This document shows positions 1-64,000 of a stretch of 64,000 nt of DNA, in pieces (position 1 is the first letter of the stretch; the number at the start of each line of letters is the position of its first letter). Both the position numbers and the translations under genes were made by a program. Source of the stretch: Kangiellaceae bacterium (GTDB taxonomy: Bacteria; Pseudomonadota; Gammaproteobacteria; Enterobacterales; Kangiellaceae); contig JAPHTP010000072.1 in the NCBI GenBank assembly GCA_026196875.1, forward strand, positions 52,412-116,411, in the 5' to 3' direction. Under the pieces are notes generated by a model that saw only the letters and a program-made list of their open reading frames with translations, was not told where the DNA came from and ran no database searches.

Positions 1-1900
1 CTTGAACGTCCAACTGACTAATAATTGTCTGAGATTCGCCAGGAAGTGTCAGCGTGTAATAGATGGCGTCAGCTTTGTTGATAAGAAACTCCAGGGAAGC
101 ATTTGAAAACGGTTGTAACTCCAACCAAATCTCCTTAGAGTCTCGAGAAAATGATTGGCCATTAAAATTCTCAAGTTTGTCTCGAAATTCTAAGCCGATG
201 GAAGACTCCCACAGTCCTTCTATTTGAAAAAATAAATCCGAAACCTCATCAATATTACTTCCTTCTATTTCGTTTGTTTCGTATACGCGTCCAAGAATAG
301 AAAAGGTGTTCCACCAACTAGAATCAGAGTACCAAAACCGTTTCGCTCCCAATATCGCTCTTTGCCAATTACTGACGCTAATAAAACCGCTATCTGCTCG
401 AAAATCCGTTCCAAATTGATGATAGGTGAAGTCATAGATCCAGTCTTTGTCCGCATGAGTGTAAGCGAAAGAATATGCACTATCGGCCATTTCTTCTTTA
501 AGCAATCGAGGCGACTCATCATCGACGAGGTCATTGAACTCCTCCACAAGGTGTAATGGGTATTTTGCTTCAGATCTAAAGGCCTGAAATTTTATAGAAT
601 CAGAATTACCAAACCATATCTTTCCATCTACACCAACTAAACGATTAGAGTATTGATCAGCTTCTCTATCGGTATAGGTTATGCCAAGATGACTTTTTTG
701 CTCTAGATCGTACTTATAACGAAACATCGTGTTTTGGCTTTTCACATTTGGCTGCGTTACAAGATAGGAGCCTCTGCTATAAGGTACGAGAAAATCAGTA
801 TTCTTATCTTCAAGTAACATTGCGCCAACATTGTGTTGATTCTGGGTACTGGTAATTTTCATACCGACTTTTGGCTCAGAAAAAATCCGGGTGTATATGA
901 ACCTGCTCCAATGTTTAAAGTATTCAGTTCCATCCATAAAAAACGGCCGTTTTTCATCAAGAGAGAGGACACTCAAAGAGTTGACATCCAACTGCAACGC
1001 GTCAGCCTCTACTTGACTAAAATCAGGATTAATCGTTGCATTGAAAAAGGTATTCTGGTTAATGCCCCATCTAAAATCCAGGCTACCGCGTTCTTCTAGC
1101 TCGCCTTTTTGCCACTGACCAGTAAGTTCATCATTTAAAATATCTGTTCTTTTTAGGGTAACAGAGGGAATTAATGTTACATTGCTGTTACTTTGATGAG
1201 CTTTAAAACCAACAACTTTTTTAAATTGGCAAACGTCGCATTGCTGGTTTTTAGATTTAGATTGACTTGAAAATTGGTGAAGTACGTCCCGAGGCCACAA
1301 ACGCACCAGCTCAATCCCCCAAGATTTCAGCCCTTCTTGCGACGAGATTCTTAAGGAATCTAGAGGTATTTTAATTTCGACATCGTAGCCATTATCATGG
1401 ATTTTGGCTTTTGAATACCATATGGAATCCCAGCCTGTATCTTCATTGTCTGATGAATCATCCAATACACTATCAGCTTGTATGCCAAGGGGTGTTACAA
1501 AGTACTGATAGGCTATTCGACCACTGTTTAGCGGATCCAACTTAACGCCGACAACATCAGAATTCCAAATCTTATCTCTTTCAGAATGAAAAGCTCGGAT
1601 TTCTTTTGGATTAACGTCAAAGGCCCGAAATGCAATATAGAGGTCGGTACCGTTTTCGAATACGTACGCTGTAGTCTTTTGTTTTGCTCGAGTATTAATA
1701 CTTGGGGATGTTTCTGTATCCAGCTCAATAGTTAACGCCTGCTGCCACACAGCATCATCGACTATGCCATCTATTGATAACTCCGCCTCGATCAGCGGAA
1801 CCTCTCCAAGCATTTGACTTTGCAATTGCTTAGATTGAGCTGGTTTTAAACAGAAAATATAAACTACTACAACTAGCAATAGTTTAAAATAATGTTTCAT
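1..1900 (-). CDS. DUF5916-type outer-surface protein with CBM9-like N-terminal domain, partial (3' end beyond window)
   Basis: An uninterrupted minus-strand frame starts at the ATG at 1898-1900 and stays open to the left edge (about 633 codons seen), so the C-terminus is missing. It begins with a signal peptide (MKHYFKLLLVVVVYIFCLKPAQS). Residues about 35-220 look like a carbohydrate-binding family 9/DOMON-like beta-sandwich: a domain opening with IDGIVDDAVWQQA, then YIAFRAFDVNP and SVWNSD-like patterns. The rest resembles the beta-rich DUF5916 region, with signatures such as WGINQNTFFNATINPDFSQVE and LDEKRPFFMDGTEYF. Family members are exported and thought to sit at the outer membrane; their function is unknown. 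It is the last gene of a minus-strand run after the HD-GYP gene, separated by about 200 bp. Family assignment is by recalled motifs. Confidence 0.8.
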   Translation of the reverse strand, partial: MKHYFKLLLVVVVYIFCLKPAQSKQLQSQMLGEVPLIEAELSIDGIVDDAVWQQALTIELDTETSPSINTRAKQKTTAYVFENGTDLYIAFRAFDVNPKEIRAFHSERDKIWNSDVVGVKLDPLNSGRIAYQYFVTPLGIQADSVLDDSSDNEDTGWDSIWYSKAKIHDNGYDVEIKIPLDSLRISSQEGLKSWGIELVRLWPRDVLHQFSSQSKSKNQQCDVCQFKKVVGFKAHQSNSNVTLIPSVTLKRTDILNDELTGQWQKGELEERGSLDFRWGINQNTFFNATINPDFSQVEADALQLDVNSLSVLSLDEKRPFFMDGTEYFKHWSRFIYTRIFSEPKVGMKITSTQNQHNVGAMLLEDKNTDFLVPYSRGSYLVTQPNVKSQNTMFRYKYDLEQKSHLGITYTDREADQYSNRLVGVDGKIWFGNSDSIKFQAFRSEAKYPLHLVEEFNDLVDDESPRLLKEEMADSAYSFAYTHADKDWIYDFTYHQFGTDFRADSGFISVSNWQRAILGAKRFWYSDSSWWNTFSILGRVYETNEIEGSNIDEVSDLFFQIEGLWESSIGLEFRDKLENFNGQSFSRDSKEIWLELQPFSNASLEFLINKADAIYYTLTLPGESQTIISQLDVQ

Positions 1901-2096
1901 TTCTTATGATTATTCTATTTAATGGAATCAGTTTTTAAGAAATTAAACTGAATGACCTGGTTCCCAAAAGTTGGACATATCAAGTTAGCAAAAAGTGAAA
2001 ATTTTGCAATGGGTTTTTGAGCTAGCGTTTAAATAAAACCAAATAAATACTAAAATGAGATACGTCTATTATGACTAATTTTCGAGCAATTATGCC

Positions 2097-3362
2097 CTAG
2101 GCCTCGAGCATCAGATATTCCGAAATTGTTTGCATGTCTAGGTCAAATTCATCGGCGCATACTCCCTTCTCAATTTGCTCCTCTGCAGAATGGGATAGAT
2201 CAATGATACGTGTTTCAGTAAAAGTGTTTTGGGTCAGAGAGAAAAACGATTTTACGTGAGGTTTTGTCGGCTGTTCTAGGTTTTTCGCTTCCACAATCGC
2301 TAATCGTTCAGTGGAGAGCTTAACTAGTGAGCCAACAGGATAAACGCCCAAACACTTGATGAATTGATCGACTAGACTCTTGTCAAGGTGGTTTTCCTGA
2401 GCCAGTTCACGCAAGATCGCGAAAGCCCTAATGTGTGGAATTCCAGCCTTGTATACTCTATCTGCCGTTAGCGCATCAAAAATATCACAAATGGAAATCA
2501 TCCTGTCATAAGTAGTAAGGTCAGCTTCCTTTAACCCTAAGGGATAACCTTTGCCATTAAGTTTCTCGTGATGATTGGCTACAACTTGTTTGGTGATAGC
2601 CGAGAGCTCTTTAGTTTCATTAACTATTTCTTTAGAAAATACCGCGTGTTTCTTTATTTCTTCAAATTCGCTCTCGGTTAATTTACCTGGTTTATTCAGG
2701 ATTTTATCCGGTACTTTTACTTTTCCGACATCATGTAAGAACGCACCTATAGCTAATTGCTGAGTCAGGTTTCGCTCGAACCCCAGGTAACCGGCAAAAA
2801 TTGTCATCAAAATCGACACCGAGACCGAATGTTCTAATAAATATTCATCTTTAATTCTTATATTTAGTACGCATGCGAGTGCATCTGAGTTTTCGAAAAT
2901 AATATCTATGGACTGGTCAACAAACTCTTTAACAGGCTTAGTATCTACAGGTTGATTCTGCTTGATGCTCTTGAGAACATTTGCCTGAACATTTTTTGCT
3001 TCATCATAAACTTCTTTGGCAAGTGTTAATCTCTCAGAGAATTGTTTAGTGTTGAGTAACCTTTTAGTTGTTGCTGTTCGTTTGTTTGCGGCGTTATGCT
3101 CAGATGGCTTTTTTTGCGGTTTTTCTTCTTTGATTTGTGATTGGGCAAGATTCTCTATAGTTTCCGCACTTAGCTCCCGCTGACTCAGCTTCTTACTCGT
3201 ATCAACCTTCACCCTTTGAACACCCTGGTGGATAAGATATTCGATAGCGTGAAAATCCCTTACCCAACCGGGGTTCTTTATTTTGAAGTGGCCAGTTTGC
3301 TTTACTATATCTACAACGTAGGATCCAACCGCAACCTGAGAGATATCTTTTTCAATAATCAT
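2097..3362 (-). CDS. HD-GYP domain c-di-GMP phosphodiesterase with DUF3391 N-terminus
   Basis: 421 residues, soluble, no signal peptide. Residues 1-130 match the DUF3391 domain that often precedes HD-GYP. Residues about 145-320 form the HD-GYP domain: HD at 210-211 in FLHDVGKVKVPDK, HHE at 264-266, GYP at 272-274 and the later metal-site region ICDIFDALTADR. The canonical HHExxDGxGYP reads HHEKLNGKGYP here, so Asp is Asn at 269; the metal-ligand His and Asp residues are otherwise in place. Such proteins hydrolyse c-di-GMP to pGpG/GMP. It starts close to a TolB-like gene on the same strand (46 bp gap). Activity is inferred from family. Confidence 0.9.
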   Translation of the reverse strand: MIIEKDISQVAVGSYVVDIVKQTGHFKIKNPGWVRDFHAIEYLIHQGVQRVKVDTSKKLSQRELSAETIENLAQSQIKEEKPQKKPSEHNAANKRTATTKRLLNTKQFSERLTLAKEVYDEAKNVQANVLKSIKQNQPVDTKPVKEFVDQSIDIIFENSDALACVLNIRIKDEYLLEHSVSVSILMTIFAGYLGFERNLTQQLAIGAFLHDVGKVKVPDKILNKPGKLTESEFEEIKKHAVFSKEIVNETKELSAITKQVVANHHEKLNGKGYPLGLKEADLTTYDRMISICDIFDALTADRVYKAGIPHIRAFAILRELAQENHLDKSLVDQFIKCLGVYPVGSLVKLSTERLAIVEAKNLEQPTKPHVKSFFSLTQNTFTETRIIDLSHSAEEQIEKGVCADEFDLDMQTISEYLMLEA

Positions 3363-3407
3363 TACAATAAAACGCCTAATTATCTGCGTAAAATGACACG
3401 AAAAAGA

Positions 3408-4316
3408 CTATGATTTGATAAATACCACTGCAATCTTCTTTCGGTCCGCAGAAATAGCTAACCTAGAAATTTGGTTTAATTTAAAACTAGACAAGTTTTC
3501 AATAGTTTTCCATTCATTAGCCCCAGGCTGCGACACCTTTAGTTGCTCTGAATTTGAAGAGATGACTCTTTTACTATCAAGCCATACATAATCTTGCGCG
3601 TTTGCAGGTAGAAAACCAAAAGCTCGGGTAGAGTAAAAGTCAGATGTTCTCAGCTGATGGCGTGAATTTAATTCTACCGTATAACTAATTCTCTTTTGTC
3701 CGGGGACGGTTTGCAAACAGCGACCAATATTTTTGTCAATCACCTTGTGTGATTTGTAAGGAAACTGGCTAACAACTAATTGGTGCGGATTTCCTAACTC
3801 AAACATAGCGATGTTCTTGCCTAGCCAAACGTAATAGCCGACAGGCTCAATAGAATCGAACATTAATTTAGGCGCATTACTCGACAATTCCTGTGAGGAA
3901 GTGTCTGAAAACTCCCACAACCGTTGCTTACCGTCTTTTTCGACCCTTACGACTGATATTGAACCATTTTGAAACGGAATTGGTTTAGCTGAATACTCAC
4001 TTTCTTGAGTTTTAGTTACTTTATTGACTTTTGATGTATTGAAAGACCACTGCCAGATGTCAGCATTACTGCCCTCAACACGGGTAAAATAAATTTTACT
4101 CCCGTCTTGAGAGAATTGGGGTTGGTTGTCATATCCGGGACTTGCTGCAATCAATTGCGGATTAGCTATGGTCAGTCGTCCTTTTTGCTCATCCAAATCA
4201 AAGACTACGATATCATGGTTGGGCAGCGCCGGTGCTTGGGCATTTGTAAAACAACTAAAACAAATCCCAAAAGCTAGCAATAGAATGTTGTTATTTTTTT
4301 TAATATACGACAGCAC
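3408..4316 (-). CDS. Periplasmic TolB-like (PD40) beta-propeller protein
   Basis: 302 residues with an N-terminal signal peptide (ILLLAFGICFSCFTNAQA). Residues 60-95 contain a PD40-type repeat (YDNQPQFSQDGSKIYFTR), followed by ADIWQW and weaker propeller-like strands. The protein is about half a standard TolB propeller plus a C-terminal part without a recognised family. Function unknown; similar proteins are often periplasmic scaffold or sensor modules. The start is 11 bp after the stop of the pentapeptide/cyclase gene, so the two are probably cotranscribed. The tight linkage could mean a shared envelope-signalling role, which is inference only. Confidence 0.65.
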   Translation of the reverse strand: MLSYIKKNNNILLLAFGICFSCFTNAQAPALPNHDIVVFDLDEQKGRLTIANPQLIAASPGYDNQPQFSQDGSKIYFTRVEGSNADIWQWSFNTSKVNKVTKTQESEYSAKPIPFQNGSISVVRVEKDGKQRLWEFSDTSSQELSSNAPKLMFDSIEPVGYYVWLGKNIAMFELGNPHQLVVSQFPYKSHKVIDKNIGRCLQTVPGQKRISYTVELNSRHQLRTSDFYSTRAFGFLPANAQDYVWLDSKRVISSNSEQLKVSQPGANEWKTIENLSSFKLNQISRLAISADRKKIAVVFIKS

Positions 4317-4327
4317 CTTGTTACTCC

Positions 4328-6040
4328 TTATTTTCGATGCACGTGATAAATATTCAGCCAGTCACCAGCTCTTTTGTTACCTATCGCTTTGGTTAACTGC
4401 CCTTTTTGGGGATAAAAAACAAACTCACTCGTTTCTTGTTCAGCGTAGTGCTTAACTTTTTCAGAAACCACAATATCACCAGCTTCCGCCATGGCTTCTA
4501 ATCTCGCCGCCATACTAACAGCACTACCTTCCAAATCAGATTGATTGGTCACTTCGTTATGTACTATGCTGACTTGCCCTAAATCAATTCCAATCCGCAA
4601 TTCATATTCTGCAGCCATTAATACGTCCCTTATCATGCAAGCACATTCAACTGCGGCTTTAGCGCTACGAAAAGTCGCTCGTAAAGAATCTCCTTCCATA
4701 TTAGGATAGCTGGCTTTCCATCTTTGTAGGATTGGTTTAAGTAACCCTCTGAACAAAGATAGCTTTTCGGAAACAACACCTTCGCTCCATTGGGTGAAAT
4801 CCTTTAAATCGATAAAAATAACCGAAAAGTTTCTAACTTGATCAATTTCATGCTCCGCCGCTAACTCAAGCAAGCGAGGCCAGAACTGCTCCTTGATACC
4901 TGCCACAGCCTCTTTCAATTTCTTTTGCATATTGCGATCAGATCGTAAGGCAAGCTGAGCATACTGAATTCTACTAGCCTCCTCTTTGAGAGATATTTCT
5001 AACTCGTTTAGAGAGTAATTTCCGGATTCCTCGACCACCAAACACACCATTGCCCCGCCAGCAATGTCTTTTACTGATTTAAGCCTCAGTGCAACGCCCC
5101 AGTGGCAAGCTTGCAAGTGTTCTATCAGTATAGGTAAAGTCGCAATTTCGTTGGCGGTTAAACGAAAGTCATATTTCAACTCAATAACTAATGACTCAGC
5201 ATATATTCGTTCGAATTCATTGGCCTGATATTCCGTTTTGAGAGTCCCATCTCTATCCCAACACGCTGCCAAGCAAATGATGTTTCTGATATCCCACCCG
5301 ATTGTCTCGGCATTAAAGAGTTTGGCATTGGTAATATTTGCCCGATTTAGCTTAGAACCGGATAAATCACAATCCCTAAAATCACATCCCTTTAAAATTG
5401 CCCCGTCGAAATTAAGCTTCTTAAGGCTCATACTTGAGAAATCGACATTTGAAAGGTTACTTCCTTTAAACTGCGTATCCTTGATTTCAGCATTGTTCAA
5501 CAGGCAATCAGACAGGTTTGCCCCATTTAAAATAGCTTTTGATAGGTTAGCACCGCGCAGATCGACTCTTTTCAGGCTAGCGTTAGTCATATCTTTACCC
5601 GCCAAATTCTGCTCTCTTAAGTCACAGAGGTCGAGGGTAATTCCGATTAGATTGAAACTTTGTAAGTCAACTTTAGTAAGTTCTGAATTAATAATCGACG
5701 TGTCGTCAATAACCGCAGTTAGCAAATTAACTTCTTTAAAATTGCACTTCTTAAATTCCGCAGATGTAAGATTGCTTGCTATCAACTTGGCGGACTCAAA
5801 GTCACACCCATCAAAGCTTGAGTGGCTTAGATCGGCTGAAATCAGGTTAGTATTACGAAAGTAGCAACCATCAAAATAGCAACCCACTAAATGGACATTT
5901 GAAAAATCGAGACCAGAGAAGTCAAGATCCTTAAATTCAAGATCTTCAATTACGATCTCACGTTTGCCGTGAGAATCTCTCCAACGTTGCCAGTTTTCTG
6001 GTTTAGTAAAAAAGCCGGGATCCGTTAAAACCTGGCTCAT
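4328..6040 (-). CDS. Pentapeptide-repeat protein fused to class III adenylate/guanylate cyclase-like domain
   Basis: 570 residues, soluble. Residues about 35-245 are tandem pentapeptide repeats of the A(D/N)Lxx type (for example LDFSGLDFSNVHL, LRGANLSKAILNGANL), which fold as a right-handed quadrilateral beta-helix. Residues 280-390 are an unassigned linker domain. Residues 403-555 match the class III nucleotidyl cyclase catalytic domain: metal-binding Asp411 in FIDLKDFT, Asp451 in MEGDSLRATF, and the strand LRIGIDLGQV. Two canonical residues differ: the substrate Lys of KxxGD is Asn447, and the Asn of VNxAAR is Ser509 (VSMAAR), while Arg513 is kept. It may therefore have altered specificity or weak activity. 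First gene of a probable operon with the TolB-like gene. Confidence 0.8.
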   Translation of the reverse strand: MSQVLTDPGFFTKPENWQRWRDSHGKREIVIEDLEFKDLDFSGLDFSNVHLVGCYFDGCYFRNTNLISADLSHSSFDGCDFESAKLIASNLTSAEFKKCNFKEVNLLTAVIDDTSIINSELTKVDLQSFNLIGITLDLCDLREQNLAGKDMTNASLKRVDLRGANLSKAILNGANLSDCLLNNAEIKDTQFKGSNLSNVDFSSMSLKKLNFDGAILKGCDFRDCDLSGSKLNRANITNAKLFNAETIGWDIRNIICLAACWDRDGTLKTEYQANEFERIYAESLVIELKYDFRLTANEIATLPILIEHLQACHWGVALRLKSVKDIAGGAMVCLVVEESGNYSLNELEISLKEEASRIQYAQLALRSDRNMQKKLKEAVAGIKEQFWPRLLELAAEHEIDQVRNFSVIFIDLKDFTQWSEGVVSEKLSLFRGLLKPILQRWKASYPNMEGDSLRATFRSAKAAVECACMIRDVLMAAEYELRIGIDLGQVSIVHNEVTNQSDLEGSAVSMAARLEAMAEAGDIVVSEKVKHYAEQETSEFVFYPQKGQLTKAIGNKRAGDWLNIYHVHRK

Positions 6041-6152
6041 TGTGCATTCCAGTCTTGCATGTTTTTTCCAACCCGTTAATCGCTTTATTATTTGCGCGGT
6101 TATTATTCGATTGTAATTTTAATTAGCTCATTCGGCATTTTAAGTATGCATC

Positions 6153-6191
6153 CTAGGCTAATTCTTCGATTTTAATCGAATCTTGGCCTAG
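6153..6191. promoter_or_regulatory. Nested inverted repeats in divergent intergenic region
   Basis: The 303-bp gap 6041-6343 separates the divergent cyclase and AhpD-like genes and contains no gene. Inside it an outer pair CTAGGC (6153-6158)/GCCTAG (6186-6191) surrounds an inner perfect pair TTCGAT (6165-6170)/ATCGAA (6175-6180) with a TTTA loop. No U-tract follows, so an operator or cruciform is more likely than a terminator. No regulator can be named. Confidence 0.35.
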
Positions 6192-6343
6192 ATACCATGC
6201 TGATTGTCGAAATTAATCCAGAGACTTCAACCACCTATACAGTTTTCGAGCCCAATCAACACAATTAGGATATTGAGTTTATTCTTTCGTTAGTTATGAT
6301 AAAAACAGTTTGAGACCATCGAATATAGGATCGTAAAAAACTT

Positions 6344-6721
6344 ATGTCACATCCATTTGAAGAATTCAGAGAAAAGCGCCAACAAGGAAATGAAAGGCTT
6401 TTAGACACCAAAAATTTGGTTACAAAGCGCTTTGTTTCTCTAGATAAACAAGCATACAGTGATGGTGCCTTACCAGCGGAAACTAAAGAGTTAATGGCTT
6501 TAACTGCATCAATGGTTTTAAGATGTAATGATTGTATCGACTATCACTTGGAAACAACGGTAAAGCTAGGATTTAACCGCGAGCAAATCGACGAAGCTAT
6601 TGGTATAGCAATGCTCGTAGGCGGCTCTATAGTAATCCCGCACGCTCGCCATGCAGCTCAGAGCTTGGACTTTCTGTTTGCCGAAAAATCCAAGTTTGAC
6701 AAAAGCAACGAAGATGAATAA
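6344..6721 (+). CDS. Carboxymuconolactone decarboxylase/AhpD-like family protein
   Basis: 125 residues, cytosolic. The core carries the AhpD-type redox motif CNDC (within MVLRCNDCIDYHLETTVKLGF) followed by the helical segment with the conserved His of the family (YHLE). Proteins with this motif act as alkylhydroperoxidase-like thiol oxidoreductases; the decarboxylase label is only the family name. It stands alone on the plus strand, and its stop codon is immediately adjacent to the uvrB stop codon on the other strand (6721/6722), so the two genes converge with no spacer and no visible terminator. Substrate unknown. Confidence 0.85.
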   Translation: MSHPFEEFREKRQQGNERLLDTKNLVTKRFVSLDKQAYSDGALPAETKELMALTASMVLRCNDCIDYHLETTVKLGFNREQIDEAIGIAMLVGGSIVIPHARHAAQSLDFLFAEKSKFDKSNEDE

Positions 6722-8719
6722 TTATTTAAACAGCTGCTCTCGTAATTCAGCAATCTGATCTCGGTATTTAGCCGCTAGTTCAAACTCAAGATTTTTAGCG
6801 GCTTCCAGCATCGCTTTTTCGAGTCTAGCTATTGATTTTCCAGCGTCGTTAGCTGTCTCAACAGAGTATTTTGCAGATGGTTCTGCAGTTTTTCTTTTTG
6901 ATTTCTTAGATTCTTTGTCCCTACCGGACTGCATAATGTCACTAATTTTCTTAGACACACCTTTAGGTGTAATTCCGTTTTCAACATTAAAATCGTGTTG
7001 GATTTGACGACGGCGGTTGGTCTCTCCAATTGCTCTTTCCATTGAGCCAGTGATTCTATCGGCATATAAGATGGCTTTCCCAGATAAGTTTCTTGCTGCG
7101 CGGCCAATAGTCTGAATTAGTGAACGTTCTGAGCGTAAAAACCCTTCTTTGTCAGAATCCAGGATAGCCACTAACGAGACTTCAGGCATATCTAATCCTT
7201 CTCGTAAGAGATTAATTCCCACTAGCGCATCAAACTCTCCTTTACGCAGATCTCGGATAATTTCCATGCGTTCCACGGTATCTATATCGGAGTGTAAATA
7301 CCTAACTCTGGTCCCATGTTCATTTAGGTACTCAGTAAGATCTTCAGCCATACGTTTAGTTAGTGTAGTAACCAATACCCTTTCACTTTTAGCTGCTCTT
7401 TCGGTAATTTCCGAAAGTAAATCGTCAACTTGGGTAGCAACAGGCCTAACTTCAACTTCGGGATCGAGTAAACCAGTTGGTCTCACTACCTGTTCAACTA
7501 TTGCACCAGAGTGCTCTTTTTCGTAGTTGGCAGGTGTGGCAGAGACAAAAATTGTTTGAGGGGCCAATTTCTCGAACTCTTCAAACTTTAGCGGTCTGTT
7601 ATCTAACGCTGATGGAAGTCTGAATCCATACTCCACCAAAGTCTCCTTACGCGAGCGATCGCCTTTATACATTGCACCTATTTGAGACACCATGACATGT
7701 GACTCATCAATAACCAATAATGCGTCCGCCGGTAAATAATCTAACAAGGTTGGCGGATGTTCGCCGGGGTTTCTTCCTGATAAAAACCGCGAATAGTTTT
7801 CGATACCGGAGCAATATCCCAGTTCTTGCATCATTTCGATATCAAACCGAACTCTTTGCTCTAATCGCTGGTGCTCAATCAATTTATTATTTTCTTTAAG
7901 GTGTATTAAACGATCAGCAAGTTCAACCTTTATCTTTTCAATAGCATCCAACAAAGTTTGTCGGGCTGTTACGTAATGAGATTTTGGATAAATAGTTACC
8001 CGAGATAATTTTTTAATTACTTCACCTGTAAGCGGATCAAAACTACTCAGAGAATCTACTTCGTCATCAAACAATTCGATTCTTATCGCATACCGGTCTG
8101 ACTCTGCAGGAAAAATATCGATAACATCCCCTCTTACCCTATAAGTTGCCCGCTGCAACTCCATATCATTACGCGTAAATTGTAGTTCAGCTAACTTTCT
8201 TAAAATTGTTCGCTGATCGACGGTGTCACCTGGCTTTAGATGCATAACCATTGAGTGAAATTGCTTAGGATCCCCCAGACCGTATATAGCAGATACCGAT
8301 GCGACTATTATGGCATCCCTGCGTTCTAGTAATGCTCTGGTCGCTGAAAGTCTCATTTGTTCTATATGGTCATTAATAGATGCATCTTTCTCAATAAAAG
8401 TATCGCTGCTAGGTACATATGCTTCCGGCTGATAATAGTCATAATAGGACACAAAATACTCAACCGCGTTATTGGGGAAAAACTCTTTCATCTCTCCATA
8501 AAGCTGCGCTGCAAGGGTTTTGTTCGGTGCAAGCACGATTGTTGGCCGGCCTGTCTGTTGAACCACATTTGCTACTGTGAATGTTTTCCCAGAACCGGTA
8601 ACACCAAGCAAAGTCTGGTGAGACAAGCCATCAGATAAACCCTCGATGAGTTGCTGAATTGCTTTTGGTTGGTCTCCGGCGGGCTTAAACGCGGAGTTAA
8701 GTGCAAATTTATCGACCAT
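6722..8719 (-). CDS. uvrB: UvrABC excinuclease subunit B
   Basis: 665 residues, normal for the family. UvrB is the damage-verifying helicase-like subunit of nucleotide excision repair: it is loaded by UvrA and then recruits UvrC. Walker A is GVTGSGKT (about residues 39-46); the beta-hairpin region contains [12 protein letters not shown]; helicase motifs [19 protein letters not shown] and QTIGRAARN follow; the C-terminal UVR domain (about 625-660) is the UvrC-binding motif with [17 protein letters not shown]. The start ATG at 8717-8719 gives the standard N-terminus ([17 protein letters not shown]). No LexA box was recognised by eye in the 250 bp upstream, which lead to tRNA-Asn. Confidence 0.98.
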
Positions 8720-8969
8720 AGACTCTAATTTGGTTGTTAAAACATGAATATGTATTACAAGTGGATGCCTATTTTAGCGGAAACTGGGTCATTACAATAG
8801 AGATGGAACGACATCAACTTTACTAAACTGACTAGTTTTCGATCGCCTTGAACAGAATTTGAACGAAAAAACCGCTTATTTACAAAGATTTTAGTTTTTT
8901 TAATATTCACAGTTGACCGCTAAGAAAATCTTCATTATTATTGCGCTCGCTCTCAAGGAGAGACATTCT

Positions 8970-9046
8970 TCCCCCTTAGCTCAGTTGGTTAGAGCGACGG
9001 ACTGTTAATCCGCAGGTCCCCCGTTCGAGTCGGGGAGGGGGAGCCA
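8970..9046 (+). tRNA. tRNA-Asn (anticodon GTT)
   Basis: Full cloverleaf with a 7-bp acceptor stem (TCCCCCT/AGGGGGA), D-arm GCTC/GAGC, anticodon loop CTGTTAA giving GTT, T-stem CCCCG/CGGGG with TTCGAGT loop, discriminator G and encoded CCA (9044-9046). The top base pair of the anticodon stem is an A-C mismatch. It reads AAC/AAU codons. A rho-independent terminator lies 25 bp downstream. Confidence 0.97.
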
Positions 9047-9070
9047 AATAGTCAAATGAAGACATTTCGA

Positions 9071-9097
9071 AAAAAGCCGCTACTAGCGGCTTTTTTT
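9071..9097 (+). terminator. Rho-independent terminator of tRNA-Asn
   Basis: Stem AAAAAGCCGC / GCGGCTTTTT around the loop TACTA, followed by a run of seven T on the plus strand. It closes the tRNA-Asn transcript. Confidence 0.9.
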
Positions 9098-9208
9098 GTA
9101 TTAGAGCTTTTTTGTACTAATAAACCAGCTGTTCTTGCCTATAAAAGCTAGTAAACCTGCGTATAATAATCTCCTTTCTCTTACAGCGAAACTAATTAAA
9201 ATAATCAA

Positions 9209-9835
9209 ATGAAACAGCAATTAACTAGCCTCGGTAAATTCATCGGTTTAAATCTAGATTTCAAACCCAGAGAATTTATTCTAATAGGTATCATTGCTTT
9301 AGTTGCGACAATAATTATGCTGTTAGGTGACCAGGCTATCCACCTCCTTAGATACCAGCACAAGGAGGTTTCCGAAGGCGAACTGTGGCGACTTGTTACT
9401 GCCAATTTTACCCACAGCGGATGGAATCATTGGTTGTTGAACTTTACTGGTTTAGTATTAATCGACTATTTATTTCAACCGGTTATCAGTCAATCTCAAA
9501 GAACCAGATTGCTAGTTTTTTGTATAGTTTTAAATACCGTATTCTTGCATTTGTTTATGCAGTTGAGCTGGTATGTCGGTTTATCGGGGGCTTTACATGG
9601 ATATTTAATCGGTGGTGCCCTTCTCTCTTGGTCAAAAGCTAAAATGATGAACACTGTCATAGTCACTGTGGTAACTATCAAGCTGGTAGCTGAACTTGGC
9701 TGGGAGATTAACCGGAGCACCGCGGAATTCATAGGCGCAAATGTCGTAGAAGAGGCTCACTTGGCAGGCAGTGTTGCGGCGCTAATATATGCACTCATAT
9801 TCTATATTGGCCAAAAAATAAAAAAAGGCGCCTAA
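9209..9835 (+). CDS. rrtA: Rhombosortase (rhomboid-family intramembrane serine protease for GlyGly-CTERM proteins)
   Basis: 208 residues with about six membrane segments. The serine motif is GLSGALHG (about residues 125-132) and the partner His lies in EEAHLAG near residue 187, as in the rhombosortase subgroup rather than the housekeeping GlpG. An HSGWNHWLLNFTG segment supplies the conserved His/Asn region. Rhombosortases cleave proteins bearing a C-terminal GlyGly-CTERM anchor after secretion, often type II secretion substrates. No GlyGly-CTERM protein was seen in this window. The stop codon lies in the loop of the downstream terminator. Confidence 0.85.
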   Translation: MKQQLTSLGKFIGLNLDFKPREFILIGIIALVATIIMLLGDQAIHLLRYQHKEVSEGELWRLVTANFTHSGWNHWLLNFTGLVLIDYLFQPVISQSQRTRLLVFCIVLNTVFLHLFMQLSWYVGLSGALHGYLIGGALLSWSKAKMMNTVIVTVVTIKLVAELGWEINRSTAEFIGANVVEEAHLAGSVAALIYALIFYIGQKIKKGA

Positions 9836-9846
9836 AGGCGCCTTTT
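9821..9846. terminator. Bidirectional terminator between rrtA and comEA-like gene
   Basis: AAAAAAGGCGCC, loop TAAA, GGCGCCTTTT. The A-run and T-run on either side allow termination of rrtA (plus) and of the convergent minus-strand ComEA-like gene. The rrtA stop codon TAA is in the loop. Confidence 0.85.
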
Positions 9847-9877
9847 CACTAATTAAGTTCAGTTAATTAAGTTCCGT

Positions 9878-10186
9878 TTACTTCAGAATGATTCGTTTCT
9901 CATTCTTAGCAATTGTCGCTACACCGATCCCTTTAACCGAAGCCAGCTCTTCAATTTTGTTAAACTTTCCATGCTTGCGTCGATAATCAACGATAGCCTC
10001 AGCTTTTTTCATTCCAACTCCGGTTAACGCGCTCGCAATTTCCTTTGCTCCAGCAGTGTTAACATTAATACGCTGTTGTTTAACAACTTTCGCAGAATTG
10101 GCTTTCGCGTTCACTTTAGCTTCAACGGCCATTGAATTAAAAGAAAGACCGACCAACGCAACTAAAACAAATACTAACTTCTTCAT
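9878..10186 (-). CDS. ComEA-like helix-hairpin-helix protein
   Basis: 102 residues with a signal peptide (KKLVFVLVALVGLSFNSMAVEA) and a C-terminal pair of helix-hairpin-helix motifs (INVNTAGAKEIASALTGVG and KIEELASVKGIGVATI). This is the short periplasmic ComEA-type DNA-binding protein common in gammaproteobacteria, which helps to pull incoming DNA into the periplasm during natural transformation. It follows pyrF by 79 bp on the same strand but probably has its own transcript start. Membership of the competence system is inferred from family only. Confidence 0.88.
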   Translation of the reverse strand: MKKLVFVLVALVGLSFNSMAVEAKVNAKANSAKVVKQQRINVNTAGAKEIASALTGVGMKKAEAIVDYRRKHGKFNKIEELASVKGIGVATIAKNEKRIILK

Positions 10187-10265
10187 TCTTCACTCCTTGA
10201 AATGATATTACTTTTTTGTGTGCCTCACTGGCGATTTAGAATGTATCGTAACTTAAGATTCGTTT

Positions 10266-10976
10266 CTAGTGGATTGCAATAGATTCAGATATTTCGCACA
10301 AACTTTTCAGCGGATCGGCGGCCTGCGTAATCGGCCGGCCAATAACTAAATAACTAGAACCAGCTTTCAAGGCTTTTTCAGGGGTCATAATTCGAGATTG
10401 ATCCCCCTGCTCACTACCGATAGGTCGAATGCCAGGTGTTACTAAATTAAAATCCTCACCTAATTCAGTACGTAACTCTGATGCCTCCTGAGCAGAACAA
10501 ACCACCCCATCAAGTCCCGAATCTTTTGCCATTTTGGCAAAGTGAATAACTTGCTGCTTGATATCCCTTTGGTAACCAATACCTAAAAACTGTTGCTCAT
10601 CCATACTCGTTAAAATTGTGACGCCCGTTAAAAGCGGTCTTTCAGAACCATAACTCGCTAAGGCATCTGCAGCAGCTCCCATCATTTTAGCTCCGCCGCT
10701 GGCGTGCACGTTAACCATCCATACGCCGAGTTCAGCGGCTGCTTTGCAAGCTTTTGCGACGGTATTAGGGATATCATGAAACTTAAGGTCAAGAAAAACG
10801 GGAAAGCCCTTTGCTGTTAAGGATTTGACCCAATCAGGACCAAACAAAGTGAACATTTCTTTGCCGACTTTTAACTTGCAAAGTGAAGGATCTAATTTAT
10901 CAACTAGCGCTTCAGCTTTTTGAATATTATCAAAATCAAGAGCGACAATAATTTTTGAATCATTATTAACTGGCAT
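10266..10976 (-). CDS. pyrF: Orotidine 5'-phosphate decarboxylase
   Basis: 236 residues. It catalyses OMP to UMP, the last step of de novo pyrimidine synthesis. The catalytic Lys-Asp signature is [15 protein letters not shown] (about residues 60-74), with the phosphate-binding end at [10 protein letters not shown]. The N-terminal IIVALDFDN strand is standard. It lies 7 bp after lapB in the conserved order lapA-lapB-pyrF and is probably cotranscribed. Confidence 0.97.
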
Positions 10977-10983
10977 AAACTGA

Positions 10984-12159
10984 CTACTCCCCTTCTATGC
11001 CTTGAATTGGTTTTACACTGCCCCAGGTTTTGCAGCCCGGACATTGCCAAAAAAGAGACTTGGAATCGAACCCACAGTGATTACAGTGATATACAGGCTT
11101 ATTCTGTAACAGCTTTGACACCACACCTTTAAGCATTTCTAAACTCGGTCTCGCATTTTCACTGGCATGTTTTAAGTGCAAGTCAATGAGCTTTAACAAG
11201 CCTTTAATAGACGGATGTTCCACCATTTGCCGGGCAATGAAATCAGCCGCAGCTTTGTCTCCATCGTTAGTTTGAATTTCTTCTGCATAGGATAGCAGTG
11301 TAGATGCCCCAGCCCCTGCTTCAATTGCAGACTGCATGAAGCCGATAAATCCTTTTTTATCATTCAAATGGCTAAAACAGGCCCTAACATTGTCTATCGC
11401 CTCCGGTAACAGCTCAACATCTTGTCGAACTAGCTCACGATAGGATTTTATCGATTGCTTATAGCGACCATTAGAGAAGTGAATATTTCCACTGATAAGC
11501 ATTGCCCTTACACAATACGGATCAACTTGTAGCGCTTTTTTAACTTGATGACTAGCTTCGCGAAAAGACTGAGCATACAAAGCTTTTTCAGCCAATTCAC
11601 AATAGAAATGAGCAATTTCATTTTTGATTTCAGGCACATTGTTGAGCTGGATTTTTTCTGAAATCTGGATAGCATTTTGCCAATCTTTAGTCTGCTGATA
11701 GATTTGAAGTAGCTGCTTTAAACTCTGTTGCTTATGCGTCTGGTCATGTAGCAATTCTTTAAAAATATTCTCGGCGCGATCCAGCAACCCCGCGGCCATA
11801 TAATCGTATCCCAACTCCATTAATGACATTTTGCGATGAGCCGCTGACAGAGAAGGTCTAGCAATAAGATTCTGGTGCAGTCTAATCGCGCGATCTACCT
11901 CACCTCTTTTTCGATAAAGATTGCCAAGAGCTAAATGGGTTTCTACCGTTTCTGAATCTACTTCCAAAACGCTGACAAAAGCATCTATGGCTTTATCATC
12001 CTGCTCATTGAGCAAGTAGTTAAGGCCAGAAAAATATTTCTGGGAAAGCTCTGTAGAGCCTATCTCGTTAGACTGTTTTGGTGCCTTTTTGCCCTTTAAA
12101 TACCCTAACAACCATGCTATGGGTAGCAAAACAACAAAGACTATTAGAATTTCGTTCAT
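10984..12159 (-). CDS. lapB: Lipopolysaccharide assembly protein B
   Basis: 391 residues. It has an N-terminal membrane anchor ([21 protein letters not shown]), then TPR repeats over about residues 45-330, and a C-terminal rubredoxin-type metal knuckle with paired CNHCGF and CPGC motifs (about 355-378). LapB (YciM) regulates LpxC stability with FtsH and so sets the rate of LPS synthesis. It follows lapA by 20 bp and precedes pyrF by 7 bp. Confidence 0.96.
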
Positions 12160-12179
12160 TTTAATTCAAATTCCCTGAA

Positions 12180-12473
12180 TTAATACTCACCTTTAACCGG
12201 CAAGGCTCTTAAACTGTTTAGTTCCTTTTGATGTTTATCCAATTTATTTTGCGCCTGCTTCAATTTAATTTTTGTCGCCATTAAACTACCAAATAGTGAG
12301 GCTACACCTAGCAGAAAGCCTGCAACCAAGCATAACACCATCACCCAATTAAGCTGCCACTCGGTTTTACCGGCAAAGTAATTTATGGCTACCAGTGAAT
12401 CGTTCTGTGCAAAAAAAAGCGCAGAAGTAACAAACAACAGCAGAAAAAGAATTGTAATAATAAAATTTCGCAA
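12180..12473 (-). CDS. lapA: Lipopolysaccharide assembly protein A (DUF1049)
   Basis: 97 residues with two membrane helices (residues 4-22 and 40-65) and a C-terminal coiled-coil (KLKQAQNKLDKHQKELNSL). It is the partner of LapB in LPS assembly. Its position between ihfB and lapB is the conserved gammaproteobacterial order. Confidence 0.93.
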   Translation of the reverse strand: MRNFIITILFLLLFVTSALFFAQNDSLVAINYFAGKTEWQLNWVMVLCLVAGFLLGVASLFGSLMATKIKLKQAQNKLDKHQKELNSLRALPVKGEY

Positions 12474-12655
12474 ACTTAATCCTCACTCAAATACCTGCGT
12501 ATTCTATCCCAGATTGGACCAGTACTAAAACCCATTAATTGCGAGTTTAACTGGCTTTGCTAATCGTTAATGTAAGATGGGTACTTTTTGGGCAGAAAAA
12601 AAGCACATCATTTTGAGATATGCTTTTTTCAGTTTCGAATTATAAGATTGGTAGA

Positions 12656-12952
12656 TTATTCGTCTTGCATGCCATCGTTAACGCGATCGCGCAATTCTTT
12701 TCCAGGCTTAAAGTGTGGAACATACTTCCCTTCCAATTCTACCGACTGTCCAGTTTTTGGGTTTCTTCCAACACGAGGTGCCCGATAGTGCAAAGAAAAA
12801 CTGCCAAAGCCCCGGATTTCGATCCGCTCGCCCTTGGCCAACGATTGAGCCATATGTTCTAAAATGCACTTTACTACCAACTCAACATCTTTAAGCGATA
12901 ACTGGGACTGTCTTGCAGCCAATCTCTCAATTAACTCGGATTTTGTCATCAA
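12656..12952 (-). CDS. ihfB: Integration host factor subunit beta
   Basis: 98 residues of the HU/IHF family. The beta-arm contains [29 protein letters not shown], where the Pro of RNP is the DNA-intercalating residue. The N-terminus ([11 protein letters not shown]) matches IHF-beta; the ATG at 12950-12952 gives MMTKSEL, so the next codon may be the real start. IHF bends DNA as a heterodimer with IhfA. It lies downstream of rpsA, with a hairpin terminator between them. Confidence 0.96.
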
Positions 12953-13020
12953 CCCTTCCTTTGCGTAAAAGACTATTATTTCAATGACTTATACAATAGA
13001 CAATTTATAACTAAAAAGCA

Positions 13021-13058
13021 AAAAAAAATGCCCAAAATCAATAGATTAAGGGCATTTT
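13021..13058 (-). terminator. Terminator downstream of rpsA
   Basis: On the minus strand AAAATGCCC pairs with GGGCATTTT across a 16-base loop, followed by an eight-base U run. It lies between the rpsA stop and the ihfB start, so ihfB may depend on readthrough or its own promoter. Confidence 0.8.
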
Positions 13059-13095
13059 CTCTAAATTTTAGAGCTTATTTAGAAGCGAATAATAA

Positions 13096-14769
13096 TTAGT
13101 CGCGATCCATTTGCTCTTTTAACAAATCACCTAAAGTCGCAGGAGCTGACGATTCTTTGTCTTTGCTGAACTCAGCAACTGCTTCTGCTTCTTCTTGTTT
13201 GTGCTTAGCTTTGATAGACAAAGTAATCACTCGGTTCTTTTTGTCAACTGCAGTAAATTTAGCTTCAACATCGTCGCCAACTGCGTAGTGCTTACCAGCG
13301 TCATCAACACGCTCATCGCTGATTTCTGAAGCACGTAAGTAACCTTCAACATTGTCAGCTAAAGCAACCTTAACGCCGCGAGCTTCAACTTCAATTGCCT
13401 TACCAGTTACCATAGAACCTTTCGCATGCTCTGCTAAGAATTGCGCGAATGGGTCAGAATCAACTTGCTTGATACCAAGTGAGATACGCTCTCTTTCTGC
13501 ATCAACAGAAAGAACAACGGCTTCAACTTCGTCGCCCTTCTTGTAGTCACGTACAGCTTCTTCGCCAGTAGCAGTCCAAGAAATGTCTGATAAGTGAACA
13601 AGACCATCAATTCCGCCGTCAAGGCCGATAAAGATACCAAAGTCAGTGATAGATTTGATTTTACCGGTAACCTTGTCATTCTTGTTGAACTTGCTAGCAA
13701 ACTCAGTCCAAGGATTTGGTACACATTGCTTAAGGCCAAGAGAAATACGACGACGCTCTTCGTCGATATCAAGAACCATAACTTCAACTTCGTCGCCCAA
13801 GTTAACAACTTTGCTTGGGTGGATGTTTTTGTTAGTCCAATCCATTTCAGAAACGTGAACAAGACCTTCAACGCCTTCTTCAATTTCAACGAAACACCCG
13901 TAGTCAGTAAGGTTAGTAACACGACCGAACAAACGCGCACCTTCTGGGTAACGACGGTTTAAGTCAGCCCATGGATCTTCACCTAATTGCTTCATACCTA
14001 ATGACACGCGTGAACGCTCACGGTCATACTTAAGTACTTTAACATCGATTTCGTCGCCAACTTGAACAACTTCAGAAGGATGCTTAACACGCTTCCAAGC
14101 CATATCTGTGATATGAAGAAGACCATCAACACCGCCAAGGTCAACGAACGCACCGTAGTCAGTAAGATTTTTAACGATACCCTTAACCTGAGCACCTTCT
14201 TCAAGACGCGCAAGTAATTCTTCACGCTCAGCTGAACTCTCAGCTTCGATAACGCTACGACGCGAAACAACAACGTTGTTACGCTTTTGGTCCAACTTGA
14301 TTACTTTAAACTCAAGCTCTTTACCTTCAAGATGAGTTGTGTCGCGAACTGGGCGCACATCTACCAAAGAACCTGGTAGGAAAGCGCGTACATTCTTAAC
14401 TTCAACAGTGAAACCACCTTTAACTTTACCAGTAATAATACCGATAACACTTTCGTTAGCTTCACAAGCTTTTTCAAGCTCTAACCAAGTTTCAAAACGC
14501 TTGGCTTTTTCGCGCGATAGTTGAGTCGCGCCGTAACCGTCTTCAAGAGAATCCAAAGCAACATCAACTTCATCGCCAATGTTTACTTCAACTTCACCTT
14601 GCTCATTGATGAATTGAGACAATGCAATAACGCCTTCTGATTTAAGGCCTGCATTTACAACAACGGTTTCATTATCAATTGCAACCACAGTGCCTTTAAC
14701 AATAGCACCAGGACGCATTTCGATTTCATTTAAACTCTGTTCAAACAGTTCTGCGAAATTTTCGCTCAT
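13096..14769 (-). CDS. rpsA: 30S ribosomal protein S1
   Basis: 557 residues, the standard length, with six S1 RNA-binding repeats (for example [26 protein letters not shown], here recognised as the third). S1 binds mRNA leaders and is needed for translation initiation on weak Shine-Dalgarno messages. It sits in the conserved cmk-rpsA-ihfB order. A 214-bp leader separates it from cmk, where autoregulation by S1 would be expected from other species. Confidence 0.98.
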
Positions 14770-14983
14770 CTTAAGTTACCTAAATGGACGTAGTAGGTTC
14801 ACTACGCTTGTGTTTAAAACTCCGAATAACATCCAGTTATTCCGGGATTATTAATCAATGGTCCGCAAATCCTTTAGCAGTCCGAATAAAAATACCATTT
14901 GAGAGATCTCTGAAATAAAGAATGTAAGGATCTCTAAAATCTCAAGGAACTAATTAACCGATAAAATGACTAATTAAAAGTAC

Positions 14984-15679
14984 TTAGTCAGGATTAACGT
15001 CCTTAAAGCTTTTAGCAGCAAAATCAAGCACTTGAGTAAGTACTTCTGAGATAGTCAGTTGCGAGCTATCAACAACAAAAGCGCCTTCCGCGGGTACCAA
15101 TGGTGCCACGGAACGCGTTTGGTCACGCTCATCGCGTGCTTTGATGCTATCTAAAAGCGCGCGCATATTAGCACTCACGCCCTTATTTTTCAACTGTTTA
15201 TAGCGTCTTTCAGCGCGACATTCTGCGCTGGCAGTAAGAAAAATTTTAACTGGAGCATCTGGAAAAACGATGGTCCCCATATCTCGGCCATCAGCAACTA
15301 ATCCAGGTTCTTGATAAAAGTCCCTTTGGCGGGCAAGTAACGCCTCTCGAACCGAAGGAATTACAGCCACTTTTGAAGCTGCTTGACCTGCTTCGTCGGT
15401 GCGGATGACCGAGGCGAGATTTTCACCTTCCAGCACGGGTTCTATTTCACCATTTTTCCTATTGATAACGAATTGTACGTCCAGGTTTCTAGCTAGCTGC
15501 GCCACCTGCTCTTCGTCAGAGACATCAATAGAATGGCGCTGTGCTGCCAAACCTAGAACTCGATATAAAGCACCACTGTCAAGCATATGCCAACCGAGCT
15601 TGTCAGCAACCATCTGGCTAATAGTCCCTTTTCCAGATCCAGATGGCCCATCAATAGTGATTATTTTATTGTGATTCAT
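14984..15679 (-). CDS. cmk: Cytidylate kinase
   Basis: 231 residues. It phosphorylates CMP/dCMP with ATP. The P-loop is ITIDGPSGSGKGT (about residues 7-19); the NMP-binding and LID regions follow (LVADGRDMGTIVFPDA; ARDERDQTRSVAPL). It lies 30 bp after serC. In many relatives pheA/hisC/aroA genes lie between serC and cmk; they are absent here. Confidence 0.97.
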   Translation of the reverse strand: MNHNKIITIDGPSGSGKGTISQMVADKLGWHMLDSGALYRVLGLAAQRHSIDVSDEEQVAQLARNLDVQFVINRKNGEIEPVLEGENLASVIRTDEAGQAASKVAVIPSVREALLARQRDFYQEPGLVADGRDMGTIVFPDAPVKIFLTASAECRAERRYKQLKNKGVSANMRALLDSIKARDERDQTRSVAPLVPAEGAFVVDSSQLTISEVLTQVLDFAAKSFKDVNPD

Positions 15680-15709
15680 AAATGTTAAATTTTTATCGGT
15701 CAGATTTGG

Positions 15710-16801
15710 TTAACCGTGAGTTCGCTTAAATTCCTGCATAAACTCAGTTAGTGCAATAACGCCTTCAATAGGCATAGAATTATATGCGCTAGCTCTCATT
15801 CCGCCTACGCTGCGATGACCTTTGAGACCAGATAAGCCGTTTTCTTCAGCTAACTTAAGGAATTTAGCGTTTAGTGAATCATCCTTTAATATAAAAGGTA
15901 TATTCATTAAAGAACGACAAGAAACTTCGATGGGATTGGTATAAAAATCATCTTGATCGATACACCCGTATAGCTTTTCAGCTCTTTCGAGTGCACGTTT
16001 ATTCATTTCTTTAACGCCACCGTTCTCTAGCAACCACTCAAATACCAAACTTGCTAAATACCAAGTGTATGTGGGTGGAGTGTTAACCATTGAACCTTGT
16101 GCGGACTGAACTGAATAGTTAAAGACTTTAGGAACATGACTAAAATCCATTTGTTCCATTAGCGACTTTTTAATGATAACAATTGTCATCCCCGCAGGAC
16201 CGATATTCTTTTGCGCCCCCGCGTATATCATATCGTAATCATTAACGTTAATTTCTTCTGACAAAATGCAGGACGACATATCGGCGATTATTGGCCCAGT
16301 ACTCTTTGGTAGCCAGTTATAGCGTATCCCTTCGATCGTTTCGTTCGGAGTAAAATGTGTGTATGAAGGATTTTCCGTGCGATTCCATTCAGACTCAGAC
16401 ACCAATGACCGAATTCCATCCATTCCAATATGCATCGCATCAATCAGGTTTACGCTGCCATATCGAGCTGCTTCCTGGCTTGCTTTTCCAGACCACATAC
16501 CATTTTGAATATATTCAGCTTCTTTTCCTTCGCCCAAAAGACACATTGGAATGTTGGCAAATTGGAGCGAGGCCCCGCCATGCATAAATAAAACAGCATG
16601 CTCATCGCCAATTCCCATTAAAGATCTGAGATCTGATTCAGCCTTGTTAGCGAGTTCTTGGTATTGCGACGAACGATGGCTGATTTCCATTACCGATACG
16701 CCCGTCCCCTTCCAGTTAAGGAATTCTCGTTGGGCTTGTTCCATAACAGGAACCGGCAGGGCTGCCGGCCCTGCACAGAAATTATAAACAGGATTACTCA
16801 T
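15710..16801 (-). CDS. serC: Phosphoserine aminotransferase
   Basis: 363 residues from the ATG at 16799-16801 ([16 protein letters not shown], the standard N-terminus). The open frame extends upstream to 16954, but the extra 51 residues lie inside gyrA and are low-complexity, so the internal start is preferred. SerC is a PLP enzyme of serine and pyridoxal phosphate synthesis; the PLP Lys lies in [12 protein letters not shown]. The start overlaps the gyrA stop by 8 bp, indicating translational coupling. Confidence 0.97.
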
Positions 16802-19472
16802 CAGATGCTTCTTGGTCTGTATCTTGATCTTTTGATTCATTTGAGGAGTCAACAGTGTCGGCAGACTCAGTAGCTTCACCTTCGGTTTGACTAGACCCCT
16901 CTGCTTCGGAAGAACCTTCGGACTCTTCGGCTTCGTCATCGGTTTCCAGTTCATCTATTCGCTGTAAACCAACTAAAGTTTCCCCGTCTTGAAGTCGTAT
17001 TAGGCGCACACCCTGGGTGTTTCTACCCATAGTTCGAATTTCATCAACTCGAGTTCGAACAAGCGTTCCGCCTTTACTGATCAACATAATCTCGTCGCCG
17101 TCAGCAACACGTACTGCGCTGATAGCCTTACCATTTCTTTCACTTAAGGTAATAGAGATAACACCTTGTCCACCACGGCCTCTTACCGGGTGCTCAGTCA
17201 TACAAGTTCTCTTACCATACCCATTTTCTGTCACTGTAAGGATCTGGCTGTCATTATCTGCACGCACCAACGCGATAACTCTTTGTTCCTCGCCAATCCG
17301 CATACCACGAACCCCACGAGCAGTACGTCCCATCTGGCGAACATTTTCTTCATGGAACCGAATAACTTTACCTGCATCGCTAAATAACATGAGATGATCG
17401 CTTCCATCAGTTACTACAGTTCCGATTAAATCATCACCTTCGTCAAGGCGTAACGCGATGATTCCATTTGAACGAGGACGCGAGAAAGCTTCGAGTGAAG
17501 TTTTCTTAACCGTGCCATTGGCGGTTGCCATAAATACGTAATGGTCTTCATCAAACTCTTTAACATTAAGAATCGATGTAATTCTTTCTCCTTCTTGAAG
17601 CGGCAATATATTAACTATTGGCTTGCCCTGAGAACCTCGGCTTGCAAGTGGAAGTTCAAATGTTCGCAACCAGTAGACCTTACCAATACTAGAGAAACAG
17701 AGAATCGTAGCATGTGTCGAAACAACAAGTAGTCTTTCAATGAAATCTTCATCTTTCATCTTAGTAGCGGACTTACCTTTACCACCCCGACGTTGTGCTT
17801 CATAGGAAGAAAGCGGTTGATATTTCACGTAGCCCTGGTGAGATAGTGTTACTACTACATCTTCTTCAGGGATCAAATCCTCTATTAATAGATCCGCTGA
17901 ACTATTAGTAATCTCGGTGCGTCTTTCATCTCCAAAGTTATCCTGAACTTCAATGAGTTCTTCACGAATAACTTCCATAAGCCTCTCAGTACTGCCGAGA
18001 ATTGCTAATAACTCACTAATAAGTGCGATTAAATCTTTGTAATCATTTATGATTTTCTCGTGTTCAAGACCTGTTAACTTGTGCAATCGCAAATCAAGAA
18101 TTGCTTGGGCTTGAACTGGAGAAAGGTGATACAAACCATCTTTTAAGCCATATTGCTCTTCAAGATCATCAGGACGACAAGCGTCAGCTCCAGCACCTTC
18201 CAACATACTTAACACAGCACTCGCATCCCAACCTTTGGCTACTAGCTGCTCTTTGGCTACAGCGGGAGTTGGTGCTTTTTTGATCAGCTCAATTATTTCG
18301 TCGATGTTTGCTAATGCAATTGCTAACCCTTCAAGAACGTGGGCTTTTTCTCTCGCCTTGCGCAAATCAAACACCGTACGACGAGTCACTACTTCACGAC
18401 GATGACGGATGAATGCTTCAAGCATTTCCTTTAAGGTGAATAACTTTGGTTGACCATTTTCGAGTGCAACCATGTTAATACCAAATACGGTTTGCATCTG
18501 CGATTGAGCGTAGAGGTTATTCATAATAACTTCAGAGTTCTCACCACGGCGAAGCTCAATCACCATACGCATACCGTCTTTATCAGATTCGTCCCTCAGT
18601 CCCGTGATCCCGTCAATTTTCTTTTCTTTAACTAGCTCTGCAATTTTTTCGATAAGTCGAGCTTTATTGACCTGATAAGGAAGTTCTGTAACGACGATGC
18701 TCTCTTTACCATTTTTATCATCGGTCTCGATATGATGACGTGCTCTGATGTAAATACGCCCACGACCCGTTGTATAGGCTTGAATGATTCCAGCTCGGCC
18801 ATTGATAATCCCTTGAGTAGGAAAGTCAGGGCCCGGTATATGTTCCATCAATCCGGCAACATCGATTTCTGGCTCATCCATCACAGCCAAACAAGCGTTG
18901 ATAACTTCAGTGAGATTATGTGGAGCAATATTGGTCGCCATGCCAACCGCAATACCGGCGGAGCCGTTAACCAATAAGCTAGGAACTCGAGTTGGAAGAA
19001 CAGTTGGCTCAGTTTCAGAACCATCATAGTTTTCAGCCCAGTCGACGGTTTCTTTTTCTAAGTCGGATAAGAGTTGATGCGCCATCTTGTCCATTCGGAC
19101 TTCGGTATAACGCATTGCTGCTGGAGAATCGCCGTCAACTGAACCAAAGTTACCTTGACCGTCGACCAACATATAACGAAGTGAAAATGGCTGAGCCATA
19201 CGCACGATAGTGTCGTAAACAGCAGTATCACCATGCGGGTGGTATTTACCTATTACATCCCCAACAACACGAGCAGATTTTTTGTATGCCTTGTTATAGT
19301 CATTGCCCAGTTCATTCATAGCGTATAAAACACGACGATGAACCGGCTTTAAACCATCTCGGACATCGGGCAAAGCACGCCCAACGATAACGCTCATTGC
19401 GTAATCTAAATATGAAACTTTTAGTTCGTCTTCAATGTTGATTGGCAGGACTTCTTTAGCAAACTCACCCAT
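16794..19472 (-). CDS. gyrA: DNA gyrase subunit A
   Basis: 892 residues. Catalytic Tyr122 lies in [10 protein letters not shown]. The quinolone-resistance region reads [15 protein letters not shown], with Thr83 and Asp87 in E. coli numbering; Thr83 is a natural variant also found in Pseudomonas and not by itself a resistance mutation. The C-terminal beta-pinwheel carries the GyrA-box (QRRGGKGK). The extreme C-terminus, about 50 residues, is a highly acidic Ser/Glu/Asp tail. It is the first gene of the serC-cmk block; the 302 bp upstream (19473-19774) hold no gene. Confidence 0.98.
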
Positions 19473-19774
19473 AAACTACCATCATTCCTTATCTTATTGA
19501 TTTTATTAGCTTTATTAACCAATTAAAGATATATTCAAAGTGGTTAAAAAACACTCAATTTTAGGGCGCAGGATACGCGCCACGAAGCGGCTGATTGTAT
19601 CACAATTTTAGCCGTGAATGGGGAGTTTATTTGGCCTATTTTAAGTAGGTTATAGTGCTATTTTAGCTAGGGGCAGCAAGCCCCCTGGTGATGCTCGCTG
19701 GACATGAAGTTAGCGGATATAAGAATCTTGAAATTAATTAATAAAACGGCCTTATTAAATAAGAAAACTGGTAA
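19473..19774. other. Intergenic region upstream of gyrA
   Basis: No gene is seen. The minus strand contains a possible -10 TACAAT near 19604-19609, inside a short palindrome ATTGT-ATC-ACAAT (about 19595-19607). A GC-rich GGGG/CCCC hairpin lies near 19669-19683. No convincing full promoter or U-tract terminator was identified. Confidence 0.4.
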
Positions 19775-21508
19775 TTACTCTTTTGGCTGTACTACAACTT
19801 GATTACGTCCTCGTCGCTTGGCCAAATACATTGCCTCATCTGCTTGAGCAACCAAATCCTTTAGCTCATATCCAGTTCCTTGAGTATTTGCAATTCCAAA
19901 GCTTGCACTTACGTTAAAGTCAAAACCTGAATCACTAGTGTCGATTTCAGTTATTCGAAGTCTACACTCCTCAGCGACCTTAACTGCCTGGTCGATTTCA
20001 CAACCCGGGAGTAAAATTGCGAATTCTTCACCGCCAACACGACCAATAATATCAATTTTTCTTATGTTTAAGTTGCAGACGTTTGCAGCTTCTTTTAGTA
20101 CAAAATCCCCTGCAGGGTGGCCATAGGAATCATTAATTTTCTTAAAGTGATCTAAGTCGAATAGTATCAAACTCACTTCTCTGTCTGATTTGACCATCAG
20201 ATTAAGAGCAGCTTCAGCACTTTGAGTAAAGTGTGCCCTATTACAAATTCCGGTCAAACTGTCATACTCAGCTAAATACTTAAGCTTCCGTTGTGCTTTA
20301 CGAATATAAACGGTCCAGGCGACTAAGAGAGTTACGCAGACAACGAGTAAACCAATAACCCAACGGTTGTACATAGCGGTTTCTTCAGATAGTTCCTTCT
20401 CCAACTTCAAAATCTGATTCTGCTTGTTAAGCGAGTCTATTTTGGCATCTTTTTCAGCAGATTGTCGTTTAGCGGACTCGACAGCCAGTTGGCGGCCATT
20501 AATTTCTTCAAAATGCTTCTTTTCGGCATCAAAATATGATTTTAAATAACTAATCGCTTCGCCCAACTGATTATTTTGCAAGGAAATTTTATGCAAAATA
20601 TTGTAAGCATTTGCAATAGGCTTAATATCTTTTACTACTTTCTCCAACTCAATCGTAAGTAGAGCATATCTTTTAGAGTCTTGATGATTATTCTGAGTAA
20701 AGTAGGCGCTAGATAAAAGAGAGTAAAACTCAATAATTAATAATTGGTAATTAGTTTGCTCAACAGTACTAATATTATCTTTCAACAACTCTAGCGCCTT
20801 AATCGAATCGCCATTCTCAAGGTAGTAATGCGCCAGATGGGCTCGAATAACATTGGATAAAATGATTTCCTTAGTTGCATCGCATGCTTCAATTGCTTCT
20901 TTAATATGTGAAATAGACTCAATCTCTTGATTCAATCTAAGTTGCGATTTGAAATACAAACCTCTGGCCAAACACAAGTTTCTTCCATCCTGGCTCTCAT
21001 TTAAGACATTTTTTACAAAGTCTAAAGTAACCGAATGATATTCAATTTCATCGTAAAAAATTGCGACGGCAATTAATCCTTGATGCCTGATATTTGGATC
21101 GGAAATTGACTCTCTATGTTTATCTATATATGAAATGTACTTAAGGCCATCAGCCCACTCGCGTTTAAACGCAGTTACATTCACAAGCGATAGAGCTGTA
21201 CGGTATTTCAGCACTGTATCCCTGGTATTATCAAACACGTGCCGGTAGTTCTTTTCGGCAGCGTTTAAATCACCTTTTAGAGCTTTTTCATAACCTTTTA
21301 AATATAGAAAGTAGTACTTCTCGAGAATCGATAATGAATCAAATTCCGACTCTAACCCAGACAAAATTTGAACAAATTTCGCTCCATCAGCAGACTTAAG
21401 CTTGTCCGCTAACTCTAGGCGAGCTTTAGCCGTTGGAGGTTCTTGCGCTAAAATTGAACAGCAGAAAACTATGCTAGTAATTACCAGCAAATATTTTAAA
21501 GCCTTCAT
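19775..21508 (-). CDS. Membrane diguanylate cyclase with TPR-like sensor region
   Basis: 577 residues: signal peptide (residues 1-21), a periplasmic helical region with TPR-like repeats (about 30-350), a coiled coil (about 345-380), one membrane helix (WVIGLLVVCVTLLVAWTVYI, about 383-402) and a C-terminal GGDEF domain. The active motif is GGEEF at 492-496, with an inhibitory site RKID at 483-486 placed five residues before it, so product inhibition is likely. It makes c-di-GMP from GTP. It starts 24 bp after the borosin precursor stop on the same strand and could belong to that operon, although it might have its own promoter. Confidence 0.92.
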   Translation of the reverse strand: MKALKYLLVITSIVFCCSILAQEPPTAKARLELADKLKSADGAKFVQILSGLESEFDSLSILEKYYFLYLKGYEKALKGDLNAAEKNYRHVFDNTRDTVLKYRTALSLVNVTAFKREWADGLKYISYIDKHRESISDPNIRHQGLIAVAIFYDEIEYHSVTLDFVKNVLNESQDGRNLCLARGLYFKSQLRLNQEIESISHIKEAIEACDATKEIILSNVIRAHLAHYYLENGDSIKALELLKDNISTVEQTNYQLLIIEFYSLLSSAYFTQNNHQDSKRYALLTIELEKVVKDIKPIANAYNILHKISLQNNQLGEAISYLKSYFDAEKKHFEEINGRQLAVESAKRQSAEKDAKIDSLNKQNQILKLEKELSEETAMYNRWVIGLLVVCVTLLVAWTVYIRKAQRKLKYLAEYDSLTGICNRAHFTQSAEAALNLMVKSDREVSLILFDLDHFKKINDSYGHPAGDFVLKEAANVCNLNIRKIDIIGRVGGEEFAILLPGCEIDQAVKVAEECRLRITEIDTSDSGFDFNVSASFGIANTQGTGYELKDLVAQADEAMYLAKRRGRNQVVVQPKE

Positions 21509-21532
21509 AGATTGAGATTTCCCTATATTCTC

Positions 21533-21820
21533 CTAGAAACTGACAGCTCCTAGCTGACTTTTTTCTTCGGATTCATCCTCTTTTTCTTTCTCATCATTTG
21601 AATTGTCATCTTCTTCCTCTTTTGCCGGAACTAAGAAACAAATGATTTTATGTTGATCTTCCATGAGGCCTTCTAGTGCACCTTGATCCCTATTAAGAAT
21701 CGCCTCAATTTCAATATTAGATAATCCGCTTTCCTTCGCAATTTTGTCAACATAAAATTCGGTATCGCCAAAATCAGGAAAACAAGCAAGGTTTTCTAAT
21801 ACATCTAGTAATTTGTTCAT
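21533..21820 (-). CDS. Putative split-borosin precursor peptide
   Basis: 95 residues from the ATG at 21818-21820, chosen because AAGGA stands about 8 bases before it; an upstream in-frame ATG (21844) has a poorer site. Residues 1-55 are helical and include GLSNIEIEAILNRD (32-45) followed by ALEGL. This resembles, as I recall it, the borosin-binding domain of the Shewanella precursor SonA (GLTDEQINAVMTGD). Next comes a hydrophobic segment KIICFLVP (58-65), the likely core, then an acidic low-complexity stretch (67-87) and the end SQLGAVSF. It lies just downstream of a borosin-type methyltransferase. In borosins the methyltransferase N-methylates backbone amides of the core. Modified positions are unknown. 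Confidence 0.75.
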   Translation of the reverse strand: MNKLLDVLENLACFPDFGDTEFYVDKIAKESGLSNIEIEAILNRDQGALEGLMEDQHKIICFLVPAKEEEDDNSNDEKEKEDESEEKSQLGAVSF

Positions 21821-21897
21821 TTTATGATTCCTTGAAGCAAGCATTTTAGATAATTCCCAGATGATACGTTAAAATCACTAAAAATCAAAGAGTTAGT

Positions 21898-22674
21898 TCA
21901 TTTCAAGCGATTTTCGACCGATTTATTGATTTCGAGCTCTCTCGCAGGTGGAATTACCAGCGTAGAGTGACCGTTCAACTCCAACTTAGTGATATCTTTT
22001 AATGCCACAGTTTCGATACGTTTGCTGTTCACCGGCAGTGTCTGCGCTTCATAGACTATGACCTGGTGATCAAGTGGGTACCACTTACTTAGTAACTCTA
22101 CAAGGATGGAAAGATTATCAAGGTTTGAAGAATTTTTGGTAAAGGAGAGATCGCCCGCTACGCTAATCTGCCAAAGTATCAAATAAGCACTACTATCAAC
22201 TTGGCGTGAATAGATCATAAACTGGGTTGCTTCATACTGCTGACACCCGAATTTGCCTGGATCGATCCCTAAATCAGCATATAAGCAATCTTCAGCTGAA
22301 ATTCCGGGCTCCATTTTTGCGTAAATTCCATCCTGCCTGAGTTCCTCAATTGCTTTGTGAGCTACCAGCGCAAACACTCCAGGATGCCCGTAAAGAGCCA
22401 AGCATACATTTTTGCCTATTTTTACTTCCTCAACTATTGCAACAACCATTTGAGAATAGGTTTTATTTCTTGAAAACGACTCAGAATAAAAATGCTGCAA
22501 ATTCCTTACATCACTATTCATCTCCCTTATCCAAGCTTCCGTCAAGTGACTCGTTACCGACATAAAAACCACGTCAGCCTTTTCGATATACTGACGTGAA
22601 ATTGGGGTAATGTGTGCCCCCATCATAATCCCAGTACCAACGCAAACTAGGGAACCTTTGTTATTTGAATTCAA
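21898..22674 (-). CDS. Borosin-type alpha-N-methyltransferase (split, TP-methylase fold)
   Basis: 258 residues of the tetrapyrrole methylase fold. The N-terminal SAM-binding loop is VCVGTGIMMGAHIT; the LYGHPGVF motif (94-101) and EPGISAEDCLYADLGIDPG (122-140) are typical of the borosin branch. Tyr63, Arg69, Tyr73 and Tyr95 have the spacing 6-4-22, identical to catalytic Tyr66, Arg72, Tyr76 and Tyr98 that I recall for OphMA. The protein lacks the fused precursor of fungal borosins, so it belongs to the split type (SonM-like), in which a separate precursor is methylated iteratively on backbone amides. The precursor gene follows after 77 bp. A true cobalamin/siroheme methylase is unlikely in this context. 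Confidence 0.88.
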   Translation of the reverse strand: MNSNNKGSLVCVGTGIMMGAHITPISRQYIEKADVVFMSVTSHLTEAWIREMNSDVRNLQHFYSESFSRNKTYSQMVVAIVEEVKIGKNVCLALYGHPGVFALVAHKAIEELRQDGIYAKMEPGISAEDCLYADLGIDPGKFGCQQYEATQFMIYSRQVDSSAYLILWQISVAGDLSFTKNSSNLDNLSILVELLSKWYPLDHQVIVYEAQTLPVNSKRIETVALKDITKLELNGHSTLVIPPARELEINKSVENRLK

Positions 22675-22684
22675 TGAGCTTTCC

Positions 22685-23191
22685 TTACCAGAATTGCCAG
22701 TTTTCTTTTAAAATTGTTCCTTTTAATACACCATCTGCAGTTTCATCTTCAAAATTGACACCGATTGAAATACACCCTATGTATGCAGCTTTATTTGCCT
22801 TAGCAATTTTAAATTTTATCTCTATTAATTCAGTATTGCTAAATAAATGATTGAGAAGAATTATTGCAGTCTCTCTTCCCGCGCCTTTTGCAAATTGTTT
22901 GGAAAGAAACAAAAAACCTACTTCCGCTTGTTTTGCATTAGGTGCATAGCTGGCACCTATAAATCCGAATTTATCTATCGAGTTCATATAGCGAACAGAA
23001 AAGTAGTTTTCTTTCTTTGAATTGAGCACCCTGTGGAAGTTTACGGTAATTTGAGGCTCGGAAAACTCTCCTACAAACCTTGAACTCCTCGGGCAGGTAA
23101 AAATTGCTCGATACAACTCATAATCGCCCGCTCCAACCTTTTCAAATACATAATTTTGTTGAGGTGGAATATTGATTAAATCACTACTCAA
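22685..23191 (-). CDS. GNAT-family N-acetyltransferase in the borosin cluster
   Basis: 168 residues with the GNAT fold of the RimJ/RimL type. The acetyl-CoA loop is KQFAKGAGRETAIIL (about 116-130), followed by the typical AKANKAAYIG segment. It overlaps the protease gene by 4 bp (ATGA) and is 10 bp before the methyltransferase, so it is in the same transcript. It could acetylate the precursor (N-terminus or Lys) or provide self-protection; neither is shown. No signal peptide, so cytosolic. Confidence 0.85.
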   Translation of the reverse strand: MSSDLINIPPQQNYVFEKVGAGDYELYRAIFTCPRSSRFVGEFSEPQITVNFHRVLNSKKENYFSVRYMNSIDKFGFIGASYAPNAKQAEVGFLFLSKQFAKGAGRETAIILLNHLFSNTELIEIKFKIAKANKAAYIGCISIGVNFEDETADGVLKGTILKENWQFW

Positions 23192-24456
23192 CTCTTAGCC
23201 TTAGCGAATTTCATATCCCCAAACTCATTCTCAAACCGAGCAAAAATCACATAGTAACCCGACATCAAAGGTAATCCCAAAATAGATTGATCAGGCCAAC
23301 CTGGAAGCTGAGAAATAATTTTAAATGAAACTTGCCCGTGCAGGGGAGCATTAGTCTGCCAGTAATCTTGAGGTCGACAAATTAAACTAACCTCATCTTC
23401 TTCGCTATCAGCTGAAGCTTCAAAAATAAATTCTATATTTGGCCATTCTCCTAAATCAACTTGATTGATATCAATACCTTCCTCTTTATATTCAAATGAC
23501 AAAAATGGCTCTAAAATCTTTTTGAACTTCGGATCGATTTTCTCAAAGCAGTCGACAATATAGTTAAAAACGACATTGTCTAGTACTATTCCAGTAGCCC
23601 CAGTGTCCATGAACGCGTTTGAACCATACTTTTTCAGCTTATCTCCTTCTAAAAGCGGTGCATCAAAAGCGGCAAAACCGTCTACTTTGACTTTAACTAA
23701 TCTGACATTGTAGTAAACGTCATCAATAACTTTAATGCGAGTAAACTCTCCTTCATAAAGATCTTTGTCTTCCTCTCCGCCTCCCAATATAAACAGCCCC
23801 TGATTCAGGGCATCTTGTTTTAGTTGTTCTTTTGACAAGTCAGGTTGCGCATGGTGAATACTTGATCGATGAGTAACAAACGAAAATTTATTCGCAGAAA
23901 CACCGTGTCGTTCTAGCTGGGTAAAATAAGGCTTTAACTCACTTTTTGGATAGTTTTTAACCAACTTTCTAAAGTCGTTGACCGTTTGCTTTTCAATTTG
24001 TGTATTTGTCCAGGGATAAGTAACTTGAGGATCTATTTTCTGCTGCTGCAAATAGTTTTTCAAACAAAACGCATCATTCAATTCATAGAATGCTAAGCCT
24101 AGTATCCCATCCGCCTCCGCAAACATACCTTGCTGAAATTCAGCCGCGATAGAAACGTAAGCATTATCGAGAAGCATTTTGCCATCATGAGTGAGCATAT
24201 CAACACCTGTTTGCACCACAGGTCCATACCAGCCCCCCATTCCATACCGCACATACTGTGCATAGGTTGTGGGCTGCAACTCCCTATCTACTTGAGCTTC
24301 ATAGGCCGATTTAGTAACAACCAACGTGCTGCTTCCAGTATCTAAAACTAGTTCGGCGGTATCAGTTTCGCTTCCAAAACTAACCGTTACCGAAAAGCCA
24401 CCTCTCGCATAGACGTTGGTGATAGGCATCCTTAAGGTTTTTCGACTCGAATCCAT
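23188..24456 (-). CDS. Cytosolic pepsin-like aspartic protease (family A1, shewasin-like)
   Basis: 422 residues, bilobal pepsin architecture. The first catalytic motif is DTGSS at residues 39-43 (VLDTGSSTLVVT); the flap tyrosine region follows (YVRYGMGGWYG); DGILGLA at 116-122 is the family hallmark; the second catalytic motif is DTGAT at 284-288; the C-terminal strand is ILGLPLMSGYYVIFARFEN. There is no signal peptide or propeptide, as in the cytosolic bacterial pepsin homologues (shewasins) known from Shewanella. Such proteases are rare in bacteria. It is the first gene of the cluster, overlapping the acetyltransferase by 4 bp, so removal of the borosin leader is a reasonable hypothesis. 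Confidence 0.88.
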   Translation of the reverse strand: MDSSRKTLRMPITNVYARGGFSVTVSFGSETDTAELVLDTGSSTLVVTKSAYEAQVDRELQPTTYAQYVRYGMGGWYGPVVQTGVDMLTHDGKMLLDNAYVSIAAEFQQGMFAEADGILGLAFYELNDAFCLKNYLQQQKIDPQVTYPWTNTQIEKQTVNDFRKLVKNYPKSELKPYFTQLERHGVSANKFSFVTHRSSIHHAQPDLSKEQLKQDALNQGLFILGGGEEDKDLYEGEFTRIKVIDDVYYNVRLVKVKVDGFAAFDAPLLEGDKLKKYGSNAFMDTGATGIVLDNVVFNYIVDCFEKIDPKFKKILEPFLSFEYKEEGIDINQVDLGEWPNIEFIFEASADSEEDEVSLICRPQDYWQTNAPLHGQVSFKIISQLPGWPDQSILGLPLMSGYYVIFARFENEFGDMKFAKAKS

Positions 24457-24608
24457 TTTTCCACACCTTTTTAAGCAATCTTTATTAAGTTAACTTTCAT
24501 TTCAATCAGCTCTACCCTGCTAATTGTCATAGGTCATGATTTTTACTTTAGCGCTTTACCAAAAGCAGGTAAAATATCAGCCACTTAGCGTAGGTGCAAC
24601 TTTCTTAA

Positions 24609-25955
24609 GTGAATTCGATGGACAACAATTCTGAATTACCTCAAGTTGATCAAATAATAACCGCAGATTGGTTAATACCAATGACCGAAGAAGATCTTTG
24701 GCTGGACGATTTCGGAATTGCCATCAAAGGAAAGAAAATAGTTGATCTTGTAGCTAAAGATAAGGTGGCTGAAAAATATCCTGAAGTTAAACACCTTCAT
24801 CTTGAAGGGCAGGTATTAATGCCAGGATTTATAAATAGCCACTGTCATGCCGCAATGAACTTACTTCGTGGGCTTTCTGATGATTTGCCTTTGATGGAAT
24901 GGCTGGAAAAAGCGATCTGGCCTGTCGAAGCTAAATTTGTCGACGACAATTTCGTCTATCAAGGCACACAGCACGCAATTGCCGAAATGCTTCTTTCAGG
25001 CACGACTTGTTTCCAAGATATGTATTTTATGCCCAACCAGGCGGCCAAAGCGGTACAAGACTCAGGCATAAGAGCTTCTATCGGAATGGTAATTGTAGAA
25101 TTCCAAACGGCTTGGGCGCAAAACGCACAAGACTGTATCGATAAAGGGCTAGAAGTCTTTGATCAGTTTAAACATAGCAGCGCAATTTGCTTTAATTTCG
25201 CACCACACGCTCCATATACGGTCGCCAAAGAGACACTTGAGAAAGTCAGCATGCTCTCAAATGAGCTCAATGTTCCAGTTCAAATCCACGTCCACGAAAC
25301 AGAATTTGAAGTAGAATCATTTATTAAAGAGCATGGCATACGCCCTCTCACTCGACTGAAAGAAATTGGATTGCTTTCCCCTTTGTTAAACGCGGTGCAT
25401 ATGACCCAACTTAACGAAGGTGAAATTGACTGGTTGGCCGAGTCTGGTAGCCACGTCATCCATTGCCCCCAATCTAATATGAAACTGGCAAGTGGCGTTT
25501 GCCCTACTCTGCAATTAATGCAAGCCGGTGTTAATTTGGCAATTGGTACTGACGGCGCAGCGAGCAACAACGATCTAGATATGATTGATGAACTCAGATC
25601 GGCTTCACTTTTATCTAAACTGGATTATTTAGACCCCACTTCAATGACGGCGTATCAGTCACTCTATGCAGCAACTATGGGTGGCGCCAAAGCGCTCGGT
25701 CTACAAGATAAAATAGGATCACTCGAGAAAGGTAAAAGAGCTGACTTTATCGCGATTGATTTAAATCGCATTGAAACCCAGCCCGTTTATAATCCTGTAT
25801 CTCAAATCGCTTATGCTAGCTCTAGGGATCAAGTTAGCAACGTGTGGGTTAATGGCAAACAACTACTGAAAAACCGCCAACTGACTACCCTTAATTCGGA
25901 ATTAATATTAAGCAATACGCAACAATGGCGAAAAAAAATTAGACCTATCGACTAA
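24609..25955 (+). CDS. mtaD: 5-methylthioadenosine/S-adenosylhomocysteine deaminase-like amidohydrolase
   Basis: 448 residues from a GTG; an ATG at 24618 (MDNNSELPQVDQI) is an equally likely start. Metal-dependent hydrolase fold: NSHCHAAMNLLRG supplies two metal His, HVHETEFEVE the next, and GTDGAASNNDLDM the catalytic Asp. Family members deaminate MTA or SAH to the inosine form. The adjacent ubiG and HAD phosphatase reproduce the Pseudomonas order PA3170-PA3171-PA3172. The 152 bp separating it from the divergent protease must contain the promoters of both. Confidence 0.9.
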   Translation: MNSMDNNSELPQVDQIITADWLIPMTEEDLWLDDFGIAIKGKKIVDLVAKDKVAEKYPEVKHLHLEGQVLMPGFINSHCHAAMNLLRGLSDDLPLMEWLEKAIWPVEAKFVDDNFVYQGTQHAIAEMLLSGTTCFQDMYFMPNQAAKAVQDSGIRASIGMVIVEFQTAWAQNAQDCIDKGLEVFDQFKHSSAICFNFAPHAPYTVAKETLEKVSMLSNELNVPVQIHVHETEFEVESFIKEHGIRPLTRLKEIGLLSPLLNAVHMTQLNEGEIDWLAESGSHVIHCPQSNMKLASGVCPTLQLMQAGVNLAIGTDGAASNNDLDMIDELRSASLLSKLDYLDPTSMTAYQSLYAATMGGAKALGLQDKIGSLEKGKRADFIAIDLNRIETQPVYNPVSQIAYASSRDQVSNVWVNGKQLLKNRQLTTLNSELILSNTQQWRKKIRPID

Positions 25956-25985
25956 TTTTTCATTCTCCAAATTTAAGGTCTAAAT

Positions 25986-26693
25986 ATGAGCGCAACTCAA
26001 AACGTTGACAACGCAGAAATTAAAAAATTTGCAGACTTGGCTTCCCGTTGGTGGGACAAAGAAAGTGAGTTTAAACCCTTACATGAAATCAACCCGCTAC
26101 GGTTGAGTTATATAGAAAAACACGGTGGAGGCTTGGCCAGCAAAAAGATAATTGATGTTGGCTGCGGCGGTGGAATTTTAAGTGATTCTATGGCTGACAG
26201 AGGCGCAGTAGTAACCGGAATAGATATGGGAGAAGCGCCACTTTCTGTCGCTAAACTTCATCAACTGGAATCTGGTCAAAAAGTTGATTACCTAAAGTCA
26301 ACAGTAGAAGCAATGGCAGAAAAACATGCCGGTGAATTCGACATAGTTACCTGTATGGAGATGATGGAACATGTACCCGATCCCAGTTCGGTTGTGGCAG
26401 CATGCGCCAAGCTAGTAAAGCCCGGCGGGAGTGTGTTTTTCTCAACTATAAATCGTAATCCCAAGGCCTATTTATTTGCTATTGTAGGCGCTGAATATAT
26501 TTTGAATATGTTGCCTAAAGGAACTCATCAATACGATAAATTTATTAAGCCGTCAGAACTGGCGCATTGGACTCGAGCGGCCAATTTAGAACTCAGAGAT
26601 ATGATTGGACTGCATTACAATCCATTAACTCAAATATATAAACTAGATAAAGGTGTCGACGTCAACTATATGGTGCATACGGTCAAGCAATAA
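25986..26693 (+). CDS. ubiG: Ubiquinone biosynthesis O-methyltransferase
   Basis: 235 residues. SAM motif I is [15 protein letters not shown] (about 53-67); motifs [11 protein letters not shown] and [13 protein letters not shown] follow. UbiG performs both O-methylations in ubiquinone synthesis. The N-terminus [26 protein letters not shown] is diagnostic. It follows mtaD by 30 bp and precedes the phosphatase by 28 bp. Confidence 0.97.
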
Positions 26694-26721
26694 GCGCTAA
26701 CCAAATTATTGGGAAATAAAG

Positions 26722-27375
26722 ATGATAAAAGCAGTTCTTTTTGACCTCGACGGTACACTATTAGATACAGCCAAAGATCTTGGCAACGCGTTAAATCATG
26801 TACTCGAAACCAACGGTAAAAATGCGCTGGATTTTTCAATCAGCCGTCCATATGTTTCCGGCGGCACACCTGCTTTAATCAATCTTGGCTTTGGCATTAA
26901 ATCCGGTGAGGCAAAATTTGAACCTCTAAAAGAAGCCTTTCTTGCTTTTTATCGAGACAACCTCTGCCAATATACAAAACCTTTCGCTGGCATTAACAGG
27001 GCACTTGAAGAAATTGAAACTAGAAAACTTAAATGGGGTATTGTCACCAACAAGCCTGGTTATTTAACTGATCCGCTACTCAAAGAATTGAAGTTTGATT
27101 CTCGTAGTAGCGTAACGATCAGCGGTGATACATTTCAACAAAGGAAGCCCGATCCCTATCCATTACTACAAGCGGCAAAGGTAATCGAAACTTTACCCGA
27201 GCATGTAGTCTACGTTGGCGATGATGAAAGAGACATCGTCGCTGCAAAAGCGGCAGGAATGGTATCAGTATCTGTCGGCTGGGGATATCCTGGAGGGCAA
27301 GATCCTAAATCATGGCATGCCGATTATCATATTGAACATAGTGAACAATTATTAGACTTTGTTATTTCATTATGA
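26722..27375 (+). CDS. HAD phosphatase, MupP-like (N-acetylmuramate 6-phosphate phosphatase) or phosphoglycolate phosphatase
   Basis: 217 residues of HAD subfamily I. Motif I is FDLDGTLLDT (nucleophile Asp8), motif II IVTNKP, motif III Lys in QRKPDPYP, motif IV YVGDDERDIVAAKAAGM. Usually annotated gph, but the position directly after mtaD-ubiG is that of Pseudomonas MupP, which dephosphorylates MurNAc-6-P in the anhydro-MurNAc recycling route. Context therefore favours a MupP role; sequence alone cannot separate the two. It converges on the histidine kinase gene with 21 bp between stops. Confidence 0.85.
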   Translation: MIKAVLFDLDGTLLDTAKDLGNALNHVLETNGKNALDFSISRPYVSGGTPALINLGFGIKSGEAKFEPLKEAFLAFYRDNLCQYTKPFAGINRALEEIETRKLKWGIVTNKPGYLTDPLLKELKFDSRSSVTISGDTFQQRKPDPYPLLQAAKVIETLPEHVVYVGDDERDIVAAKAAGMVSVSVGWGYPGGQDPKSWHADYHIEHSEQLLDFVISL

Positions 27376-27396
27376 ATTTTATAAAGCTCTAAACGA

Positions 27397-29469
27397 CTAC
27401 AGTTTATTTTCTAAGCTACTCCACAATATATTAAACTTTACTCCCGTCCCGTCCGATAAATTTTCTGCTTTCACTCTTGCACCATGAAATTCTGAAATAA
27501 GTTTGACTACATAAAGGCCAAGACCGAGATTGGCGCCTTCTTTGGTCTTGTTTTCGCGAATCGATACCAGTGACTGAAAAATCCTCTTCAGGTTTTTCTT
27601 AGGAATGGTTGGCCCTTTATTTACTACTGAAAGTTCCAACTTTTTATCATACTGTCTAAGACTGACCGAAATTATGGAGCCGGTATCACTAAAGTCCATT
27701 GCATTGGAAATAAGTTTATCAAGCATTTCTGCGATAAGATCGGCGGAAATACTTTTACGGTAAGAGTCTAGATTTGATTCAAAGGTAAACTTGTAGCTCG
27801 AAAATGAACTTTGAAAACCATCAACCAGAATTTTAAGCATTGCCACCAGGTCGATTTCTTCAAGTTCTGCTGACTGCATAGCCTGCTTAATTCCAGTTGC
27901 TCGTCGCATCCTGGAAATAATTTCGCCCAATCGTTCAACCCCCTCTATCGCCCTCGCAATTGTCATTTGTTGATCTTTTTCACTCGTCAATAACAAATTA
28001 TCAAGTGAGCTACGAACAATTGCTATCGGCGTTCTCAATTCATGAGAAAGTCTAGAAGCAAGCTTTTCTAAGTAGTCATTATAATCATAGAGTTTGTTGC
28101 CCATATGTAAAAAAGCATTGGAAAGTTCATCAATTTCATCGCCTTCTTTTTCCTCTAATTCCAGCGGAGAGTTCATCCTGCCTTGCTCATCCACAACGCG
28201 ATTTATTTGCTTTTTAAGCCGGCCAATACGCAAGCTAACCCGCGATACATACCAAATTAAGATCAAAAGAATAAAACTCACTATGATGCCACTGAAATAG
28301 ACCATTCGAGCAAGCGTTTTCTGCTGCAGCAGTTGGACATTTGCAACATTTTCTTCGATGAAAACCACTCCTAAAATGTCTGAGTTAGTCCTAATTGGAG
28401 CGCCGGCAGAAATAACTGAATGCTTACCCTGCTCGACATTTTCCAAAACAGAAGTAGACTGTCCTTTGAGTGCATTATAGATTACTGTGGAATCCAGCCT
28501 CATTTGGCTGGCTCGCTTATCAACAAGTTGTGAAGCTTGACTACTCAACAACCAATTGATAAGCGGGTTAGAATCTGGCTGCGGTGCAAGTTTGCGTAGA
28601 TTATCTTTGCGGGCAAGAGCCCGCCCATCACGATCCAAGATCCAAAGTCTTTGTCCGGGCGATACAGGTAAATTATTCACAAATTGACTTATTGACTTCG
28701 AAGGCCATACCACTGGGCTTAATTCAAACTGGTGCGTAGCAACGACATTTTTTACTTTGAGCTGAGATTTCTGATCAACGTCGTAATGAATAAAATTCAG
28801 TTGCTTTGGCTTTATTCCTCTTGGGAATTTTAATTCAAGATTAAAACCATTTGGTGTTTCATTCCATACTGCAGAAAATCGCCAGTCAATTTTAGCTTGT
28901 TCGTCAATTAGTTTTTTTACAGGGATTTTACCAGGTGCCCGTGGCTTAATATAAATTCGCTGAAGTTGATCTTGCTGGTCGAAAAAATTGACGACTATTT
29001 GGTCTGATTGATATTCGTCAGTTTGGACGTCCGGGTAGACAACCTTTTCATCATAAACGATTGCGGACAACATCAATGACTCTTCGCTATCGCCGAGCAG
29101 AATTTCCAACCTGTCCTTTGAAGCGGCAGTATTATTCAATCGAAAAGATTTGCGAAACTTCTGCAAATCAAACCACTCGTCAAAATGCCCGTCAAGCACG
29201 ACCTGTTGATCAAGTGGAAATACAAATAAATCAGCGGCAATAAAATCGCTCGACGGTGGAAGGTAACTATCCTCAAACCAGTCTTTGTTCTGCCCAAGCT
29301 GCTGACTGACCAAATTGCTGGTAAGCATCAAGTTTTGCTTTAAATTTTCTACCAATGCCTTTTCTACTTCTTTAAGTACAAATACCGCGGAAACGGGGAT
29401 CAGTAAAACCAGCAGCAAAATTGAAATAAACTTGGCTTTTAGTGGCCAACGTGTAGGAATTAACTGCAT
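27397..29469 (-). CDS. pdsS: Sensor histidine kinase of the proteobacterial dedicated sortase system (PdsS type)
   Basis: 690 residues. Architecture: membrane helix (about 12-30), a long periplasmic domain that includes VLDGHFDEWFDLQ (a CBM9-like beta-sandwich start), a second helix (about 390-408), HAMP-like region, H-box RLSHELRTPIAIVRSSLDNLL with the phospho-His near residue 475, and an ATPase domain with N-box, G-box (NLGLGLYVVKLIS). Length and layout match the marine_sort_HK family as I recall it. Its start is 47 bp from the response-regulator stop; both genes are read from the regulator's promoter. The signal is unknown. Confidence 0.82.
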   Translation of the reverse strand: MQLIPTRWPLKAKFISILLLVLLIPVSAVFVLKEVEKALVENLKQNLMLTSNLVSQQLGQNKDWFEDSYLPPSSDFIAADLFVFPLDQQVVLDGHFDEWFDLQKFRKSFRLNNTAASKDRLEILLGDSEESLMLSAIVYDEKVVYPDVQTDEYQSDQIVVNFFDQQDQLQRIYIKPRAPGKIPVKKLIDEQAKIDWRFSAVWNETPNGFNLELKFPRGIKPKQLNFIHYDVDQKSQLKVKNVVATHQFELSPVVWPSKSISQFVNNLPVSPGQRLWILDRDGRALARKDNLRKLAPQPDSNPLINWLLSSQASQLVDKRASQMRLDSTVIYNALKGQSTSVLENVEQGKHSVISAGAPIRTNSDILGVVFIEENVANVQLLQQKTLARMVYFSGIIVSFILLILIWYVSRVSLRIGRLKKQINRVVDEQGRMNSPLELEEKEGDEIDELSNAFLHMGNKLYDYNDYLEKLASRLSHELRTPIAIVRSSLDNLLLTSEKDQQMTIARAIEGVERLGEIISRMRRATGIKQAMQSAELEEIDLVAMLKILVDGFQSSFSSYKFTFESNLDSYRKSISADLIAEMLDKLISNAMDFSDTGSIISVSLRQYDKKLELSVVNKGPTIPKKNLKRIFQSLVSIRENKTKEGANLGLGLYVVKLISEFHGARVKAENLSDGTGVKFNILWSSLENKL

Positions 29470-29515
29470 CTAATTTTTATCGTTTAAGTTAAAGCGTGTT
29501 CAAGCCGCTTATTTT

Positions 29516-30208
29516 CTAGGCTTTCCAACGATAGCCCATACCATAAACAGTTTCAATTTGGTCAAACTCACTGTCCATAGCAACGAACTTTTTGCGTAGT
29601 CGTTTAATATGAGAAGTTACCGTACTGTCATCCACTATTGCCTTGGCAGCCTCCATTAGTTGATCTCTATTTTTGACGTGGCCCGGTCGTTTAACTAAAG
29701 CATGCAGGATCCAAAATTCAGTTAAGGTAATTTCAATTGGCTGATTATTCCAACTTGCGGTAAAACGATTGGTATCAACGAGCAGCTTACCAATTTCGAT
29801 AATATCTTCAGGTTGATCAGCATTACTTTTAAGCGCGTCAATGCGGCGAAACAATGCCGAAATTCTTACCAATACCTGGGTTAGACTAATATCTTTGGTT
29901 AAGTAATCGTCAGCTCCTAAACGTAAACCGGAAATTGCGTCAAACTCACTATCTAGTGCGGTTAGAAAGATAATGGGGAGAGTCGCAGATTGTGCCCGCA
30001 GATAGCGGCAAAGTTCAAAACCACCTTCGGGGTCTTCATTTAAACCTATATCTAAAATAGCCAAGTCAGGTAATCTAGTTTCAAACGCCTGTAATGCGTC
30101 TTTTTTATTGGAATAAGCCAAAACCTCATACCCTTGCTTCTTTAAAGAAGAAGCATAGTTTTCTCTGATTGCTTGTTCATCTTCTACTAATGCTATTCTT
30201 TTTGCCAT
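29516..30208 (-). CDS. pdsR: OmpR-family response regulator of the dedicated sortase system (PdsR type)
   Basis: 230 residues: receiver domain with the acidic pair (ALVEDEQ), phospho-Asp in LAILDIGLNEDPEGGFELCRYLR, the conserved Lys in DYLTKD, and a C-terminal winged helix (ITLTEFWILHALVKRPGHVKNRDQLMEAA). The extended loop after the phospho-Asp (NEDPEGG) fits the marine_sort_RR family. Divergent to the pdsO gene, which is a likely target. The kinase gene follows 46 bp downstream. Confidence 0.87.
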   Translation of the reverse strand: MAKRIALVEDEQAIRENYASSLKKQGYEVLAYSNKKDALQAFETRLPDLAILDIGLNEDPEGGFELCRYLRAQSATLPIIFLTALDSEFDAISGLRLGADDYLTKDISLTQVLVRISALFRRIDALKSNADQPEDIIEIGKLLVDTNRFTASWNNQPIEITLTEFWILHALVKRPGHVKNRDQLMEAAKAIVDDSTVTSHIKRLRKKFVAMDSEFDQIETVYGMGYRWKA

Positions 30209-30245
30209 TTTCTATTCTCTTTGTATTACTGATTCAGCTTTCAAA

Positions 30246-30272
30246 GTTAACCAGTGGGTTAACAGCAGTTAA
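30246..30272. promoter_or_regulatory. Candidate PdsR binding site (repeated GTTAA)
   Basis: GTTAA occurs in direct orientation at 30246, 30258 and 30268 (12- and 10-bp steps, near the 11-bp helical period usual for OmpR-family sites). The first two also form a perfect inverted repeat GTTAACC-AGTG-GGTTAAC (30246-30263). It lies 38-64 bp upstream of pdsR. This is inferred from pattern only. Confidence 0.4.
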
Positions 30273-30483
30273 TCTGATTTTAATATTACCCTACTCACCC
30301 TATAAAAACAGTAACTTAGCCCAAATGCCATGATTCCGCCACATTCTGACTGAAACATTCCCTTTTCGTTCCATTTACCCGCCCAATTAGCTTGTTTTAA
30401 TGAAATCATCCAAAGCGGGAAGCCAGAAACGGTTTAAAGCAACCAACCTTTCTCGCTCACCTTTGGATAAACACTGACCATTT

Positions 30484-30621
30484 ATGGGAACTCTCGCGCA
30501 ACAGTTTTACGGGATTCAGTTTAACAAGCATGAGAGGTTGACCAAGGAAGGTCTTTTACCAAAAGGAACTGTCAGCGTTGATACCAAAGTAAAAGCGAAG
30601 AAAGTAGCAAAGAATTTTTAA
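30484..30621 (+). CDS. Possible 45-residue small protein upstream of pdsO
   Basis: An open frame begins at ATG 30484 and ends at TAA 30619-30621, encoding a basic peptide (MGTLAQQFYGIQFNKHERL at its start, ending KKVAKNF). It lies 33 bp before pdsO on the same strand, in the otherwise empty 446-bp gap 30209-30654. No Shine-Dalgarno is obvious and no family is recognised, so it may be chance or a remnant. Confidence 0.25.
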   Translation: MGTLAQQFYGIQFNKHERLTKEGLLPKGTVSVDTKVKAKKVAKNF

Positions 30622-30654
30622 CTATTTAATTATTTAAACACAGAGGAAATCACC

Positions 30655-31350
30655 ATGAAAAAGTTAGTCGTTATCTCAACTCTAGTAGCAACAGCTTTAT
30701 TAAACACTACCCCAGCACAGGCCGAAGCCAGCAAAGAAGAAAATGTTGGGTTTGCCTCAGGAGCAGTAGTTGGCGCTGCAGTAGGTGGTCCAATCGGTTT
30801 CATTGTAGGTTCAGTAACAGGTGTTCTGTTAGGCGAGCAAGTAAATAAGGCAAACGAACTAGACACAGTTAAACAAGAACTCGTTGAGTCCAATGCAAAA
30901 AGCAAACAACTACAACAGGAAATCGCCATGATTCAAGAAAACATCGAATTCGAGCAGAGCTCAGGGATAGACGCTGAGTGGATGACTGAAGGATTAACAA
31001 TGAATGTTATGTTCACTACTAACTCTTCAGATCTTTCAGATGCAGACGTAGCAGCTATTAGCAGACTATCGCGAGTATTAAAAGAATTTCCAGAGTTAAA
31101 CATTCGCTTAGATGGATACTCTGACCCACGCGGCAGCAAAGCAGATAACCTGATTCTCTCTCAAAGGCGCGCAGAGTCAGTTAAGCAAGCATTTAAAAAG
31201 TTTGGTATTTCTCCCGCTAGAGTTGTTATCAATGCTCATGGTGAAATGACTGTCGCTGCGACTAACCTTGACTTAGACGCCTATGCCATGGCGAGAAAGG
31301 TAAGCGTTAATTTCTCTACCCAACCAGCTGACCGGGTAGCCCAAAACTAA
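30655..31350 (+). CDS. pdsO: OmpA-family protein of the proteobacterial sortase system (PdsO)
   Basis: 231 residues. Signal peptide (residues 1-23), a Gly-rich hydrophobic segment (GAVVGAAVGGPIGFIVGSVTGVLLG, about 36-60), a short coiled coil (66-105) and a C-terminal OmpA domain (about 115-225) with the peptidoglycan-binding signature GYSDPRGSKADNLILSQRRAESV. A GAGG ribosome site precedes the ATG by 8 bases. PdsO normally accompanies a class of proteobacterial sortase and its single LPxTG-like substrate; neither lies nearby. Followed by a clear terminator. Confidence 0.85.
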   Translation: MKKLVVISTLVATALLNTTPAQAEASKEENVGFASGAVVGAAVGGPIGFIVGSVTGVLLGEQVNKANELDTVKQELVESNAKSKQLQQEIAMIQENIEFEQSSGIDAEWMTEGLTMNVMFTTNSSDLSDADVAAISRLSRVLKEFPELNIRLDGYSDPRGSKADNLILSQRRAESVKQAFKKFGISPARVVINAHGEMTVAATNLDLDAYAMARKVSVNFSTQPADRVAQN

Positions 31351-31415
31351 GCCAGGCTTAACTAATCACGATTAATTAATTCAGATAAACCCACATTCCC
31401 AACCTCCACCCACTT

Positions 31416-31445
31416 AGCGCACTGCAGTTTAGTGCGCTTTTTTTG
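31416..31445 (+). terminator. Rho-independent terminator of pdsO
   Basis: AGCGCACT / AGTGCGCT stem with a 7-base loop followed by seven T on the plus strand. Confidence 0.92.
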
Positions 31446-31664
31446 TGTCCGGAATTCAGGCCTTCTCATTCAAGGCTTTTTATTCGAATTACCGATTAAA
31501 AAGCCCTCATTCAATTACAAAAAATTATTACGATTGATTGCAACTAAGCAAATAAGCTAGAGTCAAATAAACTGCTTACTAAACAAGCGATTAGGGTAAC
31601 TTCTTAAAGCAGTGTATAAAAGTCAACCTGTCACTTTCATTGATTGATATAGCAGATATACACA

Positions 31665-31694
31665 AACTATTTCTAAACTATTTGCAAAATAGTT
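31665..31694. promoter_or_regulatory. Repeated AACTATTT half-sites upstream of slt
   Basis: In the gene-free stretch 31351-31801, AACTATTT occurs at 31665-31672 and 31676-31683, and its complement AAATAGTT at 31687-31694. The last two form a perfect 8-bp inverted repeat with a 3-bp spacer. The group is about 110 bp before the slt start and may be an operator; no regulator can be assigned. Confidence 0.4.
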
Positions 31695-31801
31695 CGATAA
31701 GGAGATATTCCTTTAATTGTAAGCAAGCCAAAATTATAGGGTTCAGGTAATTGATATCTTACGAAAACAGGTAATAACAACATAAGGTAAAGTGACGAAA
31801 T

Positions 31802-33829
31802 ATGCAGTTCAGTCGGACTAGTTTGCAACGCGTGTTCCTGGGTTTAACCATTGCTCTGATGTCGGCAGTATTTGCAGTTAGATTACAAGCTTCGACCAGC
31901 CAATTAACGCAGCAGAAGCCAACCAAACAAACTGAAAACCAGACGCAAGCGCAAAAAACAGCTCAACTAGCTCTTTTTAAACAAGCTGAACAAGCAATAC
32001 GCAATAAGCAATTTTCTAAATTCCTGGAAGTAAGAGAAAACTTAAAAACACATCCGCTTATAGACTATCTTGAGCGCGACTATTTAATTTCTGATCTTTC
32101 TTTGGCTAACCGGGAAAAAATCGAACAATTTCTGGCCCAAAATGGACATTTGCCAGTCAGCCGCAAACTCAGATATAAGTGGTTACACTGGCTGGGAAAA
32201 CATAATCACGCTTCCCTTTTCTTACGCCACTATCAGAATTTTGGTTCTAAAAGCTTGAACTGCCATCAGCTCTATTTTCGCCTAAGGACCAGCGAAAATA
32301 AAAATGACATTTACCCGCAAATCGAGAAGATATGGCTAAGCCCTACTTCGCTTCCAAAATCTTGTGACAAACTGATTTTACTCTGGAAGAAGCATAATGG
32401 GCTAAATGATGATCTGATCTGGCAGCGGTTGTTATTGAGCCAAAAAGCGCGAAACCGCTCTTTATCCAAGTATTTGGCTAGTCAGCTTTCGGCAAGCTCT
32501 CAGCCTGCAGCCAAGCTATTAACGACAATTGCGACTCAGCCTAAGAAGCTATTCAAGACCAAATTAAAAGTACCGCTGACGACGAAAGCCAATCAGATTA
32601 TAAGATTCGGTTTAAACAAGCTAGCATGGAGTGAACCTCAAGAGGCGATAAAAGTTTGGCAGCATTTAGCAGATAAGTATCAGTATGTAGATACCAATCA
32701 TTCACTAAGGCGGGCTATTTCGCTGAGCTTGGCTATCGATAAAGAGCCCGAAGCGATGGATTGGCTGAATAGCAATTTAGACAAGCATGATGAATCAATT
32801 AATCAGTGGATGCTATCCACCGCCATTTCCAAAGGAGACTGGTCTTTAGTAGAAAAGCTCTCTACCAATCTAATTGATATAGAGTCCGAAACAAATAAAT
32901 GGATTTACTGGCGTGCAGTAGCCCAAACTCAATTGGGCCTATTGAATGAAGCGCAACAACTATTTAGCTCAATCGCCGATCAGCGAAATTATTACGGTTT
33001 TTTAGCCGCTCGCCAGCTAAAGCAGCAAGCCAAAATGCAATACACCCCCATCAATTTCACCGAAGACCAACTTCTTATGTTAGTCCAACATCCCGCCGCA
33101 ATTAGGGCAAAGACATTTTATGAAATGCAACGCATGACGGATGCAAGACGTGAGTGGAATTACTTGGTTTCCCAAACACCGACTAAAGACCAGATCAAAT
33201 TAGCAGCAATTGCTCATAGTTGGAATTGGCAGCACCAAGCCATCCTTGCATTTGCCCGCAGCAAACAAATCAACGATGTCGCTAAGCGCTTTCCGCTTGA
33301 GCACTTATCCCAATTCCAGTCACATAGCAGTAAACACAATATACCTTTAAGTTGGGCCTACGCGGTAACTCGCCAGGAAAGTGCATTTAAGGCCGATGCC
33401 ATCTCAAGTGCCGGCGCCCGAGGACTAATGCAACTCACCCCAGCGACAGCCAAGCAAGTTGCCAAATCGGCAAAAGGATATCGACGTGTAAGTCAGTTAC
33501 TGAAGGCCGATACAAACATAGCTTTGGGTACTGCCCATTTAAGCCAAGTATACAAGAGCTTCGATTATCACCCTGTACTCGCGACTGCTGCTTACAATGC
33601 AGGTAAGCATAAAGTAAAAAAATGGTTAAAAACGACGACAACCCAGGATTCAATTCAATGGATAGAGCAGATCCCTTACAAAGAAACCCGGGAATACGTC
33701 AAAAACGTCCTGACATATCAATTAATCTACGCCCGATTAACAAATTCCAACGACAGCTTTATCGCCAAACTCGATAAAATGCCAATTAAGCAAGCAGCCA
33801 ATACTTCCCAAATAAAGTTAAGCAAATAA
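31802..33829 (+). CDS. slt: Soluble lytic murein transglycosylase
   Basis: 675 residues. Signal peptide at the N-terminus, then a long alpha-superhelical U/L domain, then the C-terminal SLT catalytic domain: SWAYAVTRQESAFKADAISSAGARGLMQL, where the Glu of RQES (about residue 525) is the catalytic acid, and AAYNAGKHKVKKWL. It cleaves the MurNAc-GlcNAc bond to give anhydro-MurNAc ends in the periplasm. Products feed the recycling pathway in which the MupP-like phosphatase at 26722-27375 may act. Confidence 0.96.
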   Translation: MQFSRTSLQRVFLGLTIALMSAVFAVRLQASTSQLTQQKPTKQTENQTQAQKTAQLALFKQAEQAIRNKQFSKFLEVRENLKTHPLIDYLERDYLISDLSLANREKIEQFLAQNGHLPVSRKLRYKWLHWLGKHNHASLFLRHYQNFGSKSLNCHQLYFRLRTSENKNDIYPQIEKIWLSPTSLPKSCDKLILLWKKHNGLNDDLIWQRLLLSQKARNRSLSKYLASQLSASSQPAAKLLTTIATQPKKLFKTKLKVPLTTKANQIIRFGLNKLAWSEPQEAIKVWQHLADKYQYVDTNHSLRRAISLSLAIDKEPEAMDWLNSNLDKHDESINQWMLSTAISKGDWSLVEKLSTNLIDIESETNKWIYWRAVAQTQLGLLNEAQQLFSSIADQRNYYGFLAARQLKQQAKMQYTPINFTEDQLLMLVQHPAAIRAKTFYEMQRMTDARREWNYLVSQTPTKDQIKLAAIAHSWNWQHQAILAFARSKQINDVAKRFPLEHLSQFQSHSSKHNIPLSWAYAVTRQESAFKADAISSAGARGLMQLTPATAKQVAKSAKGYRRVSQLLKADTNIALGTAHLSQVYKSFDYHPVLATAAYNAGKHKVKKWLKTTTTQDSIQWIEQIPYKETREYVKNVLTYQLIYARLTNSNDSFIAKLDKMPIKQAANTSQIKLSK

Positions 33830-34160
33830 AACTGTCTTGTTTTTGTTGTTCTTGACCTATTTTACCCCACCAATATGCTAATAAATGGACGATAAATTTA
33901 GGAAGAAATAAGAATTAATGCCAACATTTTAAATGTCCGTCTTAAATATAAAAACAATCTAAAACTCGCAATTTAACTAACAAAACAGTCCTTTAAAAAT
34001 CGCTCATTTTGAACGATGATTAGGGGGAAAACCCCTTACAAATTAATATGTTTTAGACCTAAAAACAGGAAACCGCTCGTTTAGATCCTTGACAATGATT
34101 CCTAGCAATATGGTTCCCTGGCAATACGGTTTTGGTCAAACTACGTCAAGGAGAGTAATT
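33830..34160 (+). promoter_or_regulatory. Intergenic region with candidate promoter for the DUF6763 gene
   Basis: About 330 bp without a gene. A promoter-like pair TTGACC (33852-33857) and TATGCT (33874-33879) with a 16-bp spacer is present. A GGGGGAAAACCCC hairpin lies near 34022-34034. An AGGAG site precedes the ATG at 34161. Confidence 0.4.
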
Positions 34161-34451
34161 ATGATGTCAGGCCAAATATCAGCCGAAATTGGACACTGGT
34201 ATCGTCCAATATCCCAGGATGAATTATTCGAAGTCGTCGCAATTGACTATGACGAGCAGAGTATTGAAATCCAGTACTTTGACGGTGCAATAGAAGAGCT
34301 GGAGTTTAGTGGTTGGAAAACGCTGATCCCGGTTGAGACAGCTCCACCTGAAGATTGGACTGGTCCATTCGAGATCGACCGGCAGGATCCTGCGTTTAAT
34401 GAATATGCAATAAATGAAGCCCTAATGTCACTCGAACAGAATTTGGGTTAA
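34161..34451 (+). CDS. DUF6763 family protein
   Basis: 96 residues from the ATG at 34161 (an ATG follows directly at 34164), chosen because AAGGAGAG stands about 7 bases upstream; the open frame begins earlier at 34089 without a ribosome site. Small acidic protein, GHWYRPISQDELFEVVAIDYDEQSIEIQYFDGAIEELE, the typical beta-rich DUF6763 signature, with a conserved DWTGPFE segment. Function unknown; it occurs as a single gene in gammaproteobacteria. Confidence 0.8.
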   Translation: MMSGQISAEIGHWYRPISQDELFEVVAIDYDEQSIEIQYFDGAIEELEFSGWKTLIPVETAPPEDWTGPFEIDRQDPAFNEYAINEALMSLEQNLG

Positions 34452-34466
34452 TTTATTTCAGCATAG

Positions 34467-34672
34467 TAGGCTTCCAGCCTATAGGAACGACTTTAGTTGC
34501 GATAATCCTCTCAGCACTTACCATCGCAATGCAGTTGGCTACTCTGTGTTTCTACAAAAATGGTAACCAACCCTATGACGTTTTCCCATTTCTTGAAGGC
34601 TTGACGAGATCTCACTTTTCAATATCCTCATTAATTGTAGTCTCTCCCTCTAGCTCCCCAAGTAGGGAGAGA
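34467..34672. repeat. Two hairpin-forming inverted repeats downstream of the DUF6763 gene
   Basis: TAGGCT-TCC-AGCCTA near 34467-34481 and a 9-bp perfect pair TCTCTCCCT (34641-34649)/AGGGAGAGA (34664-34672) with a 14-base loop. Neither has a U-tract, so intrinsic termination is not supported. The rest of 34452-34688 contains no gene. Confidence 0.45.
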
Positions 34673-34688
34673 TGACACAATTCCTACA

Positions 34689-34716
34689 TTGATAAAAAGT
34701 ACACTCACAATAATAC
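34689..34716 (+). promoter_or_regulatory. Candidate promoter of the purM-purN transcript
   Basis: TTGATA (34689-34694), 16-bp spacer, TAATAC (34711-34716). It predicts a start near 34723 and a leader of about 235 bases before purM. No PurR box or riboswitch fold was recognised in the leader. Confidence 0.5.
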
Positions 34717-34728
34717 CGATTACATTTT

Positions 34729-34923
34729 TTGAACTATGACTCTCCATATCCTAGTCCATACCCTAGCACTAGCAGAGACAGCTCAGGTCTAACCTTAGAA
34801 TACTCCCTAAAAGGCGGCATGCCGGTTATCGCCATGGAGCCCCAATTATTCGGGCAAAATGAAACATTTACGCTTTCCGGCATACAAAAAGGCTCGATCT
34901 CTAATATTCCCATGGTAGAATAG
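34729..34923 (+). CDS. Possible 64-residue leader ORF before purM
   Basis: Starts with TTG at 34729 just after the predicted promoter and ends 36 bp before the purM start. The peptide has a Ser/Pro/Tyr-rich beginning and a globular-looking second half (GGMPVIAMEPQLFGQNE). No family is recognised, and the start codon and ribosome site are weak. Either a short real gene or a chance frame in a leader. Confidence 0.25.
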   Translation: MNYDSPYPSPYPSTSRDSSGLTLEYSLKGGMPVIAMEPQLFGQNETFTLSGIQKGSISNIPMVE

Positions 34924-34959
34924 CGCCCAAATTTAGCCTACTAAATGCTGAGAGTTCGA

Positions 34960-36015
34960 ATGTCTGAAACCCAAAAGCCTGAATCAAACACACCTTCACT
35001 AAGCTATAAAGATGCTGGAGTAGATATTGAAGCTGGTAACGCTCTAGTTGATCGTATTAAAAGTGTTGCGAAAGCCACTCGCCGACCTGAAGTTGTATCA
35101 GGCCTTGGTGGATTTGGAGCTATGTTTGAACTACCTAAGGGTTACCAAGAACCGGTCCTAGTTTCAGGAACCGATGGCGTTGGCACCAAATTACGTTTAG
35201 CCATTGATGCCGGTATCCATGACAAAGTCGGCATTGATCTGGTTGCCATGTGCGTTAATGATTTGATTGTTCAGGGCGCCGAACCTTTATTCTTCTTAGA
35301 TTATTACGCCACCGGCAAACTTGATGTTGATACTGCTGCTAGCGTCGTGACAGGTATTGGAGAAGGCTGTAGCCAAGCTAACTGCGCTCTAATTGGTGGA
35401 GAAACGGCAGAGATGCCAGGCATGTACGAAGGCGAGGACTACGATCTGGCCGGCTTTTGCGTAGGCATTGTGGAAAAGTCTAAAGTCATCGACGGGACTC
35501 GCGTTGCTACCGGTGACCAATTGATTGGGCTCAAGTCTAGCGGTCCACACTCAAATGGGTATTCACTTATCCGTAAAATCATTGAAGTCAGCGGTGCAGA
35601 TTTATCGCAAGACTTCGGCGGAAAATCTCTAGCAGAAACACTACTCGAGCCAACTCGAATTTACGTGAAGCCGTTACTTGAGCTTATTAAACAAGTTGAA
35701 GTTAAAGCTTTGTCTCACATTACCGGCGGTGGTTTATTAGAGAATATTCCTCGGGTTCTTCCACAAGACGCATGTGCTGAAATAGCTCAAAATAGCTGGC
35801 AAATACCGGAAATATTTAATTGGTTGCAAACTAATGGCAACGTAGAACAAATGGAAATGTATCGTACCTTCAATTGCGGTGTCGGTATGGTAATAGTTGT
35901 TAGCCAAGAAAACCTAGAAAAGGCGATCAATATCTTAAATGAGCTCGGTGAAGATGCATGGCATTTAGGTGAAATCGTTGAGTCAAAAGATAATAGCCAA
36001 GTTTCATTTCGCTAA
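34960..36015 (+). CDS. purM: Phosphoribosylformylglycinamidine cyclo-ligase (AIR synthetase)
   Basis: 351 residues from the ATG at 34960 (MSETQKPES), preferred because GAGAG lies 6 bases upstream; an in-frame ATG at 34945 is possible. It converts FGAM to AIR with ATP in de novo purine synthesis. Diagnostic stretches: [56 protein letters not shown]. It precedes purN by 40 bp, the usual two-gene operon. Confidence 0.98.
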
Positions 36016-36055
36016 TTTTATTTAGTTTATTAGTAAAATAAGTGAAGGGTGTGTT

Positions 36056-36709
36056 GTGAGCAGTAAGAAAGTAGTTATTCTAATTTCCGGAAGTGGGTCA
36101 AACCTCCAAGCTTTCATCGATAAGCAAAATCGAGGAGAGCTCGGTGGACAAGTCACTACAGTTATCAGTAATAAAGCCGACGCTTATGGACTAGTCCGTG
36201 CACAAAATGCGGGAATAGAAGCCATCGCCTTAGAACACACCGACTTTGGCTCGCGTGAAGCTTTTGATCTGGCTTTAGCTGAAAAAATTGAAACCCTCAA
36301 CCCAGACCTTATTATCTTGGCTGGTTTTATGCGAATTTTGACAAGCCAGTTCGTTGAGCGTTTTAAAGGTAAGCTTCTCAATATTCACCCTTCTCTTTTA
36401 CCTAAATATCCCGGACTACACACTCACCGGCGCGCATTAGAAAATAAAGACGAATTTCACGGAACTAGTGTACACTTTGTAACAGAAGAGCTAGATGGCG
36501 GCCCAATCATTGCTCAATCTCGATTAAGCTTAAATTCAGCTAGCAATGAGCAAACTGTAATGCAAGATGTGCAGCGTCTAGAGCATCAACTTTACCCAGA
36601 AGTTGCCAGCTGGTTCTTAAACGGACGATTAGTCATGGAAAAAGAAGGCGTAAATTTTGACGGACAAAAATTACGATCGCCAATCATTTATGGCGAAGAT
36701 CAAAGCTAG
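36056..36709 (+). CDS. purN: Phosphoribosylglycinamide formyltransferase 1
   Basis: 217 residues from a GTG with AAGGG 6-7 bases upstream. It transfers a formyl group from 10-formyl-THF to GAR. Conserved features: ISGSGSNLQAFID, the catalytic Asn-His-Asp set (NIHPSLLPKYPGLHTHRRALE and DGGPIIAQ). Its 3' end overlaps the DUF3108 gene by 20 bp if that gene starts at 36690. Confidence 0.97.
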   Translation: MSSKKVVILISGSGSNLQAFIDKQNRGELGGQVTTVISNKADAYGLVRAQNAGIEAIALEHTDFGSREAFDLALAEKIETLNPDLIILAGFMRILTSQFVERFKGKLLNIHPSLLPKYPGLHTHRRALENKDEFHGTSVHFVTEELDGGPIIAQSRLSLNSASNEQTVMQDVQRLEHQLYPEVASWFLNGRLVMEKEGVNFDGQKLRSPIIYGEDQS

Positions 36710-37760
36710 TCTATTCAACTCAAAAGTTAAACCTGGTTTGGCAGCTCTGCTGCTAATCACGGGTATTAATTCATCTTCGATAACGGCCAATTCATTAGAA
36801 AAAACGCCCCAAGAAACTAAAGTAGAAAAGCCTCTCGAAGAAAACAAGCCGGCTAGTAACCAGTCTCAAAACCAAGAAGTTGTTGAGAAAACAGTCGATA
36901 CTTTAGAGCTCAATGCTGCCGAGCCCAACACTACCGATTCAAATACTGCAGATTCCCAACAGGAAGATACCGATGACCAAACTTCCGCTAATGAAAACTC
37001 CGTAAGCTCGCAACCCGATTCAACCAACTCCAATTCCGACGATTCAGTTTCCCAAATTCCTGACTCCATCCCCTCTTCTCATATCATCGATTTGAATCAA
37101 TGGCGCTTTTTACACCAATACTCTGCCTCCTACGACGTAATTTCAGATGGTGATCGACTCGGCCGAGCTTCAAGAACTTTGATAAAAGACGATAAAGGAT
37201 GGAAGCTCGAAATATCCACCAAGCTAAAAAAGTGGCTTTTGACTTTACGTAGTAACGAGTTTTCGCGCTTTAGAATTGTTGACAATCAGCTTAAAACAGA
37301 TGAGTTCTACACATCAACCAAAGTTAGCTTTAAGGATCCCCGAATCATTCAACAGCACTTTGACTGGGAAAAACAATTAGAGCAGGGAAGCAGAAACAAA
37401 AGAAAATGGGAGCTACCGCTGGAGAACCTGCTTTATGATCGCATGTCGCATTTTGTAAAATTAAGAGCAGACTTGTTGTCAGACACAAAAGACTTTAAAT
37501 ATATGGTTAGCTATAAAGGTAGTAGAAAGTCATATGTATATGTTGCCAATGGCAATGAAGTATTAAAAACCCCGATGGGGAATATTGAAACTATCCGATT
37601 TGACCGTGTGTCTGGCGACGACAGTAGTTTTTCAATTTGGTTAAGTCCAGACTACAATTTTTTTCCAATTAAAATTGCCCAAATTGAACAGGACAAACCG
37701 GATGTTACCTTAGCTTTGACAAAGCTGGAATTTGTGCAAGATCCAACCATTTCTGAATAG
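36690..37760 (+). CDS. DUF3108 domain-containing periplasmic protein
   Basis: 356 residues from ATG 36690 (MAKIKASLF), chosen over 36657 because it gives a normal signal peptide (LAALLLITGINSSSITA). Residues about 35-140 are a low-complexity linker rich in Glu, Asp, Ser, Asn and Thr. Residues 150-350 form the DUF3108 beta-domain (SASYDVISDGDRLGRASRTLI; YVYVANGNEVLKTPMGNIETIRFDR; WLSPDYNFFPIKI). DUF3108 genes commonly follow purN in gammaproteobacteria. Function unknown; envelope location likely. The long acidic linker is longer than usual. Confidence 0.88.
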   Translation: MAKIKASLFNSKVKPGLAALLLITGINSSSITANSLEKTPQETKVEKPLEENKPASNQSQNQEVVEKTVDTLELNAAEPNTTDSNTADSQQEDTDDQTSANENSVSSQPDSTNSNSDDSVSQIPDSIPSSHIIDLNQWRFLHQYSASYDVISDGDRLGRASRTLIKDDKGWKLEISTKLKKWLLTLRSNEFSRFRIVDNQLKTDEFYTSTKVSFKDPRIIQQHFDWEKQLEQGSRNKRKWELPLENLLYDRMSHFVKLRADLLSDTKDFKYMVSYKGSRKSYVYVANGNEVLKTPMGNIETIRFDRVSGDDSSFSIWLSPDYNFFPIKIAQIEQDKPDVTLALTKLEFVQDPTISE

Positions 37761-37778
37761 TCTTTTAACTCTGTTAGA

Positions 37779-38294
37779 CTATTCTTCTTTGTGAGCTTTT
37801 ATTAAGACGGTTACTTTTTCTTTTAAGCTACGCATTCCTGCTTTTTCGCCAAACTCAATGGCCTCTTCCAAGCTCTTACCTTCATTCAACGCATGACTTA
37901 AAGCGAACATAGCACCTACCCTATTGCCACTGGCGCAGTGCACGAATGTTTTACCTTGTTGCTTACTCATAATTTCGGCAAACAATTTAGCGTTCTCAAT
38001 AGTCACACCTGCTTTTCCTATAATTTGCAAGTTAACATAGTTCAATCCTTTAGATTCTACTTCAACTTTCTCATCAAATTTGTAAAACTCATCTTCACCT
38101 CTTAAATTGATGATGTTCTTTACGCCTAGTTGTCGAAGCTGCTCAATTTGTTTCGAAGTTGGCTGGCCGCCAGTAATCAGTTCATCGCTCACAAACCTAA
38201 CATTTTTTATTTTCAACTCTGATGGTTCAATGGCGTACCCAGATAGTGTTGTCACAGCTGCTAAAATTAGCAACAATTTGGTTACCGATTTCAT
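37779..38294 (-). CDS. Periplasmic protein tyrosine phosphatase-like protein
   Basis: 171 residues with a signal peptide (TKLLLILAAVTTLSGYA). The PTP-like loop reads HCASGNRVGA: Cys with four residues before Arg, as in DUF442/beta-lactamase-hydrolase-type phosphatases rather than the CX5R of classic PTPs. The front half FVSDELITGGQPTSKQIEQLRQLGVKNIINLRGEDE is typical of that group. Substrate unknown. It is a single gene with 61 bp to yheU. Confidence 0.85.
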   Translation of the reverse strand: MKSVTKLLLILAAVTTLSGYAIEPSELKIKNVRFVSDELITGGQPTSKQIEQLRQLGVKNIINLRGEDEFYKFDEKVEVESKGLNYVNLQIIGKAGVTIENAKLFAEIMSKQQGKTFVHCASGNRVGAMFALSHALNEGKSLEEAIEFGEKAGMRSLKEKVTVLIKAHKEE

Positions 38295-38355
38295 ACTAAA
38301 ATGAACTCCCGTTTGTTCGAATACGATTTAACTAAACAAGTCTTATGGAGACTTA

Positions 38356-38577
38356 TCATTCTTTCCAATTAATCTCTGATTCATTTTTTAAGCTTATAGA
38401 CTCTTCTTGCTCGGAAAACTCAATCACTAGCTCACCAGATTTTACTAGTTCGATTGTTTTAGCCACCCAGTCTTCCAGCTGAACTTCTTGCTCAACTTCC
38501 GACAAATTAGCTATCACGTATTCCTTACACAAATTCTCTAGCGCTTCAGCTGAGATCTCTCTGTAGTCTACTAACAT
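38356..38577 (-). CDS. yheU: YheU family protein (UPF0270)
   Basis: 73 residues. The N-terminus MLVDYREISAEALENLCKEYV and the middle motif LVKSGELVIEFSEQEESISL match the YheU family. Function unknown. It is acidic, cytosolic and convergent with nothing; upstream of it (38578-38820) lies the divergent promoter region with the CheY-like gene. Confidence 0.88.
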   Translation of the reverse strand: MLVDYREISAEALENLCKEYVIANLSEVEQEVQLEDWVAKTIELVKSGELVIEFSEQEESISLKNESEINWKE

Positions 38578-38820
38578 TTGTTAAGCCCTATTTTTCCCAA
38601 TAGTTATTTCACTGATTAGATATCTTGTCTCGCTACGAGTCAAACGAAACTATTATGTCACGCAATTCGAACTGGTCAAATTCAATTTTCCTAGTAACAC
38701 CATAGTAGCTATTTATGCAGATTTAATACGATTAATCTATAGCGACAAATATTGTGCTAATCAGCCAGGATTGAACTAAGATTAATTTGAATAAATCGCA
38801 ATTATGTGGGATGTAAATAA

Positions 38821-39183
38821 ATGCCGAAAATTCTCATTGCAGACGACTCGACCAGTATGCGCCAAATGGTTAATTTCACTCTTAAAACAGCAGGTCACGA
38901 GGTTGTGGAGGCGAAAGATGGCGAAGAGGCACTTGATATAGCTTCAAATAATCAGTTTGATTTAATTATTTCAGATATAAACATGCCCAGGATGAATGGC
39001 ATAGAACTAACCAGTAAGCTGCGCACTAGCTCTAATTATCGCTTTACGCCTATTTTATTGCTCACCACAGAATCAAGCACCGACAAAAAGGGTGAAGGTA
39101 AAGCTGCAGGCGCAACTGGTTGGATAGTAAAACCTTTTAAGCCGGACGCCCTTATACAGACAATAGATAAAGTAATGCGGTGA
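38821..39183 (+). CDS. CheY-like single-domain response regulator
   Basis: 120 residues, receiver only: acidic pair ADDS, phospho-Asp in LIISDINMPRMNG, Thr in LLTTES, Lys in VKPFKP. PilG/PilH/CheY type. No chemotaxis genes lie next to it, so its kinase is elsewhere. Confidence 0.93.
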   Translation: MPKILIADDSTSMRQMVNFTLKTAGHEVVEAKDGEEALDIASNNQFDLIISDINMPRMNGIELTSKLRTSSNYRFTPILLLTTESSTDKKGEGKAAGATGWIVKPFKPDALIQTIDKVMR

Positions 39184-39251
39184 AGGTTATATTTCACCAG
39201 AATGTCATCAGATACTGGATACTGGCTTCTCATCCCCTCTACTGCCAAATC

Positions 39252-39284
39252 AAAAAAAAAGGCCACCATGCAGGTGACCTTTAA
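39252..39284 (-). terminator. Terminator of tRNA-Arg
   Basis: On the minus strand AAGGTCACC pairs with GGTGGCCTT (one G-T pair), followed by nine U. Confidence 0.88.
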
Positions 39285-39299
39285 TATTTAGCTTATATT

Positions 39300-39376
39300 T
39301 GGCGCGCCATGAGCGATTCGAACGCCCGACCCTCAGGTTCGAAGCCTGATGCTCTATCCAGCTGAGCTAATGGCGC
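39300..39376 (-). tRNA. tRNA-Arg (anticodon TCG)
   Basis: Minus-strand cloverleaf: acceptor GCGCCAT/ATGGCGC, D-arm GCTC/GAGC, anticodon stem TCAGG/CCTGA with loop CTTCGAA giving TCG, T-arm with TTCGAAT, discriminator G, encoded CCA at 39302-39300. Reads CGA codons. Confidence 0.96.
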
Positions 39377-39566
39377 ATAATAGATTTTACTGGCGCTTAA
39401 TCTATCCTAATGAACCTTAAGACTCAAGTGATTTTCATATTTATTTATGCTCTACAAGGTTATTGATTATCTATTGTTCAATTTCACTTTCACTGCGCGT
39501 TTGCTGCTAGTCTTAGTACGTGATTTAAGAGATAATTATTGTCTCAGCATTGCAAAATGACCTAAC

Positions 39567-40724
39567 ATGGATCTCAGCCAGCAACATCTTATAGAAATAA
39601 AAAAAGAACTGCAGAGTTGCGCACTCAAATGTGGCTTCCAGGATCTCCGCATTAGCGACATTCAAACCAAAGGATATTTCGAACGCTTTACTCAATGGGT
39701 AAAAGAAGGCAAGCATGGTAATATGTCCTTTCTAGAACGTAACCAAAACTTACGCCAATTTCCTAATGAGTTACACCCAGACACCTGTAGAATATTGACG
39801 GTCAGACTAAACTATTTACCCCCTAACGCTAAATTTAATACTCCATTGTCAGATCCCGCAAAGGCCAACGTTTCACGATACGCATTGGGAAAAGACTACC
39901 ACAAACTATTCAGAAAGCGTCTAAATCATCTTATCAGTTGTGCCCAGGAAAAAATCAACAATTTGGGTACATTAAAATTTAGGGTATTTGTAGACAGCGC
40001 ACCAGTGCTAGAAACTGCGTTTGCAGAAAAGTCAGGTGTTGGCTGGAAAGGAAAGCACACCTTAATAATCAACGAGAATGCCGGATCATGGTTTTTTCTG
40101 GGCGAAATTTTTATAAATTTACCATTGCCTATTGATGCTCCGGTAGAAGCCAAGTGTGGAAATTGCAACGCCTGTATTTCTTTGTGCCCAACTGACGCCA
40201 TTATCGAAGACAAGCAAGTCGACGCACGAAAGTGTATTTCCTACTTAACAATCGAAAATAAAGGTGAAATTCCTGTTGAACTCAGAGACAAAATTGGAAA
40301 TAGAATTTATGGCTGTGACGACTGTCAATTAGCTTGTCCCTGGAATCGGTTTTCACAGGTTTCCCAGTCCAACGACTTTCTGCCTAAGCACCGACTCGAT
40401 AATATCGATCTAATCGAACTATGGTCCTGGAATGAACAGGAATTTCTTAAGAACTTTGAAGGAAGTCCAATTCGTAGAATTGGCTTTCAAAGTTGGTTGA
40501 GAAATTTAGCGGTTGCGATTGGAAATTCAAATTTAGGGATTAGCGTAATAGAACACTTAGAACAGAAAAAAACACTTGCTAATTCGCTAGTTAATGAGCA
40601 TATAGACTGGGCGATCAACAAAATTCAAAAAAATCCTAAATCGGATCGCTCAGACTTAAAACTTAATTCTAAAACGAAGAAGCTTATCAACTGCGTTGAA
40701 ACTATGCTTCCTAGAGATGCTTAA
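39567..40724 (+). CDS. queG: Epoxyqueuosine reductase
   Basis: 385 residues, the last enzyme of queuosine synthesis, reducing epoxyqueuosine in tRNA with cobalamin and two 4Fe-4S clusters. The clusters are seen as CGNCNACISLCPTDAI and CDDCQLACPWNRF (with the further Cys at ARKCISYLT). The N-terminal part holds the cobalamin domain (RYALGKDYHKLFRKRL; VDSAPVLETAFAEKSGVGWKGKHTLIIN). Start ATG at 39567. Confidence 0.97.
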   Translation: MDLSQQHLIEIKKELQSCALKCGFQDLRISDIQTKGYFERFTQWVKEGKHGNMSFLERNQNLRQFPNELHPDTCRILTVRLNYLPPNAKFNTPLSDPAKANVSRYALGKDYHKLFRKRLNHLISCAQEKINNLGTLKFRVFVDSAPVLETAFAEKSGVGWKGKHTLIINENAGSWFFLGEIFINLPLPIDAPVEAKCGNCNACISLCPTDAIIEDKQVDARKCISYLTIENKGEIPVELRDKIGNRIYGCDDCQLACPWNRFSQVSQSNDFLPKHRLDNIDLIELWSWNEQEFLKNFEGSPIRRIGFQSWLRNLAVAIGNSNLGISVIEHLEQKKTLANSLVNEHIDWAINKIQKNPKSDRSDLKLNSKTKKLINCVETMLPRDA

Positions 40725-40744
40725 GGCCGAAAAATGCCGGCCTT
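40723..40744. terminator. Weak hairpin between queG and lipoprotein gene
   Basis: AAGGCCG / CGGCCTT with an 8-base loop between the convergent stops. It overlaps the queG stop codon and has no U-tract, so termination strength is uncertain. Confidence 0.5.
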
Positions 40745-40775
40745 AGCAAGATACTAGAGTTCCTAAATTGCCGTT

Positions 40776-42698
40776 TTATTGTAGAGCCATATCGACTAAT
40801 TCAGCATACCAATTACCAGTTTCTCTTTCTTTGCTCTCAGCAATAATAACTGCATTAGAAAGAAGCTCTATTGCGCCAGGCTGATTCCCTTGCGCTTTAG
40901 ATTCAACAAATTTGTGATGAAATACTTGCTCGGGGTTTTGTAAATAGTCGCCTAATTTCTGGCCGAGCATTTCGGCAAGTGCGGAAGCAAGTTCATCCAT
41001 AATTTTAATGTCTGATGGAAGATCGGCCCTGACATAAGGTTGATGAAACTCTCCCTTTTGATATTCGTTTATAGACTCCCCTGAATACTCACCATCTTTA
41101 ACAAAATTATCGGTGAGTAAAATTTTACCACTGGCAGGCTCAATTATTCTAAATGCTACTTCAGCAATAGCTTGCTTTCTAATATGTTGCACAGTTAAAA
41201 CCACATCTTCCATTTTGGGCGACTCGTGATATTGAGTTGGCGCTTCACCTCTTTCCCGTTTAGCCCATTTTTTATATTCTTCAGTCTCAACACGATTGAC
41301 ACCTGTACGAACATTTATTGAACGTTGACCGTTATTAACATTGCTTTCTATCGCCGCTTGCAAAATTTCACCGTCAATTTGCAATGCTAGTCCCTGATAA
41401 CCACTGCCACCTTGGCCATTGGTTTCAGTTACAATAAGCACTTCATTGCCAAGCTTATCGAAAAGAATTTTTTCCAGTTTACTCCCGACTCTTCTTCCAA
41501 CGGAAGTAACTACTGAGTCAGCTGATTGTACTTCCTTGAATTCTGCTACAGATAACTTGGTCATTGCGCGATTTTTGACCTCGTCACTTAACTTTAAGTA
41601 ATCAGCCTTTAACCCAGGATAGTTAGGATCGAATTCGTTAATCACCCTTAACAGTGCTTGGCGCTTACCAATACCACTTTGAGCATTTTTTGCTCGGGTC
41701 ATTACTAAATCCAAGAAACGTTTTTCCTGGATAAATCCCTTTTGAGCAATTCCCAATTTCTCTTGAATAGTTCGACCTTTAATCAAGTGATAATAGGCAT
41801 CTTTTAAATTTCCTTTTTGATATTCTTTTTGCGCTGCTCCGGCAAAATAGTTTGCAAGTAATTGTATATTGCTGCCCATTGATTTTTTAATCTGTAAAAA
41901 AATAGGTTCATCGGCAACGTTAATTAAAGACTGATAGGCTGATTCTGGCTTACCATTTTCTAGCGCGAAACGGAAATCCTTATCAAACAATCCCGCTTGG
42001 GACTGAGAAAGCATTGACTCAAACTGAACATTGCCTTGATCTAACGCTAAACCGCTTTTTGCAGATCGCATTGCAGTACTGTATAGACGCTTATTCAAGG
42101 CATCGTTACCTTGGTACAGATATTGTTTTACTGCTTTGTCATATTCATTTTTAAATTGAGTATATTCGGCCTGGCCTTCTCCTGCATATTTTGCAGCTTG
42201 TTTTATCGCTAAAACATATCCGACGGTGTCATTTTTCTTTGCCTCAGCATCGGCCATAGCAGCACTAATAGTTGAATCTGCATTCTTAATTCTATTTTGC
42301 AACTGAGAATTAATGCGTGCGTAGTCAGTAGCCGACCAATTTTGCATAGGCTCAATGGATTTTTGTGCATCTAACAATTCTGCACGTGTTACAGGATTTT
42401 CCGATTGATTTTCTCTGTTAAGTAATTCATTGACTAACTTTGCTTTCCCAGCAACTAAAAGATCAGCAATCTTCGACTGTAACGCAATGGCTTCTTTCTT
42501 GGAACTGCCTCGACTTTCAGTAACAAAGCCTGACGCTTTGTCGTATAAACTTTGCAAAGTACCACTTTGTTGGGCTGAATCGATTTCTGCTTGAGAAATA
42601 AGTGCCTTGTTACCGCCGCCACACGCAATAAAGCCAGTGAGGCACAGCGCAAATAAAATTGAATTTGTTTTATTATTCTTAAACTTTAAACTTTTCAT
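40776..42698 (-). CDS. Large lipoprotein partner of the adjacent Ser/Thr kinase
   Basis: 640 residues from ATG 42696-42698 (MKSLKFKNN); the frame opens 18 bases earlier at 42716. Lipobox LTGFIAC places the lipidated Cys at residue 26, followed by Gly-Gly-Gly. The rest is mostly helical with TPR-like spacing in the middle (GALKDAYYHLIKGRTIQ-like segment) and a mixed C-terminal domain. No family is recognised. It starts 41 bp after the kinase stop and is almost certainly cotranscribed; a role as periplasmic or outer-membrane partner or substrate of that kinase is inference. Confidence 0.75.
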   Translation of the reverse strand: MKSLKFKNNKTNSILFALCLTGFIACGGGNKALISQAEIDSAQQSGTLQSLYDKASGFVTESRGSSKKEAIALQSKIADLLVAGKAKLVNELLNRENQSENPVTRAELLDAQKSIEPMQNWSATDYARINSQLQNRIKNADSTISAAMADAEAKKNDTVGYVLAIKQAAKYAGEGQAEYTQFKNEYDKAVKQYLYQGNDALNKRLYSTAMRSAKSGLALDQGNVQFESMLSQSQAGLFDKDFRFALENGKPESAYQSLINVADEPIFLQIKKSMGSNIQLLANYFAGAAQKEYQKGNLKDAYYHLIKGRTIQEKLGIAQKGFIQEKRFLDLVMTRAKNAQSGIGKRQALLRVINEFDPNYPGLKADYLKLSDEVKNRAMTKLSVAEFKEVQSADSVVTSVGRRVGSKLEKILFDKLGNEVLIVTETNGQGGSGYQGLALQIDGEILQAAIESNVNNGQRSINVRTGVNRVETEEYKKWAKRERGEAPTQYHESPKMEDVVLTVQHIRKQAIAEVAFRIIEPASGKILLTDNFVKDGEYSGESINEYQKGEFHQPYVRADLPSDIKIMDELASALAEMLGQKLGDYLQNPEQVFHHKFVESKAQGNQPGAIELLSNAVIIAESKERETGNWYAELVDMALQ

Positions 42699-42739
42699 TT
42701 CCAAACCTTGCATCAATATGAGGTAAACTGGTTACATAA

Positions 42740-45256
42740 TTAAATCATGCCAAAAACAGGCGGCTCTTCTTTTTTCTTTTCTTCCGTAGTTTGGTCTTTT
42801 TCCGCGCCCTGCTCTTCTAGCTTATCTTCTTCGGTATTTTCCGGAGATGTAGTTTCTGGCTTAGCGTCTGATTGTTTATCGTTTGCTTGCTGTTCTGCTT
42901 CAGTAACTATCGAAGTATCAATTGGATTTTCAGAATCAGAACCTTCTGCTTCCTGACTTAAGCTGTCTTGTTCGATTCCGCCTTGGCCCTCATCAAGTAG
43001 AATGCCGTTGTTGGCCTCAATCTGGGGTTCGACTTCGATAATATCTTCTACAGCTTGAGCAAACGATGCAAGCTGTTGGTGTTGCGGGTCAAAAGCCTTG
43101 AGTTGCTCCAACCATTCACTAGCTTGTGATTTTCTTGCTGCAGAGACCTGCTCTGTTAAGCCTTCAATTATAGTTTGCTCGATTCGCTGAATCCCTTGTT
43201 TAGCGTCATCATTTCTATCATCGATTTCCAGCATTGCCCGGTATTTTTCTAGCGCATTGTTGGCAACCGGCAAGCTCAATAATCCTTGCTGCTCTAGTAA
43301 TTGTGCCGAACTTAGCATACCGTTTAGTTGCATTTGAATGAGAGGGTCAGCCAATTTTTCCTGACGCGCTTCTTCTTCTCGCTTTTTCTGTTCTGCTATG
43401 GCAGCTAACCTTTGTCTTTCTTTTTGTTGTTCTTTATATGTTTTTTCTGCAGCAGCTATTTTTTGACGCAATGCGACTTTTCGACTTTCGTCATCAGAGA
43501 GTCCATTAAACCTTTCCAGCATAGAACGCGCTTTAGAAAAAGTATTCTGTTTAATTGCAACCTCGATTAACTGCGAATATTTTTGCGCAACATTTTGTTT
43601 ACCTTCTATCGCACTTTGATTGTCAGGTTCCAATCCAAGGACTTTGTCATACCAGAAAATAGCATTGTCTTTCGCCGGAGATGAGAGTCTATTTTCTGAA
43701 ACTGCAACAGAAGCATTTGACAACCACTCATTGAGCTGTTTTCTAGTCTGAGCCATTTCATTTTCTTTAGATTCATACTCAAGTTTTAAAGAGTCAATTT
43801 TTTCTCGCGTTGCTCCCAACAAGGCATAATCTGGTTTTTCGAACTCAACCAACTGAACCCATTGCTCAGCTTCATCAAATCGATTGGACTCAGCCAGTGT
43901 GGTCGCTTCGGTTAAACTCGCACTCAGGATGTTTTGATAAATCAATTGAGCGTTTTTGTTATTGGCATCAATGGTATTAACTGTCGCAATTAGTTTTAGC
44001 GCTTGCTTAATATCTTCAACTTTCTGAGGTAAAAACTGAACTAGAGAATCTGCTTGTTGCAGCAATTCTTCAACCGTGGGTGTCCCGCTATCTTTTTCCG
44101 GCAGGGAGTCTATCTGCTGTGGTTGAGTATTAGTTTGTTTAGGAAGAGGAATGTCTGCAGTCTGCTGAGTTGTTTCTTTTCCTTTACCACTTATATCTTG
44201 ATACCAAGTCGTCACTTGAGGCAACCAGCGCTCCTTAGTAAAGAAACCACCAACGCCAATAAGCACGACCAAAATTAGGCTAACGATTCCTGATACACCA
44301 CTTTTCTCTTCTTCCTGAAGAAACTGGCGATGGTCCGAATGTAAATCATCAAACGCATCCATATGTTCTTCAGTTTCTTTTTGTTTTTGGGTTTCCTCGG
44401 GTCTCTCTTTTATTTTCTTTACCGATTCAAAAACTCGAGTTGCTTCGCCCTGTCTACCGGTTTGTTTGAACTCAAGAATAGATGCTGCGAGCTCTTCACC
44501 TGTTTGAAATCTCTTTTGAGGATCCTTGGCGAGCAATAAATCCAACAGCCATTGGAAATGTTTCAGTCTGGCAGAAAGTTGGGGTAAAGGTTTTGTCACA
44601 TGTTTAATGCAAACCGCAACGGAATCTTCACCAGTGTAAGGCACTCCCTTAGTAAACATTTCATAGAGAATAATACCAAGACTATATAGATCAGAACGGC
44701 CATCAACAGTTTTTCCTCGGCACTGCTCCGGACTCATATACTCCGGGGTACCTATCAATTTACCTGTTTGGGTCATTTGAGTTGAAGAATTAGATGCTTT
44801 AGCGATTCCGAAGTCAGTTAATAAGGGTTCGCCATCATCATTAAATAGAATATTTTCAGATTTAACGTCTCGATGGATATACCCTTTTTCGTGGGCAAAA
44901 TGGAGTGCTTTTGCAACTGTGGCGATAATCTGCAAGGATTCGCGAGCCTTCATGCCAGCAGCAATTTTCGATTTTAAATCGCCGCCACGTAGATACTCCA
45001 TAGCTAAATAATAAAAGTTACCACTCTCGCCAACGTCATATACGGTAACGATACTTTTGTGAGAAAGTTTAGCGACAATTTTCGCTTCACGAATAAATCG
45101 CTCACCGAAAGTAGGATCCGCGGCTAAAGCAGGCGACATAACCTTGAGCGCGACTTCACGGTCAAAGCCCTTTTGGATGGCCAGATATACCGTTGCTTGC
45201 CCCCCAACACCTAAGGTCTTAACAATTTTATATCCTGGAATTTCGATTGCGCTCAC
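42740..45256 (-). CDS. Transmembrane PknB-type Ser/Thr protein kinase
   Basis: 838 residues. Kinase domain at 8-265: Gly-rich loop LGVGGQATVYLA (15-26), Lys38 in VALKVM, catalytic loop HRDVKSEN (128-135), DFG at 148-150, APE-like PEYMSPEQ (171-178). A juxtamembrane acidic/basic linker follows, one membrane helix (322-339), then a long extracytoplasmic region rich in Glu/Gln with TPR-like helices and coiled coil (about 400-740) and a low-complexity acidic tail. All catalytic residues are present. The extracytoplasmic part is not PASTA. The following lipoprotein gene is its probable partner. The 441 bp upstream hold no gene before 45698. Confidence 0.92.
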   Translation of the reverse strand: MSAIEIPGYKIVKTLGVGGQATVYLAIQKGFDREVALKVMSPALAADPTFGERFIREAKIVAKLSHKSIVTVYDVGESGNFYYLAMEYLRGGDLKSKIAAGMKARESLQIIATVAKALHFAHEKGYIHRDVKSENILFNDDGEPLLTDFGIAKASNSSTQMTQTGKLIGTPEYMSPEQCRGKTVDGRSDLYSLGIILYEMFTKGVPYTGEDSVAVCIKHVTKPLPQLSARLKHFQWLLDLLLAKDPQKRFQTGEELAASILEFKQTGRQGEATRVFESVKKIKERPEETQKQKETEEHMDAFDDLHSDHRQFLQEEEKSGVSGIVSLILVVLIGVGGFFTKERWLPQVTTWYQDISGKGKETTQQTADIPLPKQTNTQPQQIDSLPEKDSGTPTVEELLQQADSLVQFLPQKVEDIKQALKLIATVNTIDANNKNAQLIYQNILSASLTEATTLAESNRFDEAEQWVQLVEFEKPDYALLGATREKIDSLKLEYESKENEMAQTRKQLNEWLSNASVAVSENRLSSPAKDNAIFWYDKVLGLEPDNQSAIEGKQNVAQKYSQLIEVAIKQNTFSKARSMLERFNGLSDDESRKVALRQKIAAAEKTYKEQQKERQRLAAIAEQKKREEEARQEKLADPLIQMQLNGMLSSAQLLEQQGLLSLPVANNALEKYRAMLEIDDRNDDAKQGIQRIEQTIIEGLTEQVSAARKSQASEWLEQLKAFDPQHQQLASFAQAVEDIIEVEPQIEANNGILLDEGQGGIEQDSLSQEAEGSDSENPIDTSIVTEAEQQANDKQSDAKPETTSPENTEEDKLEEQGAEKDQTTEEKKKEEPPVFGMI

Positions 45257-45697
45257 ACAGTTTTCCCGATTAGTTGTTTAATAATTGTTATTTTTTGCGC
45301 CTTCGCCCTATGATTTCCCTTTGACTTTTGTATTTCATTCTATGAGTTTTGTATTTCCCTTTCTAGTTCCTTTTATATTCCACTAATTATTCATAGGATT
45401 ACGAAGAAATATTATTATTCGTTATTATAATCAAAAACTTACCCCAAGAATCTTATCAAATACATTAACTGGAGTGAACTAACTTATTTGTGATTAGTGA
45501 GTTTAGTCCAAAAACTGTGAATTCGCCCTTACGCATTATAGTCCTTAAAATACTGTTCCAAAAACCAGATATCTCTGACTCTAATAAAATGACGAGAAAT
45601 TGACTCTCATAAAAGTAAATAACGTTAAAACGAGAAATTGGTCACAAATTAAGCTAAACTAGGTAATAGATCTTGAGTCAAAGCAAGGGAGATAGCT
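45257..45697. repeat. Gene-free region with imperfect direct repeats before the DUF6316 gene
   Basis: TGACTCTAATAAAA (45576-45589) with a following ACGAGAAATT (45592-45601), and TGACTCTCATAAAA (from 45601) followed by ACGAGAAATTG (about 45630-45640), form a duplicated module with a different spacer. It lies 60-120 bp upstream of the DUF6316 start and may hold operator sites. Nothing else was seen. Confidence 0.45.
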
Positions 45698-45892
45698 ATG
45701 CGCACACGATCTGGTGAAGCAGTCAGACCCTGGTTTAGAACCGACCGTTATTACCACACCAATGAAGGGTGGTGGTTTTTAACTCGTGAAAAAACTGAAG
45801 AAGGGCCTTACGATTCTCAGTTGGAAGCAGCAAATGAACTGGCGCTTTATATTCGCAAAGTAAGTGACTTGGGCAACTATCCAACGAACTGA
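45698..45892 (+). CDS. DUF6316 family small protein
   Basis: 64 residues, TRSGEAVRPWFRTDRYYHTNEGWWFLTRE and a final helix ANELALYIRKV, matching the short DUF6316 proteins of gammaproteobacteria. A GGGAG ribosome site precedes the ATG. Function unknown. Confidence 0.82.
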   Translation: MRTRSGEAVRPWFRTDRYYHTNEGWWFLTREKTEEGPYDSQLEAANELALYIRKVSDLGNYPTN

Positions 45893-45954
45893 AAATAGGT
45901 AAATTTTTCCATCAATCAGATTGATAGATTGGCATATAAAAATATTCGCTTCCG

Positions 45955-46740
45955 TTAATCTGAAGATTGGGATAGTTTATTAATGACCCTCGCGGCAGCA
46001 ATCATGCCAAAAGTTGCTGTCACAGTTACGCTCGCGCCTATCCCACCACTACAATCTAGCTTTACACTTCCGTCGGTAAACTGTTTTTGTTGGCACACTT
46101 CTCCTTCAGGCGTCGGAAATACTAACTGCTCAGTAGAGTAAACACATTCTATCCCAAATTTACGTTTTGGATTTTTACTAAAGTTAAATTTACGGCGCAG
46201 CTCACTCCGTACTTTAGCCGCCAGTGGATCTTGAGTAGTACGCGATAAGTCAGCGGTAGTTATTTTGAGCGGATCGCTCTGACCACCAGCCCCTCCAACT
46301 GTAATCACTTTGATCTTATTTCTTTTACAATAAGCAATTAAGGCAACCTTGGCAGCTACGCTATCAATTGCATCTACCACGTAGTCAGGATTATCCGATA
46401 ACAATTCAGCCTGATTAGATTCGTTAATAAAATCAGCAACAGCAGTAACCTTGCAGCAAGGATTGATTGCACGAATGCGCTCTGCCATTGCTTCAACTTT
46501 CATCTTGCCAATATTATCTTTGTAGGCATGAATTTGGCGATTAGTATTAGTAACGCATATATCATCCAGGTCAATTAGCTTAATATGGCCTATTGCAGTG
46601 CGGGCTAAAGCTTCGGCAACCCAACTGCCCACACCACCAATACCAATCACGGTAACTTTGGCTTCGGTTAACTTTTTTTCCGCTGTTACGCCGTAAAGTC
46701 GACGTGTTCCACCGAACCTAGGATCTTGCTCCTGTTGCAT
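45955..46740 (-). CDS. tcdA: tRNA threonylcarbamoyladenosine dehydratase
   Basis: 261 residues of the E1-like ThiF/MoeB fold. Nucleotide-binding motif VIGIGGVGSWVAEALAR (about 31-47), the Arg/Asp set in IKLIDLDDICVTNTNRQ, and a Cys-containing C-terminal half. It cyclises t6A37 to ct6A in an ATP-dependent step. Single gene. Confidence 0.96.
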   Translation of the reverse strand: MQQEQDPRFGGTRRLYGVTAEKKLTEAKVTVIGIGGVGSWVAEALARTAIGHIKLIDLDDICVTNTNRQIHAYKDNIGKMKVEAMAERIRAINPCCKVTAVADFINESNQAELLSDNPDYVVDAIDSVAAKVALIAYCKRNKIKVITVGGAGGQSDPLKITTADLSRTTQDPLAAKVRSELRRKFNFSKNPKRKFGIECVYSTEQLVFPTPEGEVCQQKQFTDGSVKLDCSGGIGASVTVTATFGMIAAARVINKLSQSSD

Positions 46741-46924
46741 TATTTACTACACCATATTAACTGGAGGCCGCATTATACACCGACAAAACTCACCAAGCCG
46801 AAAAATCTCTTCAAATTTTTAAAATCATCAAACTGAAAACAAAGGCAAGTTTTATCAAATTGCCACTTGACCCGACTCATCTGACCAGTTAAATTTAACG
46901 CAATAAATCAAATGGAGTTTTCCT

Positions 46925-48694
46925 ATGCCTAAATATATTGCGCCTGTCGAAGATATGCAGTTTATTCTGCACGACTGTCTCAACATCACAGATCATTACC
47001 AAAATATCGGATACGAAGATGCCGCCGACACATCCCTGGTTAACGCTATTATTGAAGAAGCCGCTAAATTTTCGTCTGAAGTCATTTCGCCATTAAACTA
47101 CCCAGGTGATTTGGAAGGATGTCGACTAGAAAATGGTCAAGTGACAACGCCAAAGGGATTTAAAGAGGCTTATCAGCAATATTGTGAAGCTGGCTGGAGT
47201 TCGCTTGCGTGTCCTGCAGAATTTGAAGGCCAAGGGCTCCCCCATTCCTTGTCGGTTGTTACCGAAGAAATGAATTCTTCAGCTAATACTTCCTGGAGTA
47301 TGTACCCGGGTCTGACCCATGGCTCAATCAGTGCACTCCATCACCATGGCAGCGACGATTTGAAAAACACCTACTTGCCCAAGCTTATCAGTGGCGAATG
47401 GACAGGAACAATGTGTTTAACTGAAGCACATTGTGGTTCAGATTTAGGCATGCTGAAATCCAAAGCAATCCCGCAAGAAGACGGCAGCTATTCCATTACT
47501 GGCACCAAAATATTTATCTCTGCCGGTGAGCATGATATGTCTTCTAATATAATCCATTTAGTTTTAGCACGATTACCCGATGCACCTGAAGGCAGTGGCG
47601 GTATTTCTCTCTTTTTAGTGCCAAAAATTTTGGACACTGCTAACAGCACTATTCACACGGATAACAATGTTGTATGTAGCGCGATTGAACACAAAATGGG
47701 CATTAAGGCTTCTGCTACTTGTGTGGTTAATTTTGAAGACTCAAAAGGTTATTTGATTGGCGAAGCAAACAAGGGTTTAGCTTGTATGTTTACCATGATG
47801 AATGTGGCTAGACTAGCAACGAGCGTACAAGGTTATGCGCTTGCCGAATTGTCACTGCAAGCTTCATTGGATTACGCTAAAGACCGCATTCAAATGCGTG
47901 CACTAAGCGGACCTAAAGCTCCAGAAAAAGCTGCCGATCCAATTATCGTTCACCCGGATGTACGTAGAATGCTGTTCACTCAAAAAGCCTTTGTTGAGGG
48001 TAGTCGAGGACTGGCTTATTACGTTGCCACTTTAGTGGATAAGGTCCATGCGGGTAAAGACGAAGACGGCCAACATGATAAACGTTTGGGACTGCTCACC
48101 CCTATTTGTAAAACCTTTATGACCGAGATTGGATTCGAATCGACTAATCACGCTGTACAAACATATGGCGGACATGGTTTCATTTGCGAGTCTGAAGTTG
48201 AGCAACAAGTTCGTGATGCGCGAATTGCAATGATTTATGAAGGCACAAGCGGTATCCAGGCATTAGACTTTTTGGGGCGCAAAGTTTTGCGTGATAAAGG
48301 CGAAACATTAGTTAGTTGGATTGGTGAAATCAAATCACTTGCAGGCCAAGTTGACGACAGTTTAAAACCCGCCGCCACTCAATTAGCTGGAAGATGCGAT
48401 GAGTGGTTACAACTAACTCAACAAGTCGCTGGCAATGCGATGAAAAACCCGGATGAGATTGGTGCAGCAGCATTTGATTTCTTAATGTACTCGGGTTATC
48501 TAAGTGTTGCGCATGTTTTACTACAGCAAGCGAACACAGCACTTACCAGTGAGCGCAGTAAAGATTTTATTCAAGCGAAGCAAGAGACTGTTCGTTTTTA
48601 CTTTAGCCGGATGTTGCCAAGAATCGATACACATAAGCAACTTGCCATCGCCGGCGAAGACACTTTGGGCTGCGTTGAGTTTGGTTGGGAATAG
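46925..48694 (+). CDS. Acyl-CoA dehydrogenase (long-form, C-terminal helical extension)
   Basis: 589 residues. FAD-binding and catalytic segments: MCLTEAHCGSDLGMLKSKA (about 160-180), TKIFISAGEHD, VVNFEDSKGYLIGEANKGL, QTYGGHGFICE with the catalytic Glu region in MIYEGTSGIQALDFLGRKVL. The C-terminal 110 residues are the extra helical domain of the 600-residue acyl-CoA dehydrogenase group used in fatty acid oxidation. It is preceded by AATGGAG. A terminator follows. Confidence 0.93.
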   Translation: MPKYIAPVEDMQFILHDCLNITDHYQNIGYEDAADTSLVNAIIEEAAKFSSEVISPLNYPGDLEGCRLENGQVTTPKGFKEAYQQYCEAGWSSLACPAEFEGQGLPHSLSVVTEEMNSSANTSWSMYPGLTHGSISALHHHGSDDLKNTYLPKLISGEWTGTMCLTEAHCGSDLGMLKSKAIPQEDGSYSITGTKIFISAGEHDMSSNIIHLVLARLPDAPEGSGGISLFLVPKILDTANSTIHTDNNVVCSAIEHKMGIKASATCVVNFEDSKGYLIGEANKGLACMFTMMNVARLATSVQGYALAELSLQASLDYAKDRIQMRALSGPKAPEKAADPIIVHPDVRRMLFTQKAFVEGSRGLAYYVATLVDKVHAGKDEDGQHDKRLGLLTPICKTFMTEIGFESTNHAVQTYGGHGFICESEVEQQVRDARIAMIYEGTSGIQALDFLGRKVLRDKGETLVSWIGEIKSLAGQVDDSLKPAATQLAGRCDEWLQLTQQVAGNAMKNPDEIGAAAFDFLMYSGYLSVAHVLLQQANTALTSERSKDFIQAKQETVRFYFSRMLPRIDTHKQLAIAGEDTLGCVEFGWE

Positions 48695-48732
48695 CAGTCA
48701 ATCTGATCTCTATTCAGAATTATCTAATCGTT

Positions 48733-48760
48733 AAAAAAGGAGGCACATAGCCTCCTTTTT
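48733..48760. terminator. Bidirectional terminator between acyl-CoA dehydrogenase and hipA
   Basis: AAAAAAGGAGGC, loop ACATA, GCCTCCTTTTT. A- and T-runs flank the stem, so it serves both converging genes. Confidence 0.9.
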
Positions 48761-48801
48761 CATTTGTTCGTTACGCAAATCCCTTTTAAAAGTTAAATAA
48801 G

Positions 48802-50121
48802 CTACCATTCAAAAGAATCTCCCAGTCGAAGGTTTTGGCTTACTTGTTCTTGAAGTTTTGTGAATACACCAGCTTGTTCAGCATAATTTTGCCAACCGCC
48901 GACAACCTCCGCAATTTGATCGACAATATCATTAGCCTCACGAAAATTATTAATTAGAGTAGCAACAACCATCAGATCTTCACGATTAAAATTATCGCGC
49001 TTTCCGTTGAGTGAAAGCTGATGGCTATTCACCCAAGGAGAACCAGGTTTGTAACTATAGGCGACGTCAAATGCAGGCGATAATCGCCATTGACTTTTTT
49101 CATCGTTTAACAGAAAACCAAAATTTTTGGTGTGGTCATCATGATTGCGAGCGATGATATTGAACACCATTCTTCGAAAAATTTGGATCGCGTCTTTTCT
49201 GGGCAAACGTAGCTGACGAGCAACTGCAAACAACTGTTCGTAACTGTAGGTTCCCGGTTTTTTGTAATCGGCATGATCGAGGGCACAAAGCGAAATGTAG
49301 TGGCGTTTTTTATTGCCTTCACGGTCAAATCTTTTTGTTAAAAAGTGCGCTCGTTTCCCTTCAATTAAAAGTTCGCTTGGCATCATATTGATCTCAGCAT
49401 CTTTTGCCATCAAGTAATAAGCATATTCCATCCTCCCATAGCCTTGTGGATCACCGAAAGTTTCACTATCGGTTTTGTGTTCCTCTACACCGTCTAGTTT
49501 TAACAAGTAATGTTCAAATCCAGACATAGCATCCACTTGACCAGAGCGAATTTCACTACGCTCTTGATTAACAGCGACAACAGCTTTGGCTCTTGCTCCT
49601 CCGGCAGAAGTCCCCACTTGAAGGATGGCATTCATTGAGTCACTGTTGTCTTTTTCCTCAACTAGCTTTTCATTTAATCTGGTGCGTTCGTCTAAAACTC
49701 TTTGCGCCAAATGAACTAATGAATCTAGCTGCAGTGGTTCATTATCCACTTTGTTGTTGCGCATTGCCGGTGCAAATTCAAGCGCCCCCATTCCGCGAGA
49801 ACCAGTGTATAACAATCTTTCGACTGGAGAAAAAGAAGAAGGATCACGCCCCTGACGTGCAAGCCACGCATTAATTACGGCGTTTCCGAAGTCATCCGGT
49901 AACACGTCAGCAAACACTGCGGGAAGTCCACGGTAAGTCGAATTAGCCAGTTCTGCGTAACGATATTTTTGTGGCGCGAGCGGCATCCTTACCGGTGCTA
50001 TTTCAATTCCTTTTTCTCGCCACTCTGGCGCATACTCGAAGGTACTTAATCCGGAATCAGGTTCATAAACTAATGCCCCAACTAGGTGCCCCCAAAGTCG
50101 AATTTCAGCCAGATTTTCCAT
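48802..50121 (-). CDS. hipA: HipA-family Ser/Thr kinase toxin
   Basis: 439 residues from the ATG at 50119-50121, which shares one base with the hipB stop (TAATG). An in-frame TTG lies at 50127. N-terminal couple_HipA domain (IRLWGHLVGALVYEPDSGLSTFEY), then the P-loop-like VGTSAGGARAKAVV, catalytic segment RNHDDHTKNFGFLL and metal Asp in LSPAFDVAYSY. HipA kinases phosphorylate aminoacyl-tRNA synthetases such as GltX and arrest growth; the target here is unknown. Order hipB-hipA as usual. Confidence 0.93.
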   Translation of the reverse strand: MENLAEIRLWGHLVGALVYEPDSGLSTFEYAPEWREKGIEIAPVRMPLAPQKYRYAELANSTYRGLPAVFADVLPDDFGNAVINAWLARQGRDPSSFSPVERLLYTGSRGMGALEFAPAMRNNKVDNEPLQLDSLVHLAQRVLDERTRLNEKLVEEKDNSDSMNAILQVGTSAGGARAKAVVAVNQERSEIRSGQVDAMSGFEHYLLKLDGVEEHKTDSETFGDPQGYGRMEYAYYLMAKDAEINMMPSELLIEGKRAHFLTKRFDREGNKKRHYISLCALDHADYKKPGTYSYEQLFAVARQLRLPRKDAIQIFRRMVFNIIARNHDDHTKNFGFLLNDEKSQWRLSPAFDVAYSYKPGSPWVNSHQLSLNGKRDNFNREDLMVVATLINNFREANDIVDQIAEVVGGWQNYAEQAGVFTKLQEQVSQNLRLGDSFEW

Positions 50122-50456
50122 TACCAATCCAACTCTTGTTCGTCTTGTGAAGCTTTTGTTGTGTTCTTACTCGCCCTCTTACGCACTTTACCTTTGAGCT
50201 TCAGTTGCTCCATTGGGCTGAATACAGATTCGGGGATTAAATTCTCAAGTGAGGCAACTTGGCCAAGCACTCTTAAGACTGCGATGAAATTAACCAACTT
50301 CCCTTCACCAACCTCAAGCTTCCGGTAACTAATGCGCGATAAGCCTACTTCATCAGCAACTTCTTGTTGTGTAAGGTTTTTTTCGAGCCTTCGTTGCTCT
50401 ATTCGATGACCTAATTCAGTAGCAATGGCCTGATCAGTCATTTGCTCAAAATTCAT
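50121..50456 (-). CDS. hipB: HipB-family XRE antitoxin and repressor
   Basis: 111 residues. Helix-turn-helix at about 20-75: ELGHRIEQRRLEKNLTQQEVADEVGLSRISYRKLEVGEGKL. The C-terminal 35 residues are basic and low complexity, unlike the hydrophobic tail of E. coli HipB. HipB normally neutralises HipA and represses the operon. Candidate operators lie upstream. Confidence 0.92.
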   Translation of the reverse strand: MNFEQMTDQAIATELGHRIEQRRLEKNLTQQEVADEVGLSRISYRKLEVGEGKLVNFIAVLRVLGQVASLENLIPESVFSPMEQLKLKGKVRKRASKNTTKASQDEQELDW

Positions 50457-50520
50457 TTTTCACGAACCATATAATGTTAACTTTTAATATCATTAGAACT
50501 AAAATTCAGACCTTTTGTAT

Positions 50521-50647
50521 ACTTTTATATACATAAATATGTATCTATTCATAAATCTCAGTCTAGCAGAAAGACTTATAATGTCAACATATCTTACCTT
50601 TATCAAAATAAAACCCAAATAATGATAACTTTTATATACATAAATAT
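50521..50647. repeat. 20-bp exact direct repeat upstream of hipB
   Basis: ACTTTTATATACATAAATAT is present at 50521-50540 and again at 50628-50647, 107 bp apart, in the region where HipB would bind. It looks like a pair of operators. Confidence 0.75.
50529..50544. promoter_or_regulatory. Candidate HipB operator palindrome
   Basis: ATACATA-AA-TATGTAT is a perfect 7-bp inverted repeat inside the first copy of the direct repeat, 73-88 bp upstream of hipB. The second copy keeps only the left arm. It differs from the E. coli HipB consensus (TATCC-N8-GGATA). Confidence 0.45.
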
Positions 50648-51305
50648 AAAAACACCTCTGTATCTTGATAGAACAAAAACTAAATGGAATTAGTATCCCC
50701 TCTTACTTTGGTAAAGGGCTAAGGAAAAGAATAAAACTCCTAATTTCAGGTGTTGGCTAGATCGAAAAGTAGAATTAAGCGACCTTACATACTACTCAGC
50801 ATGAAATTCGATAACCTTAAAAATTTCCTGTTTCCGCAAATTACTAAAGCCATCTATTCATTAGAGCGCTAGATAACCCCTTCTACATTCTAATCTTGAT
50901 TAAATCTCCCTCTGCAACAAAGATCGTTCATTCCTTCAAATTAAACAAAAAATTTTTAAGCATAACCTGATTTTTGTCCTTTCAAAAAGAAGGTACTAGA
51001 TTTTTTGAAAAAGACTAACTGTAACTATTTTTGCTGTTTTACTCCAAAAGTCTGAATTGAAATGTTATTGAATAAACTTCTTCAAATCATCTCAATCAGC
51101 GCTAAAGAATTAATGTAATTTTGTTAAATTAATTAAACAGCAAATATCTCCTTGCGAATAACGAAAAAGCAGCTAGCTTTTTTTTGTCTTTGAATTATCT
51201 GTAGCTAAGTTCATAGAAAATAATCTCATTTTCTCAGAATTAAAAACTTAAGAAGAGGTAGGACATTTATTAATCTAATTAGAAAAAATAGAGGACCTTA
51301 TAAAA

Positions 51306-53579
51306 ATGAAAAGCATAAGATATTATCTGACCTTACTATTCGCTTGTATCTGCTTTAGCGCACAAGCCGATGCGCCACTTTCTTTTAGCCAACCGAATGA
51401 GTTAAACCAAATACAAGAACATGTAATGCCTTCTCAAGATAATGAAAGGCTAAGAGAACGAGATGTGCGAGCTCGTTCTCTTAACGATGACGCTCCGGTT
51501 TTGCGTTATGCAGAACCGATTCAAGTTTCTATTGTTCCTAAAAGTTGGCAGACAGTGCAACAAACAAGAAATAATACTAGCGTTGAGATGTCGGTATGGA
51601 GAACACAAATAAAATCGCCTGGTGCATTGTCACTGAACTTTGGATTTACCAAATACATTATGCCTGAAGGAGGTTCGCTGCATATTTATACGCCGGACCG
51701 CTCTCAAAGGATCCGCCCTTTTACTGCAGAAGATAATGATGTGCATGAGCAGCTTTGGACTCCGATGATTAAAGGAGACACTATCATTATTGAAGTGAAT
51801 GTCCCCACAGATAAAAGAGATCAATTAAAACTGAACTTAACTTCCGTTAACCACGGATATTTGGGCGCAAGTTTAAGCGACATTATCGACATTATGTCCG
51901 GCTCATGTAATGTGGATGTTATTTGTAGCGAAGGCGATGGCTGGCGCGATCAAATTCGATCAGCAGCAGCGATCAGTACCGGCGGTTCCGGTTTCTGTTC
52001 TGGTGGTGCTTTAAATAACACCTCCAATGACGGCCGAGGTTTTTTCCTTACCGCTTATCACTGCGGAATTACTTCAAGCAACGCACCTTCGTTAGTTACC
52101 TATTGGAACTTCGAGAACAGCTACTGTCGTGATCCAGGTAGCAGCGATAGTGGTAGCGCCGGTGATGGAACGCTTACACAATTTAATACTGGGGCGATCT
52201 TTCGTGCGGCCTACTCTCCTTCTGATATGACCTTGGTTGAATTGGACGACCCATTTGATCCAGCCCACAATGTTTACCTAGCAGGTTGGAACGCAGGCAA
52301 TACTGCTTCTTCATCTGCCGTTGCTATCCACCATCCATCTGTTGATGAAAAGCGCATTAGTTTTGAAAACGATGCCACAGCAATCACATCTTACGGTGGT
52401 AGCTCCAGTCCAGGTGACAGCACCCATATTAGAGTTATCGATTGGGATCTAGGGACCACTGAACCAGGTTCATCTGGTTCCCATTTATTCGATCAAAATA
52501 AACGCGTAATCGGCCAGCTTCATGGTGGTGGCGCAGCTTGTGGCAATAATTCATCGGATTGGTATGGTTGGTTAAACTCTTCCTGGAGTGGCGGAGGCAC
52601 CAACAGCACTCGTTTAAGCAATTGGTTGGATCCAAACAGTACGGGTCAAATCGCGATTGATGGCATGAATGCAACAGGTGCTGGTAGTAACTTATCTCCA
52701 ACAGCAAACGCCAATGGTCCATATTCAGACTTTGTAAATAATACGATTAACTTTAGCAGCGCTGGTTCGAACGATCCTGATGGTTCAATCGTTAGTTACT
52801 TATGGAATTTTGGTGATGGTTCAGCAACAAGCGGCACGGCTAACCCAACCCATGCTTATACAGTTGCCGGAAATTACAATGTGTCCTTAACAGTAACAGA
52901 CAATGAAGGTGCTACTGGTGTTGCAAATACCACGGCAACCATTACTGTAGAAGGTGATGGCGAGCTTACTCCAGGTGTTGCACAAACAGGATTAAGTGGT
53001 GACCAAGGTACCGAACTCAGATTTTATATGGACGTACCTGCCAATGCGGTCAACTTAACTTTTGACACCAGTGGCGGAACCGGTGATGCTGATCTCTATG
53101 TGAGGTTTGGCAGCGAGCCTACAACCAGTGATTGGGACTGTCGTCCTTACTCTTCAAGTGGAACGGAAAACTGTAGTTTCAACTCACCGCAAGAAGGTCG
53201 CTATTATGTGATGGTTCGTGCTTATGGCAATATCTCTGGTTACCAATTAGTTGGAAACTATTCGATCAACAACGGCCAAACGGATAGCTTCGAAGATCTC
53301 AACGTTTCTGCCAGTCGAGGCGAGTGGAAACATTATACGCTAGAAGTCACCGCTGAAATGACATCCTTAACGGCTAATACCAGCGGCGGTACCGGTGATT
53401 CCGATCTATACGTTCGTTTTGGTACTCAACCAACTACCGGTAATTGGGATTGTCGTCCTTACACCGCAGGCAATACTGAGGAGTGTTCGTTTAACAATCC
53501 ACAAGTGGGTACTTGGTATATCAGTGTTAGAGCGTATCGTGCTTATAGTGGTGTTGATATTTCTGGGATTGCGCAATAG
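51306..53579 (+). CDS. Secreted trypsin-like serine protease with PKD and two PPC domains
   Basis: 757 residues. Signal peptide 1-21; a propeptide-like region (22-200); a chymotrypsin-fold catalytic domain with His252 (LTAYHCG), Asp307 (SPSDMTLVEL) and Ser390 (EPGSSGSHLF), of the lysyl endopeptidase-like group; PKD domain 466-547 (LWNFGDGS, NVSLTVTDNEG); and two pre-peptidase C-terminal domains (about 555-645 and 665-755) that are near-duplicates sharing TSGGTGD-DLYVRFG and CRPY-CSFN-P. No GlyGly-CTERM. Secretion to the medium and extracellular protein digestion are inferred. Confidence 0.93.
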   Translation: MKSIRYYLTLLFACICFSAQADAPLSFSQPNELNQIQEHVMPSQDNERLRERDVRARSLNDDAPVLRYAEPIQVSIVPKSWQTVQQTRNNTSVEMSVWRTQIKSPGALSLNFGFTKYIMPEGGSLHIYTPDRSQRIRPFTAEDNDVHEQLWTPMIKGDTIIIEVNVPTDKRDQLKLNLTSVNHGYLGASLSDIIDIMSGSCNVDVICSEGDGWRDQIRSAAAISTGGSGFCSGGALNNTSNDGRGFFLTAYHCGITSSNAPSLVTYWNFENSYCRDPGSSDSGSAGDGTLTQFNTGAIFRAAYSPSDMTLVELDDPFDPAHNVYLAGWNAGNTASSSAVAIHHPSVDEKRISFENDATAITSYGGSSSPGDSTHIRVIDWDLGTTEPGSSGSHLFDQNKRVIGQLHGGGAACGNNSSDWYGWLNSSWSGGGTNSTRLSNWLDPNSTGQIAIDGMNATGAGSNLSPTANANGPYSDFVNNTINFSSAGSNDPDGSIVSYLWNFGDGSATSGTANPTHAYTVAGNYNVSLTVTDNEGATGVANTTATITVEGDGELTPGVAQTGLSGDQGTELRFYMDVPANAVNLTFDTSGGTGDADLYVRFGSEPTTSDWDCRPYSSSGTENCSFNSPQEGRYYVMVRAYGNISGYQLVGNYSINNGQTDSFEDLNVSASRGEWKHYTLEVTAEMTSLTANTSGGTGDSDLYVRFGTQPTTGNWDCRPYTAGNTEECSFNNPQVGTWYISVRAYRAYSGVDISGIAQ

Positions 53580-53625
53580 CATAATTAATAAATAGAGGAA
53601 ATTGAAAGAGAAGTATTTAGAAAAC

Positions 53626-53653
53626 AAAAAGGGCTGTTTCGACAGCCCTTTCT
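53626..53653. terminator. Terminator between the serine protease and the 280-residue protein gene
   Basis: AAAAAGGGCTGT, loop TTCG, ACAGCCCTTTCT. A- and T-runs flank it, so it acts in both directions. Confidence 0.88.
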
Positions 53654-53749
53654 ACAAAACTCCGTTTACTCAAGGAATTCACATCGGCAAACGACCTCAA
53701 AATCAAAGATTTATTCTCCGTTGCTTTTTTTTGTGTTACCAATCAGAAA

Positions 53750-54589
53750 CTACTTAAGTTTAATATTAAAATCTTTCGCCAAACTTACTAGGTATCCCAT
53801 TGCGGCCTTTTGATCGTTTCCATCCTTGAAGCGGCCAACAGTGTCACCCAAGTATTGCTTCGCCAACCAATAGCCTTTTTCACCGGCAATATAAAACCAC
53901 GCGAACGACTTCACGTAATCTTGTTGTAAACGATGAGTAATGGCTAAATAAAACATTGCGAGGACTCTCCCCTCTCGAGCTTCGCGTTCTAACGCGCTAA
54001 TGGTCTCGTCAACCACTTGTTTTCTTCTCGATTTTTCATCTGCTGGGGTTTCATCTCGAACAATGAGGACATCATTCATGTAGTTGTACATAAAAGTCGC
54101 AACGCCGTCTCCGCTATCCACATAAGAAATAAGCCTTTTCTCACTCATCTTGGTTTCTCTTGTGCTAAGGCCAGTATTCTTTTTAAACGCAATGACATTC
54201 AAACGCTTCCACATAAATCCAGCGTATGGATGGCCTTTTTTGACAAGTTTTCGATAGATGTTTTCAGACTTGGTTGATTTAAAATTAAAATCGATCGCTT
54301 TTCCAAGTGGCGCTGGCTCTACGCAGGTCGGACAAATACCACAATTATGGCAGTACTCATGAAAATGGTACCTGTTGTACACATTGGCGAGGTTAAATTG
54401 CTTTACAATGTCTTCGCTTTCTAGTGCGTCAGATAATTCTTTTGCTGCGTCAGAATAGTTTCCAGAATATAGCGCCTTAACATACTGATCATCTTGCCTA
54501 TCCAGCTCCTGCCAAGACATTAACTCTTCACTAGAAACGTTAAACGAAAGGATTAAACCAAATAGCAAAAATAAGTTTATGTACTTCAT
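53750..54589 (-). CDS. Exported protein with Sel1-like repeats and a Cys cluster
   Basis: 279 residues from ATG at 54587-54589 (MKYINLFLLF), chosen over 54601 to give the usual signal peptide (NLFLLFGLILSFNVSS). Residues about 98-108 hold HFHEYCHNCGICPTCVEP, four Cys in 10 residues, possibly a metal site or disulfides. C-terminal part resembles Sel1/TPR repeats (ALEREAREGRVLAMFYLAITHRLQQDYVKSFAWFYIAGEKGYWLAKQYLG). No family assigned. Gap of 187 bp to the upstream lipoprotein gene. Confidence 0.65.
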   Translation of the reverse strand: MKYINLFLLFGLILSFNVSSEELMSWQELDRQDDQYVKALYSGNYSDAAKELSDALESEDIVKQFNLANVYNRYHFHEYCHNCGICPTCVEPAPLGKAIDFNFKSTKSENIYRKLVKKGHPYAGFMWKRLNVIAFKKNTGLSTRETKMSEKRLISYVDSGDGVATFMYNYMNDVLIVRDETPADEKSRRKQVVDETISALEREAREGRVLAMFYLAITHRLQQDYVKSFAWFYIAGEKGYWLAKQYLGDTVGRFKDGNDQKAAMGYLVSLAKDFNIKLK

Positions 54590-54776
54590 CATTTCCCTCA
54601 CTGATTGTAATTATTGTTTTTAGTCGTATTTGTTGTTTTAAGTTGTAGTTCTCGTTTTTAATTATAACCATTGCGATAGAGGGGACAAGCCCTGAGAACT
54701 TACTCTCTTTATTGTAACTCTTTGAGATATTATTAGCATCATCATGCAGTAAGAGAGTAGTTAAAGGTTTAGTCCA

Positions 54777-55265
54777 TTATCTTGTATGCCTTTCTACTAA
54801 AACAGTTTCTAATTGTTCGACTTCTCGAACGTCAACTCTCGATGTTGAATATCCCGTTTGTTCACACTCTACTAAATAGAGTTTGCCTGGTTTGGCGTCA
54901 ATTTTTACGTTGTACATTTTTTTTGATTTACTGAAGCCGTTTATGATTTCGCAACCAACTCGCACAAGATATGGTCCTGGTGTGACACGTGGATGATCAC
55001 CAGCGGTATTGTTCCAAATACTATACAACTCAACTGGATTTTGTTGCTCTTCTGGTAAAGATAAATCGGTGATTGCCAGAATCCATGTAAAAAGTTTTGA
55101 GAATGAATCTTCTTCAAACTTTTGCTCTTTTCCGAATGCAGCTCGAATGACGGAGGTTTCGTCGGGGGTTGAAACTCCGTTTCGGGTTAGATTACGTTCG
55201 GATGTTGAAGAAGCGCATGAAGAAAGCGACATTACTACACTTAGGACTATTATTATTTTATTCAT
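54777..55265 (-). CDS. Small lipoprotein of unknown function
   Basis: 162 residues with a lipobox (VMSLSSC, Cys about 17). The remainder is a single small beta-rich domain (GPYLVRVGCEIINGFSKSKKMYNVKIDAKPGKLYLVECEQTGYS) typical of short envelope lipoproteins that bind or scaffold at the outer membrane. No family recognised. Confidence 0.65.
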   Translation of the reverse strand: MNKIIIVLSVVMSLSSCASSTSERNLTRNGVSTPDETSVIRAAFGKEQKFEEDSFSKLFTWILAITDLSLPEEQQNPVELYSIWNNTAGDHPRVTPGPYLVRVGCEIINGFSKSKKMYNVKIDAKPGKLYLVECEQTGYSTSRVDVREVEQLETVLVERHTR

Positions 55266-55578
55266 CAGTTAACGTTTTTTGATTAGAAAAGTCTGGTTCT
55301 GTAGATTAAAAGTTACTTCATGTACAGCTTCTTTTTTGTTAGTTAAGATCTATATTTTTACTCAACTCGCTATACTACATAACTCGACAGTTAGACTGAA
55401 TATTAATCAAGCTCCCTACCTCATTACTCCTGAAGACCATTCCCTTATAAGTCTCAACACGAATTTATTATGAAAAAGGACAGAAGTGACCAGCGATTTA
55501 AGTTAGCATAAGAAATTTCTTAAAACGACGTCGACTTCAAAGTAAAATACTCTGCCCACGTTGATTCCATAACGTCTC
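55266..55578. other. Intergenic region between the lipoprotein gene and the immunity gene
   Basis: About 310 bp, AT-rich; no gene, repeat or terminator was recognised. Confidence 0.5.
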
Positions 55579-56037
55579 CTAACCTAGACCCTCTTTGATT
55601 CTAATCAGTACAGGTAAATCACATTCCAGTAAAGCATCATAAAGCTCATCCTTAGGTTCTACTTCATCGCTTAGTCTATGTGTTCTATTTGCGAATTCGT
55701 TAATTACCTCTATTCCCTTAGATTCTCCTAAATAAACAAGACCAATTGCAGCTCGTAAAACATTATCTCCGTCATCTCCACTCAGAGCATCCAACAAGTG
55801 ACTATGAGCAATTGAAACACCTGCTCTGGCTAGCCATTGCAATTCTATAGTATCGCTACCAGCAATGCTCAATGTAAAATCTAGAACTTTGCGCTCAGAA
55901 TACTTCAGTATGAGCACTTTTAGTTCCTCTATTTCACCTTTTAGCTGTTCACAACGATACTCTCTAGGAACATTAGAAATAACATCAGCTAAGCCCTGAT
56001 AAACTTCGAGCAATTCATTTTTCAATTCATTCACCAT
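55579..56037 (-). CDS. Putative immunity protein for the Rhs-EndoU toxin
   Basis: 152 residues, acidic, cytosolic, helical. It starts 15 bp after the stop of the Rhs gene, the usual position of a cognate immunity gene. Helical repeats (DNVLRAAIGLVYLGESKGIEVINEFANRT) suggest an alpha-solenoid fold. No known family recognised; the role is inferred from context. Confidence 0.6.
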   Translation of the reverse strand: MVNELKNELLEVYQGLADVISNVPREYRCEQLKGEIEELKVLILKYSERKVLDFTLSIAGSDTIELQWLARAGVSIAHSHLLDALSGDDGDNVLRAAIGLVYLGESKGIEVINEFANRTHRLSDEVEPKDELYDALLECDLPVLIRIKEGLG

Positions 56038-56052
56038 AACAGCATACCTTAC

Positions 56053-59000
56053 CTATTGCCTCCAAAAAGGATAAAAACTATTGACTTTTGCAGCACTACT
56101 TCCGTCTGTAAATATTTGCAGTTTAACTCCATTGTAGTCTCCCAACCATTTTTGAGAGTAGCTGTTAGCTCCTTTTAGGTTTGACGGGTTTGAAAGAATA
56201 GAATTTGTAGCAGAAACAATGTCTGAGTCACTCCAAGAAGAAGGCATTATAGTTTTTACCCCCCGAATTTTGTTTCCAGCATCGTTATAACCAAATGAGT
56301 TTTTACCAAGTGAGTTCTTTTTGAACGCTTCATAAGGTAACTGTAACTTTTTGACACCATTCGGCAGTTCCATAACCAGTATTTCGTCTAAATTGGTGTT
56401 TCTTTCATTAAAGGTCGTTACTTTCGTTAGCTTGTAATTCACTCCATTTTCTGCATTCTTTTTTAGAAAATATTCGAAGGACTCTTGAGTATGCATTCCA
56501 CCATCAATCTTGAACTTACCGTCTACAGTAACAAAATCTCCTTCCTTAACATGCCTCCATGCGCCACTGTTCCACTTTTCACCAATGTGACTATCAATTT
56601 GTTTGCGAGTTAATGATTTATTAGAAACTATTCTCGAAAAATCATCAACTTTACTACTTACCCATGCCCCCTGCTCAACAAGCATCGCCTTTCGAGCATA
56701 AAAAGCATCAGCTAATTGTATATCTAAAGTGATTGCCTCATCAAATGCTCTCATGCTAGTGGTTAAATGAGCCTTTAAAGCAGCATTAGCTGCCGCGCTC
56801 TCTCCTCTAAGGCCCCAATAAGCCGTTTCGACCTTTCTTCCAACCGATGACAACAGTCCGCCTAGAGGTTGAAGCGCTTTAAGTAGCACCAGATCACCTG
56901 CGGCCATTAAAATACCATCTTGAAGACTTTCCGCAGCTTGATAATGCCAAGGCTTTTGCTCGAAGAACTTTCTTCGTTGCTCCTCATAGAATCGACTCGC
57001 CGCTTCACTTTCCTTAGTTATGGCCTTCAATTGCGGTCCTTCTGTCATCCTCCGTACTTCTTCTTGAGCAGCTGTAATTTCTTCTTGATAAATGTCATCC
57101 ATAAAGGTTTCTATGAAATACAATTGATCATGAGATAACTCTTCTCTAGAAACGAAAGGTTTTCTGCCCTGTTTTTCCATGTAATAGACAGCCTTAGCCA
57201 ACTGCAAGTCTATTTCTTGTAGTCCCATCGGATTATCACGGGTACTATCCTGGTAGTCATAGGGAAGTTCTACATATTCTGGCACAGACGATTCAGGTGT
57301 ATTTGCAGTCTGAACATTCTTAGGCTTTTTAACAACAGGCTTCTCAATCGGTTTATCCGGCCCTTCTAAATTACCAGCGCCTTTCTCTTTCAATGCATCT
57401 TTACCCGCTTGTTCAATACTTGAACTGGTTTTATCAAACAACCTATTCATGTCCCTATTAATTGCGGAGGTATCAACTTGAATTTTTGGCAGTAACTTCT
57501 CTTGCTCTTTTCTAATCCTTTCCTGTTCTTGTATTAATCTCTCCTGCTCTTTTCGCATTTGGTCTTTTTGGTTTTCCTCAATGGAATTTTTGATCGAGTT
57601 AGCTAACGCGCCACCGAAAGCGTTGGCCACAACCATTCGTCCATCCCATTTAGCATTTTCATCACCAATGATTTTACCAATGCCATATTCCATTGCGCTC
57701 GAGCCAACTTTTGTAAAGAAATCTTGAGTGAATTGCCCTGTGTCCCAATGCTTAACAAAACTTTCCCAAGAAAAACTTGGTGCAGGTGTTGGGACGGATG
57801 CACTAGGCGCAGGAGAGACATCCGCAGTCGCGGTTTCACTCCATTTCCATTCATTGGTAATGCCTTCCATAATGCCAGCAGTGGCAACAGAGGCGACAAG
57901 GCCTTTCAAACCGAAACCGGATACATCATTACCCGCCAGTCTGTTTAATGAATAGTTGGTTGCATAGGTCGCGGTAGCGCTCCACATAGCCCCACCGACA
58001 CCACCAAAATTGGTGGCCCCACCAACTGCGGATGAAGCCGCTGCAATCGCCGTTCTTTCCCAGTCATAATCAAAGGCTCGATCAAGTGGATTAATCAGCT
58101 CACCAATATTGTCTGCTTCAAATGGGTTAAAGAATGCACCCAAGTCAAATCTATTGTTAAATATCGCAGACGCTGTTTGGCCAGCTGCATCGCCAACTGC
58201 TGCACCAATCGCTGCTCCGGCTAATTTACCAACATGCGGTCCCGCATAGATTGACACAACTACCGTCACCACAACTTGAATGATTGCAGTTAACGCGCCA
58301 CACTTTTCTTCCGGTGGAGGCGGTGCAATAGGAATTGGCGACGTATCACCAATAATTTCACCGGCGTTATACGGCTTAAAGGTGTCAGCGTTATTGTGAT
58401 TTAAAATTTCTTGGCTAATCGTCAGCGTTTGTCCTGCCACTAACTGACTGCTATCACTAACACCATTGGTATCCGCCACGACATACCACAAGCTTTCATC
58501 ACCATAAACCCGCTGCGCAATAGACTGCAGCGTATCCCCTTCATTAACCACATATTGGCCCGGTGTAGTGCTTGGATATTTATCCGAAATCGGCGTGTAG
58601 TTGTAATCAAATTCAACACCACTAATGCTGCCAATACTGGCCACCGATTTTCCACTGGTGTAAAAATAGCTCTGCTTCTTTGAACCTTCAGTTCGCTGTA
58701 AGGTCATCCCTTGGCGATCAGTTTCAAAAATGCGCGTTACATTTTTCGTTTCATCGTCTCTGTCTTGTACAACCACTTGGCTTAAATTGCCTTTGTAGTC
58801 GTAAGAGTAAGTCGTCGTCCCATCTTTAAATCCAGACAATGAACTACTGGCAATCTCGGTATTTCGAACATAACCATCAAACGTTCGATAATTGATTGTG
58901 TAATCTGTAGTGTAGTGAGTCGAACCATTACTATGGTAAGCATACGCTTTATACGAAGTTAAATTGCCAGCGGCATCAAAACCACCAACATAATCAACCC

Positions 59001-62000
59001 GCGATGCAATCTTGTTATCCTTATCGTAATTACGCTGCGCAGTTATACGATCATCCTTAAGATAAACAAAGGTCGTATAACCATCGTAAGTAGTTTTAAA
59101 TAGATTTGAGAACTGGTAATTCTTAGTTAAACCAGTAGTTGTTGGCCACACTTCTTTATAGTTCGTTTCATGAGTAACACGGCCCCACAAATCAACGGTG
59201 CGGTTACTCAAAGTACGCCAATCGCCATACTGTATTTTATCGCCAAAAGTCATTGACCCGGAGCGTTCAATGATCGCCTGCGCTTCTCGACTGGTTAAAT
59301 GCCCTAAGTCGTTATAGACATATCGCTCTCGACGCGTCGTGTCCCAATACTGATTCCCAAGAAAGTCTGGTCCTTCCCAAACAGGAACAGTATATTTAGT
59401 CTTATAGGTAGTCGCGTAAGTCCGCTGACCGACATAATCATATTCGAGCGAAATACCCTGCGAGCCGATTTCAATCTTGCCATTAACTAACTCACCTTTA
59501 GAAATCGTAATGCGATTTTCTAAATCGTAGGTATACCAATGTTCCCGATTAAAAGTGGTATCAGAGCTGGCAGCTTCATAGCTCAGCTTAACCGCCCTTT
59601 TATTGCCATACTCATCATAAAGATTTTCCACTTTGTGCAAGTTAACATCTGAGGCACTATTTTGCGGTGACTTCACTTTTTCCATTCTGCCTAGCGAATC
59701 ATATTGAGTAAATGTTTCTCGCGTGAAGTTACGGTTGGAAACCACCTTCTGTTGTGTTGAACCATTGAACACGGGCCCAGACAGTGACTGAAGCCCTGTC
59801 TCTGGTTCCAATTTTCTAGGGTCAAAAATCGGATCACCATCGTTTCCACCGACAGTGATTGTGTCGGCATAACTTAAGCGATTCTCCGTTTTCTCCCAAA
59901 CTTTTTGGCCTGCCACATTATAGGCAAAACTATCGGTTTGAATATTGCTGTAATAGTCATCGCTGCGGTCGGTGTATAACGGTCCTGTTCCTTTAGTGCC
60001 TCTGGTGCGATGGTCAGCGATAGATTTGAGCATGCCATTTTCATAGTAATCATAGCTACGATATTCGGTGTAAGTACCGGTATTGGTGTAGTCTTCTCGA
60101 TACATTTTCCCCATGCTATCGTAATTGTAAATGGTTTTTCTGCCTGCTAAGTTGGTGTAATCGAGCATTCGACCAAAGTAATCAAAGCTCCAGATTAAAC
60201 TTTTGTTTAGACCATCAGTTTCTTTAGTTTTTCGACCTTGATCATCGTATTCAAAAGTCTTCTCAACCCCAGAGGCGTTACGCGTATAAATCATTTGATT
60301 ACGCGAATTGTATTTCATTAAATTCGCTAAGTTCGCGCTAGTCTCGGTGCCTTTGTAGTCTGCAATACGCATTCCCGCGTCATCATAGGCATAGCTTAAT
60401 ACAGTGACATCTGTAAGGTTAGTCGTACTATTGCCTGACTTGTAAACACCGTTGCTCCCAATTCTTAAAATACCTTTCGCAACTAACTGTCCGTTTAAAT
60501 CATAACTTTCAGTATTCACATAACCCAGGGCATTTTTGGTTGCTACTCGATTGCCATGTGCATCATAAGCAAACTCCGTTCGATAGCCATGGGCATCAAT
60601 CGAAGCTGTAATTTTTCCAGATGCATCGTACTCGAATCGACGCAATTGCTGCGAGTCACTATTGAGTCCCTTACGCTCACCGATACGGTTTCCGGCCTTA
60701 TCATAAAAATGTAATACCGTTGAATCATGAGTACCACTAGTGCCATTGTCTTTCCAGTAAGTGGTAACCGGCTTTGATTCTTGAATAAGCTGGTTGGCTT
60801 TGTTGTAAACAAACTCTGACATCAACGCTTGTTGCGCGCTGAATGATAAGTTCGAATCTATCGGCTTCTCAGTACTCTTTACCACATTACCCCAACGGTC
60901 AAACTCCTGTAGCAAAATCGGAGTCGACAAGCTCATCACACTACTATCAACACTATTATTTTGCGCAGTAAATTGTGGTAGTTCTTGACGGGTTGCTTGT
61001 CCTTTTAAATCATAAATGATGTAGGTACTTCGATTGCTATCATCAGTGGTGATTAAATTATTATTTTTGTCTCTATTGGTAGTATTCGCCGCAACCAACT
61101 CGTGAGTTTGCAAACCTCGTAAATCATAGCCAAAAGTTTTGCTCACGCCACCATCAGCGTTGCTGGTAGTTAAGTTACCCACCTTGTCATAAATGTAGGA
61201 GGCATAGTTGGTACCGTTCAATCCTTTCGATTGAATTTCACCAAACGCATTGTAAGACACTTGCTCTTTGGCATAGTTAACACCATCGTCTTTTAAGTAC
61301 CAAGTTTCGATGCGCTGTCCATTGGCGTCGTACTCATAGCTGGTTTCGATTTTACGTTGACTACTTTGCGCTTCATCAACCACTGTTTGCCACTCGTAAA
61401 TATCTTCAAAGCGAATGTCTCCGTCTCGAACTTCTATAATTCGTTGCCCGACTTTTACTCGGACTTGTTTATAGAAGATCTGCTCTACGGTTTGCGTTTG
61501 GCTTTTAACTTGTCCTCTTTCATCATAGGTATAGAAGACCTGATTACCCAGTGCATCAGTTGTCTTGAGTTTGTTACCATGGCGATCAAAAAGAATAGTG
61601 GTTCTAATGTCGCCGCCATCCGCACTCGAATTACCGCTAGAGCGAACAGTTTCAACTTGATTACCTAAATAGTCGTAGCCCATGGTCGTGGTAGGACTTA
61701 CCGAAACTCGACCGCTGTCTGTGAACGGATCGTAAGTGCCGGCTTTCTTGACATCACGCGCCGCCTCTTGAACAGTTTTTACTCTGCCCAATTTATCGTA
61801 GGTGGTACGTGTTACCTGGCCCAGGCCATTGGTACTTGTTTCCACCTGTCCCAATGCATCATAGGTGGTGCTGGTTGTGACATCGTGACCCGAATTAAAC
61901 ATCAAATTTTGTTTATGATCGTATTGACCAATTTCAACACTTTCTTGAATGATTGCGGTTTGTCGGTTCAATTCATCATATTCAAAACGTGTAGTTCGAT

Positions 62001-64000
62001 CTGCCGTAGTCACGGCAGGTTTGTTCACATCTGCTTCCGTCCAATTCTTGAGTAACTTCGCCGCGTACTCAATTTTCTTTTCAAGGTTGCCAAACTCATC
62101 ATAATTAAATGCAGTGATATAACCGAGCTCATCAACCGTTGCTCTTACTTGGCCTAAATCATTGTAATAAGTATAAGTATGTGCCCATTCGGTTTGATTA
62201 ACTCGCACACTTTGCTTGGTCACTTGACCCAGTGCGTTATATTCATACTGAGTTTCTGGTGATTCTGCTTTTGAGTAAGCCGACTTATTGGTTGAATTAA
62301 AACCAACAACCGTCGATTGCTTCACAGAAATTTGTTGTCCACGATCATTGTATGACGTGGTTACACTGCGATCATCTTGGCTTGAATTAACCCGCGATGA
62401 AACATCGCTACTGTTTATTTGCGTACCGAGATTTCCTAGATCGATCATCTCCGTTAAAGTTAACGCCGTTGCATATCGCGTAAGATGTCTAACTTGTCCA
62501 TTAGAGTTATATTGATAACGGGTAACAAATCCTCTGGCATCCACTTCATATTCAACCAGATGTTTGGCATTGTAAGTTTTAAAACTCTTGCCGCCTATCT
62601 CATTCGTGTTGACCACCGCTAAGCCAAAACTATTATATTCGGTGGTATTCGTATTCTGGGCTCCCTTGTTTTCAATCGCAGTTCCCGCCGCGTTCAACTT
62701 CCCTTGATCGGAGTAAGTCGTGGTAATTTGATGGCCGCGATTATTGTACGAATAATTGGTGGTACGCGCTTGTGCGGTATCAGCGGCTTCAGTAATAGAA
62801 AGTACATTACCAAAAGCATCATAGGTAAAGCGTTTAATAATTTCCTGCGAAGAAGATGAACCCACCACCTCAACTTTGGGTGTTATTTCTTCAAGCAAGT
62901 TGCCACGTTTATCATATTGGTAATTCCAAACGTAACCCTTCTTGTTTTCTAATGAAGTACGATTACCGAATGCATCATAAGTATATTTTTCAGTGTAATT
63001 TTTTGCATCGGTAGTACTAGAAAGATAATTGCGTTTATCGTAGGCAAACTTAGTTTCTTGACCCGCGCTATGGGTCGCAAAGTAACTCGCCAGCGCTTGT
63101 TCTGTTAAAGCTGTCGATGAAGTAATCGCAGTTTCAAAGCGCTCAGTTTTTACGACATTACCAAATCCATCATACTGGTTTTCCGTAGTGTAACCAGATG
63201 CGTCAATACCGAAACGGATCTGTCCTGCGTTGCTGTATACCAATCGAGTTTTAGTAATCGAAGCACTTGAAGATGCCCAAGCTTCCAATGCGCTTATTGA
63301 AATATCCGCGCTGGTATAATAGGTCTCAAATTGGATCCCTTTTACCAATTGTCCATTCGAGTTGTATTGGTTTTCAGTGACGCTACCTTCGGGATCGATC
63401 GTAAAACGGATCTGCCCTCGCTCGTCATATACATTTTTCGATTCACTAAACAATGTTTGGACTTTAGCCCAGCTTTCCATTGCCGATAATCCTTTACCAC
63501 CAGAATACGTATTGTTGTACTTTTTGCTGACAATAACGTTGCCTAAAGCATCGTATTTGTTCTCAGTGATGTAATCTTCTGTATCAATGGTAAAACGAAC
63601 GCGTCCTAAGTCATCGTATGCAAACTCAGTGACATGAGACTTGTTATAAATTGGTGTTTCGATTGTCTCGTAATGTCCGGGCACACCATTAAATGGCATG
63701 ACCCAAATTTGTTTAGTTTCGATCCGCAAAGGCGCTGCAATCCAAGCCACAATCTCTGCTTCTGTGGTTTTATCAGTAGGAACAGCAGTCTCGTAACGTT
63801 TAGTAGCAGTGACTTGTCCGAAAGCGTTGTAGATGTTTTCTGATAAGAAACCCTCTGTATCGATTGAGAAACGGACCTGACCCAAATCGTTATAGAGGTA
63901 TTGGGTACGAGTTGTTTCAGCAATCTCCGCTGTCCCGGTGAGATATGCATTCGTCACCCGATCGCCCATATGCATCATGGTCACATCTGCTTGATACTTG
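56053..64000 (-). CDS. Giant Rhs/YD-repeat protein with LysM and C-terminal EndoU-like nuclease, partial (5' end beyond window)
   Basis: At least 2648 codons; the frame is open to the right edge, so the N-terminus is missing. From about 58600 to the edge it is YD repeats (DDLGRVRFTIDTEDY, YDALGNV, YDERGQIRF), which form the hollow Rhs shell. A LysM-like domain follows (YVVNEGDTLQSIAQRVYGDESLW, about 58400-58560), then a Gly/Ala-rich hydrophobic stretch, a charged coiled-coil segment (about 57460-57570) and a C-terminal domain (56053-56600). The last holds RHVKEGD and GGMHT, then VKTIMPSSWSDSDI, which match the two catalytic His and the third motif of bacterial EndoU-type RNases. There is no DPxGL core-end motif. 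A cognate immunity gene follows. Confidence 0.88.
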   Translation of the reverse strand, partial: KYQADVTMMHMGDRVTNAYLTGTAEIAETTRTQYLYNDLGQVRFSIDTEGFLSENIYNAFGQVTATKRYETAVPTDKTTEAEIVAWIAAPLRIETKQIWVMPFNGVPGHYETIETPIYNKSHVTEFAYDDLGRVRFTIDTEDYITENKYDALGNVIVSKKYNNTYSGGKGLSAMESWAKVQTLFSESKNVYDERGQIRFTIDPEGSVTENQYNSNGQLVKGIQFETYYTSADISISALEAWASSSASITKTRLVYSNAGQIRFGIDASGYTTENQYDGFGNVVKTERFETAITSSTALTEQALASYFATHSAGQETKFAYDKRNYLSSTTDAKNYTEKYTYDAFGNRTSLENKKGYVWNYQYDKRGNLLEEITPKVEVVGSSSSQEIIKRFTYDAFGNVLSITEAADTAQARTTNYSYNNRGHQITTTYSDQGKLNAAGTAIENKGAQNTNTTEYNSFGLAVVNTNEIGGKSFKTYNAKHLVEYEVDARGFVTRYQYNSNGQVRHLTRYATALTLTEMIDLGNLGTQINSSDVSSRVNSSQDDRSVTTSYNDRGQQISVKQSTVVGFNSTNKSAYSKAESPETQYEYNALGQVTKQSVRVNQTEWAHTYTYYNDLGQVRATVDELGYITAFNYDEFGNLEKKIEYAAKLLKNWTEADVNKPAVTTADRTTRFEYDELNRQTAIIQESVEIGQYDHKQNLMFNSGHDVTTSTTYDALGQVETSTNGLGQVTRTTYDKLGRVKTVQEAARDVKKAGTYDPFTDSGRVSVSPTTTMGYDYLGNQVETVRSSGNSSADGGDIRTTILFDRHGNKLKTTDALGNQVFYTYDERGQVKSQTQTVEQIFYKQVRVKVGQRIIEVRDGDIRFEDIYEWQTVVDEAQSSQRKIETSYEYDANGQRIETWYLKDDGVNYAKEQVSYNAFGEIQSKGLNGTNYASYIYDKVGNLTTSNADGGVSKTFGYDLRGLQTHELVAANTTNRDKNNNLITTDDSNRSTYIIYDLKGQATRQELPQFTAQNNSVDSSVMSLSTPILLQEFDRWGNVVKSTEKPIDSNLSFSAQQALMSEFVYNKANQLIQESKPVTTYWKDNGTSGTHDSTVLHFYDKAGNRIGERKGLNSDSQQLRRFEYDASGKITASIDAHGYRTEFAYDAHGNRVATKNALGYVNTESYDLNGQLVAKGILRIGSNGVYKSGNSTTNLTDVTVLSYAYDDAGMRIADYKGTETSANLANLMKYNSRNQMIYTRNASGVEKTFEYDDQGRKTKETDGLNKSLIWSFDYFGRMLDYTNLAGRKTIYNYDSMGKMYREDYTNTGTYTEYRSYDYYENGMLKSIADHRTRGTKGTGPLYTDRSDDYYSNIQTDSFAYNVAGQKVWEKTENRLSYADTITVGGNDGDPIFDPRKLEPETGLQSLSGPVFNGSTQQKVVSNRNFTRETFTQYDSLGRMEKVKSPQNSASDVNLHKVENLYDEYGNKRAVKLSYEAASSDTTFNREHWYTYDLENRITISKGELVNGKIEIGSQGISLEYDYVGQRTYATTYKTKYTVPVWEGPDFLGNQYWDTTRRERYVYNDLGHLTSREAQAIIERSGSMTFGDKIQYGDWRTLSNRTVDLWGRVTHETNYKEVWPTTTGLTKNYQFSNLFKTTYDGYTTFVYLKDDRITAQRNYDKDNKIASRVDYVGGFDAAGNLTSYKAYAYHSNGSTHYTTDYTINYRTFDGYVRNTEIASSSLSGFKDGTTTYSYDYKGNLSQVVVQDRDDETKNVTRIFETDRQGMTLQRTEGSKKQSYFYTSGKSVASIGSISGVEFDYNYTPISDKYPSTTPGQYVVNEGDTLQSIAQRVYGDESLWYVVADTNGVSDSSQLVAGQTLTISQEILNHNNADTFKPYNAGEIIGDTSPIPIAPPPPEEKCGALTAIIQVVVTVVVSIYAGPHVGKLAGAAIGAAVGDAAGQTASAIFNNRFDLGAFFNPFEADNIGELINPLDRAFDYDWERTAIAAASSAVGGATNFGGVGGAMWSATATYATNYSLNRLAGNDVSGFGLKGLVASVATAGIMEGITNEWKWSETATADVSPAPSASVPTPAPSFSWESFVKHWDTGQFTQDFFTKVGSSAMEYGIGKIIGDENAKWDGRMVVANAFGGALANSIKNSIEENQKDQMRKEQERLIQEQERIRKEQEKLLPKIQVDTSAINRDMNRLFDKTSSSIEQAGKDALKEKGAGNLEGPDKPIEKPVVKKPKNVQTANTPESSVPEYVELPYDYQDSTRDNPMGLQEIDLQLAKAVYYMEKQGRKPFVSREELSHDQLYFIETFMDDIYQEEITAAQEEVRRMTEGPQLKAITKESEAASRFYEEQRRKFFEQKPWHYQAAESLQDGILMAAGDLVLLKALQPLGGLLSSVGRKVETAYWGLRGESAAANAALKAHLTTSMRAFDEAITLDIQLADAFYARKAMLVEQGAWVSSKVDDFSRIVSNKSLTRKQIDSHIGEKWNSGAWRHVKEGDFVTVDGKFKIDGGMHTQESFEYFLKKNAENGVNYKLTKVTTFNERNTNLDEILVMELPNGVKKLQLPYEAFKKNSLGKNSFGYNDAGNKIRGVKTIMPSSWSDSDIVSATNSILSNPSNLKGANSYSQKWLGDYNGVKLQIFTDGSSAAKVNSFYPFWRQ

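What the first reader, a model, noticed from the sequence alone, without database searches (positions are those of the whole stretch)
21533..24456. Split-borosin RiPP cluster with a pepsin-like protease and an acetyltransferase
Four tightly packed minus-strand genes: aspartic protease, GNAT (4-bp overlap), borosin-type methyltransferase (10-bp gap), precursor. The methyltransferase has the Tyr-Arg-Tyr-Tyr set at 63/69/73/95, the exact spacing I recall for OphMA (66/72/76/98). Seen directly: gene order and residues. Known: split borosins (SonM/SonA) methylate backbone amides of a separate precursor. Inferred: the protease releases the product and the acetyltransferase adds a second modification. 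I know of no described borosin pathway with this set.
Basis: partly seen in the sequence, partly recalled or inferred. Interest (0 to 1): 0.93.

Follow-up and report, generated by a model that had tools for sequence, protein, structure and literature searches.

The report
Pepsin-processed methylated peptide with receptor
Five tightly packed bacterial genes encode a pepsin-like protease, an acetyltransferase-family enzyme, a peptide-backbone methyltransferase, its small precursor peptide and a predicted membrane sensor; together they likely make a methylated peptide that would act as a chemical signal, which would give the bacterial relatives of stomach pepsin, whose job has been unknown, a predicted function.

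Summary
The four genes are as described, and the methyltransferase is a split-borosin enzyme (SonM 267 bits, best corrin methylase 25; Tyr63/Arg69/Tyr73/Tyr95 invariant in 18 sequences). The finding stops one gene short: 24 bases downstream lies a fifth same-strand gene with signal peptide, TPR domain, transmembrane stretch and GGDEF cyclase. Of 145 fetched borosin methyltransferase genes, 138 have such a TPR sensor within 2.5 kb on the same strand, SonM/SonA-type clusters included. Its output changes (GGDEF, histidine kinase, hybrid kinase) while the TPR part stays, and its modelled fold resembles Rap, NprR and PlcR peptide receptors, among other TPR proteins. The protease belongs to the bacterial pepsins (shewasins), of unknown function: the four Shewanella pepsin genes tabulated in 2009 stand in the same gene order, and 39 of 40 Shewanella pepsin loci have GNAT and methyltransferase beside them. 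I propose a predicted operon for an N-methylated peptide signal: methylation, release by the cytosolic pepsin, capping by the GNAT, sensing by the TPR receptor. Every reaction, export and sensing are inferred; shewasins' acid pH optimum speaks against simple cytosolic cleavage. Three borosin papers are not held, so parts may be in print.

The parts
23188..24456 (-). pepsin-like aspartic protease (peptidase family A1, shewasin group), 422 aa, first gene of the block
   Evidence: Pfam PF00026 E 1.6e-12; D39, Y71, D284 kept in all 135 homologue sequences compared, 113 distinct; 38% and 37% identical to shewasin D and shewasin A
22685..23191 (-). GNAT-family N-acyltransferase, 168 aa, TTG start, overlaps the protease gene by 4 bp
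   Evidence: PF13302 E 2.2e-5, 25.6 bits against a cut-off of 25.4; AlphaFold2 model pLDDT 93.3 with GNAT structures as matches, including a lasso-peptide acetyltransferase 9iy3
21898..22674 (-). split-borosin peptide alpha-N-methyltransferase, 258 aa, TTG start
   Evidence: SonM chain 267 bits E 1.3e-78; Y63/R69/Y73/Y95 invariant in 18 sequences
21533..21820 (-). precursor peptide, 95 aa: borosin-binding domain (about residues 1-52), predicted core around KIICFLVPA (58-66), acidic follower, short hydrophobic C-terminus
   Evidence: family found beside the MT in 116 of 126 loci, overlapping sets; profile of 18 such precursors matches SonA chains; core placed by alignment with SonA-type precursors
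19775..21508 (-). predicted membrane sensor, 577 aa: signal peptide, TPR superhelix, transmembrane helix, GGDEF diguanylate cyclase (GGEEF with RKID I-site)
   Evidence: PF00990 E 3.3e-42 at 413-570; TPR model pLDDT 90.7; motif and hydropathy; 24 bp after the precursor stop
24457..24608 (.). 152-bp divergent intergenic region upstream of the block, likely to hold its promoter
   Evidence: gene layout; the pattern scan lists no promoter-like site inside it and is not above shuffles overall

Best explanation
Five tightly packed same-strand genes, a predicted operon, likely make a backbone-N-methylated peptide signal together with its own membrane receptor. Steps: (1) the methyltransferase is predicted to bind the borosin-binding domain of the precursor and methylate backbone amides in the core around KIICFLVPA; (2) the pepsin-like protease, predicted cytosolic like shewasin D, would cut the precursor to free the core from leader and acidic follower; (3) the GNAT would acylate the released peptide, most simply its new N-terminus; (4) the small, hydrophobic, N-methylated product would cross the membrane without a dedicated transporter, since none is encoded in the block; (5) the periplasmic TPR domain of the fifth protein would bind it, in the manner of Rap, NprR and PlcR receptors, and change the activity of the cytoplasmic GGDEF domain and so the c-di-GMP level. 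Shown: gene order, families, conservation, swapping of the output domain. Predicted: folds and topology. Inferred: every reaction, the export and the ligand.
For: MT and precursor. Pepsin: 40 of 129 Shewanella genomes have a homologue; 39 of the 40 loci have GNAT and MT beside it on one strand, the fortieth being cut by a contig end after the GNAT. These include Sama_0787 (shewasin A), Sden_0804 (shewasin D), Shew_2996 and Ssed_3567, matched base for base to coordinates in PMC2761423. Order level: pepsin in 38 of 394 genomes, MT in 95 of 394, all 38 pepsin genomes among them. Genome level in the fetched set: 66 of 69 pepsin genomes have GNAT beside an MT and an acidic precursor (the other three: the window's own genome, whose own locus was not in that count, and two fragmented assemblies), against 5 of 41 genomes without pepsin. 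Shewasin D is active, mainly cytosolic and of unknown role (PMC4814920, passages). Receptor: TPR-sensor gene within 2.5 kb on the same strand of 138 of 145 fetched MTs; of 72 sensor-profile hits of 120 bits or more in 61 genomes, 66 lie within 3 kb of an MT against about 0.2% expected. Output domains differ: GGDEF, HisKA-HATPase, hybrid kinase, none. 140 adjacent precursor-sensor pairs, median gap 5 bp. Colwellia-type arrays of 2-3 pairs: best precursor match agrees with best sensor match in 29 of 39 comparisons, 17 by chance. Precursor distance follows sensor distance after GGDEF distance is removed (partial r 0.42, permutation p 0.001). TPR model: Rap, NprR and PlcR with peptides among the best solved matches.
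Against: No chemistry, ligand or phenotype was seen. Shewasin D works best at pH 3.5-4.0 and loses 70% of activity at pH 5; shewasin A showed none at pH 6 (PMC4814920, passages), which does not suit plain cleavage in the cytosol. TPR folds resemble one another; APPBP2, LGN and APC/C subunits also head the lists. The pepsin is not essential: five genomes have GNAT beside an MT with an acidic precursor and no detected pepsin (G048, G091, G272, G324, G340), G086 and G348 have the GNAT without an acidic precursor by the cut-off used, G006 and G208 the acidic precursor without a GNAT (G006 and G048 are 82% and 85% complete). 36 of 80 named pepsin loci have no MT beside them, and 7 of those 36 genomes none at all. 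Co-occurrence counts are not corrected for kinship; the Kangiella contrast (11 of 11 against 0 of 7) is one clade split on a proxy tree. The reverse partial correlation, precursor with GGDEF, is weaker but also p 0.001 (0.14). 5 of 165 sensors, that of S. denitrificans among them, lack the GG[DE]EF motif. SonM-type clusters have the receptor but neither pepsin nor GNAT. No exporter is encoded in the block.
Confidence: 0.55

Rival explanations
1. The product is an antimicrobial or other secreted natural product, and the TPR-GGDEF or TPR-kinase protein is a regulator or self-protection sensor that tunes production or biofilm state when the product accumulates.
For: Regulators commonly sit in biosynthetic clusters (general knowledge); the sensor output varies (GGDEF, kinases).
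Against: No exporter or recognisable immunity gene in the block. The sensor is more constant than GNAT: 138 against 76 of 145 MTs. Precursor-sensor pairs are repeated as units beside one or two methyltransferases in Colwellia-type arrays, which fits ligand and receptor better.
Confidence: 0.22
2. The pepsin-like protease is a general cytosolic stress protease that shares a promoter with the borosin genes and does not process the precursor.
For: Shewasins have broad hydrophobic specificity and an acid pH optimum, and a role in pH homeostasis or stress was suggested (PMC4814920, passages); 7 of 36 genomes with a lone pepsin have no MT.
Against: Pepsin-GNAT-MT is kept in 39 of 40 Shewanella loci. 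73 of 80 named pepsin genomes have an MT in the locus or elsewhere, one of them only a 222-bit match in an 823-aa frame, against 95 of 394 genomes in the order. In G235 the pepsin is cut to 104 aa and the sensor gene is absent together.
Confidence: 0.15
3. A plain split-borosin cluster: protease and GNAT are tailoring enzymes, and the neighbouring GGDEF gene is unrelated.
For: MT, precursor, protease and GNAT alone would make a product.
Against: 66 of 72 strong sensor-profile hits lie within 3 kb of an MT; adjacency in 138 of 145 fetched MTs with median precursor-sensor gaps of 3-5 bp.
Confidence: 0.08

Closest known systems
Type IV split borosin SonM/SonA of Shewanella oneidensis (PMC8429565; abstract, one section and passages read)
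   Same: Discrete methyltransferase of the same family, separate precursor with a borosin-binding domain, conserved Tyr/Arg/Tyr/Tyr; SonM-type loci examined here also carry a neighbouring TPR-GGDEF gene.
   Different: SonM-type clusters examined have no pepsin and no GNAT beside them, and the precursors found there end right after the core, without an acidic follower.
Shewasin A and shewasin D, bacterial pepsins (PMC4814920, PMC2761423; passages read)
   Same: Same family: 37-38% identity, same catalytic residues, spacing equal to shewasin A, no signal peptide; those two genes themselves stand first in pepsin-GNAT-MT gene orders.
   Different: The words operon, methyltransferase and acetyltransferase do not occur in either main text; here the genes are tied to borosin precursors.
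RRNPP peptide-pheromone receptors (Rap, NprR, PlcR; family name recalled, structures)
   Same: TPR superhelix of similar size; small peptide gene directly beside the receptor gene (the latter recalled for RRNPP).
   Different: RRNPP receptors are cytosolic with DNA-binding or phosphatase-type effectors (recalled); here the TPR part is predicted periplasmic on a membrane protein with GGDEF or kinase output.
RcbB of Vibrio vulnificus (PMC12282931, passages read)
   Same: TPR domain in front of a GGDEF domain; the TPR domain represses the cyclase.
   Different: Its partner is a second TPR protein, RcbA, not a peptide.
Selidamide GNATs (PMC9505594, passages read) and lasso-peptide acetyltransferase 9iy3 (structure title)
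   Same: GNAT enzymes that acylate ribosomal peptides.
   Different: Other peptide classes; donor and acceptor here unknown.

Membership tests
Split borosin (type IV-like) | methyltransferase of the borosin alpha-N-methyltransferase family with the catalytic Tyr/Arg/Tyr/Tyr set | tested here: met
   SonM 267 bits, OphMA about 151 bits, precorrin-2 methylase 24.6 bits; residues invariant in 18 sequences
Split borosin (type IV-like) | methyltransferase and precursor encoded as separate proteins | tested here: met
   258-aa and 95-aa genes, 77 bp apart
Split borosin (type IV-like) | precursor with a borosin-binding domain | tested here: met
   profile of 18 precursors without SonA-like rows: SonA chains are the best 7 PDB matches, E 0.0018-0.0035, profile residues 1-50; the window precursor alone finds none
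Split borosin (type IV-like) | backbone alpha-N-methylation of the core | not testable with these tools
   needs mass spectrometry
Peptidase family A1 (shewasin group) | two catalytic Asp motifs and the flap Tyr | tested here: met
   D39, Y71, D284 kept in 135 of 135 homologue sequences, 113 distinct; PF00026
Peptidase family A1 (shewasin group) | no signal peptide, cytosolic | tested here: met
   no signal peptide by hydropathy in 132 of 136; cytosolic localisation itself shown only for shewasin D in print
Peptidase family A1 (shewasin group) | proteolytic activity, pepstatin-sensitive | not testable with these tools
   -
GNAT superfamily | GNAT fold | tested here: met
   model pLDDT 93.3, pTM 0.86; PDB matches are GNATs, 14-21% identity in the first five
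GNAT superfamily | acyl donor and peptide acceptor | not testable with these tools
   -
Membrane TPR-diguanylate cyclase | signal peptide, TPR domain, transmembrane helix, active-type GGDEF motif | tested here: met
   window: GGEEF with RKID, TPR model, GGDEF Pfam; relatives of 540-670 aa: hydrophobic N-terminus 162 of 165, GG[DE]EF 160 of 165, transmembrane stretch 157 of 160
RRNPP peptide receptors | TPR fold | tested here: met
RRNPP peptide receptors | cytosolic receptor with RRNPP effector domain | tested here: not met
   predicted periplasmic TPR with GGDEF or kinase output: works like, not a member

The most novel reading that the evidence does not exclude
Bacterial split borosins are peptide pheromones: backbone-N-methylated signals, each encoded beside its own TPR receptor with a swappable c-di-GMP or phosphorelay output, and the bacterial pepsins are their maturation proteases. 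This would be a Gram-negative peptide-signalling system in which N-methylation serves membrane passage and stability.
Probability: 0.48. Interest if true: 0.95.

Novelty: new variant of a known kind. Interest (0 to 1): 0.87.

Why it matters
Two open questions become testable with existing reagents. Bacterial pepsins were described in 2009 and the 2016 shewasin D paper still calls for their task to be uncovered; here their genes stand in a borosin gene order, so recombinant shewasin can be tried on a named substrate family. Bacterial borosins have no established biological role as far as I recall; a conserved receptor-like neighbour with varying output suggests they are signals. If true, it adds an aspartic protease to RiPP maturation: a 2023 review of RiPP leader proteases has no occurrence of aspartic, aspartyl or pepsin in its main text (PMC10885120, text search). 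It would also add a chemistry and a receptor class to Gram-negative peptide signalling.

Tried and rejected
Corrin or siroheme methylase identity: rejected. Window precursor alone against PDB: only chance matches; the profile of relatives was needed. Plasmid-borne spread of the protease: no match in the plasmid collection. Promoter patterns: 19 found, 15.5 by shuffles; terminators 7 against 4.3: uninformative. GNAT single-sequence search: 6 of 61 genomes, a miss through divergence; a profile finds it in 43 of 44 named pepsin loci that have an MT. Kangiella contrast as independent support: weakened, because pepsin-free genomes group together on a methyltransferase proxy tree. Predicting an exact cleavage site from shewasin preferences: left out, because several bonds in the core fit and N-methylation would change them. 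Methyltransferase tree, 125 of 183 rows after thinning at 85% identity: the GNAT-linked label needs 7 changes and the pepsin-linked label 12, so these enzymes are clustered but not one clade. The named list is the best 80 of 103 relatives; the other 23 were not examined. The 145 methyltransferases are those in loci I fetched, not every one found.

Literature limits: Imani 2022, Crone 2023 and Cho 2022 are not held; a later borosin survey is recalled and was not looked up. Neighbourhood genes may be mentioned there. Searches that listed no paper joining borosin with pepsin, GNAT or TPR/GGDEF (listings only, several capped to the top rows). Of the 32 papers that hold the word borosin (30 listed) I looked into five by passages.

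Full report
1. Observation. The methyltransferase matches SonM over residues 7-253 at 267 bits, OphMA at about 151 bits and the best corrin methylase at 25 bits. Tyr63, Arg69, Tyr73 and Tyr95 align with SonM residues discussed in PMC8429565 and never vary in an alignment of 18 methyltransferases.

2. The missing gene. The finding ends at 21533. At 21508 on the same strand begins a 577-aa protein with a hydrophobic N-terminus, a TPR region, a transmembrane stretch and a GGDEF domain with GGEEF and an RKID inhibitory-site motif. A gyrA-like gene follows after 302 bp (name recalled from its sequence). So the block is five genes, pepsin-GNAT-MT-precursor-sensor, on one strand with gaps of -4, 10, 77 and 24 bp.

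3. The protease is a bacterial pepsin of the shewasin group. Its two catalytic Asp and the flap Tyr are at 39, 284 and 71, the same spacing as shewasin A (37, 282, 69; PMC2761423 table), and identity to shewasins D and A is 38% and 37%. A scan of one genome per species gave 80 named loci, the best of 103. By local profiles 44 of the 80 have a borosin MT in the locus, 46 a GNAT, 46 a precursor, 49 a sensor gene, and 41 all four. Of the 36 genomes whose pepsin locus lacks an MT, 29 have a match elsewhere (one of them, G515, only 222 bits in an 823-aa frame). The seven without are five MAGs labelled Acidobacteria (2), Planctomycetales (1) and Bacteroidetes/Chitinophagaceae (2), one gammaproteobacterial MAG, and one Colwellia MAG whose pepsin contig does carry a precursor and sensor.

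4. Shewanella. 40 of 129 genomes have the pepsin, and 112 of 129, all 40 included, a borosin MT. I fetched all 40 pepsin loci: 39 show pepsin, GNAT and MT on one strand, and one stops at a contig end after the GNAT. In one the pepsin is split into two frames (L208), and in one it is cut to 104 aa (L231). By exact coordinates four of these are the published pepsin genes of S. denitrificans (shewasin D), S. amazonensis (shewasin A), S. sediminis and S. loihica. Shewasin D was found active and mainly cytosolic, with its function left open. Its optimum is pH 3.5-4.0, and shewasin A showed no activity at pH 6: a real difficulty for cleavage in the cytosol unless the natural substrate behaves differently.

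5. Co-occurrence. At order level pepsin occurs in 38 of 394 genomes and MT in 95 of 394; all 38 pepsin genomes have an MT (Fisher 3.8e-27, not corrected for kinship). In the fetched set 66 of 69 pepsin genomes have GNAT beside an MT plus an acidic precursor; the exceptions are the window's own genome, whose own locus was not in that count, and two fragmented assemblies (G007, G018). Of 41 genomes without pepsin, 32 have neither trait, 5 both, 2 only the GNAT, 2 only the acidic precursor. In Kangiella the pepsin gene lies apart from the MT; all 11 genomes with it have a GNAT-MT-acidic-precursor cluster and none of 7 without it do. On a proxy tree this is a split between clades, so it counts as one contrast.

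6. Precursors. A precursor family was found beside the MT in 116 of 126 loci (overlapping sets). Pepsin/GNAT-type precursors have a borosin-binding domain, typically a core of the form IVCxxxPAEDDE and an acidic follower with a short hydrophobic end. SonM-type precursors stop just after the core. A profile from 18 pepsin-type precursors, with no SonA-like row, gives the seven SonA chain sequences as its best PDB matches (E 0.0018-0.0035). With SonA-like rows added the E-value is 5e-22, which is partly circular.

8. Ligand-receptor pairing. 140 adjacent precursor-sensor pairs have a median gap of 5 bp (overlapping sets). Six Colwellia-type loci hold 2-3 pairs; across them the nearest precursor and the nearest sensor point to the same partner in 29 of 39 comparisons, 17 by chance (comparisons not independent). 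Over 122 distinct pairs precursor distance follows sensor distance with GGDEF distance held fixed (partial r 0.42, p 0.001); the reverse is weaker (0.14, also p 0.001). Shared descent contributes to both.

9. GNAT. Divergent in sequence (6 of 61 genomes by single-sequence search) but present in 43 of the 44 named pepsin loci that have an MT. The model (pLDDT 93.3) matches GNATs, among them a lasso-peptide acetyltransferase (9iy3). Acetyl or longer acyl transfer is open; selidamide GNATs transfer fatty acyl groups (PMC9505594).

10. Reading. Methylation, release by the pepsin, capping and sensing by the TPR protein make one consistent pathway, with N-methylation offering a reason why no exporter is encoded. 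All of it beyond gene content is inferred. Against it: the acid optimum of shewasins, clusters with GNAT and acidic precursor but no detected pepsin, lone pepsins without MT, the breadth of TPR fold matches and the lack of any phenotype.

11. Known and new. Split borosins, shewasins, GNATs in RiPPs and TPR-regulated GGDEF proteins are each known. I found no held paper that joins them (searches in Tried and rejected), but three central borosin papers could not be read.

Noticed in passing
L297 (G000:C5) and L298 (G000:C79): The window's genome has two further borosin loci, each with an MT, a small precursor-like gene and a TPR sensor with a histidine-kinase output instead of GGDEF.
   Followed up: partly
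L231 (genome G235), 5033-7565: Pepsin gene cut to 104 aa and sensor gene missing, while GNAT, MT and two precursors remain: looks like joint decay of protease and receptor.
   Followed up: partly
L252, L253, L256, L257, L260: GNAT, MT, precursor and TPR sensor in genomes with no detected pepsin; another protease may do the job.
   Followed up: no
L086, L095, L106, L124, L133: Pepsin homologues in MAGs labelled Acidobacteria, Planctomycetales and Bacteroidetes without any borosin MT match: transfer, binning error or another role.
   Followed up: no
L062, L065, L066, L067, L069, L076: Colwellia-type arrays of two or three precursor-sensor pairs sharing one or two methyltransferases.
   Followed up: partly
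L105, L111, L118, L121: In four Kangiella-type loci a sensor-profile match of 136-178 bits lies 5-8 kb from a lone pepsin gene, with no MT in the stretch.
   Followed up: no
L192, 8262-10124: The sensor beside the shewasin D gene has a Pfam GGDEF domain without the GG[DE]EF motif, so its cyclase may be inactive.
   Followed up: partly
window 24609-25955 and 16794-19472; L057 6508-17649: The block sits between an amidohydrolase-like gene and gyrA (names recalled from sequence); the same neighbours flank the cluster in Aliikangiella marina.
   Followed up: no
L275, L278, L279: Kangiella MT loci with tandem TPR-only proteins of about 355 aa and no output domain.
   Followed up: partly
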